DNA of 38,426 nucleotides from Bacteroidales bacterium. GTDB lineage: Bacteria > Bacteroidota > Bacteroidia > Bacteroidales > UBA932. The stretch spans positions 1 through 38,426 of the forward strand of contig JAFZXU010000057.1 in NCBI GenBank assembly GCA_017616655.1, given 5' to 3'. Position 1 is the stretch's first letter, and each line of letters starts with the position of its first letter. Positions 1-38,426 of this stretch are shown one piece after another. The position numbers were made by a program, and so were the translations under genes. Under the pieces are notes generated by a model. The model was given only the letters and a program-made list of their open reading frames with translations, was not told the origin of the DNA and did no database searches.

Positions 1-9
1 ACCTCCTTT
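1..9 (+). rRNA. 3' terminus of 16S rRNA (partial, cut by window start)
   Basis: The first bases read ACCTCCTTT, the anti-Shine-Dalgarno end of 16S rRNA. They are followed by TTGGAGC, much as Bacteroidales 16S ends run into the internal transcribed spacer as I recall them. A tRNA-Ile(GAT) follows about 60 bases later, the usual first spacer tRNA. Only the last bases are present, so the call rests on this short match plus context. A chance match is possible. Confidence 0.55.
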
Positions 10-71
10 TTGGAGCACGATCTTCAAGGCGCCGAGCTCGCTTGCTTGTACTCTCTTCCTTTTTTATATAC

Positions 72-145
72 AGTCTCTTAGCTCAGTTGGTTAGAGCGCT
101 ACACTGATAATGTAGAGGTCCGCGGTTCAACTCCGCGAGGGACTA
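72..145 (+). tRNA. tRNA-Ile (anticodon GAT)
   Basis: A full cloverleaf can be drawn. The acceptor stem AGTCTCT pairs with AGGGACT and is followed by discriminator A. The D arm is GCTC/GAGC, the anticodon stem CTACA/TGTAG encloses loop CTGATAA with anticodon GAT, and the T arm is CGCGG/CCGCG around TTCAACT. CCA is not encoded. This is the tRNA normally found between 16S and 23S in Bacteroidales rRNA operons. Here no tRNA-Ala or 23S follows; a terminator and a convergent protein gene come next. Confidence 0.95.
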
Positions 146-172
146 CATATCAGTTTAAAATATCATATATCT

Positions 173-196
173 CACCCTGCCTCCGGCGGGGTTTTT
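173..196 (+). terminator. Rho-independent terminator after tRNA-Ile
   Basis: A 7-bp stem CCCTGCC/GGCGGGG with loop TCC is followed by TTTTTT. It ends plus-strand transcription from the tRNA just before the 3' end of the convergent patatin gene. Confidence 0.75.
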
Positions 197-198
197 TG

Positions 199-2526
199 TT
201 AGAAGGAGTACCCGAACTGGGCGTAGAAGCCCACTGTCCTGCTGAAGGATGACCAGTTCAGCCAGGCTCCGAGGGGGCCGACATGGCTTCTGTAGAGGTA
301 TCCGACCTTCGCGCCTATGATTCCCGGATCTGCGAAATAATCTTTGTAACCGTCACCGTCGATGGCGTATGCCGCCGTGGCAGTCGCGTAGTGGCGGCCG
401 ACGAGATTGATCCTCATCTCCATCTCGGCGGTGGTCAGCACCTTCTTGAAGAGCGATACGTAGTTGAACCCTGCGAAAGGCAGCTGCTGGTCGATATATC
501 TTCCGGGAATGGAGCCGCCCATCACGTTCATGAATGCGAAAGGAACGCTCTCGCCCAGAAGGGCCCGGTTGCGGACCGTCGGAATCAGCGTCAAGTGCTT
601 TCCGAGACCTATCACCTGTGTGTATCCGGCATTGATCACCGCAAAATTCTTCTGCCCTCCGATAAGGTCCATCATATAGTCGAAGGAGGCCTGGGCATAG
701 AGCCCGCGCGTCGCAAAGTAGTTGTCGTTCAGTGTGTTGGTGCTTGCAAACGCATAGGCTCCGACGAAATTGCTGCGTCTCAGATTCCAGTCGTAGGAGA
801 AATAGGTCTCTTCGTCAGTGGCGCTTCTGCCGTAAATGTAGTTGTAGAATTTGCCGCCGGTTTCGATGTAAAAATGCCGCAGCTTCTGGGTGGAGGCGTT
901 GATCGTCACCGTGTTGCTCCTGTAGGAGTAGATGCTGTTGGTCTCGTGTATGATCTTCGGGTTGGCGAGCCTGAAACGGTAATCGACATTGAATCTCCAG
1001 TTGGAATGGCTCGAATAGGTATATTTCAGGTCGAAAACGGGATTGACCGACATCTTGCCGGAGAAGGTTAAAGCAGAGCCGTAGAGGGCGTACTTGTTGA
1101 TAGCCACGCCTATCTGGACCACGGCGGCCTCTTCGGTGTCGACCCTGAAGCCGAGACCGAGTTCGGAACTGGGGCCCTGCACGAACTCTATATCCATATC
1201 GTATGGCTCCTCCTTCCCCTTGAGTGAATAGGTGACCGATTTGAAGGCGGTGGTGTTGTAGAACCTGCGTATTTCCTTCTCGATGTCTGTGCCCGCTATC
1301 CTGGCCCCGGACTGGAGTTTGCTCTTGTTCAGGAGCATCTTCGCGGCGTTGCCCTCGATACCGTCGTAGGTGACGGTTCCGAGGGTGATGGTATCGCGGT
1401 CGAGATGCACCGCCTTGCGCCATCCGGCCTTGACGTATCGCGGCCCTATAAGCCTGTCGTCCATATCCTCCCTGCATTCGTCGAGGTACCTCTTGAGATC
1501 CTTGAGTTCTTCTTCCTTCTCCAAAGCAGCGTCCACTCCGTTGCCTATGAGTTTGGCGATGCTTTCCTTGTCGAAGCTCATCACGCCGTATCCCTTGGTG
1601 CTCGGCTGTATCAGGATGTCGGTTCCCTTGATTGCGGCGTCATATTTCTCGTGGGCGTACATGTCGTAGATGCTGCTGAACATATCGCCGAGGTTGTTGA
1701 TCTCCCCGGTGCCGGTCTCCTCTTCAGGCTTGCCCAGCTTGACTCCGATCACTATGTCCGCCCCGAGGGTGCGGGCCACGTCGACCGGGAAGTTGTTCTT
1801 GGCGCCGCCGTCGATTAGCACCATGTCGTTAATCCTGACCGGCGAGAAGACTCCCGGAATGGCCATCGAAGAGCGGATCGCATCCACGAAGTAGCCCCTG
1901 CGCCATACTATCTCCTTCTTGCTGACAAGGTCCACCGCCACGCAGGCGAAAGGAATCGGCATCTGGTTGAAATCTATCGAGTCCTGGTATCCCACCGAGA
2001 GGCTCTTGAAAAGGTTGTAGATGTTCTGGCCGTTGATTGCGGCAATCGGCATATTGTCGAGTACGGAGTGTTCCTGCGGCTTCTGTGCGGGCAGCGGGCC
2101 TATCAGGTCCTTGTCCACAATCTGCTTCTGCTTGCCGTAAAGGCCCAGGGAGAAGGGGATTTTGAGTACATACTTGGCATCGTCCTGCTTTACCTCGAAG
2201 TAGCTCGCGTTGCGCGGAATCTTGTCGCTCATCACGAAGTCCCAGTCCTGGTTGGAGATTATCGAATCGATTTCTGCGGCGCTGTAGCCTATGGCGTACA
2301 TTCCGCCGATGATCGATCCCATACTGGTTCCGACTATGCAGTCGGGCTTGATGCCGTACTCTTCGAGTTTCTGGAGGACACCGATGTGGGCGGCGCCGAG
2401 CGCACCGCCTCCGGAGAGGACGAGGCCCACCTTGGGGCGGACGGGTTGTGTCTGGGCCATGGATTCTACTGCCGACGCCAGCAAGGCGGAGGCTGCGATA
2501 AGTACCGTTAGTAGTCTGTATCTCAT
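199..2526 (-). CDS. Patatin-like phospholipase fused to an outer-membrane beta-barrel (PlpD/RssA-like)
   Basis: 775 residues. A signal peptide ends near AMAQ-type residues (ESMAQ, about 24). The patatin domain (about 32-260) has the oxyanion-hole loop GGGALG (39-44), the nucleophile elbow GTSMG (66-70, Ser68) and the catalytic Asp in DGG (239-241), so the Ser-Asp dyad is intact. A POTRA-like segment (about 385-445) follows, then a C-terminal region rich in alternating aromatic strands ending in Phe, typical of a 16-stranded Omp85/surface-antigen barrel. The family (type Vd-like, PlpD) hydrolyses phospholipids and acts at the outer membrane. It begins 4 nt after the stop of rlmN on the same strand, so the two are likely co-transcribed from the rlmN promoter. 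Whether the lipase domain is exposed or periplasmic is not shown by sequence. Confidence 0.9.
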   Translation of the reverse strand: MRYRLLTVLIAASALLASAVESMAQTQPVRPKVGLVLSGGGALGAAHIGVLQKLEEYGIKPDCIVGTSMGSIIGGMYAIGYSAAEIDSIISNQDWDFVMSDKIPRNASYFEVKQDDAKYVLKIPFSLGLYGKQKQIVDKDLIGPLPAQKPQEHSVLDNMPIAAINGQNIYNLFKSLSVGYQDSIDFNQMPIPFACVAVDLVSKKEIVWRRGYFVDAIRSSMAIPGVFSPVRINDMVLIDGGAKNNFPVDVARTLGADIVIGVKLGKPEEETGTGEINNLGDMFSSIYDMYAHEKYDAAIKGTDILIQPSTKGYGVMSFDKESIAKLIGNGVDAALEKEEELKDLKRYLDECREDMDDRLIGPRYVKAGWRKAVHLDRDTITLGTVTYDGIEGNAAKMLLNKSKLQSGARIAGTDIEKEIRRFYNTTAFKSVTYSLKGKEEPYDMDIEFVQGPSSELGLGFRVDTEEAAVVQIGVAINKYALYGSALTFSGKMSVNPVFDLKYTYSSHSNWRFNVDYRFRLANPKIIHETNSIYSYRSNTVTINASTQKLRHFYIETGGKFYNYIYGRSATDEETYFSYDWNLRRSNFVGAYAFASTNTLNDNYFATRGLYAQASFDYMMDLIGGQKNFAVINAGYTQVIGLGKHLTLIPTVRNRALLGESVPFAFMNVMGGSIPGRYIDQQLPFAGFNYVSLFKKVLTTAEMEMRINLVGRHYATATAAYAIDGDGYKDYFADPGIIGAKVGYLYRSHVGPLGAWLNWSSFSRTVGFYAQFGYSF

Positions 2527-2530
2527 TGCT

Positions 2531-3574
2531 TTACTGTTTATTCAGTCCTTTTCCGGCCAGCAGTCCGCAGGCGGCCATCACATCTTCTCCGCGGGATGCG
2601 CGCAGGGTGGTGGTGATGCCGGCGGCGTTGAGCCGGGCCTTGAATGTCTCTATTGCCCGGGGCGGCGAGGGCTTCAGGGAAAAGTCGGGGATGGCATGGA
2701 AGCGTATCAGGTTGATGCGGCATTCCAGGCCGCGGAGCAGCCTCACCAGGGCGTCGCCGTGCCTTCTGGTATCGTTCCATCCGTCGAACATTATGTATTC
2801 GAAGCTGACGCGCCTCTGGCCGCTGAAGTCATACTGCCTGAGCAGGGCCACGACCTCTTCCAGAGGGTATCCTTTCTGCACCGGCATCATCTCGAGTCTC
2901 TCCTGCGGGAAGGGGTTGTGGAGGCTCACGGCGAGGTGGCAGCGGCTGGTGTCGAGGTATTCTTTCAGCTTCGGAACGACTCCCACGGTGGAGAGGGTGA
3001 TGCGCTTGGGGCTCCAGGCGAAGCCCCAGTCGGCAGTCAGCACTTCCAGGGCGCGGCGTACGTTTTCCCAGTTGTCGAGCGGCTCGCCCATTCCCATGAA
3101 TACGGCGTTGGTGAGTTCCTGTGCCTCGTCTATCATTATGAACTGGGAGAGTATCTGCGCGGTGTCCAGCTGGCCGTGGAATCCTCCCCGTCCGGTCATG
3201 CAGAAGCGGCAGCCCATCTTGCAGCCGATCTGGGAGGAGACGCATATGGTGGCCCTTTCGAGGCCGCCGTCCCCTTCGCACTGGGGGATCATTACGGTTT
3301 CGATGTATTTCTCTTCGATTCCTGCCGGGAAGAGGTATTTCCGGGTGCCGTCCTTGGATGTAACGCTGCCTGCGTAAGGTGTCAGACCGATTTCGTAGCG
3401 TTCTGACAGTGCGGCTCTTGCAGCTTTCGAGAGGTTTGTCATCCCGTCGAAGCTGCGTACCTGCTTTTCGTAGAGCCACTGGGCCAGCTGCTTTGCCGCG
3501 AACGAAGGCAGCGACAGTTCCGCAGCCACCTGCCGCAGCTCCTGAAGACTCTTTCCGAGGAGTTTTTCTTTCAT
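2531..3574 (-). CDS. rlmN: 23S rRNA/tRNA adenine-C2 methyltransferase RlmN (radical SAM)
   Basis: 347 residues from the ATG at 3574. The reading frame extends to a TTG at 3595, but that codon lies inside the -7 promoter element, so the ATG is preferred. The radical-SAM motif CxxxCxxC (CKMGCRFC, about residues 118-125) binds the 4Fe-4S cluster. A Cys at about 111 (ICVSSQ) and a C-terminal Cys at about 336 (MAACG) match the two catalytic cysteines of the family. The enzyme methylates A2503 of 23S rRNA and A37 of some tRNAs. It is first in an operon with the patatin gene, diverging from recA. Confidence 0.97.
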   Translation of the reverse strand: MKEKLLGKSLQELRQVAAELSLPSFAAKQLAQWLYEKQVRSFDGMTNLSKAARAALSERYEIGLTPYAGSVTSKDGTRKYLFPAGIEEKYIETVMIPQCEGDGGLERATICVSSQIGCKMGCRFCMTGRGGFHGQLDTAQILSQFIMIDEAQELTNAVFMGMGEPLDNWENVRRALEVLTADWGFAWSPKRITLSTVGVVPKLKEYLDTSRCHLAVSLHNPFPQERLEMMPVQKGYPLEEVVALLRQYDFSGQRRVSFEYIMFDGWNDTRRHGDALVRLLRGLECRINLIRFHAIPDFSLKPSPPRAIETFKARLNAAGITTTLRASRGEDVMAACGLLAGKGLNKQ

Positions 3575-3592
3575 AGAAACCAAACTTCTCTG

Positions 3593-3600
3593 CAAATTTA
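3593..3600 (-). promoter_or_regulatory. rlmN -7 promoter element
   Basis: On the minus strand this reads TAAATTTG, an exact match to the Bacteroidetes TAnnTTTG element, about 19 nt before the preferred ATG. No clear -33 TTTG is seen. Confidence 0.65.
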
Positions 3601-3617
3601 TGAAATAATACTTATAG

Positions 3618-3672
3618 TTGCCCTCCCTCTTATGTTGCCGAGGGTGGCACGGGTTTTCAGGGGAATATCCGC
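3618..3672 (-). repeat. Partial copy of the palindromic element found inside fumarase
   Basis: Read on the minus strand, 3650 down to 3621 is identical over 30 of 30 bases to 9120-9149 inside the fumarase gene. Similarity continues upstream through a GCGGAT(TA)TTCCCCT segment at 3651-3672. Only the left half of the element is present; the cccacggc hairpin, the gtccgc hairpin and the right arm are missing. It lies between the divergent rlmN and recA promoters. It shows the fumarase sequence belongs to a dispersed repeat family. Confidence 0.85.
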
Positions 3673-3703
3673 TATTATTTTCTCGTTTTGAACGATTATT
3701 TGG

Positions 3704-3711
3704 TATATTTG
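3704..3711 (+). promoter_or_regulatory. recA -7 promoter element
   Basis: TATATTTG matches TAnnTTTG, 60 nt before the recA ATG. No well-spaced -33 element is apparent, and no LexA-type palindrome stands out. Confidence 0.6.
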
Positions 3712-3771
3712 TATCTCTGTTCCGATGGAACGGACAAAGCGATTTACTAACTTAAAAACAAACAGATTATC

Positions 3772-4806
3772 ATGGCAAAAGAAGAAAATGTTGAACAGAA
3801 GGGTGCCGAAAAGAATCTGGAGAAGCTGAAAGCTCTGCAGGCAACGATTGCCAAAATCGAAAAGGATTTTGGGAAGGGAACAATTATGAAGATGGGAGAC
3901 CAACCGACCTGGGAAGTTTCTACAATCGCTACGGGCTCAATAGCCCTCGACCATGCCCTTGGAATCGGAGGATATCCGCGCGGCAGGGTCATCGAAATCT
4001 ACGGACCCGAATCCAGCGGTAAGACCACTCTGGCCATCCACGCCATCGCCGAGGCCCAGAAGCAGGGCGGCATCGCCGCCATCATCGACGCTGAGCACGC
4101 ATTCGACCGCACCTACGCCCGCAACCTGGGAGTGGACTGCGACACGCTGCTCATCTCGCAGCCCGACAACGGCGAGCAGGCCCTCGAAATCGCCGACAAC
4201 CTCATCCGCAGCGGCGCGGTGGACATCGTAGTCATCGACTCCGTGGCTGCCCTCACCCCGAAGGCCGAGATCGAAGGTGAGATGGGCGACAACAAGGTAG
4301 GCCTCCAGGCCCGCCTGATGAGCCAGGCCCTCCGCAAACTCACCGCAAACATCGCCAAGACCAACACCTGCTGCATCTTCATCAACCAGCTGCGCGAGAA
4401 GATCGGCATAATGTTCGGCAATCCCGAGACCACTACGGGCGGAAACGCGCTCAAGTTCTATGCATCGGTGCGTATCGACGTGCGTCGCGTAACCCAGCTC
4501 AAGGACGGCGAAGAGGCCACCGGCAACCGCACCCGCGCAAAGATCGTCAAGAACAAGATGGCTCCGCCCTTCAAGAAGGCAGAGTTCGATATCGTATTCG
4601 GCGAGGGTATCTCCCGCGCAGGCGAAATCGTGGACCTTGGAGTCGATCTGGACATCATCCACAAGAGCGGATCTTGGTTCAGCTACGGCGAGACCAAGCT
4701 GGCTCAGGGACGCGACGCCGTCAAGCAGTTGATTAAGGACAATCCCCAGCTCGCAGACGAGATCGAGGCGCAGATCCGCGAAAAACTCAAAGAGGTCAAA
4801 GACTGA
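3772..4806 (+). CDS. recA: Recombinase RecA
   Basis: 344 residues, the normal family length. Walker [10 protein letters not shown] lies at 79-87 and the typical RecA core follows ([62 protein letters not shown]). It forms ATP-dependent filaments on single-stranded DNA, catalyses strand exchange and supports the SOS response. The stop TGA overlaps the ATG of trpS by one base, implying translational coupling. Its modulator recX is encoded 2 kb downstream rather than adjacent. Confidence 0.99.
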
Positions 4807-5960
4807 TGGCAAAGAAGATTATCCTGACAGGCGACCGGCCCACCGGTCGCCTTCATATTGGACATTATGTGGGCTCCCTGCGCCGCAGGGTGGAGCTCCA
4901 GAACAGCGGGGAGTACGACGAGATTTACATAATGATCGCCGACGCCCAGGCCCTTACCGACAATGCCGACAATCCTGAAAAGGTGCGCCAGAATATAATA
5001 GAAGTGGCATTGGACTATCTTTCCGCGGGATTGGATCCGGAAAAGTGCCACCTCTTCATCCAGTCGCAGATAAGCGAGCTCACGGAGCTGACCTTCTTCT
5101 ACAACAACCTCGTCACGGTGCAGCGCCTCCAGCGCAACCCCACCGTGAAGCAGGAGATAAAGATGCGCGGCTTCTCGGAGAGCGATGACGGCAGCGACAA
5201 CAAGGCCGGCACTCCGGTAGGCTTCTTCTGCTACCCCATAAGCCAGGCGGCGGACATCACAGCCTTCAAGGCCACCACCGTACCGGTGGGAGAGGACCAG
5301 GCCCCGATGATCGAGCAGACCCGCGAAATAGTCCATAAATTCAACGCTACCTACGGCGAGGCGCTTGTGATGCCTGACATCCTGCTGCCCGACAACGCTG
5401 CCTGCATGCGCCTTCCCGGCACCGACGGAAAGGCCAAGATGAGCAAGTCACTGGGCAACTGCATCTATCTCTCCGACTCCGCCGAGGAGGTATGGGAGAA
5501 GGTGCGCGGAATGTTCACCGACCCGGGCCACCTGCAGGTCTCCGACCCCGGAAAGGTGGAGGGAAATACCGTCTTTACCTATCTGGACGCCTTCTGCAAG
5601 CCGGAGCATTTCGCCCGCTTCCGCGAGTGCTTCGTTGGAAAGAAAGTCTCCTTCGAGTTCAATTCGCTCGACGAGGTGAAGGCGCAGTACCGCGCCGGCG
5701 GACTTGGCGACATGATGGTCAAGAAGTTCCTCTACGAGGTGCTCAACGACACCCTGGCGCCCATCCGTGAGCGGCGTCACGCACTGGAGCAGGATATCCC
5801 TTATGTTTATGAGGTGCTCCGCAAAGGCACCGAGGCGGCTCAGGCCAAGGCGGCTGAGACCCTGGCGGGAGTCAAGCGGGCGATGCGCATCAATTATTTC
5901 GATCCGGGAGTGCTCGACGAACTGATAAAGGAACAGCAGGAAAAGTACAATAATCAATAG
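4806..5960 (+). CDS. trpS: Tryptophanyl-tRNA synthetase
   Basis: 384 residues, class I synthetase. The HIGH motif is at 17-20 ([10 protein letters not shown]) and KMSKS at 211-215 ([10 protein letters not shown]). The tryptophan-specific core [14 protein letters not shown] follows the active-site strand. It charges tRNA-Trp in the cytoplasm. It overlaps recA by one base, so the two form an operon. It is somewhat longer than the roughly 330-residue enzymes of many bacteria, with the extra length towards the C terminus. Confidence 0.97.
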
Positions 5961-6035
5961 CATATCCCCAGTTAAGAGAGCTAAACGGCTTCCTCGGACT
6001 GGGGTTCGGCTTCCAGGGCTTCGCCCAGGTAGGCG

Positions 6036-6443
6036 TCAAAGCCCGACTGTAGATAATTCGCGCCCCAGGGCATTTATCTCATCAATTATCCGCTGCTGCT
6101 GTTTGACGGAAGGATGCTTCGTTCCGTTGATGTAAGCGGCCAGCAGGCTCTGCTTCATACCCAGTCTTCGGGCAAAGGCCGATACGTTTATTTCAGGGTG
6201 CGACAGGAAAACCCGGGATATTCCCTCAGGTTCAGGATCCGGATACTCGAAGCTTTCAAAGGAGACATCTTCGTCCAGTTCGTCCCAGTGGATTCCAAAT
6301 GCATTGAGCGTGTAACACTCCCTCTGTTCATCTTTGGCAAATCTCAATCTGGGATAGTAAAGCAGTGACTGCCACAGCGTCCTGCCATCGTCAATCATAG
6401 CGTACAACCGTTCTCCCTCGAACCATAGTTTTTTGATATTCAT
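6036..6443 (-). CDS. DUF2442 protein with C-terminal helix-turn-helix
   Basis: 135 residues. The N-terminal half (about 1-75: LWFEGERLYAMIDDGR, LYYPRLRFA, ERECYTLNAFGIHWDELDEDV) is a DUF2442 domain. The C-terminal 55 residues (VSAFARRLGMKQSLLAAYINGTKHPS) look like an XRE-type DNA-binding helix-turn-helix. The start codon overlaps the stop of the DUF4160 gene by one base. DUF4160/DUF2442 pairs are commonly adjacent and are suspected toxin-antitoxin-like modules. The HTH-bearing partner would be the autoregulator, which is inference. Its last residues (ALGREL) resemble the tail of the HicB protein at 36838-37251. Confidence 0.8.
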   Translation of the reverse strand: MNIKKLWFEGERLYAMIDDGRTLWQSLLYYPRLRFAKDEQRECYTLNAFGIHWDELDEDVSFESFEYPDPEPEGISRVFLSHPEINVSAFARRLGMKQSLLAAYINGTKHPSVKQQQRIIDEINALGRELSTVGL

Positions 6444-6679
6444 CAGTTATGATAGTTTTTCCACTCTTTTAATATCAGTTCCTTATTTTCGTAAAGGACG
6501 GAAAGTGACAGGCTGATATCTTTCTGACGCATTCCCTTATTCTCCCTCATTTCAATCCCGTTTTCCGATATAGTAAAAATAGCTTCTCCTTCTTGAGAGA
6601 TGACGTGTACGTGCGGAGGTCGATGGTCTCTTGTGTAGATTCGGAATATCAGTCCGAACAGTTTAAACAGTGTAGGCAT
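6443..6679 (-). CDS. DUF4160 domain protein
   Basis: 78 residues. The pattern FRIYTRDHRPPHVHV followed by a short acidic sheet and a C-terminal helix (ILKEWKNYHN) is characteristic of DUF4160. It is first in a two-gene operon with the DUF2442/HTH gene. The -7 promoter element ends only two bases before the ATG, so the mRNA is probably leaderless. No biochemical function is established for the family; a toxin role is a hypothesis from gene pairing. Confidence 0.8.
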   Translation of the reverse strand: MPTLFKLFGLIFRIYTRDHRPPHVHVISQEGEAIFTISENGIEMRENKGMRQKDISLSLSVLYENKELILKEWKNYHN

Positions 6680-6681
6680 TG

Positions 6682-6707
6682 CAAATATAGGTTATTAATT
6701 TATAACC
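6682..6707 (-). promoter_or_regulatory. DUF4160-DUF2442 promoter with upstream inverted repeat
   Basis: On the minus strand TATATTTG (6682-6689) matches the -7 consensus. Directly upstream, GGTTAT (6690-6695) and ATAACC (6702-6707) form a 6-bp inverted repeat with a 6-nt spacer. It is well placed to be an operator for the HTH partner, though this is inference. Confidence 0.5.
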
Positions 6708-6748
6708 CGCAAGATAAAGTGTAAAAACTGACTATGGAATACTTTAAA

Positions 6749-6760
6749 CGTTTATAAACG
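6749..6760. repeat. Perfect 12-bp palindrome CGTTTATAAACG
   Basis: A self-complementary 12-mer, with a degenerate relative about 10 bases further on (ATAAATGTTTAT). It sits in the divergent region between the DUF4160 gene and recX, upstream of the recX -33 element. It could be a regulator binding site for either gene. Nothing else in the sequence identifies the protein. Confidence 0.4.
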
Positions 6761-6797
6761 GATATAAATGTTTATCAACGCCTCTTGTCTGGCGACG

Positions 6798-6830
6798 TTT
6801 GGCATTGTGTTATGAAAAAAGCTAACTTTG
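6798..6830 (+). promoter_or_regulatory. recX promoter (TTTG-N21-TAACTTTG)
   Basis: A full Bacteroidetes-type promoter: -33 TTTG at 6798-6801, 21 nt, then -7 TAACTTTG at 6823-6830. The recX ATG begins 6 nt later, so the transcript is leaderless or nearly so. Confidence 0.7.
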
Positions 6831-6835
6831 CATAG

Positions 6836-7294
6836 ATGGAACGAGCCAAAGCCATAGAGCGGATGAGGGGAATCTGCAGCCGGAAGGAGTGCTGCAGGCA
6901 GGAGATTGCGGCAAAGCTGGAGAAGTTGGAGGTTGAGGATGTCTCGGGGGCGGTGGAGCAGCTCTGCAAGGAGGGTTTCATCGACGAAAGACGCTATGCC
7001 AGGGCCTTCGCGCGTGACAAAAGCTCGCTCCAGGGTTGGGGTTCTCTTAAAATTAAGTTAGCTTTGCAGCGGAAAGGGATTGAGGCTGAGGTGATTTCAG
7101 CGGCTCTCGAGGAGATAGACGCCGAGGCGGCTTCGGCTAAGCTTGAATCCCTGCTGCGGGCCAAACTGAGGACTCTCCGAAAGGAGGAGGACTCCACAAC
7201 CCGCAGGGCAAAGGTTTTCCGCTACGCCCTCGGGCGCGGATACGGATACGATCAAATAAACAAGGTTTACAATGATATCTGCAGAACAACTTAA
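6836..7294 (+). CDS. recX: Regulatory protein RecX
   Basis: 152 residues made of three-helix repeats typical of RecX: the first contains CSRKECCRQEIAAKL, followed by VEQLCKEGFIDERRYARAFARDK and GSLKIKLALQRKGI. RecX binds RecA filaments and limits their activity. The gene overlaps prfB by 23 nt and is first in a recX-prfB-fumarase cluster, 2 kb from recA rather than adjacent to it. The ATG lies immediately after a complete promoter. Confidence 0.9.
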   Translation: MERAKAIERMRGICSRKECCRQEIAAKLEKLEVEDVSGAVEQLCKEGFIDERRYARAFARDKSSLQGWGSLKIKLALQRKGIEAEVISAALEEIDAEAASAKLESLLRAKLRTLRKEEDSTTRRAKVFRYALGRGYGYDQINKVYNDICRTT

Positions 7295-8349
7295 AGAATT
7301 GAAACAGCGGTTGGAGACGTTGGGGAGGTGTCTTTGACATCCCCGGTAAACGGGAGCAACTTGCTGTAAAACAGGAAAAGACAACGGCGCCGGACTTCTG
7401 GGACGACGCAAAGACGGCGGAGGCCTTCCTCAAGGAGGTGGCCTCGGTCAAATACTGGGTCGAGGGTTTCGACCGCCTGAAATCGCTCGAGGCGGACCTC
7501 GACACCCTTATGGACTTCGGGGAGGATGCCGCGGAGGATATCGACAAGGCCTACGCCGATCTGGAAAAAGGCGTGGAAGATATGGAGCTCCGCAATATGC
7601 TGAGCGATGAAGGCGACAATCTGGGAGCCATACTGAAGATCAATTCGGGCGCAGGCGGCACGGAGTCGAACGACTGGTCGTCGATGCTCATGCGGATGTA
7701 TATCCGCTGGGGCGAGCGCAACGGCTACAAGATCCATATCTCCGATGTGCTGGATGGTGACGAGGCGGGCATAAAGTCCTGTACCATAGAGTTCGAGGGG
7801 GATTACGCCTACGGCTATCTGAAGGCCGAGAACGGTGTGCACCGCCTGGTGCGCATTTCGCCCTTCAACGCGCAGGGCAAGCGGCAGACCACCTTCTCCT
7901 CGGTCTTCGTCTATCCCCTCGTGGACGATACCATCGAGATTGAAATCAACCCTTCCGACCTGGAGTGGGATACCTACCGTTCGAGCGGAGCGGGCGGCCA
8001 GAATGTGAACAAAGTCGAGACAGGAGTGCGTGTGCGCCATATTCCCACAGGCATCGTTGTGGAGAATACGGAGACCCGCTCGCAGCTCGACAACCGCCAG
8101 AACGCCCTCCGCATCCTGAAATCGCACCTCTACGACCTCGAGCTGAAGAAACGTCAGGAGAAGCAGGCTGAGCTCGAGGGGCAGAAGAAGAAAATCGAGT
8201 GGGGTTCGCAGATCCGCTCTTACGTGCTGCACCCCTACAAGATGGTTAAGGACCTGCGCACCGGCTATGAGACTTCCGACACCCAGGGGGTTCTGGACGG
8301 CGATTTGAATGCCTTTATGAAGGAGTACCTGATGAATAATCCGCAATAA
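7272..8349 (+). CDS. prfB: Peptide chain release factor 2 with programmed +1 frameshift
   Basis: The first 21 codons run from ATG 7272 to CTT 7332-7334 and meet an in-frame TGA at 7335-7337. The site reads CTT TGA C, preceded by a GGGGAGG Shine-Dalgarno-like stimulator, the classic RF2 autoregulatory signal. Slipping +1 resumes at GAC 7336 and continues to TAA 8347-8349, about 358 residues. The GGQ motif ([14 protein letters not shown]) that triggers peptidyl-tRNA hydrolysis is present. RF2 reads UGA and UAA. It overlaps recX by 23 nt and is separated from the fumarase ATG by one base. This is an intact gene, not a pseudogene. Confidence 0.97.
7322..7338 (+). promoter_or_regulatory. prfB +1 ribosomal frameshift site
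   Basis: The stretch holds GGGGAGG, then TGT, then CTT TGA C. When RF2 is scarce, the slow UGA stop lets the ribosome slip forward on CUU. A purine-rich stimulator directly upstream matches the family pattern. Confidence 0.93.
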
Positions 8350-8350
8350 G

Positions 8351-10030
8351 ATGGAAGATTCCCGTTTCGACCTGATTCCCGGCTCTGAGAGCCTTGTTTC
8401 GGTTGCCGAATTTGAAGGCAAGCCGATGCTGAAGGTGGCTCCCGAGGCGCTTTCCATCCTCGCCGAGAATGCTTTCCGTGAGGTGGAGTACAAGCTCCGC
8501 CCTGCCCACAACGCCAAGGTGGCGGCAATTCTCTCCGACCCGGAAGCCTCTGAAAATGACCGCTTTGTGGCTTTGTCACTGCTTCGCAACGCGGCCGTGG
8601 CCTCGAAGTGCCGCCTGCCCCTGTGCCAGGATACCGGCACGGCCATCATCTACGGCTGGAAGGGGCAGCAGGTATGGACCGGCGGAGGCGATGCCGCGGC
8701 CCTTTCAGAGGGGGTGAAGCGCGTGTTTGCCATGGAGCCTTTCCGCTACAGCCAAAATGCGCCGCTTTCGACCTACAAGGAGGTAAATACCGGCAACAAT
8801 CTTCCTGCGCAGATAGAGCTGGAGGCTGTGGACGGGATGGAGTATTGCTTCCTCTGCGTGGCGAAGGGGGGCGGCTCGGCCAACAAGACCCAGCTTTTCC
8901 AGGAGACACGCGCAATCCTTTCGCCGGAGAAGCTGGTGCCTTTCCTTTCAGATAAGATCAAGACTCTGGGCACCTCTGCCTGCCCTCCTTATCATATCGC
9001 AATAGTCATCGGCGGCACCTCCGCGGAGATGAACCTCAAGACCGCCAAGCTGGCATCCTGTGGTTATTATGACGGACTACCGTCGTTTCAAGCAGCAGCG
9101 GATTTCCCCTCTGAGAATTGTGCCACCCTCGGCAACATAAGAGGGAGGGGCCCACGGCTTGCCGTGGGAGGGGTCCGCGCAGCGGACATTCTCAGAGGGG
9201 ATGTCCGTTGCTATGAAACGACGGAATTGGCCTTCAGGGACACTGAGCTTGAAGCAATCTTGCTGAAAGAGGCGCGAAAGAGCGGCATCGGAGCTCAGTT
9301 CGGAGGAGTCGCCCTTGCTCACGATATCCGTGTGATCCGTCTGCCGCGCCACGGTGCGTCTTGCCCCATAGGGCTAGCGGTAAGCTGCAGCGCCGACCGC
9401 AACATCAAGTGCCGCATAGACTCCTGCGGAGTGTGGCTCGAGCGTCTGGACAGCAATCCCGAAAGGCTGATTCCGGCAGGGACTGAAACGGCCTCCAAGG
9501 GCGTTGAAATCAATCTCGACCGCCCTATGGCGGAGATTCTCGCAGACCTTCGGAAGTATCCTGTCGGTACCCGCCTGAGCCTTACCGGCACCATAATCCT
9601 GGCCCGCGACATAGCCCATGCGCGCATCGCAGAGCGTCTTGACAAAGGCGGCGAAATGCCTGCATATCTGAAAGAGCATCCGGTGCTTTATGCCGGCCCC
9701 ACCAAAACTCCGGAAGGTCTGCCCTGCGGTTCGATAGGGCCCACGACGGCCGGCCGTATGGACAGCTATGTGGAGCGCTTCCAGAGCCTGGGCGGTTCAC
9801 TGGTGATGATTGCCAAGGGGCAGCGCAGCGCGCAGGTGGCTGAATCCTGCAAACGTTACGGCGGCTTCTATCTCGGCATCACAGGCGGCACCGCAGCCCT
9901 CTTCGCCAGCGAAAATGTGGAGAGCCTCGAGTGCCTGGAATTCCCCGAACTGGGAATGGAAGCAGTCTGGCAGATCCGTGTCAAATCCCTTCCCGCCTTT
10001 ATCCTTATCGACGACAAAGGCTATATTTAA
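8351..10030 (+). CDS. Class I fumarate hydratase (4Fe-4S) carrying an in-frame palindromic-element insertion
   Basis: 559 residues; interconverts fumarate and malate in the central metabolic pathway (in anaerobes, mainly the reductive branch). Cluster cysteines appear at C92 (CQDTGTA), C211 ([12 protein letters not shown]) and C338 (HGASCPIG). The C92-C211 spacing of 119 equals that of E. coli FumA as I recall it (105, 224, 318). The next interval is 127 instead of 94. The excess of about 33 residues falls at about 245-290 (from PSFQAA through DVRCYETT), encoded by the palindromic repeat at 9080-9224. Flanking family sequence (YYDGLP before, [10 protein letters not shown] after) stays in frame. 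Last of the recX-prfB operon. Class assignment is certain; activity of the interrupted enzyme is not known. Confidence 0.93.
9080..9224 (+). repeat. 145-nt palindromic repeat element inside the fumarase reading frame
   Basis: The outer arms (9080-9118 and 9188-9224) are near-perfect inverted repeats: CCGTCGTTTC on the left matches GAAACGACGG on the right, and TCCCCTCTGAGAAT matches ATTCTCAGAGGGGA. Inside are three hairpins: CCCTC/GAGGG (9126-9145), CCCACGGC-TT-GCCGTGGG (9150-9167) and GTCCGC-GCA-GCGGAC (9173-9187). The reading frame passes through all of it without a stop. A 30-nt stretch (9120-9149) recurs at 3621-3650 in inverted orientation. This marks it as a mobile or dispersed repeat. 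Confidence 0.85.
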
Positions 10031-10059
10031 CCTTTCGTAGGAAAGTTTAACATTTCTGC

Positions 10060-10101
10060 ACATAGTCGGTTTTTATGTTCTTGCAACAAAATCGACTATG
10101 T
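10060..10101. repeat. 14-bp inverted repeat downstream of fumarase
   Basis: The arms 10060-10073 (ACATAGTCGGTTTT) and 10088-10101 (AAAATCGACTATGT) pair with one mismatch around a 14-nt loop. It is AT-rich, lies between the fumarase stop and the toxin promoter, and has no T-run after it, so it is a poor intrinsic terminator. It could be a processing or regulatory hairpin, or the edge of the acquired segment. Confidence 0.5.
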
Positions 10102-10191
10102 TAGATATTATTGTCTGTAGCGGCACACATTATCTTGGAAATATGAGTACCTTACGATAAGATATTTTTAGCTTTTATGTTAAACTTTTAT

Positions 10192-10199
10192 TATTTTTG
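10192..10199 (+). promoter_or_regulatory. -7 element for the toxin-antitoxin pair
   Basis: TATTTTTG fits TAnnTTTG. The ATG at 10206 follows after 6 nt, again a near-leaderless arrangement. An in-frame TTG at 10197 lies inside this element and is not the likely start. Confidence 0.55.
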
Positions 10200-10205
10200 C
10201 ATCGA

Positions 10206-10685
10206 ATGAGGAAGAGAGCGACTTTGGATATTATAGGCCAGTCAGCTAAAACAATCCTGTATTCCATTAGTTTTGAGAGGGACGGGACTACGGAATTTGA
10301 AAAGTTTGTGACAGAGTTTGAGATGAATGCCACATATAATGGTGATTATCAGCGTATTATAGCGGCATTGCAGGTGATTTTGCGCGTGGGAGCCTTAGAA
10401 AGATTCTTTCGTCCTGAAGGGAAGATAAGCGATGGAGTAGCTGCTATTCCAATAGAAGGAGGTAGATTGAGACTGTATTGCCTGCGGATTTCGGAGCAGA
10501 TAGTCATCTTGGGTAATGGTGGAGTAAAAAACTCCCGGTCATATGAGGAGAATCCAAGGTTATTTGGTTATGTGATGGATCTGCAACGCTTTGAAAAGAT
10601 ACTGCAAGAGAAGTTGAAGAGTGGTTATGTGAGTATTCAGGAGAGAGAACTCACAGGGATTGAAGATATGACGTTCGAATTATAG
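10206..10685 (+). CDS. RelE/HigB-like toxin of a type II toxin-antitoxin pair
   Basis: 159 residues from ATG 10206. The central stretch GGRLRLYCLRISEQIVILGNGG followed by KNSRSYEENP resembles the mRNA-interferase fold core of the RelE/HigB (Gp49-like) group. It is longer than minimal RelE proteins because of an N-terminal segment (about 1-70). An HTH protein follows 5 nt downstream, the HigB-HigA gene order. Composition is markedly more AT-rich than fumarase upstream. The family call is by pattern only; the toxin role is inferred mainly from the partner. Confidence 0.6.
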   Translation: MRKRATLDIIGQSAKTILYSISFERDGTTEFEKFVTEFEMNATYNGDYQRIIAALQVILRVGALERFFRPEGKISDGVAAIPIEGGRLRLYCLRISEQIVILGNGGVKNSRSYEENPRLFGYVMDLQRFEKILQEKLKSGYVSIQERELTGIEDMTFEL

Positions 10686-10690
10686 CACCT

Positions 10691-10960
10691 ATGCGAAACA
10701 AACAGGAATGGTTCAATGAGAAGGTGAAAGCTGTGTCCAAGGATGTAATGACTGAGATGCAGTTATCTGCGGATATTATCACAAGAATAGACATTCTTCT
10801 CAAAAAAAAGAATATGACTCAGCGTGACCTCGCCCGAAAACTGGGCAAAAGTGATGCAGTCGTATCGCGTTGGACCACAGGTTTCCCTAATCTTACTCTT
10901 CGTTCTATCGCAGAGCTTTCTGTAGCCTTGGGTGAGCCCCTGGTTAAAGTGGCGGAATAA
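10691..10960 (+). CDS. XRE-family HTH antitoxin/regulator (HigA-like)
   Basis: 89 residues. A clear helix-turn-helix occupies about 45-85: KNMTQRDLARKLGKSDAVVSRWTTG then LTLRSIAELSVALGEPLV. The N-terminal 40 residues are helical and could contact the toxin. It is the second gene of the pair and probably represses the shared promoter. Its 3' end abuts a remnant of an apbE 3' end read on the other strand. Confidence 0.8.
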   Translation: MRNKQEWFNEKVKAVSKDVMTEMQLSADIITRIDILLKKKNMTQRDLARKLGKSDAVVSRWTTGFPNLTLRSIAELSVALGEPLVKVAE

Positions 10961-11040
10961 GAATCACCCTTGTTTCCGGGAGGGAGTCGGCGGCGGAGCG
11001 GGCAGCTTCGCCGCCGATTACCATCATCCTTATAGCATAG
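10951..11040 (-). pseudogene. Remnant of an apbE 3' end
   Basis: Read on the minus strand this encodes SYAIRMMVIGGEAARSAADS followed by LPETRVILIPPL and TAA. It parallels the last residues of the intact ApbE at 14052-15041 (AYATWMMVIGGEAARSAADT, then LAGVNLILIGE). Nucleotide identity is 42 of 43 at 10987-11029. No apbE sequence is recognisable beyond about 11040. It may be the displaced original 3' end left when an element inserted into apbE. Confidence 0.7.
10987..11029 (-). repeat. Left 43-bp direct repeat flanking the protease-serpin cassette
   Basis: Matches 14092-14134 in 42 of 43 bases (single A/G difference at 11004/14109), same orientation, 3105 bp apart. The repeat contains a 9-bp perfect stem TCGGCGGCG/CGCCGCCGA. 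Similarity drops sharply on both sides, as expected of recombination end-points. Confidence 0.88.
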
Positions 11041-11113
11041 GACGTCCATTGAATAATAATAAAGATTATCAGCATTTAAGCCTTTAATTATGTGGAAATC
11101 ATTCAAATAATCG

Positions 11114-11121
11114 TATATTTG
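11114..11121 (+). promoter_or_regulatory. -7 element for the protease-serpin operon
   Basis: TATATTTG is an exact match to the -7 consensus, 22 nt before the ATG at 11144. No second promoter is seen before the serpin gene. Confidence 0.6.
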
Positions 11122-11143
11122 CAAACGACTAATAAATGCGGTG

Positions 11144-12712
11144 ATGAAATGTGAACTTATCTTAGCTATTCTCTTTGCGGCAGTTTTTGGTATTATTCAC
11201 TCATGTACCATTTCCGATTCTGAATTTCAGAGTGATAGTTCCAAGGATAAAGTTGCCGTAAATGAACAGGGGTTAGCGACCCGTGGAAATAGTGAATTGT
11301 ATAGCGTTTCTCCCGAGGATATTGAAGCGTATATTCACTACAAGACCCTAGCAATCGAGAAAGATACTCTCGTGGTAAAATCTGTGATTCCATTTCCCAG
11401 TGAGGATGATTTTCTTTGCTATGTTATCAATTATGAGGATAATTGGGAAATGATTTCCTCAGACAAACGAACAGCGGCAGTCATTGCAAAGGGCGAAGGG
11501 GAGTTTGATCCTAGTTTCGAAACCAATAAATCAATCGCATGGCTGTCCTGTCTTGCTGAGGAGATCAAGGTGTTGAAAACCACTGATGAAGAGACGAAGA
11601 ATTCAGACAAGTATCAGATGTTTTGGAAGCTGATAACAGCAGATGAATGTCTCTTTAATAAAACAGGTGAGTTCACTCGTTCAGGACCAGATACACTTTA
11701 TCACCCTGTGCCAGGACATTATGAATTATATGATGTTGAATCGGAGGAAGTGATTGTGGCTTTCAAAGATCATCTTATCCATACAAAATGGGGGCAAGGT
11801 AGTCAAATAGTTATTCCTAATAGTGTTAACTATAATGATTATTGCCCTATAGATTCTTCATACTATGATGCATATTTATCTTATCCAATATATTATTCAT
11901 CATACGAGAATTATTTTCCTCATTGTTTAGCAGGATGTGTAGCCGTTGCCGGTGGTCAGATAGTCAAGTATTATCATGATATGGGTAATGATGGTGCAGA
12001 ACCATATAGATATGCAAGTTGTTATACTCGAGAGGACCCATATACAGATTATGACGCAATGCTTCAGTGGAATAAATCTTCTTCTAATTGGGTTTATTTT
12101 AATCAGGCCGATTCTGTTCGAATGGCAGCCGTTATGCTGGCTAACATCGGGAAGGGTTGTCTAATGCATTACTACGGAAAGTATTTTTTTGTGGGTAATC
12201 AACTTTATTATCAAGATGTTAAATCTACAACGACCTTGGATGCTTTACAGCCGGTATTGCTAAGTGAGTATGATACAGATAGTTATTTGTTTGGTTTTAA
12301 TGGCGCCAGTTTTAATCTATATGACTATATTGAAGACTTGCTGAGCAACAATTATCCCTCCATACTAGATGCCACAAATAGTGCAGGAGGAAATAGGCAC
12401 GCTTTTATTGTTGACAGTTATAAGCAATCTTATACAACTAATACTTATTATTATCAGTTTATACCCGATGATCCCTCCTGGGTTATCTCGATTGAAAGTA
12501 TTGACTACCATTTCAATACGCCGAATACAACATATTTTAGGATGAATTGGGGCGATTACGGTAATGGTGATGATATTTGGTGTGTCAAATCAGGCGATTG
12601 GTATGATGGTTTAACCCATTTCTCAAATAGGATTACTTTGATGACATTTGATACCAGCGGTGACCCTCCTGGGAATGAAGTACAAAGCATTCCTCATATT
12701 AATAGTTTCTAA
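11144..12712 (+). CDS. C10-family (streptopain-type) cysteine protease, lipoprotein
   Basis: 522 residues from ATG 11144; a GTG one codon earlier is possible. The N terminus is a lipoprotein signal (LILAILFAAVFGIIHSC, lipobox Cys near 21). Residues about 50-120 resemble the Spi/streptopain propeptide (FLCYVINYEDNWEMISSDKR). The mature domain has the catalytic Cys265 in LAGCVAVAGGQIVKYYHDMG and His419 in GGNRHAFIVDSY, followed by MNWGDYGNG, the conserved NWG segment. C10 enzymes (SpeB, Bacteroides fragilis Bfp proteases, interpain) are secreted virulence-type or nutritional proteases. The gene is AT-rich, shares a transcript with the serpin 18 nt downstream, and lies between direct repeats. 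Confidence 0.88.
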   Translation: MKCELILAILFAAVFGIIHSCTISDSEFQSDSSKDKVAVNEQGLATRGNSELYSVSPEDIEAYIHYKTLAIEKDTLVVKSVIPFPSEDDFLCYVINYEDNWEMISSDKRTAAVIAKGEGEFDPSFETNKSIAWLSCLAEEIKVLKTTDEETKNSDKYQMFWKLITADECLFNKTGEFTRSGPDTLYHPVPGHYELYDVESEEVIVAFKDHLIHTKWGQGSQIVIPNSVNYNDYCPIDSSYYDAYLSYPIYYSSYENYFPHCLAGCVAVAGGQIVKYYHDMGNDGAEPYRYASCYTREDPYTDYDAMLQWNKSSSNWVYFNQADSVRMAAVMLANIGKGCLMHYYGKYFFVGNQLYYQDVKSTTTLDALQPVLLSEYDTDSYLFGFNGASFNLYDYIEDLLSNNYPSILDATNSAGGNRHAFIVDSYKQSYTTNTYYYQFIPDDPSWVISIESIDYHFNTPNTTYFRMNWGDYGNGDDIWCVKSGDWYDGLTHFSNRITLMTFDTSGDPPGNEVQSIPHINSF

Positions 12713-12730
12713 TTTCTAATTATTGTAATT

Positions 12731-14026
12731 ATGAATAGATTAATAATAGCAATAGGGCTAATAATAGTAATCGTATCCTCTTGTGGGGACCTGGAACTCA
12801 GCAATAATAAGAAGACGGAACAGGTTTATCCCAATCTCAGCAGTCTGGGCCTGACTAGAGCTCACGAGGAGATTGCGGCTAATCAGATGGAATTTGGCGT
12901 GGATTTCTTCAAATCCATCGCCGCTCAGAATAAGATGAAAAACGTCCTTGTGTCTCCATTCAGTATGTCAATGGACCTTTCGATGCTGGCTTCAGGCGCA
13001 ACAGGAGACACATATAAGGCGATATCGAAGGGCCTTGGGTTTGAAGGCTTTACTACAGAACAGATAGGAGAGTATTATTCGGCAGTTTTGAAAGCAGATT
13101 ATGCAGATACATCCACAGTCTTTAAAACTGCAAACGCGTTGTGGTGTAATACAGACGATCAAAGAATAATAGTAAAGGAAGCCTATAAAGACGAAATCAA
13201 AGCCTTGTACACCGCTCAAATATACTCCATTAGTTTTGAAAAGGAAGCAGTCAAGGCTATTAATAATTGGGCTAATGAGAATACAGACGGGTTGATAAAA
13301 AAAATTATGGATCAAGCTCCTGTCAGCAGCAGTCTTATCCTTACAAATGCTTTGTTGTTTGAAGGTAAGTGGTGGGTTCCCGATCCCGATATTCCTTTTT
13401 ATAAAAAAACAAGGAAACAATTTACGAATATCGAGGATAAAACATCGGAACATGACTATTTCACCGGATCAACGGGATTGGTCGGATATAATACGCTATG
13501 GGAAACCCCCAAAGAACCGGCAATCTTTTCATTACAATATAAGGGACCGTTTCAAATGGTTATCATTGTTCCTCCTGCGGATGCGAGGTTCGACAAGTTT
13601 GTAAGAAGCCTTTCTGCAAATGACATTCGCTTTTGGCTCAAGAATTATAGCTTCGCTACTCCGGAGTTGCCATACGAGATGACTTTTTATGTTCCTATGT
13701 TTAATATCGAGTATTCGGCAGAGCCGAATCAATGTTACAAAACGTTATGTGATATGGGGTTAAAGAAGGTCTTTGCCTTCGGAGGATATGATAAAATAAC
13801 GGATGACGCAATAGGTGTCGAAAAGGTGTATCAAAAAACAGCTATTGAGGTTGACGAGAAGGGAACCAAGGCAGCTGCAGTAACCGTCATAGAAATGGGT
13901 GCTTCCGCTCCACCACAGCAGCCGCGACTGAAGTATGACTTTGTCGTAGACCGCCCTTTTGTCTATGCTATAATGGACCAGTACCAGAGCATTCTGTTCA
14001 TGGGTACTGTGACGGATTTGGATTAG
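12731..14026 (+). CDS. Serpin, lipoprotein
   Basis: 431 residues. A lipoprotein signal ends at SSC (about residue 18). The serpin core is recognisable: NVLVSPFSMSMDLSMLASGATGDT, TANALWCN, LILTNALLFEGKW, and the C-terminal RPFVYAIMDQYQSILFMGTV. The hinge EKGTKAAAVTVIE fits an inhibitory serpin (P15 Gly, P14 Thr, P12-P10 Ala). Counting from the hinge puts P1 near the Ser of EMGASAPP, but the reactive loop is about six residues longer than in alpha-1-antitrypsin, so P1 is uncertain. It may protect the cell surface from its own C10 protease or from host or competitor proteases; miropin of Tannerella forsythia is a bacterial precedent. Converges on apbE with 25 nt between. Confidence 0.92.
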   Translation: MNRLIIAIGLIIVIVSSCGDLELSNNKKTEQVYPNLSSLGLTRAHEEIAANQMEFGVDFFKSIAAQNKMKNVLVSPFSMSMDLSMLASGATGDTYKAISKGLGFEGFTTEQIGEYYSAVLKADYADTSTVFKTANALWCNTDDQRIIVKEAYKDEIKALYTAQIYSISFEKEAVKAINNWANENTDGLIKKIMDQAPVSSSLILTNALLFEGKWWVPDPDIPFYKKTRKQFTNIEDKTSEHDYFTGSTGLVGYNTLWETPKEPAIFSLQYKGPFQMVIIVPPADARFDKFVRSLSANDIRFWLKNYSFATPELPYEMTFYVPMFNIEYSAEPNQCYKTLCDMGLKKVFAFGGYDKITDDAIGVEKVYQKTAIEVDEKGTKAAAVTVIEMGASAPPQQPRLKYDFVVDRPFVYAIMDQYQSILFMGTVTDLD

Positions 14027-14051
14027 TGGTTTGTTGATTATATTAGGAGTC

Positions 14052-15041
14052 TTATTCCCCTATTAAGATAAGATTAACTCCAGCAAGGGTATCGGCGGCG
14101 GAGCGGGCGGCTTCGCCGCCGATTACCATCATCCAGGTGGCGTAGGCGTCGGCGCGGGCCGCGAGGTGGCCGGTGTGAGATGCCCGGTCGGATAGTATCA
14201 CGGTGGCGCTCAGGAGGTTATGCGTCACCGGGCGGCCGGTGGAGGGGTCTATCGTGTGGGCGTATTTCTTGCCGTCCTTCTCGTAGAATTTGCGGTAGTT
14301 TCCTGAGGTGACTATGCCGCAGTCGGTGATTTCCAGTGTCTCCTTGATTTCCGGATTGAGTTCATCCGCTCCCTCGACGGGCTTCTCGAGCGCTATCCGC
14401 CACTTTCCTCCTCGCGCGCTGCGCCCCTTGCAGACGATTTCCCTGCCCACCTCCACCAGATAATCCTTGCATCCCAGTCTTTCCAGGGCGGCGGCGATGC
14501 AGTCGCAGCTGTAACCCTGCGCAATGGCGTTGAAATTGAGCTTGCAGCGGGGATCGTCCTTCACCAGGAATGTCTCCCCGCCGCGCTCTTCCAGGCGGAA
14601 GTGGTCCATCCCCACAAATGCGAGAATGCTGTCCACGGCCATGTCCGAAACCGTTTCCTCGCCAGTGAAGCCGAATCCCCACAGGTCGAAGAGGGGAGCG
14701 GCGGAGGGGTCGAAGGCGCCGTGGCTGAGCTCCCAAACCTCCCGGGACTGCTCGAAATTGGAGATGAAGTGACGGTCCAACGCGACCTCTTCGCCCGCAT
14801 TGATACGTGAGAGGATGGAGCCTTTGTTGTACCCCGAAACAGAACGGTCTATCTCCAGCAGGAGGCTGTCTGCGGCTGCCTTGACCTGCTGGGGTCTAAT
14901 GCCTTTCGGCAGGCCGCATATAAGGTGCCAGGTGCCCCCCTGCGCGAACCCCTCCACGGTATAGTAGCGCGGGGTGTCGGAGCAGGATGCGGCAAGCAGC
15001 AGTAAGACGGCGGCAAGTATTGCGGATCGGCGAAGGATCAT
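14052..15041 (-). CDS. apbE: FAD:protein FMN transferase ApbE, lipoprotein
   Basis: 329 residues. A lipoprotein signal has its Cys at 20 (LLLAASCSD). Family landmarks are the GGTWHLI start of the domain, LNFNAIAQGYSCDCIAAAL, the flavin-binding segment, HTIDPSTGRPV with LLSATVI, and ADAYATWMMVIGGEAA near the end. The enzyme attaches FMN from FAD covalently to Thr residues of exported or membrane redox proteins such as RnfG and NqrB/C. Its promoter (15072-15079) diverges from the FISUMP lipoprotein. The 3' part of the gene is duplicated at 10987-11029, so the last about 13 codons may have been supplied by the inserted protease-serpin cassette. Confidence 0.93.
   Translation of the reverse strand: MILRRSAILAAVLLLLAASCSDTPRYYTVEGFAQGGTWHLICGLPKGIRPQQVKAAADSLLLEIDRSVSGYNKGSILSRINAGEEVALDRHFISNFEQSREVWELSHGAFDPSAAPLFDLWGFGFTGEETVSDMAVDSILAFVGMDHFRLEERGGETFLVKDDPRCKLNFNAIAQGYSCDCIAAALERLGCKDYLVEVGREIVCKGRSARGGKWRIALEKPVEGADELNPEIKETLEITDCGIVTSGNYRKFYEKDGKKYAHTIDPSTGRPVTHNLLSATVILSDRASHTGHLAARADAYATWMMVIGGEAARSAADTLAGVNLILIGE
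14092..14134 (-). repeat. Right 43-bp direct repeat, within the apbE 3' end
   Basis: Partner of 10987-11029 (42 of 43 identical). Here it is part of an intact reading frame encoding MMVIGGEAARSAAD. Confidence 0.88.
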
Positions 15042-15071
15042 TCCGGTGGCATGGTTTTGGTGCGACGGCTA

Positions 15072-15079
15072 CAAATGTA
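15072..15079 (-). promoter_or_regulatory. apbE -7 promoter element
   Basis: Minus strand TACATTTG, exact match to TAnnTTTG, about 30 nt before the apbE ATG. A weaker plus-strand match (CATATTTG, 15102-15109) may serve the divergent FISUMP gene. Confidence 0.55.
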
Positions 15080-15123
15080 CGGATATTCCGAAAAAATTGT
15101 GCATATTTGCAGTTTGTAAAGCG

Positions 15124-16140
15124 ATGTCGATGAAGAATTCATTGAGACTGATATTGTTTGCCGCCGTTGCGGTTCTGATTGCAGCCACCTCCTGCAAAAA
15201 GGAGGAGGAGACCGAGACCAAACCCTCCCTCAACGGGCAGCTCTCCTTCGATCTGCCGGAGTATGTCCTCAAAGGCGATGTCCATACGCTTGAGGTCGGA
15301 GGCATAATCTATCCGGAGGAGGTCGTTTACAAATGGAGCTCGATAGGACTGCTTGCCGACACCGTAGTCGCAAAGCGTATCACGGTCAAGATTCCCGACA
15401 GCATCGGCGTCTTCTCCATCACCGCCGTGGCGCAGGCCGAAGGCTACTATTCCACCAGCAAATCAGTCTCTTTCACTACTGTCGATACCGCCCGCGACGC
15501 CTCGTTCAAGGGCATCAAATACTCTCCGAATACCATTACCGACGAGCGTGACGGCCGCAGCTATCAGTATGTCACCATCGGCAGCCTCGACTGGTTCGCC
15601 CAGAATCTGGCCTGGGACGGTGCAGGAGTGGCATTCCACAACGCCCCTGTGACACATCCCTTCTTCGGCCGCCTCTACAACTGGAATGAAGCTACCGGCG
15701 GCGTTGAGGCGAGCGGTCTCGGAAACGGCCCGCAGGGCGCCTGCCCCAAGGGGTGGAGCATTCCCACCAACGAAGACTGGACCGACCTTGCTTCCGCAAT
15801 GAGCGGCGGCAGGATTTCGGCCTTCAACGACAAGTGGGAGGGGCTCGGAGAGAAGGCTTCCGCCCAGGTATTCCTCAACGACGACAAGCTTTGGGAGTAT
15901 TCTCCCGACAACGGGCATACCAACGACTTCGGCTGGAACGCCGTTCCCGTCGGCAGCACGATGCGTGACAATCTCTCGTTCAACGATTATATGAAATACG
16001 GATTCTGGTGGAGTTCCACCGCGAAGAGCGGCACCCAGGCCTATTTCAGGTATATCTACCAGGATATGGGCTCATTCCCTATGAGCTCTTCATACCGCGA
16101 CGGCTTCGGCGCCTCGGTGCGCTGCGTCAGGCTGCACTGA
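15124..16140 (+). CDS. FISUMP-domain lipoprotein
   Basis: 338 residues from ATG 15124 (or ATG 15130). The lipoprotein signal LFAAVAVLIAATSCKKEEE places the acylated Cys near residue 24. An N-terminal Ig-like/BACON-like region (about 35-125) precedes a FISUMP domain (Fibrobacter succinogenes major paralogous domain, about 135-338). Its hallmarks are YQYVTIGSLDWFAQNLAW, RLYNWNEA, CPKGWSIPTNEDW, FWWSSTA and the terminal SVRCVRLH. The domain is common on Bacteroidales surface lipoproteins with unknown ligands. A second FISUMP protein is encoded at 27424-29229. Its stop is 3 nt from that of convergent phoH. Confidence 0.88.
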   Translation: MSMKNSLRLILFAAVAVLIAATSCKKEEETETKPSLNGQLSFDLPEYVLKGDVHTLEVGGIIYPEEVVYKWSSIGLLADTVVAKRITVKIPDSIGVFSITAVAQAEGYYSTSKSVSFTTVDTARDASFKGIKYSPNTITDERDGRSYQYVTIGSLDWFAQNLAWDGAGVAFHNAPVTHPFFGRLYNWNEATGGVEASGLGNGPQGACPKGWSIPTNEDWTDLASAMSGGRISAFNDKWEGLGEKASAQVFLNDDKLWEYSPDNGHTNDFGWNAVPVGSTMRDNLSFNDYMKYGFWWSSTAKSGTQAYFRYIYQDMGSFPMSSSYRDGFGASVRCVRLH

Positions 16141-16143
16141 TGA

Positions 16144-17124
16144 TTACTGTTCTGATTCTGACTTTGCTGCGGCGTCTTTCTCGAAGGCATCCACTATTTT
16201 CGTGACCAGCGGATGGCGGACGATGTCCTCCTTCCCGAACTCTATTATGCTGATACCGCGAATGTTGCGGACAAGTTCCATGCCTTTCACAAGTCCTGAA
16301 TCCTTCTTGTTGGGCAGGTCTATCTGGGTGGCGTCGCCGGTGACTATGAACTTGGCGTCTGCGCCCATTCGGGTAAGGAACATCTTGAGCTGGCCGAGGG
16401 AGGTGTTCTGCGCCTCGTCGAGGATGACGAAGGCCCTGTCGAGGGTGCGGCCGCGCATATAGGCCAGCGGGGCGATCTGGATGGTGCCGTCCTCCATGAA
16501 GGATTGCAACTTCTTGGGCGGAATCATGTCCTGCAGGGCGTCGTAGAGCGGCTGGAGATAGGGATCGAGTTTGTCCTTCAGGTCTCCCGGCAGGAATCCG
16601 AGCCTCTCCCCGGCCTCCACTGCGGGGCGGGTGAGAATCAGACGCTTCACCTCCCTGTTTTTCAAAGCCCTGACAGCCAGCGCGATGGCGGTATAGGTCT
16701 TGCCGGTTCCGGCAGGGCCTACGGCAAACAGGAGGTCGTTTTTATAGTACTCCTTCACCAGCTTCTTCTGGTTCTTGGTGCGGGCCCTGACGGGTTTGCC
16801 GTCGTTGCCGTAGACGATGATGTTCTCCCCGTCTTCGAGGTCCACCATTCCCATCTCCGGGTTGTGTTCCGGGGTGGTACCGTCGAACAGCTCGTCCACG
16901 TCGTACTCGGTGAGATTGTTCTTGCGGGCACGTTTGGCTATCAGGGCGTTGAACTTCTCCTCGAACGCCGCGATGTCGTCGTCGGTGCCCACCAGGGTTA
17001 TGCCGTCTCCTCGGGCTATGGCTTTAAGTTTGGGGAATCTGCTGGAGAGCAGGTTGAATAATCGGTTGTTTACTCCGTATATCTCTACGGGATTGATTTC
17101 GTCCAGGGTTATCTTTTTCTCCAT
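16144..17124 (-). CDS. PhoH-family ATPase (PhoH-like/YbeZ)
   Basis: 326 residues. Walker A GPAGTGKT lies at 136-143 and Walker B VILDEA at about 233-238. An N-terminal KH-like segment (about 20-65) precedes the ATPase core. PhoH proteins are cytoplasmic nucleotide-binding proteins implicated in RNA metabolism and ribosome maturation, often together with YbeY. It diverges from gcvT; a minus-strand TAACTTTA at 17144-17151 is a one-mismatch -7 candidate. Confidence 0.93.
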   Translation of the reverse strand: MEKKITLDEINPVEIYGVNNRLFNLLSSRFPKLKAIARGDGITLVGTDDDIAAFEEKFNALIAKRARKNNLTEYDVDELFDGTTPEHNPEMGMVDLEDGENIIVYGNDGKPVRARTKNQKKLVKEYYKNDLLFAVGPAGTGKTYTAIALAVRALKNREVKRLILTRPAVEAGERLGFLPGDLKDKLDPYLQPLYDALQDMIPPKKLQSFMEDGTIQIAPLAYMRGRTLDRAFVILDEAQNTSLGQLKMFLTRMGADAKFIVTGDATQIDLPNKKDSGLVKGMELVRNIRGISIIEFGKEDIVRHPLVTKIVDAFEKDAAAKSESEQ

Positions 17125-17162
17125 CCGGTTTTTCTTTTCTGCGTAAAGTTACATTTTTATTC

Positions 17163-17170
17163 TATCTTTG
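17163..17170 (+). promoter_or_regulatory. gcvT -7 promoter element
   Basis: TATCTTTG matches TAnnTTTG, leaving a leader of roughly 50 nt before the ATG at 17225. Confidence 0.55.
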
Positions 17171-17224
17171 TGAAGATATATCTGACCAAATTGAAAACGA
17201 TACAACAATAATAATTACGCAATA

Positions 17225-18334
17225 ATGAAAAATACCCCTTTTACTGAAAAGCACATCGCGCTCGGCGCCAAGATGGCTCCCTTCGCAGGCTTCAACATGC
17301 CTATCCAGTACACGGGCATCAATGAGGAACACGCAACCGTACGCAACGGCGTAGGCGTCTTCGACGTCTCCCACATGGGCGAAATCTGGGTCACCGGCCC
17401 CAAGGCACTCGCATTCCTGCAGTATGTCTCCTCCAACGACGTTTCCGTACTCTATCCCGGCAAGGCTCAGTACACATGCTTCCCCAACGGAAAGGGCGGC
17501 ATCGTGGACGATTTCATCGTTTACTGCTTCAATACGGAGAAGTACCTTCTCGCAGTCAACGCCGCAAATATCGAGAAGGACTGGAACAACCTCTGCAAGT
17601 ATGCTCCCAAGTTCGGCCTCGAGATCGGCAAGGATCTCCGCAACCTCTCCGACGAGACAGCCCAGCTCGCAATCCAGGGCCCCAAGGCTCTCGAGGTGAT
17701 GCAGAAGCTCTGCAAGGAAAATGTCACCGACATGGAGTACTACACCTTCAAGCAGATCGAGGTGGCAGGCATTCCCGACGCCATCTTCTCCACCACCGGT
17801 TACACCGGCAGCGGTGGATGCGAGGTTTATGTGCCCAACAAGTACGCTATGCAGCTTTGGGACGCAGTCTTCGCTGCAGGCGAGCCCTACGGCATCAAGC
17901 CTATCGGCCTCGGCGCGCGTGACACCCTCCGCCTGGAGATGGGTTACTGCCTCTACGGCAACGACATCGACGACACCACCTCCCCGCTGGAGGCAGGCCT
18001 CGGCTGGATCACCAAGTTCAACGACGTCAAGGGCGATTTCGTGGACAAGGATTATCTCCTCGCACAGAAGGAAGCCGGCCTGAAGCGCAAACTCGTCGCT
18101 TTCGAACTGGTGGACCGCGGCATCGCACGCCACGAGACTCCTATCTGCGACGCAGAGGGCAACCATATCGGCCACGTCACTTCCGGCACCATGGGCCCGA
18201 CCGTGAAGAAGGCGATTGGCATGGGTTATGTTGATGTTCCTTTCAACAAACTCGGAACGGAGATATATATGGACATCCGCGGCAAATTGCTCAAGGCCGT
18301 CGTAGTAAAGGCTCCGTTCTACAAGCCTGAATAG
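17225..18334 (+). CDS. gcvT: Glycine cleavage system T protein (aminomethyltransferase)
   Basis: 369 residues, the usual length. The N terminus [28 protein letters not shown] and the motif [11 protein letters not shown] are diagnostic. The catalytic Asp falls in [10 protein letters not shown] (91-100), and [20 protein letters not shown] plus the C-terminal [17 protein letters not shown] belong to the barrel domain. It transfers the aminomethyl group from H-protein to tetrahydrofolate, releasing ammonia. Other glycine cleavage genes are not in this window. The gene is followed by a nested palindrome of possible regulatory function. Confidence 0.97.
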
Positions 18335-18381
18335 TAGAAATAGATTCGATATGATTAACTTCAATCTTTATGGTCTCTTTC

Positions 18382-18446
18382 GGCGCTTTTTTCAAGTTTT
18401 CTCAGTTACATAGGAACCCCTATGCGCCTTCAAAAACTTGAAAAAA
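18382..18446 (+). promoter_or_regulatory. Nested palindrome/possible pseudoknot in the gcvT-M28 intergenic region
   Basis: Perfect 14-bp arms TTTTTTCAAGTTTT (18387-18400) and AAAACTTGAAAAAA (18433-18446) enclose a 6-bp hairpin CATAGG-AACC-CCTATG (18409-18424). In addition GGCGC (18382-18386) can pair with GCGCC (18424-18428), interleaved with the 14-bp stem in H-type pseudoknot topology. It ends 53 nt before the ATG of the M28/TonB-C gene. It may be a leader RNA, an attenuator or a processing site. I cannot match it to a named RNA family. Confidence 0.6.
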
Positions 18447-18499
18447 TCACTCAAAACATTCTCATAAATATTATCGTTAACATATCAAATCTATTTCTA

Positions 18500-19786
18500 A
18501 TGAAATTAAGGACAGTTCTTTCCCTGATTATATTCTGTGCAGCGGGCAGCCTCGCTGCACAGAATTTTAATGTCGCGCCCCAGCTGCGCAAACACGTAGA
18601 ATACCTTGCCTCCGATGCCCTTCTTGGGCGCGGGGCGGGTACGGAAGGGGAGAGACTGGCCGCTTCTTATATTTACGACCGGCTCGAAAATGCCGGCCTC
18701 GAGATGCTTACCGGCCGCGACGGACAGGATTTCACCATCAAGCTCGATAGCGGCGAAATCTGCTCCGCCAACATCTTGGGCATAGTGGACGGGTACGACC
18801 CCAAACTGCGGGACGAGTTCATAGTGGTTGGGGCCCATCTCGACGCACCCGGAGCCAGCGAGATGAAGGTCAACGGCAGTACGGTTCTACGCGTATGTCC
18901 CGGAGCCGACGGCAACGCCACGGGAGTCGCCGCTCTCATGGAGATTTCCAAGATGGTGGCGCAGAACGCCTTCCTTTTTCCGCGCAGCGTCATTTTCATC
19001 GCCTTCGGAGCGGGAGAGCAGGGGAACGCCGGCGCCTGGTATTTCGTCAACAGGGCCTTCACCCGTATCGGGGAGGTGAAGGCTATGGTCAATCTCGACC
19101 AGCTGGGCAGGGGAGACGGCAAGAATCCCTTCAGCCTCTACTCCTCGTTCCCCGGAAAAGAGCTTCTGCGGCTTATGGACCGCACTGCCGAGCTGCCGGT
19201 TGTGACGCCTCCCAAGACCCCGGACGGCATCTTCCCCCAGTCGGATTATCTGCCCTTCTACGAACAGGGAATCCCCGTATTCCACTTCACTACCGGTCTC
19301 ACCAGGGAGTATCATACCCCTGCCGACATTCCTTCCCTTGTGCAGTATTCCAATCTTGAGCGCTCCTGCAACTATATCTATCACTTCCTGCAGGTGCTCT
19401 CACGCGAGGATTTCAGCGCTGAGGAGCCGGCTACTGGCCACGATCCCGTCTATTCTCCTTCCGACCTTGACGAACTGCCCCGCTTCTTCCGCGGCGACGA
19501 GCGCAAGTTCCTGAAGGAGTGGGTTTACAAATATCTCAAGTATCCCGCCTCCGCAATCAGCGACGGTGTCAGCGGCAAGGTGATGGTGGGCTTCGTCATC
19601 GAGAAGGACGGCAGCCTTTCCGGCATCGAAGTGGAGCGCGGCGTGGATCTGCGTCTCGACGAAGAGGCCATCAGGGTCATCTCCGTCTCCCCCAAATGGA
19701 GCCCCGGCAAGATCAAAGGCTCCCCCGTCCGCACCCGCCTCGTCCTCCCGGTCGAATTCCGACTGAAAGCTACACGGAAAGACTAA
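18500..19786 (+). CDS. M28-type peptidase homologue fused to a TonB C-terminal domain, probably inactive
   Basis: 428 residues from ATG 18500, which opens a signal peptide (LSLIIFCAAGSLAAQ). An upstream in-frame ATG at 18422 lies in the palindrome and is unlikely. The M28 domain (about 20-300) keeps His113 (GAHLDAP), Glu173, Asp200 (NLDQLG) and His272 (YHTPAD). However, the metal-bridging Asp of PGxxDNxSG is Gly138 (PGADGNATG), and the catalytic Glu of the EE pair is Gly172 (FGAGEQG). Residues about 330-425 are a TonB C-terminal domain (YPASAISDGVSGKVMVGFVIEKDGS). The protein may bind peptides or couple to the outer membrane rather than cleave; this is inference. Its 3' end overlaps the convergent GNAT gene by 17 nt. 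Confidence 0.82.
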   Translation: MKLRTVLSLIIFCAAGSLAAQNFNVAPQLRKHVEYLASDALLGRGAGTEGERLAASYIYDRLENAGLEMLTGRDGQDFTIKLDSGEICSANILGIVDGYDPKLRDEFIVVGAHLDAPGASEMKVNGSTVLRVCPGADGNATGVAALMEISKMVAQNAFLFPRSVIFIAFGAGEQGNAGAWYFVNRAFTRIGEVKAMVNLDQLGRGDGKNPFSLYSSFPGKELLRLMDRTAELPVVTPPKTPDGIFPQSDYLPFYEQGIPVFHFTTGLTREYHTPADIPSLVQYSNLERSCNYIYHFLQVLSREDFSAEEPATGHDPVYSPSDLDELPRFFRGDERKFLKEWVYKYLKYPASAISDGVSGKVMVGFVIEKDGSLSGIEVERGVDLRLDEEAIRVISVSPKWSPGKIKGSPVRTRLVLPVEFRLKATRKD

Positions 19787-20285
19787 GCATATCAAAGTAC
19801 ATCAAGCGGGTTTCCCGATTATCATCGAGGGGCTCCAGCAGCTTAAACCCGTTTCTTTCGTAGAAAGGAATGGCTGAGAGGTATGCATCGACGGTTAGGA
19901 ACCTGAATGCCGGAAGCGTTACATTCTGAAGCAGAATCAGTTTGATAAGTCCCATAAGACTGGTTCCGATTCCGCTTTTTGTATAATTGGAGTCTACTGC
20001 GAACCTTCCGATTTTGATAGATGGATAACTGCTGTAATGTTTCCCGTGCGGAAAAATGCCACGGAATCTGCGCCAGTCAGCCTTCCGTATATCCACTTTC
20101 GTAATCTTATCTGTCAGCAGACAGAAATAGGCAACGGTTTTTTCTCCGTCGCATAGGACAAATGTATTTGCAAGATGCTTTTGGGCTGAAGGCAATGCGT
20201 CATCGATGAGAAACCCGTTCAAGTCCCCATCCCCACAATCAAACCCACTTACCTGTCCGGGATCCGTCAATCGTTTCAGTTCCAT
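19770..20285 (-). CDS. GNAT acetyltransferase, type II toxin-like (TacT/AtaT group)
   Basis: 171 residues from ATG 20285. The opening VSGFDCGDGDLNGFLIDDA and ANTFVLCDGEKTVAYFCL, then the acetyl-CoA loop KSGIGTSLMGLI and AIPFYERNGFKLL, fit the GNAT toxins that acetylate aminoacyl-tRNA. The ATG overlaps the stop of a 56-codon upstream gene (TGATG), the arrangement of antitoxin-toxin pairs. The 3' end overlaps the convergent M28 gene by 17 nt. A GNAT enzyme with another substrate cannot be excluded. Confidence 0.8.
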   Translation of the reverse strand: MELKRLTDPGQVSGFDCGDGDLNGFLIDDALPSAQKHLANTFVLCDGEKTVAYFCLLTDKITKVDIRKADWRRFRGIFPHGKHYSSYPSIKIGRFAVDSNYTKSGIGTSLMGLIKLILLQNVTLPAFRFLTVDAYLSAIPFYERNGFKLLEPLDDNRETRLMYFDMLSLSV

Positions 20286-20455
20286 CACATTGTCAGCGTC
20301 AGATGCTTTAGTAGCGATTGGCAGGCCTCTTCCAATTTGCGTCTGTTCTCTCTGCGCTCTTCCCGGGGCAGTTGCTCCACTCGCTTCATCTCTTTGGTGA
20401 AGCGGATAGCATCATCTCCGGTGAGCACGGGCGTTTCTCTGATAGGTCTAGCCAT
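20285..20455 (-). CDS. Small antitoxin-like protein paired with the GNAT toxin
   Basis: 56 residues, starting MARPIRETPVLTGDDAIRF. The middle is highly charged and helical (KEMKRVEQLPREERRENRRK). Small MARPI(R/K)ETP-type proteins next to GNAT genes are familiar in Bacteroidales as I recall. The stop overlaps the GNAT start by one base, and a -7 element (20477-20484) lies upstream. It lacks a classical ribbon-helix-helix signature, so its DNA binding is uncertain. Confidence 0.7.
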   Translation of the reverse strand: MARPIRETPVLTGDDAIRFTKEMKRVEQLPREERRENRRKLEEACQSLLKHLTLTM

Positions 20456-20476
20456 AGTTCGTAATTATTATCGCAA

Positions 20477-20484
20477 CAAAGGTA
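20477..20484 (-). promoter_or_regulatory. -7 element for the small gene-GNAT operon
   Basis: Minus strand TACCTTTG, exact TAnnTTTG match, 21 nt before the ATG at 20455. Confidence 0.5.
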
Positions 20485-20526
20485 TCACAATCTCCGGGAT
20501 AATGAATACTCAATAGTAAAAAAAAC

Positions 20527-20534
20527 TAATTTTG
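20527..20534 (+). promoter_or_regulatory. -7 element for the outer-membrane protein gene
   Basis: TAATTTTG fits TAnnTTTG, 19 nt before the ATG at 20554. Confidence 0.5.
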
Positions 20535-20553
20535 TAATAATCATTAGACTGGT

Positions 20554-21699
20554 ATGAAAAAACTGCCGATAGTACTGATTCTTATTATTTGTAGCCTGGT
20601 TTCAAATGCCCAGGTTGTGTTCAGGGAGGGGTATGTGGTTGACAATGAGGGAAAACGGATCGAATGCCTGATCAAGGATGAGGGATGGCTTTTCAATCCG
20701 GAGAAGATCCAATACAGGCTGTCGGCGGATTCACCGGTCATGACCGGCTCCGTTGCAAACCTCTCGGAGTTTGAGGTAAGCGGGCAGAAGTATATCCGTG
20801 CGGAGGCCGACATAGACCGATCCTCCGACAATCTTGACAATCTCTCGACCGACAGGATGCCGGAGTTCGAGAAACGGACCGTATTCCTGAAGGAACTCCA
20901 CTCGGGCGATGTCTCTCTGTATGAGTATAATAAAGAGCGTCCGCTCTATTTCTACAATATGGGCAACGGCATCGTTCCGCTTGTTTTTAAGCAGTATATG
21001 GACTTGCAGAATGGAAATGTGCGTACTAATGCCGCATATAAGGAGCAGATAAAGCAGTTCCCCGGAGCAGCAAATATGTCCGCTTCAAAGTTGGCGACCA
21101 TCAAGTACTCTGCCGATGATTTGCTCAAGCTTTTCGAAGATTCGAAGCCTAGGGAGAAGAGAAAAGTGGAGATGGCGGTTTTTGCCGGCGGCGGAGTTGC
21201 TGCGTTTTATTATCAGGCGAAGTACTATACCGACATCATTTATAAAAACAATCCTTGCGTCTATGCCGGTTTTGAGGCGGAGTATTTCTTTCCATTTGCC
21301 GCCAAGCGTTTATCTGCTGCATTTCAGCCCTCGTTGCAGTATCTTCAGATGAAAGGCGAGTATGAGAAGTACAACGCTACGCCCGGGTACAATGAAGTGC
21401 GCCTGCTGAATCTCAGCGTACCTGTGGCAATCCGCTACAATCTCTATCTTAACGGCAGCAGCAGGCTTTTTGCGAATGCCGTAGTCGGCCTTGACATGCC
21501 TCTTTATTATCAGTATGACCTGTTCAACAAGGAGTACAAACCTTCGGGAGCCCTGCGTCCGGCCTTCGGACTTGGATACAGGTATCGGCATCTGCGTGCG
21601 GAGTTAAGGTATTCCTTCGGCTCGGCCCATCTCAGCTGGTTGCCTTCGATGACCAACAAGATTAATATCGCATCGCTCAATCTTGCATATTGCTTCTGA
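20554..21699 (+). CDS. Outer-membrane beta-barrel protein of unknown function
   Basis: 381 residues. A signal peptide (MKKLPIVLILIICSLVSNAQ) is followed by a periplasmic or surface domain (about 20-205) with strand-rich sequence resembling REGYVVDNEGKRIECLIKD-type repeats. The second half (about 210-381) has amphipathic strands ending in Phe (LNLAYCF), typical of an 8- to 10-stranded barrel of the PorT/OMP_b-brl type. It is monocistronic; leuS has its own promoter. No specific function is assigned. Confidence 0.75.
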   Translation: MKKLPIVLILIICSLVSNAQVVFREGYVVDNEGKRIECLIKDEGWLFNPEKIQYRLSADSPVMTGSVANLSEFEVSGQKYIRAEADIDRSSDNLDNLSTDRMPEFEKRTVFLKELHSGDVSLYEYNKERPLYFYNMGNGIVPLVFKQYMDLQNGNVRTNAAYKEQIKQFPGAANMSASKLATIKYSADDLLKLFEDSKPREKRKVEMAVFAGGGVAAFYYQAKYYTDIIYKNNPCVYAGFEAEYFFPFAAKRLSAAFQPSLQYLQMKGEYEKYNATPGYNEVRLLNLSVPVAIRYNLYLNGSSRLFANAVVGLDMPLYYQYDLFNKEYKPSGALRPAFGLGYRYRHLRAELRYSFGSAHLSWLPSMTNKINIASLNLAYCF

Positions 21700-21707
21700 C
21701 TTTTTCT

Positions 21708-21715
21708 TAAATTTG
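21708..21715 (+). promoter_or_regulatory. leuS -7 promoter element
   Basis: TAAATTTG, exact TAnnTTTG match, 27 nt before the ATG at 21743. Confidence 0.6.
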
Positions 21716-21742
21716 CAGGTTACTATGTAAAAATCACCTGCA

Positions 21743-24454
21743 ATGGAATACAATTTTAAGGAAATCGAGAAAAAGTGGCAGGCCTGGTGGGCTGAGAATC
21801 ACACTTTCAAGACTGAAACGGACCCTTCCAAGCCGAAGTATTATGTGTTGGATATGTTCCCCTATCCTTCGGGAGCGGGGCTTCACGTGGGACATCCCCT
21901 CGGTTACATTGCAAGTGACATATACAGCCGCTACAAGCGTCTGAAGGGCTTCAACGTGCTCCATCCGATGGGCTACGACGCCTTCGGCCTTCCCGCCGAG
22001 CAGTATGCCATCCAGACAGGCCAGCATCCCGCCATCACCACCGAGCAGAACATCGCGCGCTACCGCCAGCAGATGGACCGCATCGGCTTCTCCTATGACT
22101 GGTCGCGCGAGGTGCGCACCTGCGACCCGAAGTACTACAAGTGGACCCAGTGGGCATTCCTCAAGATGTTCAACAGCTGGTACAACCCCGAGACGGACAA
22201 GGCGGAGCCCATCGATACCCTGATAGCAAAATTCAAGGCCGAGGGGCGCTGGGACGGCCTTACGGAGAAGGAGCAGTCCGATCTGCTGATGCAGTACCGC
22301 ATCGCCTACCAGGGCGAGACCGCGGTCAACTGGTGCCCGAAACTAGGCACCGTGCTGGCCAACGACGAGGTTAAGGACGGCTATTCGGTCCGCGGCGGCT
22401 TCCCCGTGGAGCAGAAGAAGATGCTGCAGTGGCAGCTGCGCGTTTCGGCCTATGCTGAACGGCTTCTCGCCGGCCTGGACACCATCGACTGGACCGACTC
22501 CCTGAAGGAGATGCAGCGCAACTGGATAGGCAAAAGCCAGGGGGCGGAGATGGTCTTCAAAGTGAGCAACGGCTCGCAGGAGTACGATATGACCATCTTC
22601 ACCACCCGCGCCGACACCATATTCGGAGTGACCTTCATGGTGCTCGCTCCCGAGAGCGAATGGGTGGAGAAACTCACCACGCCCGGGCAGAAAGAGGCGG
22701 TCGATGCCTATCTGCTTCAGGCTAAGAAGAAGACAGAGCGCGAACGCATCGCCGAGACCCGCAAGGTGACGGGAGTCTTCTCGGGTTCCTATGCATTCAA
22801 TCCCCTCACGGGCGAGAAGGTTCCCGTGTGGATTTCCGAATATGTGCTGGCCGGATACGGTACCGGAGCCATTATGGCGGTGCCTGCGCACGACAGCCGC
22901 GACTATGCCTTCGCAAAGACCTTCAACCTCCCCATAATACCTCTGATCGAGAGCTGTGACATCTCGCAGGAGAGTTTCGACGCCAAGGAGGGCATTATGT
23001 GCAACAGCGGCTTCCTTACCGGAATGAGCGTCAAGGAGGCGATTCCCGCCGCCATCGACTATATCGAGGAGCACGGCCTGGGCAGGCGCAAGATCAACTA
23101 CCGCCTGCGCGACGCCATCTTCTCACGCCAGCGCTACTGGGGCGAACCGTTCCCCATCTATTACAACAACGGCATAGCCACCGCGATGCCCGAATCTGCC
23201 CTGCCGCTCGAGCTCCCCGAGGTGGACAAATTCCTTCCCACCGAGAGCGGAGAGCCCCCGTTGGGTCGCGCAAAGGGCTGGGAATATGACGGTTATCCCA
23301 TCGAGAAGAGCACGATGCCCGGATTCGCAGGCAGCAGCGCCTACTATCTCCGCTATATGGATCCCCACAACGACGAAGCGCTCGTAAGCCGCGAGGCGGA
23401 CGAGTACTGGCGTGACGTGGACCTCTATATAGGAGGCACCGAGCACGCCACCGGCCACCTCATCTACTCCCGTTTCTGGAACAAGTTCCTCTACGACCTC
23501 GGCTACGTATGCGAGCCGGAGCCCTTCAAGAAGCTCATCAACCAGGGAATGATCCAGGGCCGGTCCAACTTCGTCTACAGGATCGTCAATACCAATACCT
23601 TTGTCTCCTGCGGCCTCAAGGACAACTACGAGACCACGGAGATCCACGTGCTGGTCAACCTCGTCAACAACGACCGCCTCGACATCGAGGCCTTCAAGGC
23701 ATGGATGCCCGAGTACCACGACGCCGAGTTCATACTCGAGAACGGGGAATACATCTGCGGCTGGGCAGTGGAGAAGATGAGCAAGTCGATGTTCAACGTG
23801 GTGAACCCCGACGACATCTGCGACCGCTACGGCGCCGACACCCTGCGCCTCTACGAGATGTTCCTCGGCCCTCTCGAGCAGAGCAAGCCCTGGGATACCA
23901 AGGGAATAGACGGCGTGCACCGCTTCCTGCGCAAGTTCTGGGGCCTCTTCTACGACCGCGACGACTTCCGCGTAAGCGACGAGGCTCCCTCACCGGCAGA
24001 GCTCAAGGCGCTCCACAAACTGATAGCCAAGGAGGAGTTCGATATCGAACATTTCTCCTTCAATACCACCGTAAGCGCCTTCATGATCGCCGTCAACGAA
24101 CTGAGCGACCTCAAGTGCTGCAAACGCGCCATCCTCGAGCCGATGACGATACTTCTCTCGCCTTTCGCTCCCCATATTGCCGAGGAGCTCTGGCACGACC
24201 TGGGTCACTCCGAGAGCATCTCCTACGCGAAGTTCCCCGAGTATGTGGCGGCCTACACGGTCGAGGATTCCTTCGAGTATCCCGTCTCATTCAACGGCAA
24301 GCTCCGCTTCAAGATAACCCTCTCCAAGAGCCTCACTCCCAAGGAGGTCGAAGCCGCCGTGCTGGCCGACCCGAATACTGCGAAATACCTCCAGGGCGGA
24401 GTCGCACGCAAGGTAATCGTGGTTCCCGGCAAGATCGTAAACGTCGTCTGCTGA
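21743..24454 (+). CDS. leuS: Leucyl-tRNA synthetase
   Basis: 903 residues, class Ia. The HIGH variant HVGH lies at 48-51 ([12 protein letters not shown]) and KMSKS at 678-682 ([16 protein letters not shown]). The CP1 editing domain is present ([18 protein letters not shown] and [20 protein letters not shown]), so misacylated tRNA-Leu can be hydrolysed. An insertion between the catalytic core and KMSKS (about 600-670) is usual for Bacteroidota enzymes. The stop TGA overlaps the ATG of the YitT-family gene by one base. Confidence 0.98.
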
Positions 24455-25356
24455 TGGAAAAGGTGAAACAAAAGCCCCTTCTGGTAATAAGGGATTATCT
24501 CTTCATTTCGATAGGCGTGCTGCTCTATGCGCTCGCCTGGACGGTCTTCATCATCCCGCACCACCTGGTGGGGGGCGGCGTCACCGGTATCTCGGCCATC
24601 GTGCAGTATGTCACCGGCTTCAATATGAGCTACACGATGTTCTTCATCAACGCCGTGCTGCTGCTGATAGCGCTGCGGGTGCTGGGCGTGGCCTTCGGGG
24701 CGCGTACGGTCTATGCCATTATCTTCTCCTCGCTGGCTTTCCGCTTCCTTCCGGGGCTGATTCCGGAGGAGTTCATCCGTCAGTTCGCGCTTGAAAACGG
24801 CAAGATGCTCTCCGTCATCTTCGGCGGCGCCCTCTCGGGACTCGGCTGCTCGCTTGCCATAACCCACGGCGGCAGCACCGGCGGCACCGACATAGTCGCG
24901 CTGATGGTCAACAAGTTCTACAACATCTCCACCGGCACAGTCCTGATCATACTCGACATCGTTATAATCGCCTGCACGCTCCTCATCCCTTCGGATGCCG
25001 GGTGGGGCAGCCGCTTCGCGAACGTCATCTACGGATATATCGCCTGCGGAGTCTTCAGCTACAGCCTCGACATCTTCATGACGGGTCAGAAGCAGTCGGT
25101 CCAGATGCTCGTCTTCTCGGAGAATTACCAGAAGATCGCGGACCGCATAGCACTGGAGGAGAACCGGGGCGTTTCGGTCCTCAATGTGCAGGGTTGGCAT
25201 ACCAAGCAGGACAAGAAGATGTTGCTCGTAGTAGTCCGCAAAACCGAGATGAACAAGGTCCTTTCGCTCATAAAATCTGAAGACAAGCAGGCTTTCGTAT
25301 CGGTCGGAAGCGTCCAGGGTGTCTATGGCGAGGGCTTCGAGATGATAAAGAAGTAA
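24454..25356 (+). CDS. YitT-family membrane protein (DUF161 + DUF2179)
   Basis: 300 residues from ATG 24454, overlapping the leuS stop. Five or so hydrophobic segments occupy about 12-210 (LFISIGVLLYALAWTVFII, MFFINAVLLLIALRVLGV, VIFGGALSGLGCSLAI, VLIILDIVIIACTLLI, VIYGYIACGVFSYSL). The loop HGGSTGGTDIVALMVNK is the family hallmark. A cytoplasmic DUF2179 domain (about 220-300) follows. The transported substrate, if any, is unknown. Coupling to leuS suggests constitutive expression. Confidence 0.9.
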   Translation: MEKVKQKPLLVIRDYLFISIGVLLYALAWTVFIIPHHLVGGGVTGISAIVQYVTGFNMSYTMFFINAVLLLIALRVLGVAFGARTVYAIIFSSLAFRFLPGLIPEEFIRQFALENGKMLSVIFGGALSGLGCSLAITHGGSTGGTDIVALMVNKFYNISTGTVLIILDIVIIACTLLIPSDAGWGSRFANVIYGYIACGVFSYSLDIFMTGQKQSVQMLVFSENYQKIADRIALEENRGVSVLNVQGWHTKQDKKMLLVVVRKTEMNKVLSLIKSEDKQAFVSVGSVQGVYGEGFEMIKK

Positions 25357-25373
25357 TTGATATTCAATTATAT

Positions 25374-25520
25374 ATGGTTTACATACCCCCTCAATTGACG
25401 CTGGTTCATCTGGCGCCTGAAAAGTTTGTAGCCGTTTCAATCCAAGGCGGTACGGAGGGATTTACGGACTTCGGCGACAGCGCCGAGAAAATCACCTTTG
25501 GCAATGCGTTCGATTGGTAA
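25374..25520 (+). CDS. Small exported-type peptide of the GTEGF class, upstream of a surface lipoprotein
   Basis: 48 residues: opens MVYIPPQLTLVHLAPEKF and contains GGTEGFTDFGDS, ending in NAFDW. Short Bacteroidales proteins with a basic/hydrophobic start and a terminal GTEGF-acidic tail often precede fimbrillin-like lipoprotein genes as I recall. Its stop overlaps the next lipoprotein gene (ATG 25504) by 17 nt, implying translational coupling. It lacks a cleavable signal. Function unknown; the call rests on the recurrent tail motif and uninterrupted frame. Confidence 0.55.
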   Translation: MVYIPPQLTLVHLAPEKFVAVSIQGGTEGFTDFGDSAEKITFGNAFDW

Positions 25521-27411
25521 AACGGTTTTATCCGTGCTGGGGCTTTGCATGGCCTTTGTCTCATGCACGAAGACGGAGCCAGCCGGCGAGGCCGGACTGA
25601 CTCCGAAGAGTTTCACCGCCAGGGTTGAAGAGAGTTCCACCAGGCTCTATGTGGAGCCTACCGGCTACCTTTGCTGGAACAAGGGTGACCAGGTCAGCGT
25701 CTTCAGCAGCGGCGTGAATGAAAGATATGCCTTCCAGGGAACCGACGGCGACCATATCGCAACCTTCTCCAAGGCGGACCAGACGGTTTCGGGAGCGGAT
25801 TACGGCCGCTGCTACAGCGTCTATCCCTACAATTCTGCCATGAGCTGCACCTCCGACGGCACCATAACCGCCGTCTGGCCGGGAGTGCAGCATTACCAGG
25901 CGGGCGGCTCCTTCGACAGGGAGGCGGCAATGCTGGTGGCAGTGACCAGGGATATGACCGATACCGACCTTATGTTCTGGAATGTCGGCGGATATCTGAC
26001 TATCAACCTCTATTCTCCTGTCAAGACTGTCGTCAAGAGCGTAACGCTCAGGGGCAACGGCGGCGAAGCGCTGTGCGGCAACTGCACAGTCAAGGCTGTC
26101 GCAGGTCAGGCTCCGACCATTTCGGTTGAGCACAGCAGCGACAACAGTGGCGGCAACAACGAGCCGTTCGGCTATGACACCGGTGCCTGGACCCGCGCCG
26201 GCGGCACCGAGACGACAAAAATCGTGATGGACTGCGGCGAGGGGGTGGAATTGAGCCAGAACGAGATGTATCCCACGCAGTTTGTCTTCGCAGTTCCGCC
26301 CACCACCTTCAGCCGCGGCATTACCGTGACCATAGTGGATGACACCGGAGAGAATTACGTCAAGACAACCACCAAGCCGCTGAGCGTCCCCCGCGCCTTT
26401 CTCCAGCCGATGAGGGCCTTCAGCATCGAGAAGCCCTGGGCCGGCCCGAAGAGGAGGATAGTTTGCTGGGGCGACAGCTTCACCAACTATTACGTCACCC
26501 CCGCAATCGCCTATCCGGAGTATCTCCAGCCGCTGCTGGGCAACTCCTGGGAGGTATTCGACGCAGGTATCTCCTCCCAGAGGACCCACGAGATCGCCGC
26601 ACGCCAGGGGGCGCTGAAGACCTATGTCAAATGCTCTTCGTCCGGAATCACCATTCCCGGCTCGAAGAGCCAGAAGGTAGCGGTATCCGGCATCAGCATC
26701 GACGGAGCCGACTCGATGTGGACCTCCGATACCGGACAGCCCTTCCGCGGCGGTTTCTGGGTCAGTTCCGGCACGAACCGCGGCGGCCTGAACCCCTGCA
26801 CCATAAATGGTGTAAAATGCAGGATTTCTGCGGCAAGCAGCAGCGCAACCATCTATGTATCAAGGGTTGAGGATGGCCCTGACGTGGCGGTGAACAACGG
26901 CGACCAGATCCATCCCTACGGCGAAACCCAGTACCGCGACGCCGATGTCTTCATAATCTATATGGGCAGCAACGGCGGCTGGTTCAAGTCCAACAACAAT
27001 TACGACCTGCTCGTCAGGCAGCACAAGGCGATGGTCGATTTCGCCCAGGGCAAGAAATACATCATACTTGCCCTGCACAGCACTTCGACCCGCTGGTATC
27101 CCACAAACTTCGACCATGCGGCTTACTATTCCAAGATGCACGCGGCCTTCACTGACGAGGGCGGCGACCATGTCATCCAGCTCAAGGAGGAGGTCAACGC
27201 CCGCGCCGAGGAACTGCTCATAAGAACCGGCGTCTATGAGTCTGTGGACCAGATTTCGGACCTCGACAGGCAGTATATCTCCGAGGGAAGGTGGCCCCAT
27301 TCATTCATGTACGATTCGCCGTCCGACGAGCATCCGAGCAAGTACGGCGCCCACGCGATCGCAATTCTCGTGAAGGAGAAGATGAAAGAACTCGGATATT
27401 TGGACAACTAA
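25504..27411 (+). CDS. Lipoprotein with fimbrillin-like N terminus and SGNH/GDSL hydrolase domain
   Basis: 635 residues from ATG 25504; a TTG two codons earlier is less likely. Lipoprotein signal SVLGLCMAFVSC. Residues about 30-310 resemble the fimbrillin-like Mfa2/FimB fold (ESSTRLYVEPTGYLCWNKGDQVSVF). The SGNH hydrolase follows: block I GDSFT with Ser325, block II Gly in DAGISSQ, block III Asn490 (MGSNGG) and the Asp608/His610 pair in DEHPSKYGAHA. About 120 residues, strand-rich, are inserted between blocks II and III. It probably deacylates or cleaves esters on surface polysaccharide. It is 12 nt before the next lipoprotein gene in the same operon. Confidence 0.82.
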   Translation: MRSIGKTVLSVLGLCMAFVSCTKTEPAGEAGLTPKSFTARVEESSTRLYVEPTGYLCWNKGDQVSVFSSGVNERYAFQGTDGDHIATFSKADQTVSGADYGRCYSVYPYNSAMSCTSDGTITAVWPGVQHYQAGGSFDREAAMLVAVTRDMTDTDLMFWNVGGYLTINLYSPVKTVVKSVTLRGNGGEALCGNCTVKAVAGQAPTISVEHSSDNSGGNNEPFGYDTGAWTRAGGTETTKIVMDCGEGVELSQNEMYPTQFVFAVPPTTFSRGITVTIVDDTGENYVKTTTKPLSVPRAFLQPMRAFSIEKPWAGPKRRIVCWGDSFTNYYVTPAIAYPEYLQPLLGNSWEVFDAGISSQRTHEIAARQGALKTYVKCSSSGITIPGSKSQKVAVSGISIDGADSMWTSDTGQPFRGGFWVSSGTNRGGLNPCTINGVKCRISAASSSATIYVSRVEDGPDVAVNNGDQIHPYGETQYRDADVFIIYMGSNGGWFKSNNNYDLLVRQHKAMVDFAQGKKYIILALHSTSTRWYPTNFDHAAYYSKMHAAFTDEGGDHVIQLKEEVNARAEELLIRTGVYESVDQISDLDRQYISEGRWPHSFMYDSPSDEHPSKYGAHAIAILVKEKMKELGYLDN

Positions 27412-27423
27412 TACGGAAAAGAG

Positions 27424-29229
27424 ATGAAAAAGACGATATTATACATTCTTGCGGCTGTTGCGATAACCGTTTCCTGCACCGAAACAATTACTCCGCAGGG
27501 CGGCGTGAAAACCGAGCTTACGGCCTCCGCCGAAGCCACCAGGACCTCCCTGGACAACAGCAACAATGTCCTCTGGAGCGCAGGCGACAAACTGAGCGTG
27601 CTCTATATGAGCGGCAGCGCCGGCTTCAATGACGAATTCACCCTGACGGAAGGGGCGGGTCAGCTCAAAGGCAAGTTCAAAGGCACTATGGCCTCTACGG
27701 AAGCTGCTGATTATTATGCGGTTTATCCCTTCAGCGCCGAGGCGGAGATTACCTCGTCGGTTATCAGGATGCCGCTCCCTGCGACCCAGAAGTATGCCGC
27801 TGGCTCATTCTCCGTAGGGGCGAACCCCGCAGTCGCGCACTTCACTTATGAGGGACGCTCGCAGCTCTCCTTCAAGAACCTCTGCGGCGTGCTGAAACTC
27901 CAGCTCAAGGGCCAGGCTTCCACCACGGTTTCGTCCATCACGCTGACCGACAAATCCGGAGCGAACCTCTGGGGAACCGCCTCCGTCACGCTGGCAAGCA
28001 TCGACGGCAAGCCTGAAATGACTATTTCGGGCGGCACCGCCGACCTTACCCTCACCGACATCAACGTTGTCCTAAGTACCTCCAAGGCGGCGGAGTTCCT
28101 ATTCGTAGTGCCTGCGGGAGCCTTTAGCAAGGGCTTCAGCGTAAGGGTGACGGATACCGCCGGCAACATCTACAATCTTGACACCGACGTGGACAATACC
28201 GTCCGCCGCGCCACCGTTCACACCATGCCGGAGGTTACCCTTTCGGCTCCGGTGCCTGCCGTCGACCTTTCAGCGGCTGGAACCGCAAACTGCTATGTCA
28301 TAGAGAGTTCCGTTGAGGGTGAATACTGCTTCTTCTGCGGCGCTAAGGGCAACGCCGGCCTGAATCCCACCGGCAGCAATGTGATCTCAGTTGCAAGCGC
28401 CGCCGTACTTTGGGAGACCTTCAACACCTCTGAAGCCCCCAGGTTGAACGAGATCGTCAGCGGTGTCTACGTCAAGGACAACAAGGTTTACTTCCATCAT
28501 ACCGGCAAGGCGGGCAATGTCATAATCGCGGCGAAGGATGCCGGCGGCGAGATTCTCTGGAGCTGGCACATCTGGTGCGTCTCCACGCCTCTCAAGGCTC
28601 TCGGGCCGCTTCCTTCAGGCGCCTATATCCTCGACCGGGCGCTGGGTTGCCTTAGCGACGGCACGGTCCGTCCGCTGGCATACCAGTGGGGCCGTAAGGA
28701 TCCTTTCGTGCTTAGCGTAACTTCGTCTACCTCAAGCGCATACTGCAGCGTCAGGGGCGCAGTGAAGGAGATCGTCACCCGCCAGGCCGAGGGTGTCGCC
28801 GACGCCGTGAAGCATCCCACCACCTTCTTCGCCCAGTCGGGTTATTACAACTGGCTCAATACAACAGACGACGGGCTGTGGGGCACCACCAAGACCATCT
28901 ACGATCCCTGCCCGAAGGGCTACAAGGTGATGCCCTCCGGCACCTTCGCCGGCATAGAGGCGGCTGATTTCACATCGACCACCGACGGCTTCAACCTCAG
29001 CCACGGAGGCATCAGCCTGGGTTACTTCCCTATGGGCACCTATATCAACCAGAACGGTTCCTCGCTGGCGAGCGGCTCGGCCATCTATGTATGGTCCTCC
29101 TATGCCGTGAACGCCCGCGCGACATTTATGAGGCTCTCCTCCGGAACCTTCGAGTCGGATCGCACCCTGTCCACCAGCTACCAGTCCAACTGCGTCCTGG
29201 CCCTCAGTGTCCGCTGCGTCAGGGAGTAG
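27424..29229 (+). CDS. Fimbrillin-like/FISUMP lipoprotein
   Basis: 601 residues. Lipoprotein signal ILAAVAITVSCTE. The N-terminal domain (about 25-275) shares the TRTSLDNSNNVLWSAGDKLSVL opening of fimbrillin-like proteins with the gene upstream. The C-terminal half holds FISUMP-like segments (YILDRALGCLSDG, YQWGRKDPF, DPCPKGYKVMPSGTF, YVWSSYA, ALSVRCVRE). Likely surface-exposed and probably an adhesin or glycan-binding component. A terminator follows 60 nt downstream. Confidence 0.8.
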   Translation: MKKTILYILAAVAITVSCTETITPQGGVKTELTASAEATRTSLDNSNNVLWSAGDKLSVLYMSGSAGFNDEFTLTEGAGQLKGKFKGTMASTEAADYYAVYPFSAEAEITSSVIRMPLPATQKYAAGSFSVGANPAVAHFTYEGRSQLSFKNLCGVLKLQLKGQASTTVSSITLTDKSGANLWGTASVTLASIDGKPEMTISGGTADLTLTDINVVLSTSKAAEFLFVVPAGAFSKGFSVRVTDTAGNIYNLDTDVDNTVRRATVHTMPEVTLSAPVPAVDLSAAGTANCYVIESSVEGEYCFFCGAKGNAGLNPTGSNVISVASAAVLWETFNTSEAPRLNEIVSGVYVKDNKVYFHHTGKAGNVIIAAKDAGGEILWSWHIWCVSTPLKALGPLPSGAYILDRALGCLSDGTVRPLAYQWGRKDPFVLSVTSSTSSAYCSVRGAVKEIVTRQAEGVADAVKHPTTFFAQSGYYNWLNTTDDGLWGTTKTIYDPCPKGYKVMPSGTFAGIEAADFTSTTDGFNLSHGGISLGYFPMGTYINQNGSSLASGSAIYVWSSYAVNARATFMRLSSGTFESDRTLSTSYQSNCVLALSVRCVRE

Positions 29230-29285
29230 CTTGAAAGAGTTTGAAAATACTGACGCTTTTCTAATATTATATCGCTATAATTGAA

Positions 29286-29315
29286 AATCTCCGATTGTTA
29301 TATCGGGGATTTTTT
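29286..29315 (+). terminator. Terminator after the lipoprotein operon
   Basis: A 10-bp stem AATCTCCGAT/ATCGGGGATT (one G-T pair) with loop TGTTAT and a T-run. It separates the lipoproteins from the regulators. Confidence 0.85.
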
Positions 29316-29351
29316 ATTGTCGTTCCGCGCCCCTATTTTCGCTCCGATTTC

Positions 29352-29975
29352 ATGATTAGGATTATGGAAAACACAACTTTTGCCATTTTGGTTTATCTAT
29401 TGATTATGGCTGCGATCATCGCCTGCATCCTCTTTCTGCTCTATAGGATAAAAAGTATGAAAACTCCCCCTCCGCCGAGTGAGGAACCGCGTACCATAAC
29501 GGACGGCTACAGCCTTCCCAATAGGGGAGGAGAGGCTATTATGCGGCGGGAGAGGATACTCAGCGACGCCTCTTTGGACGGGGATGAATACGACAATCTG
29601 ATAGCCCGCCTGGAACTGCTCTTCGAGAGCGAGAAACTATACCTCGAGCCGGAGGTGAGGATTACTTCGGTGGCGGAACAACTGCGTACATCCAAGACAA
29701 ACCTCTCCAAGGCAATAAAGATGAAAACCGGCAAGAACTTTTGCCAGCTTGTTCATTATTACAGGGTCAGGGAGGCTATGCGGCTATATGCCGCCAATCA
29801 GAAACTCTCCATCACACAGCTCTACAAGGCGGTCGGCTTCAACTCCAAGACAACCTTCAATACCGCTTTCGGCCGTAATACGGGCAGCTCTCCTGCGGAG
29901 TGGTGCAAGAATTTCAGGAAGACCAGCGAAATAACCGGTAAGGGAAATGGAAAGAATAAGAGGTCGAAAGGATGA
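29352..29975 (+). CDS. Membrane-anchored AraC-type transcriptional regulator
   Basis: 207 residues from ATG 29352; ATG 29364 is an alternative start. One transmembrane helix near the N terminus (FAILVYLLIMAAIIACILFLLY) is followed by a linker. A C-terminal AraC/HTH_18 domain (about 95-190) contains RITSVAEQLRTSKTNLSKAIK and ITQLYKAVGFNSKTTFNTAFGRNTGSSPAEW. Membrane tethering of the DNA-binding domain recalls the hybrid regulators of Bacteroidales, here without a sensor. It overlaps the next regulator gene by 29 nt in another frame. Confidence 0.8.
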   Translation: MIRIMENTTFAILVYLLIMAAIIACILFLLYRIKSMKTPPPPSEEPRTITDGYSLPNRGGEAIMRRERILSDASLDGDEYDNLIARLELLFESEKLYLEPEVRITSVAEQLRTSKTNLSKAIKMKTGKNFCQLVHYYRVREAMRLYAANQKLSITQLYKAVGFNSKTTFNTAFGRNTGSSPAEWCKNFRKTSEITGKGNGKNKRSKG

Positions 29976-30423
29976 ACCGGGGCCGTTTTCCCGCCTGAAA
30001 GAGTGGTTGAAAGGGCTTCAGAAGCCGGTGAAACCCGATTCAGCCGGTCTCAAGAGGGAGGAGGCGCTCTTCCGTAAGATGGAATATCTCCTCGCCTTCG
30101 AGGGACTCTACAAACAGAAACACCTGTCGATGGTGATGCTTACAAAAGAGGCGGGCAGCAACCGCAGCTATGTCTCTTCTGCTCTGAGACACAGGGGATT
30201 GAGTTTTTCCTGCTACATAGGGTCGCTGAGGGTCCAGAGGCTGATGCAGATCGTATCGGATGAGAAATACGACTCTGCCGACGCCTCCGAGGTGGCCGAG
30301 ATGTGTGGCTTCATGAGCGAGCGCGCAATGAACTATTACCTCAACTCGATCCTGGGAATCTCTTTCACCGTCCTGCGCCGCAGGGCCATGCTGCTGAGGG
30401 AGGGGGAGAGACGCAACCAATAA
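29947..30423 (+). CDS. AraC-type HTH protein, second of a tandem pair
   Basis: 158 residues. The C-terminal HTH (about 60-150) reads LSMVMLTKEAGSNRSYVSSALRHRGLSFSCYI and then ASEVAEMCGFMSERAMNYYLNSILGISFTVLR, an AraC-like double HTH. It has no membrane segment, unlike the gene it overlaps by 29 nt. It could heterodimerise with that protein. Sequence similarity between the two is low outside the HTH pattern. Confidence 0.72.
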   Translation: MERIRGRKDEPGPFSRLKEWLKGLQKPVKPDSAGLKREEALFRKMEYLLAFEGLYKQKHLSMVMLTKEAGSNRSYVSSALRHRGLSFSCYIGSLRVQRLMQIVSDEKYDSADASEVAEMCGFMSERAMNYYLNSILGISFTVLRRRAMLLREGERRNQ

Positions 30424-30459
30424 TTTTTCGTATCTTGCGCCCAGTTTTTCAATCAAGAT

Positions 30460-31149
30460 ATGGAAAATAGAAACAAATCAACATTTTCGGTCACGTTTCT
30501 GTGGTTGTCGGTCCTGTTCTGCGTATGCCTGGTCGCTTCCAACCTTTTCGCGACCAAGGTAATCAGCGTCTTCGGGATCAACCTTCCCGGCGCCGTAGTG
30601 ATCTTCCCGATCTCCTATATCCTCAACGACTGCATCGTGGAGGTATGGGGGTATCGCAAGGCGCGTCTCGTCATCTGGATGGGATTCGCAATGAACTTCT
30701 TCGTAATCCTGGCGGGCCAGATAGTGGTATGGCTTCCCGCCGCCTCCTTCTGGGAGGGGGCTCCGCACTTCGACTTCATGTTCAACATGGCGCCGAGAGT
30801 GGCATTCGCCTCACTGCTGGCATTCTTGGTGGGATCGACTCTCAATTCTCTGGTACTCAGCAAGATGAAGATAGCCGACGAGGGGCGCCGGTTCGGTTTC
30901 CGGGCAATCCTGTCGTCCGTCGCCGGCGAGTTTGCGGACTCTCTCATCTTTATACCCATCGCATTCATCGGCACTCCTGCGAAGGCGCTGCTGGCGATGA
31001 TGCTGGCCCAGGTGACTTTCAAACTGTGTTATGAACTTCTGATCCTGCCCGTCACCACCGCAGTGGTGCGCAAGCTCAAGGTTTCGGAGCAGACGGACGT
31101 CTATGACAACGGCATTTCGTACAACCCCTTCAAGATAGGAGACCTTTAA
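30460..31149 (+). CDS. Queuosine precursor transporter (YhhQ/VUT family)
   Basis: 229 residues, about six hydrophobic segments. The family signature is clear: [33 protein letters not shown], the long central helix region and [17 protein letters not shown]. It imports queuine or preQ0/preQ1. Immediately upstream of queF (1 nt gap), so the operon imports and reduces preQ0 for queuosine synthesis in tRNA. Confidence 0.92.
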
Positions 31150-31150
31150 T

Positions 31151-31612
31151 ATGGAGAAAGAGCGCAGCCGCGACGATCTCAAGTCGCTCGGCAACAAGAC
31201 CCGCTACAGCGAGAACTATGACCCGGGAGTCCTCGAGACCTTCGAGAATCTCCATCAGGAGAATGACTACTGGGTAAGGTTCAACTGCCCCGAATTCACC
31301 ACCCTCTGCCCGATCACGGGCCAACCCGACTTCGCGGAGATCCGCATCTCCTACATCCCCGACAGGCGTATGGTGGAGAGCAAGAGCCTGAAACTCTATC
31401 TCTTCAGCTTCCGCAGCCACGGAGACTTCCACGAGGACTGCGTCAACACGATAATGAAGGATCTCATAAAGCTCATGGATCCCAAGTATATCGAGGTGAC
31501 GGGTTTCTTCACCCCGAGGGGCGGAATCTCCATCTATCCCTATGCGAACTACGGCCGTCCGGGGACCAGATTTGAGGAATTGGCCCTCCGCAGGCTTGAA
31601 ATGCACGAATAG
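31151..31612 (+). CDS. queF: NADPH-dependent 7-cyano-7-deazaguanine reductase (preQ0 reductase)
   Basis: 153 residues, the unimodular (short) QueF type. Catalytic Cys53 in [13 protein letters not shown], Asp60, the QueF motif [13 protein letters not shown] (76-88) and [12 protein letters not shown] follow. It reduces the nitrile of preQ0 to the aminomethyl group of preQ1. Other queuosine genes are not in the window, fitting a salvage route with the transporter upstream. Confidence 0.97.
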
Positions 31613-31632
31613 GGAGAGACGCCATTCGCCCC

Positions 31633-31690
31633 AAATCCCGCCTTTTAGCCACTTTGAGGGCTTCAGCGCGACAATGCGGGCGGGATTTTT
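31633..31690 (+). terminator. Long-loop hairpin after queF
   Basis: AAATCCCGCC (31633-31642) pairs with GGCGGGATTT (31679-31688), followed by T residues. The 36-nt loop holds an internal AGCC/GGGCT pairing. Likely a terminator for the queuosine operon. Confidence 0.6.
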
Positions 31691-31700
31691 GATACTTTTG

Positions 31701-31727
31701 CGTGGTCCTTCGGGATCACGTTTTTTT
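31701..31727 (+). terminator. Second terminator, UUCG tetraloop
   Basis: CGTGGTCC-TTCG-GGATCACG, an 8-bp stem with the stable C(UUCG)G loop, then seven T. A -7-like TACTTTTG (31693-31700) lies directly upstream. The hairpin is therefore either a backup terminator or an attenuator in the leader of the acyl-CoA synthetase gene. Confidence 0.8.
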
Positions 31728-31763
31728 GTTATTGAAAGAAAAATCTAAATCAAATCTGACAAT

Positions 31764-33407
31764 ATGAGACATTATCTGGATGTACTGACCGAGACCGTAA
31801 AACGGGATTGGGACCTCAAGGCCCTCTGCAACTGGCACGGCGAAGAATTCACCTATAAGGAGATGGCGACCCACATCGCCAAGCTGCATCTCATCTTCGA
31901 GAACGCAGGAATAAAGAAAGGGGAGAAGATAGCCCTCTGCGCCACCAACTCCGCCCGCTGGGCGATAGCCTTCCTGGCTTCGAACACCTACGAGACGGTG
32001 ACAGTTCCCCTTCTCGCAGATTTCCAGCCTGAAGCAGTGAACAACCTTGTGGACCACTCCGAGAGCGTGCTGCTCTTCACCGACAAGGATATGTTCGCAA
32101 AGCTCGATGTGGCGAAGATGCCCCGCCTCCGCGGAGTCGTATGCGCCCAGGACTATTCCCTCCTCTGGAGCGAGGACGAGGCGGTGAAGAACGCCTTCGC
32201 ATCCGTGGACGCCGCTTTCGCAGCAAGGTATCCCGCCGGATTCAGCAAGGAGGCGGTCAACTATCCGACCGACAACGCCAAGAACCTCGCGGTTATCAAC
32301 TATACTTCCGGCACCACAAGCGCTCCCAAGGGCGTCATGCTCCGCTATGAGTGCTTCAGCGCCTCGATCGATTTCGCAATCCGTGCAATTCCCGCCTACA
32401 GCAAGGACAACATCGTTTCGATGCTGCCCATGGGCCATATCTACGGACTCGTCTTCGAGTTCATGTATCCGCTCTGCTACGGCGTGACTGTTTACTATCT
32501 CGGCAAGGCTCCAGCAGCCACAACCCTTCTCAAGGCGGTAGCCGAGGTAAAGCCCTACCTTATCATTACCGTTCCCCTCGTGATGGAGAAGGTTTACAAG
32601 TCCTCCATAAAGCCCACCCTTTCCAAGCCCGTAATGAAGGTGCTCACCGCCATTCCCTTGGTCAACAAGCTCATTTACAAGGTGGTGGTCAAGAAGCTTA
32701 TCGAGGCATTCGGTGGCAATGTGCAGCAGTTCATAATGGGCGGCGCGCCGCTCAACCCCGAGGTGGAAAGGGCCTTCCGCAAGATGGGACTTCCCTACAC
32801 CGTGGGTTACGGCATGACCGAAGCCGCTCCTCTGCTTGCATATACCCAGCCCTGGTATTTCGTACCCGGTTCCTGCGGCAAGAAGGTGGACAGCTGCGAA
32901 GTACGCATCGATTCCGAGGATCCCGAGCATATCGCAGGCGAGATCCAGGCAAAGGGAGTCAACATCTGCAGCGGCTATTTCAACAATCCCGAGGCTTCCG
33001 AGAACGCCTTCACAGAGGACGGATATCTCCGCACGGGCGACCTCGGTACAATGGACAGGAACGGAAACATCACCATCCGCGGCCGCAGCAAGAGCATGAT
33101 TCTCTCCGCCAACGGACAGAACATCTATCCCGAGGAGGTCGAGGCCGTGGTCAATTCGCAGGAGTATGTGGTGGAGAGCGTCGTGGTGGACCGCGCTTCG
33201 AAGCTCGTGGCTCTCGTCTATCTCGACAAGGATGCCATCAAGAAGGCCGGCCTCGATGAGGAGACGGTTTCGGACCTGCCCGAGAACATCCGCGTGAATG
33301 CCAACAAGAACCTTGCGGTTTACAGCAAGATAGCAAAGGTCGAAGTGGTCGACGAACCCTTCGCCAAGACCCCCAAGATGAGCATCAAGAGGTTCCTTTA
33401 CAAATAA
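31764..33407 (+). CDS. Long-chain acyl-CoA synthetase (AMP-forming)
   Basis: 547 residues. The adenylate-forming motifs are all present: NYTSGTTSAPKG (179-190), GYGMTEAAPLL, the GYLRTGDLGTMDRNGNITIRGR hinge region and the C-terminal KTPKMSIKRF with the catalytic Lys (about 538). It activates fatty acids with ATP and CoA. The protein lacks an obvious signal and is cytoplasmic or peripheral. Its stop lies 8 nt from that of convergent arginase; a 10-bp inverted repeat covers the junction. Confidence 0.93.
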   Translation: MRHYLDVLTETVKRDWDLKALCNWHGEEFTYKEMATHIAKLHLIFENAGIKKGEKIALCATNSARWAIAFLASNTYETVTVPLLADFQPEAVNNLVDHSESVLLFTDKDMFAKLDVAKMPRLRGVVCAQDYSLLWSEDEAVKNAFASVDAAFAARYPAGFSKEAVNYPTDNAKNLAVINYTSGTTSAPKGVMLRYECFSASIDFAIRAIPAYSKDNIVSMLPMGHIYGLVFEFMYPLCYGVTVYYLGKAPAATTLLKAVAEVKPYLIITVPLVMEKVYKSSIKPTLSKPVMKVLTAIPLVNKLIYKVVVKKLIEAFGGNVQQFIMGGAPLNPEVERAFRKMGLPYTVGYGMTEAAPLLAYTQPWYFVPGSCGKKVDSCEVRIDSEDPEHIAGEIQAKGVNICSGYFNNPEASENAFTEDGYLRTGDLGTMDRNGNITIRGRSKSMILSANGQNIYPEEVEAVVNSQEYVVESVVVDRASKLVALVYLDKDAIKKAGLDEETVSDLPENIRVNANKNLAVYSKIAKVEVVDEPFAKTPKMSIKRFLYK

Positions 33408-33417
33408 GGAACCTCTT
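33387..33417. terminator. Inverted repeat spanning two convergent stop codons
   Basis: AAGAGGTTCC (33387-33396) and GGAACCTCTT (33408-33417) form a perfect 10-bp stem with an 11-nt loop. It covers the ends of the acyl-CoA synthetase and arginase genes. There is no T-run in either direction, so it may stabilise 3' ends rather than terminate. Confidence 0.55.
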
Positions 33418-34276
33418 AAGCCAGGATTATCTCCGACGCCCTGCGGCAGATCGCTTCTGTCTTGCCCTCTTCGTCAAGATAGGGGTTGAACTCCATGATG
33501 TCGGCTGATACTATCTCCCTGCGGGCTACCGCCCACTTTACGATGTCGAGGAAATCCTGCGTGGAGATGCCTTTCTCCTCGGGTACCCCGGTACCGGGGG
33601 CTTCTGACGGATCCACGGCGTCGATGTCGAGACTCAGGTGGTAATGCCTGATTCCGCGTGAATTGATAAATCCCTTTATCCTGCGCAGCGTCTCCGCTAT
33701 GCCCTCCCTGCGTATCTCGTCGGCATAGATGACCTGGATGCCCTTCTTCCTGATGAGATCCTTCTCCCCCTCATCGAGGCTGCGGGTGGCTATAAGCAGG
33801 ACGTTTTCAGGGAGAACCTTTTCTTTGACCAGGTCGGTCATCTCCTTTTCCCCTACCCCCATCAGGGTCGCAAGGCACATTCCGTGAATGTTTCCGGTAC
33901 TCGAGGTCCAGGGAGTGTTGATGTCGCCGTGCGCATCCACATAGAGGATTCCGTAATCCTTCCTGCCGAAGAACTCGCATCCTGCCGCCATTACCCCGAG
34001 CGCACAGGAGTGGTCTCCGCCGAGGATGAACTGCACGTTGCCCTCTTCGAAAACCTTGAAGGCCTTTTCCCGGAGGCGGCTGGTAACCTCCTCCATCTGT
34101 CCGAGGTTGTGAAGCCGTCCCTGGTCTCCCGGAGGGGCCAGCGGAATAATAGTCCCTCCGTCCTCCACCCATCCTTCGTATCTTATTCCTTCCTTGAGCC
34201 GTCGGGCGCCCTCTTCAGCGCCTTCAATCTTTCCTGCGGCTCCGAACCTTACCTCGATAACCGATATCTTTCTCAT
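33416..34276 (-). CDS. Arginase-family hydrolase
   Basis: 286 residues. Binuclear Mn ligands are visible: His89 in GGDHS (86-90), DAHGD (114-118), and Asp217/Asp219 in SLDIDAVDPSEAPGTGVPE. The GTGVPE ending and overall length match arginase (arginine to ornithine and urea); agmatinase and formimidoylglutamase are less likely. Cytoplasmic. It lies 6 nt after the LOG gene on the same strand and is probably co-transcribed with it. Confidence 0.88.
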   Translation of the reverse strand: MRKISVIEVRFGAAGKIEGAEEGARRLKEGIRYEGWVEDGGTIIPLAPPGDQGRLHNLGQMEEVTSRLREKAFKVFEEGNVQFILGGDHSCALGVMAAGCEFFGRKDYGILYVDAHGDINTPWTSSTGNIHGMCLATLMGVGEKEMTDLVKEKVLPENVLLIATRSLDEGEKDLIRKKGIQVIYADEIRREGIAETLRRIKGFINSRGIRHYHLSLDIDAVDPSEAPGTGVPEEKGISTQDFLDIVKWAVARREIVSADIMEFNPYLDEEGKTEAICRRASEIILA

Positions 34277-34282
34277 TCCCTC

Positions 34283-35422
34283 TTATTTCTTCCTGTTGTC
34301 TGATTGTTCGGTGAAAGCCAGTATGTGCTTCGCCGCCTCGGCCGGATCGTCTGTCAGCGAGATAGGGAGGTTCCGGTAGCGGCCCTTCTTTACAAGGTCC
34401 TCAAGCAGAGGAAACACCGGGACATCCTTCGTGAAGAATTCCCTGCCCAGGAAGACCATCGGACTGGCGTAACCGAATGTCTCATAGTGGTTCTGTGCGG
34501 CGTCCTGGAAAATCTCCTGAAGGGTGCCGGCCGAACCGGGGGTATAGATGATGCCGCCCATTGCGATTGCGAGCAGGGTGTCCTCCCTGATGCTGTTGGA
34601 GAAGAACTTGGCGATGTCGGTGGCGAAGGGGGTGGATGGTTCGTGGCCGTAGAACCAAGTGGGGATTCCCAGGCTGCGGTAACGGGTCTGGGGGTATTTC
34701 CCGATTACTTCGAACGCTGTTGCGAGCCATCCCTCGTCGCGGAAAGTGGGAGCTTTCTCCAGGATGGAGAGGGCGTCTTCCAGTTCCTTGTTGCTCCTGC
34801 CGGCCATCCAGGCTCCGAGGTGGGTGGCCTCCATTGCGCCGGGGCCGCCGCCCGATGCCATCAGCTTGCCCTTCTCGACGAGGGTCTTGCTGAGCAGGAC
34901 GACCGACTTGTACTGGGCGTCGGTGCGCCTGAGGGCGTGTCCGCCCATAACTGCGACAATCTGCTTCTCGTCGAAGTGGCTCAGGAAGTCGTGCATCGCC
35001 TCCTCAATGGAGTGGTCGTGAAGCGAGCGTCCGAGAGTCTCGAGCATATTGTCGGAATGCTTCCCCTGCGCTATGTAGTCGGCATAAATCCGTGAATCAT
35101 AGCAGGTTGCGAAGGTCTCCGGTGCGAGATGGTCGTAGCCTTCATAGAGGCTGTCACGGGTGTAAAGCTCACTCCTGAAGGCGTTGTATGTCAAGTCGAG
35201 AGAGGGAAAGACAAGGCACTTCCTGCCTATACAGCACTCCATCTCAGGTGGAATCGTGCAGCCGAGGAAGCAGCAGTCGGTGAACTTGTGCCCGGCAGCC
35301 ACATATTGCGGAACCTGGGTGAAATCTATGTTTTCGAAGACGAAGCGCGTGATGCGTTTCGAGTTGTCGGGAGCCGGAAGTTCGGAAATCCTTTCTATCT
35401 CTGTATAACGGTTTGCTGACAT
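34283..35422 (-). CDS. LOG-family (Rossmann-fold) nucleotide-binding protein
   Basis: 379 residues from ATG 35422; the frame stays open to 35470, but the -7 promoter element at 35449-35456 lies there. The C-terminal half has ASGGGPGAMEA (about 187-197) and TPGSAGTLQE (about 294-302), variants of the LOG motifs SGGGPGxMEA and PGGxGTxxE. The second motif has Ser for the usual Gly. LOG enzymes release nucleobases from nucleoside monophosphates (cytokinin-activating type). The N-terminal 160 residues have no recognised domain. Upstream of arginase in one operon. Confidence 0.85.
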   Translation of the reverse strand: MSANRYTEIERISELPAPDNSKRITRFVFENIDFTQVPQYVAAGHKFTDCCFLGCTIPPEMECCIGRKCLVFPSLDLTYNAFRSELYTRDSLYEGYDHLAPETFATCYDSRIYADYIAQGKHSDNMLETLGRSLHDHSIEEAMHDFLSHFDEKQIVAVMGGHALRRTDAQYKSVVLLSKTLVEKGKLMASGGGPGAMEATHLGAWMAGRSNKELEDALSILEKAPTFRDEGWLATAFEVIGKYPQTRYRSLGIPTWFYGHEPSTPFATDIAKFFSNSIREDTLLAIAMGGIIYTPGSAGTLQEIFQDAAQNHYETFGYASPMVFLGREFFTKDVPVFPLLEDLVKKGRYRNLPISLTDDPAEAAKHILAFTEQSDNRKK

Positions 35423-35448
35423 AATCCGCCGTGGTTGATGATATTCAA

Positions 35449-35456
35449 CAAAGTTA
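35449..35456 (-). promoter_or_regulatory. -7 element for the LOG-arginase operon
   Basis: Minus strand TAACTTTG, exact TAnnTTTG match, 26 nt before the ATG at 35422. Confidence 0.55.
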
Positions 35457-35468
35457 CTCAAAAACGGC

Positions 35469-35511
35469 AAAAAAAGAAACCCGCCGCAGTGGATTCTCTC
35501 CGTGCGGCGGG
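35469..35511 (-). terminator. Terminator downstream of the small exported protein gene
   Basis: Minus strand: CCCGCCGCA (35503-35511 complement) pairs with TGCGGCGGG (35480-35488 complement), then TTTCTTTTTTT. Separates this gene from the LOG promoter. Confidence 0.88.
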
Positions 35512-35535
35512 CCGTATCAGTTGGGTATCAAATGC

Positions 35536-36009
35536 TTAGAAGTTCAGTGAGAATCCGAATCCGTTGCGTCCGGCGCCGATCCTGAGGCCGGGACCGCGGG
35601 TGCGGAAGGTACGCAGATAGTCATCGGTCATCCAGTCGATCTTGCGCTGGCCGTCAACCCAGAGGGGGATGCCGGCTCCAAGGCCTCCGAGGACGCCCGT
35701 GATTCCGAGGATTGCGGGAGCAGGCTCCTCGACGTAGATGGCCTGGCAGGCCAGGAGGGCGCTCAGCGGAGCGACCACCGTGGTAAGCAGGATGCCGCTG
35801 TTGCGTTCGACCCTTGCGCGCCTGTACTCGCTGCCGTACATGGCGTAGAGGTTGTTGGCCACGTTGTAGTCGTAATCGAAATTGTAGTTATTGCCGATGT
35901 AAACTCCTCCGTGAACCCTCGGAGCGTCGTGCCTGTAGTAGCGGTTCTGTGCAAACAACCCGCCTGAAACCATCAGGAGGGCGGCGATGATCAAAAGAGT
36001 TCTTTTCAT
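35536..36009 (-). CDS. Small exported protein of unknown function
   Basis: 157 residues. Signal peptide MKRTLLIIAALLMVSGGLFAQ. The N-terminal part is rich in Tyr and Asn (YIGNNYNFDYDYN). A hydrophobic hairpin near 75-120 (LTTVVAPLSALLACQAIY, AILGITGVLGGLGAGIPL) looks membrane-inserting, and the C terminus ends in Phe. It may be a small outer-membrane or periplasmic protein. I do not recognise the family. A strong terminator follows. Confidence 0.7.
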   Translation of the reverse strand: MKRTLLIIAALLMVSGGLFAQNRYYRHDAPRVHGGVYIGNNYNFDYDYNVANNLYAMYGSEYRRARVERNSGILLTTVVAPLSALLACQAIYVEEPAPAILGITGVLGGLGAGIPLWVDGQRKIDWMTDDYLRTFRTRGPGLRIGAGRNGFGFSLNF

Positions 36010-36038
36010 TGCTTGAGAGAATATTTACCCGAAAGAGG

Positions 36039-36827
36039 TCAAAAAATGTGCCACATCCCCAGACGGTCTATCAGCCGGGCGGGAAGCAGCGCGATCAGGG
36101 GCGGAAGAATTTGGTTCACCACGCCCGGGCTTACGGTGCGGCGGCCGCGGAACATGGCGCGCAGGGCCCTGTGGACCAATTTTTCCGGAGACCAGATCAG
36201 GCCGAGGCGCCTTCCCGCCTTACGCATCTTTTCGCCGAGAGGGTAGAGGCCGGTGTCCACGGCGGCGGGGCAGAGGGTGGTGACCTTCACCCCGAATGGA
36301 CGCATCTCATAGGAGAGGCTCTTGCCGAAGACTTTCAGATAGGCCTTTGTGGCCGAATAGACGGCGATTCCCGGAGCGGGGATGCGTGCCGTCATCGAGG
36401 AGACGTTGAGGATCCACCCCTTGCCGCGCTCCTTCATCCGGTCGCCCAGCAGTATGCAGAGTTCAGTGGCGGCGTCCATATGGAGATTCATCATGGTGCG
36501 GACCTTTGGCAGCATCTCCGGAGTGAGATACTTCATGAAGAAAACCCCGGCGTCGTTGACGAGCACTTCCGGCACGATTCCGCAGGCGTCGCACCATTGC
36601 GCCACCTCTTCAGCCGCGCGAGGCAGGGAAAGGTCGGCCTCCAGAATCTGCACGTTGTGGCCGTACCCGGCTTCCAGCGACTTTTTCGCATCCTTGAGTT
36701 CTTCGCCCCGGTTGCTTACCAGCGCAAGGTCATAACCCCGCCCGGCAAGCTGCCTGGCGAACTCCAGCCCTATCCCGGAGCTCCCTCCGGTCACCAGAGC
36801 AAAAGATGGCTTTTCTTTGGACCTCAT
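36039..36827 (-). CDS. Short-chain dehydrogenase/reductase (SDR)
   Basis: 262 residues from ATG 36827; a TTG at 36851 is less likely because it would overlap the hicB stop. The NAD(P) motif TGGSSGIG (13-20), NDAG (91-94), Ser144 and YSATK (157-161) form a complete classical SDR catalytic set. The C-terminal 40 residues are hydrophobic (ILPPLIALLPARL), suggesting membrane association as in lipid-related SDRs. Substrate unknown. It begins 10 nt after hicB and may be read from the hicAB promoter. Confidence 0.9.
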   Translation of the reverse strand: MRSKEKPSFALVTGGSSGIGLEFARQLAGRGYDLALVSNRGEELKDAKKSLEAGYGHNVQILEADLSLPRAAEEVAQWCDACGIVPEVLVNDAGVFFMKYLTPEMLPKVRTMMNLHMDAATELCILLGDRMKERGKGWILNVSSMTARIPAPGIAVYSATKAYLKVFGKSLSYEMRPFGVKVTTLCPAAVDTGLYPLGEKMRKAGRRLGLIWSPEKLVHRALRAMFRGRRTVSPGVVNQILPPLIALLPARLIDRLGMWHIF

Positions 36828-36837
36828 TGGAGAAATA

Positions 36838-37251
36838 CTAAATGAATTCAATATTCATTAGTTCGCGGCCCAATTTGTGAAGGGCGATCTCCATTCTGAT
36901 TGCCTGTGCTTTGCGCGGCTTTGAATGGCCGTGCATATATGCCCAGACCTGTTTTGGGTGTATGTTGGCAAGCCGGCCAAGGGCTGTCGGAGTGATAACG
37001 CCGGAATAATATGCCATCAGGTCGGTAATATTCCAGTGAGTCACAAATTCATATTCCTCATCGAGCCATTCGGGATAGAAAGCGGCTGCATCACGGCCCA
37101 ATTCCTCTTTCGTAATCCTTAATGTATCCCGCAATTCGGAAATCGCATCATCTAGGGTCTCTCCGCTTCCGAAAAGTGCGGGGTAATCGTTGCAGTACAC
37201 GGAGTAGAAGCCGTCCTGCCCCACGCTGATTGTGATGTCAACTCTTACCAT
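36838..37251 (-). CDS. hicB: HicB-like antitoxin with HTH tail
   Basis: 137 residues. The partial RNase H-like HicB fold is in about 1-70 (YSVYCNDYPALFGSGETLDDAISELRDTL). The tail carries an HTH (GRLANIHPKQVWAYMHGHSKPRKAQAIRMEIALHKLGREL) instead of the usual ribbon-helix-helix. It overlaps hicA by 7 nt and is second, the usual hicA-hicB order. It neutralises HicA and represses the operon through the operator at 37465-37482 (inferred). Confidence 0.88.
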   Translation of the reverse strand: MVRVDITISVGQDGFYSVYCNDYPALFGSGETLDDAISELRDTLRITKEELGRDAAAFYPEWLDEEYEFVTHWNITDLMAYYSGVITPTALGRLANIHPKQVWAYMHGHSKPRKAQAIRMEIALHKLGRELMNIEFI

Positions 37252-37430
37252 ATCCCCAATGCTTTTAAAATCTGTTTTGCGAAATCGTTTCCTATCTCCT
37301 TGCCCTTATGAAAAGGAACAGTAAAGATCTTTCCGTCTTTGACGTACCTTATATGACTGCCTTTTCCTCTGTCCGAAAGTGCTTGCCAGCCGTTCCTGAC
37401 AATAATTCTATGAAGTTCTGTCATTTTCAT
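37245..37430 (-). CDS. hicA: HicA-type mRNA interferase toxin
   Basis: 61 residues from ATG 37430 (ATG 37424 also possible). The double-stranded RNA-binding-like fold with catalytic His26 is seen in KGSHIRYVKDGKIFTVPFHKGKEIG. It cleaves mRNA and blocks translation until bound by HicB. Confidence 0.9.
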   Translation of the reverse strand: MKMTELHRIIVRNGWQALSDRGKGSHIRYVKDGKIFTVPFHKGKEIGNDFAKQILKALGIW

Positions 37431-37460
37431 TCCCTTCTTATCATTTTCACTATGACTCTA

Positions 37461-37482
37461 CAAAAATAGAAAAAATTCTATT
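37461..37482 (-). promoter_or_regulatory. hicAB promoter with overlapping operator
   Basis: Minus strand -7 element TATTTTTG (37461-37468) overlaps a perfect 7-bp inverted repeat AATAGAA-AAAA-TTCTATT (37465-37482). Occupancy by HicB would block the promoter, a classic autoregulatory layout. Confidence 0.65.
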
Positions 37483-37488
37483 ATTTGC

Positions 37489-37518
37489 AAAAAAATGGAC
37501 GCACATATCAGTGCGTCC
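37489..37518 (-). terminator. Terminator after the OmpA-family gene
   Basis: Minus strand: 8-bp stem GGACGCAC/GTGCGTCC with 6-nt loop, followed by ATTTTTTTG. It separates the OmpA-family gene from the hicAB promoter. Confidence 0.87.
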
Positions 37519-37542
37519 TCTAAAGATTAAGCTGGCTTTAGG

Positions 37543-38426
37543 CTATTTCTTGATGAATTCCACGCGGCGGTTCTTTGCGCGGCCCTCATCGGTCTTGTTG
37601 TCGGCCACGGGCTCGTGGCTGCCCTTGCCTACGGGACGCAGGTTGAAGGGATCCACGCCCTGCTCCTCAAGAGCCTTGACGACTGCCTCTGCGCGCTGCT
37701 GGCTGAGCGGGTCGTTGACCTTGTCGGAGCCCTGGTTGTCGGTGTGACCCTGAACCTCAAAGCGGGCGCTCGGATTCTTCTTCATATATTCCGCAACCTT
37801 CTGGATCTCTTCCATAGATTCCGGTTTCAGCGTTGCCTTGCCCGTCTCGAACAGGATGTTGTTGGTCACGAACTTACCTGTCTCGGCTATGGCTTTCTCT
37901 ACGGCGCTCATATCAGTAGTCTGCTGGGCATATAGTTCGTTGCCACCCTTGGCCAAACGGAAGTTGGTCAGATAGTTCTTATTGCCACGGAAACCGCCCC
38001 ACTCTGCCTGATGAATCTTCACACGGTCGGCAGCCTGACTATTGGGAATGTTGATCACGCGCTTACCATTGATATAGATTTTGATAGCACGCTTGTTGAA
38101 CGACAATGCAAAATGGCTCCAATCATTCTTCTTCAATGCCCAAGTCTGTCCACCGCCGGAATCACGCCAATCGCCAGACACAGAATGGTAAGTGCAAGTT
38201 ACCTCCAGTTTGTCATAGCTTTCGCCGATTCTGACTTCGAATACATTACCATCACTACTGTCATTGAACTCGAATTCATAGCAGTTGCTTAGCTCTGTCT
38301 TGGGGTCGTTCATCCAGAAATCACATTCCAATGTGAAGAAATCGGGCAGATAACTGGATTGATTGGTCATCAATGGTTCGATCCTCGTACCGGGCTCGAA
38401 GTGGATACATTTCTTCCCCTTCATAC
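37543..38426 (-). CDS. OmpA-family protein, 5' end cut by the window
   Basis: At least 293 residues seen; the frame remains open to the window edge and no signal peptide is visible, so the N terminus is missing. The visible N-terminal half (about 1-170) is concanavalin/LamG-like (FTLECDFWMNDP, WSHFALSFNKRAIKIYINGKRV). The C-terminal OmpA peptidoglycan-binding domain (about 185-293) contains VQGHTDNQGSD, PLSQQRAEAVVKAL, RAKNRRVEF. It anchors the outer membrane to peptidoglycan. The gene's N-terminal half has lower GC than its OmpA domain, suggesting a mosaic origin. Confidence 0.9.
   Translation of the reverse strand, partial: MKGKKCIHFEPGTRIEPLMTNQSSYLPDFFTLECDFWMNDPKTELSNCYEFEFNDSSDGNVFEVRIGESYDKLEVTCTYHSVSGDWRDSGGGQTWALKKNDWSHFALSFNKRAIKIYINGKRVINIPNSQAADRVKIHQAEWGGFRGNKNYLTNFRLAKGGNELYAQQTTDMSAVEKAIAETGKFVTNNILFETGKATLKPESMEEIQKVAEYMKKNPSARFEVQGHTDNQGSDKVNDPLSQQRAEAVVKALEEQGVDPFNLRPVGKGSHEPVADNKTDEGRAKNRRVEFIKK

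What the first reader, a model, noticed from the sequence alone, without database searches (positions are those of the whole stretch)
9080..9224. A palindromic repeat element is translated in frame inside fumarase
The 145-nt sequence has near-perfect outer inverted repeats and three internal hairpins, and is read through without stops. Between the second and third cluster cysteines the protein has 127 residues, against 94 in E. coli FumA from memory, while the first interval matches exactly at 119. So about 33 net residues were added by the element. A 30-nt part of it recurs outside any gene at 3621-3650. This parallels the Rickettsia palindromic elements, which insert about 30-50 residues in frame into essential enzymes. 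I know of no description of such an element in Bacteroidales.
Basis: partly seen in the sequence, partly recalled or inferred. Interest (0 to 1): 0.82.

Follow-up and report, generated by a model that had tools for sequence, protein, structure and literature searches.

The report
Mobile palindrome translated inside enzyme genes
A small hairpin-shaped DNA repeat has spread through the genomes of uncultured Bacteroidales bacteria and sits, among other places, inside apparently intact enzyme genes, where it would be translated as an extra loop; at a few sites it seems to have made a mirror-image copy of the host DNA beside it.

Summary
Window 9080-9224 is a multi-hairpin palindrome (MFE z -9.3) read in frame in a class I fumarase. 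It adds 41 residues, not 33, against 26 of 28 relatives; none of the 28 carries it.
It is one copy of a repeat family: 43 places in its genome, 29 of 40 genomes of the genus, own included, 4 of 295 of the order, own included. An exact core scan of species genomes gave 74 stretches, all titled Bacteroidales/Bacteroidia.
A conserved core lies between arms that differ from copy to copy yet pair: positions 20-30 have almost no shared sequence but 57-85% pairing, shuffles about 27%.
It lies in frame in at least 16 gene families, both orientations, using all five open frames of the core.
At two sites (L102/L300, uvrA L313/L329) 10-17 nt of host flank occur once in the empty allele and again, inverted, in the filled one; three more sites suggest this, ten of 15 do not show it.
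Best reading: a palindromic mobile element, like Rickettsia palindromic elements in effect but not shown to be one, probably copied by fold-back synthesis.

The parts
8351..10030 (+). Class I fumarase gene (559 aa; PF05681 residues 38-354, PF05683 residues 360-557) that hosts the element
9080..9224 (+). Whole palindromic element (145 nt), fumarase residues 244-292
9080..9099 (+). Left outer arm, copy-specific
   Evidence: the division at 19 nt from the core follows the family profile and is approximate
9100..9118 (+). Left inner arm (19 nt), weakly conserved in the family
9119..9187 (+). Core with three hairpins (read by eye: about 9123-9148, 9151-9168, 9173-9187); conserved in the family
9188..9206 (+). 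Right inner arm, complementary to 9100-9118
9207..9224 (+). Right outer arm; translated ETT next to the native-looking ELAFRD, so possibly the host-derived side (inference from the protein alignment only)
3580..3673 (-). Second, incomplete copy of the family in the window; the right half of the core is not recognisable
   Evidence: 3621-3673; 3580-3670, 35.4 bits; does not fold like the others

Best explanation
This is a small non-coding mobile palindrome of Bacteroidales. The conserved part is a three-hairpin core flanked by about 15-22 nt of weakly conserved inner arm; outside this, arms of up to about 20 further nt are unique to each copy in many cases. It is found between genes and in frame inside housekeeping enzyme genes, where it can survive because five of the six frames of its core are open. 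I propose that it spreads by copying during replication or repair. A nascent strand copies arm and core; the new 3' end then folds back on the arm just made and is extended on the nascent strand into the adjacent host sequence, before returning to its template. That step would make an inverted copy of 10-20 nt of host flank and leave newly made arms well matched. Shown: the repeat family, the open in-frame insertions, empty sites, copy-specific paired arms, and an inverted flank copy at two sites. Inferred: the copying route, the lack of a dedicated transposase, translation, and tolerance by the host proteins. In the window's fumarase the event added 41 residues to the YYD-LP...AFRD loop.
For: Family and mobility: 43 places in the own genome; 29 of 40 genomes of the genus, own included; filled and empty orthologous sites. 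At the L217 site, of 13 aligned sequences 7 are empty, 3 carry a family member and 3 another short sequence. In-frame use: Pfam matches on both sides of, or across, the element in fumarase, MiaB-like, RibF, TruB, TilS, UvrA, RecG, YgiQ-like, GHMP kinase (IspE-like), RecR, AtpG, SpoU-type, UvrD-type and RfbB-type proteins, and in two stretches for RsmE and CutC. In RUG13108 nine of 14 distinct copies examined (18 places) lie in such genes. Five open frames, all used. Recurrent hits at one loop: uvrA carries it in L082, in L313 with other arms, and in L334 in the opposite orientation; atpG in L311 sense and L321 antisense. Arms: positions 20-30 carry 0.02-0.14 bits yet pair in 57-85%, all four pair types, shuffle means 25-28%, maxima 40-45% (65 arm clusters); 20 of 65 have at least 28 perfect pairs. 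Inverted flank copy: L102/L300 and L313/L329, with 1 of 79 and 0 of 79 null arms scoring as high (the one at L102 is probably its own duplicate locus L308). Plausibility: fold-back inverted duplications, most about 5-34 bp, are documented at yeast breaks (PMC11724301, abstract and passages).
Against: Of 15 filled sites tested against 35 relatives, two show the inverted host copy clearly and three suggest it (L272 right arm 0 of 79 against L280 but 7 of 79 against L281; L075 both arms 2 of 79; L179 right arm 4 of 79 against L231 but 46 of 79 against L230). Ten show nothing clear, among them L138 with 90-91% identical flanks and L217 with seven empty relatives. There the arms may have come with the element, or the host spacer has changed. 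At L313 the inverted copy has one extra base. Some subfamilies have arms shared between copies (G007), so arms can travel with the core. Y1 transposase genes occur in the genome, and one lies about 2 kb from an element on contig C47, so a protein-driven route is open. The pairing near the core is partly by construction, because copies were placed in register by aligning their arms.
Confidence: 0.55

Rival explanations
1. A REP/BIME-like or MITE-like element moved by a Y1 (RAYT-type) or other transposase acting on single-stranded hairpins; arm pairing is kept by selection on the hairpin.
For: Four PF01797 matches over the cut-off in the genome and one below it; the one at C47:3752-4000 lies about 2 kb from the element at C47:6043-6107. 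CGTC-type hairpins occupy the same intergenic site in G027 and G032. The core hairpins with GNA triloops look like stable ssDNA hairpins (recalled).
Against: No element was found by pattern in the fetched flanks (about 1.5 kb) of the five Y1 matches. Arms beyond position 19 have almost no shared sequence over 65 clusters. By eye, no direct target repeat stands out at L102 or L313. Inverted flank copies are not expected from cut-and-paste.
Confidence: 0.25
2. A structured RNA or bidirectional terminator family kept by selection, with some copies accidentally inside genes.
For: Strong fold and helices that vary yet pair; several intergenic copies lie just after stop codons (by eye).
Against: Both orientations and five frames inside genes; sites empty in relatives; host-derived outer arms at two sites; no Rfam family reached its threshold over the element in the five loci given.
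Confidence: 0.12
3. The inserted segment is a conserved protein domain of these enzymes.
For: It is in frame in the Pfam-supported cases, but these were chosen by being in open frames.
Against: Absent from 28 of 28 fumarase relatives; peptides differ by frame and orientation.
Confidence: 0.02
4. Assembly artefact, such as fold-back chimeras in metagenome assemblies.
For: All 74 records whose titles were seen are labelled MAG or uncultured bacterium; perfect inverted arms resemble amplification chimeras (recalled).
Against: The same truB insertion occurs in three records with different accession series and isolate names (L067, L072, L079); frames stay open; the window copy has mismatched arms.
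Confidence: 0.03

Closest known systems
Rickettsia palindromic elements (RPE)
   Same: Palindromes of about 150 bp, inside and outside ORFs, in frame in unrelated metabolic genes (PMC10969869, passages; PMC3733652, passages).
   Different: RPEs are said to encode a conserved peptide; here five frames are used. Host group differs. Copy-specific arms and inverted flank copies are not mentioned in the passages seen; the original RPE papers were not read.
Enterobacterial RU-1/ERIC, RU-2, RU-3
   Same: Small mobile sequences found fused in frame in 24 annotated gene loci (PMC2759123, abstract and passages).
   Different: The passages speak of a maintained repeat amino acid sequence, of large superfamily proteins, putative membrane proteins and hypothetical proteins. 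[quoted passage not shown] No sequence comparison was made.
GTAG- and CGTC-tagged REPs
   Same: Palindromic repeats; the CGTC type is reported in Bacteroidetes among others (PMC3733652, passages).
   Different: REPs are 20-40 bp palindromes; this is about 105-145 nt in most copies, with three inner hairpins.
Mitochondrial double-hairpin elements and GC clusters
   Same: Mobile hairpin elements in compact genomes (search listing only).
   Different: Organellar; mechanism and arms not compared.
Fold-back inverted duplications at DNA breaks
   Same: Inverted copies of adjacent sequence, most about 5-34 bp, made by hairpin priming (PMC11724301, abstract and passages).
   Different: Yeast, not tied to a repeat family.

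Membership tests
Rickettsia palindromic element | Palindromic, structured, about 100-150 bp repeat in many copies | tested here: met
Rickettsia palindromic element | In-frame insertion in unrelated protein genes as well as outside genes | tested here: met
   for genes; for an intergenic site
Rickettsia palindromic element | Encodes a conserved peptide in a preferred frame | tested here: not met
   five open frames, all used
Rickettsia palindromic element | Sequence homology to a described RPE family | not tested
   no RPE sequences were on hand; Rfam gave no relevant match
MITE | Conserved terminal inverted repeats | tested here: not met
   outer arms unconserved though paired over 65 clusters; some subfamilies do share arms
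MITE | Direct target-site duplication | tested here: inconclusive
   none evident by eye at L102 and L313; not counted over all sites; L217 shows CAT on both sides
MITE | Related full-length transposon | not tested
   only PF01797 was searched
REP/RAYT system | 20-40 bp palindrome with GTAG or CGTC tag | tested here: not met
   core plus arms is about 105-145 nt in most copies; a CGTC stands at the foot of hairpin 3 in many but not all copies
REP/RAYT system | Copies beside the RAYT gene | tested here: not met
   none by pattern in the fetched flanks (about 1.5 kb) of five Y1 matches; one element lies about 2 kb from a Y1 match
Known structured RNA | Match to an Rfam family | tested here: not met
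   five loci at E up to 1: one 5S and one tRNA match, and two microRNA matches on L002 far below their gathering scores

The most novel reading that the evidence does not exclude
A class of mobile palindrome without its own enzyme that spreads by fold-back synthesis at replication forks or breaks, rebuilding matched arms and taking an inverted copy of the host flank at insertion, so that a copy carries the mark of where it landed.
Probability: 0.4. Interest if true: 0.9.

Novelty: new variant of a known kind. Interest (0 to 1): 0.8.

Why it matters
Protein-coding palindromes are best known from Rickettsia, an intracellular genus (recalled, and PMC10969869 passages). Finding them in uncultured Bacteroidales, across at least 16 gene families and five reading frames, suggests that unselected insertions of some 35-50 residues in housekeeping enzymes are tolerated repeatedly, and at the same loops. 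The empty sites and copy-specific arms offer a way to test how such elements move, which I understand (recalled) to be unsettled.

Tried and rejected
Protein domain: rejected by absence in 28 relatives and by the five frames. Rfam: no relevant family. Y1 transposase neighbourhood: no element in the fetched flanks, one about 2 kb away. The idea that one arm is always host sequence: tested at 15 sites, clear at two. At uvrA L082 I first read the right arm as native from distant relatives; one search gives little support for either side there (best 5 of 79).

What was left out of counts. One search listed 45 long frames over the element; 30 were scanned. Seventeen had no Pfam family (L068, L080, L089 plus, L092 plus, L095, L096, L097, L099 minus, L109, L111 both strands, L116, L123 plus, L131, L003, L071, L135) and two had a domain on one side only (L086, L123 minus); these 19 were not counted. 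L072 and L079 were not scanned and are counted by their alignment with L067. L066 has its left match below the Pfam cut-off. From, one-sided L315, L318 and L322 and the family-less L263, L101, L116 and L109 were not counted. L313 has only weak Pfam support and rests on its uvrA flank match. In one search I gave 35 filled/empty pairs; fetched relatives that held other inserts, were filled, or were further examples of a tested site were not given, and the sites L092, L129, L116, L314, L322, L311 and L321 were looked at but not scored. L041 gave no usable fumarase frame.

Literature: searches for palindromic repeats in Bacteroidales, REP and RAYT in Bacteroidetes, rumen with Bacteroidales and palindromic or MITE terms and template switching with palindromes listed no description of this family; the library holds open-licence papers only and I saw listings. 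PMC186582 is not held. PMC11257099 held nothing relevant (passages).

Full report
THE OBSERVATION. The window is contig C27 of a 2.09 Mb genome in 73 contigs. The fumarase at 8351-10030 is open through 9080-9224, and Pfam finds its two fumarase domains at residues 38-354 and 360-557. The element folds far better than shuffles (z -9.27, 0 of 200). One search found fumarase in 36 of 61 genomes, own included; 29 relative loci were fetched (L032-L060) and 28 gave a usable frame, L041 did not. None of the 28 has the insert. The net gain is 41 residues against 26 of them; the other two, L032 and L040, have a shorter loop. The L. major fumarase structure 5l2r has 6 residues where 47 stand here.

A REPEAT FAMILY. 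DNA search of the own genome gave 42 matches, including matches of the element's arms to each other; a covariance model built from 11 copies gave 43 places at E up to 0.1. In the genus 29 of 40 genomes, own included, have a match at E up to 1e-5 (at most 76 candidates per genome were scored, so copy numbers are lower bounds). In a draw of 295 genomes of the order, 4 have one: the own genome, one other genus of the family and two other families (stricter filters). An exact 29-nt core pattern in the collection of 84,980 species genomes gave 74 stretches, all 74 titled Bacteroidales or Bacteroidia; 34 titles name a ruminant or its forestomach, 28 carry RUG names (rumen genomes, as I recall), 11 SRR bins and one UBA genome say no source. 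The tool warns that records of the window's genome or near ones may be left out of that scan.

ANATOMY. The core holds three hairpins and is about 59-83 nt in most copies, 50-161 over those measured. Hairpin 2 varies (CCCACGAAGTGGG in many); in L017, L018, L019 and L021 it holds about 50 nt of extra hairpin, in L011 about 100 nt. From the loci then held, 153 distinct copies were collected and 145 had alignable arms. Pairing is at least 78% out to position 19 and falls to about 25% by position 40. Of these, 120 were in one register and collapse to 65 clusters of different arms. At positions 1-19 arms pair in 82-100% of clusters, partly by construction since arms were aligned to set the register. 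At positions 20-30 they have nearly no shared sequence, yet 57-85% pair, against shuffle means of 25-28% and maxima of 40-45%. Twenty of 65 have 28 or more perfect pairs. In G007 many copies share arms with an internal loop, so arms can also be inherited with the core.

IN-FRAME INSERTIONS. Among 28 own-genome loci examined (of 43 places), two lie in Pfam-supported genes: fumarase (L001) and a MiaB-like protein (L002). Among the 74 other loci, twelve are supported on both sides of, or across, the element: TruB (L067 and L130 by Pfam, L072 and L079 by alignment), RibF (L117, L133, and L066 with a weak left side), TilS, UvrA, RecG, a YgiQ-like protein and a GHMP kinase. More came from later fetches: RecR, AtpG, RsmE, SpoU-type, UvrD-type, RibF and UvrA in RUG13108 or RUG470, and RfbB-type and CutC in two congeners. 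In RUG13108, nine of 14 distinct copies examined are in such genes and two more have a one-sided match; in the own genome it is two of 28, so the share varies. These cases were found by looking for open frames, so they do not measure how often insertions break genes. The consensus core is open in five of six frames and each of the five is used: [16 protein letters not shown] (fumarase, TruB), [15 protein letters not shown] (UvrA L082, TilS), [15 protein letters not shown] (MiaB-like, YgiQ-like, SpoU-type), [15 protein letters not shown] (RibF L117 and L133, CutC) and [15 protein letters not shown] (RecG, RsmE). No single peptide is preserved. UvrA carries it at one loop in L082, L313 (other arms; a separate insertion or a diverged copy) and L334 (opposite orientation, hence separate); AtpG in L311 and L321 in opposite orientations.

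EMPTY SITES. At the L217 site 13 sequences were aligned: seven are empty (five join the two genes as CCATTAAGG or CCATTACGG, two have two or three more bases), three carry family members, and three carry other short sequences, two of them CGTC-type hairpins. In RUG13108 and RUG470 (G341 and G065), uvrA L313 reads CCTT-CAGCTCAGCCTGAGGGG-[inner arm, core, inner arm]-A-CCCCTCAGGCTGAAGCTG-GATCC, and the empty L329 reads CTTT-CAGCGAAGTCTGAGGGG-TCC (14 of 17 alike): the 17 nt occur once in the empty allele, and the filled allele adds their inverted copy with one extra base. L102 against L300 shows the same for TTCTCCGAGG. Against arms of 79 other copies, 0 and 1 score as high. L272 (right arm 0 of 79 against L280, 7 of 79 against L281), L075 (2 of 79, both arms) and L179 (4 of 79 against L231, 46 of 79 against L230) lean the same way. 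Ten of 15 sites do not: L309, L138, L106, L125, L217, L269, L265, L181, L258 and L082. The host side was left at L102 and L313 and right at L272 and L179, which a copying event on either strand would allow.

MECHANISM. Fold-back synthesis would explain copy-specific matched arms, the inverted flank copies and the lack of an evident fixed target in one step. It is inferred, not shown, and ten of 15 sites give it no support. Short fold-back insertions are known at yeast breaks (PMC11724301, abstract and passages). A Y1 transposase route remains open because four such genes pass the cut-off.

COMPARISON AND NOVELTY. In effect this works like the Rickettsia palindromic elements. It fails the one feature I could test that sets them apart, the conserved peptide, and homology was not tested. 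My searches list no description of it. I rate it a new variant of a known kind.

Noticed in passing
L297 (G018:C12:38020-38610): The RfbB-type gene that carries the family element in G011 (L258) has at the same loop in G018 what looks like a different palindromic insert with another core (by eye).
   Followed up: no
L220, L222 (G027:C8, G032:C10): CGTC-type hairpins (CGTCATTCCGGGCTTGACCCGGAATC) sit at the same intergenic site where other congeners carry the family element or nothing.
   Followed up: no
L282 (G028:C54:29720-30220): At the CutC site G028 holds what looks like the family's arms without a core; a deletion derivative or an earlier stage.
   Followed up: no
L011, L017, L018, L019, L021, L330: Larger segments nested in the core region of the element; those of L017, L018, L019 and L021 are nearly the same.
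   Followed up: no
G066 (several contigs, e.g. C2, C5, C27): The right flank of L112 matches many closely spaced places, suggesting short tandem or clustered repeats.
   Followed up: no
window 3580-3673 (L013): A second, truncated copy of the family lies in the window.
   Followed up: partly
L101, L102, L107, L113, L125, L138: Intergenic copies appear to lie between convergent genes, just after stop codons (by eye; not counted).
   Followed up: no
RibF linker (L066, L117, L133, L317), TruB (L067, L130), UvrA (L082, L313, L334), AtpG (L311, L321): The same loops or linkers are hit repeatedly, some with opposite orientation, so they look like natural permissive sites.
   Followed up: partly
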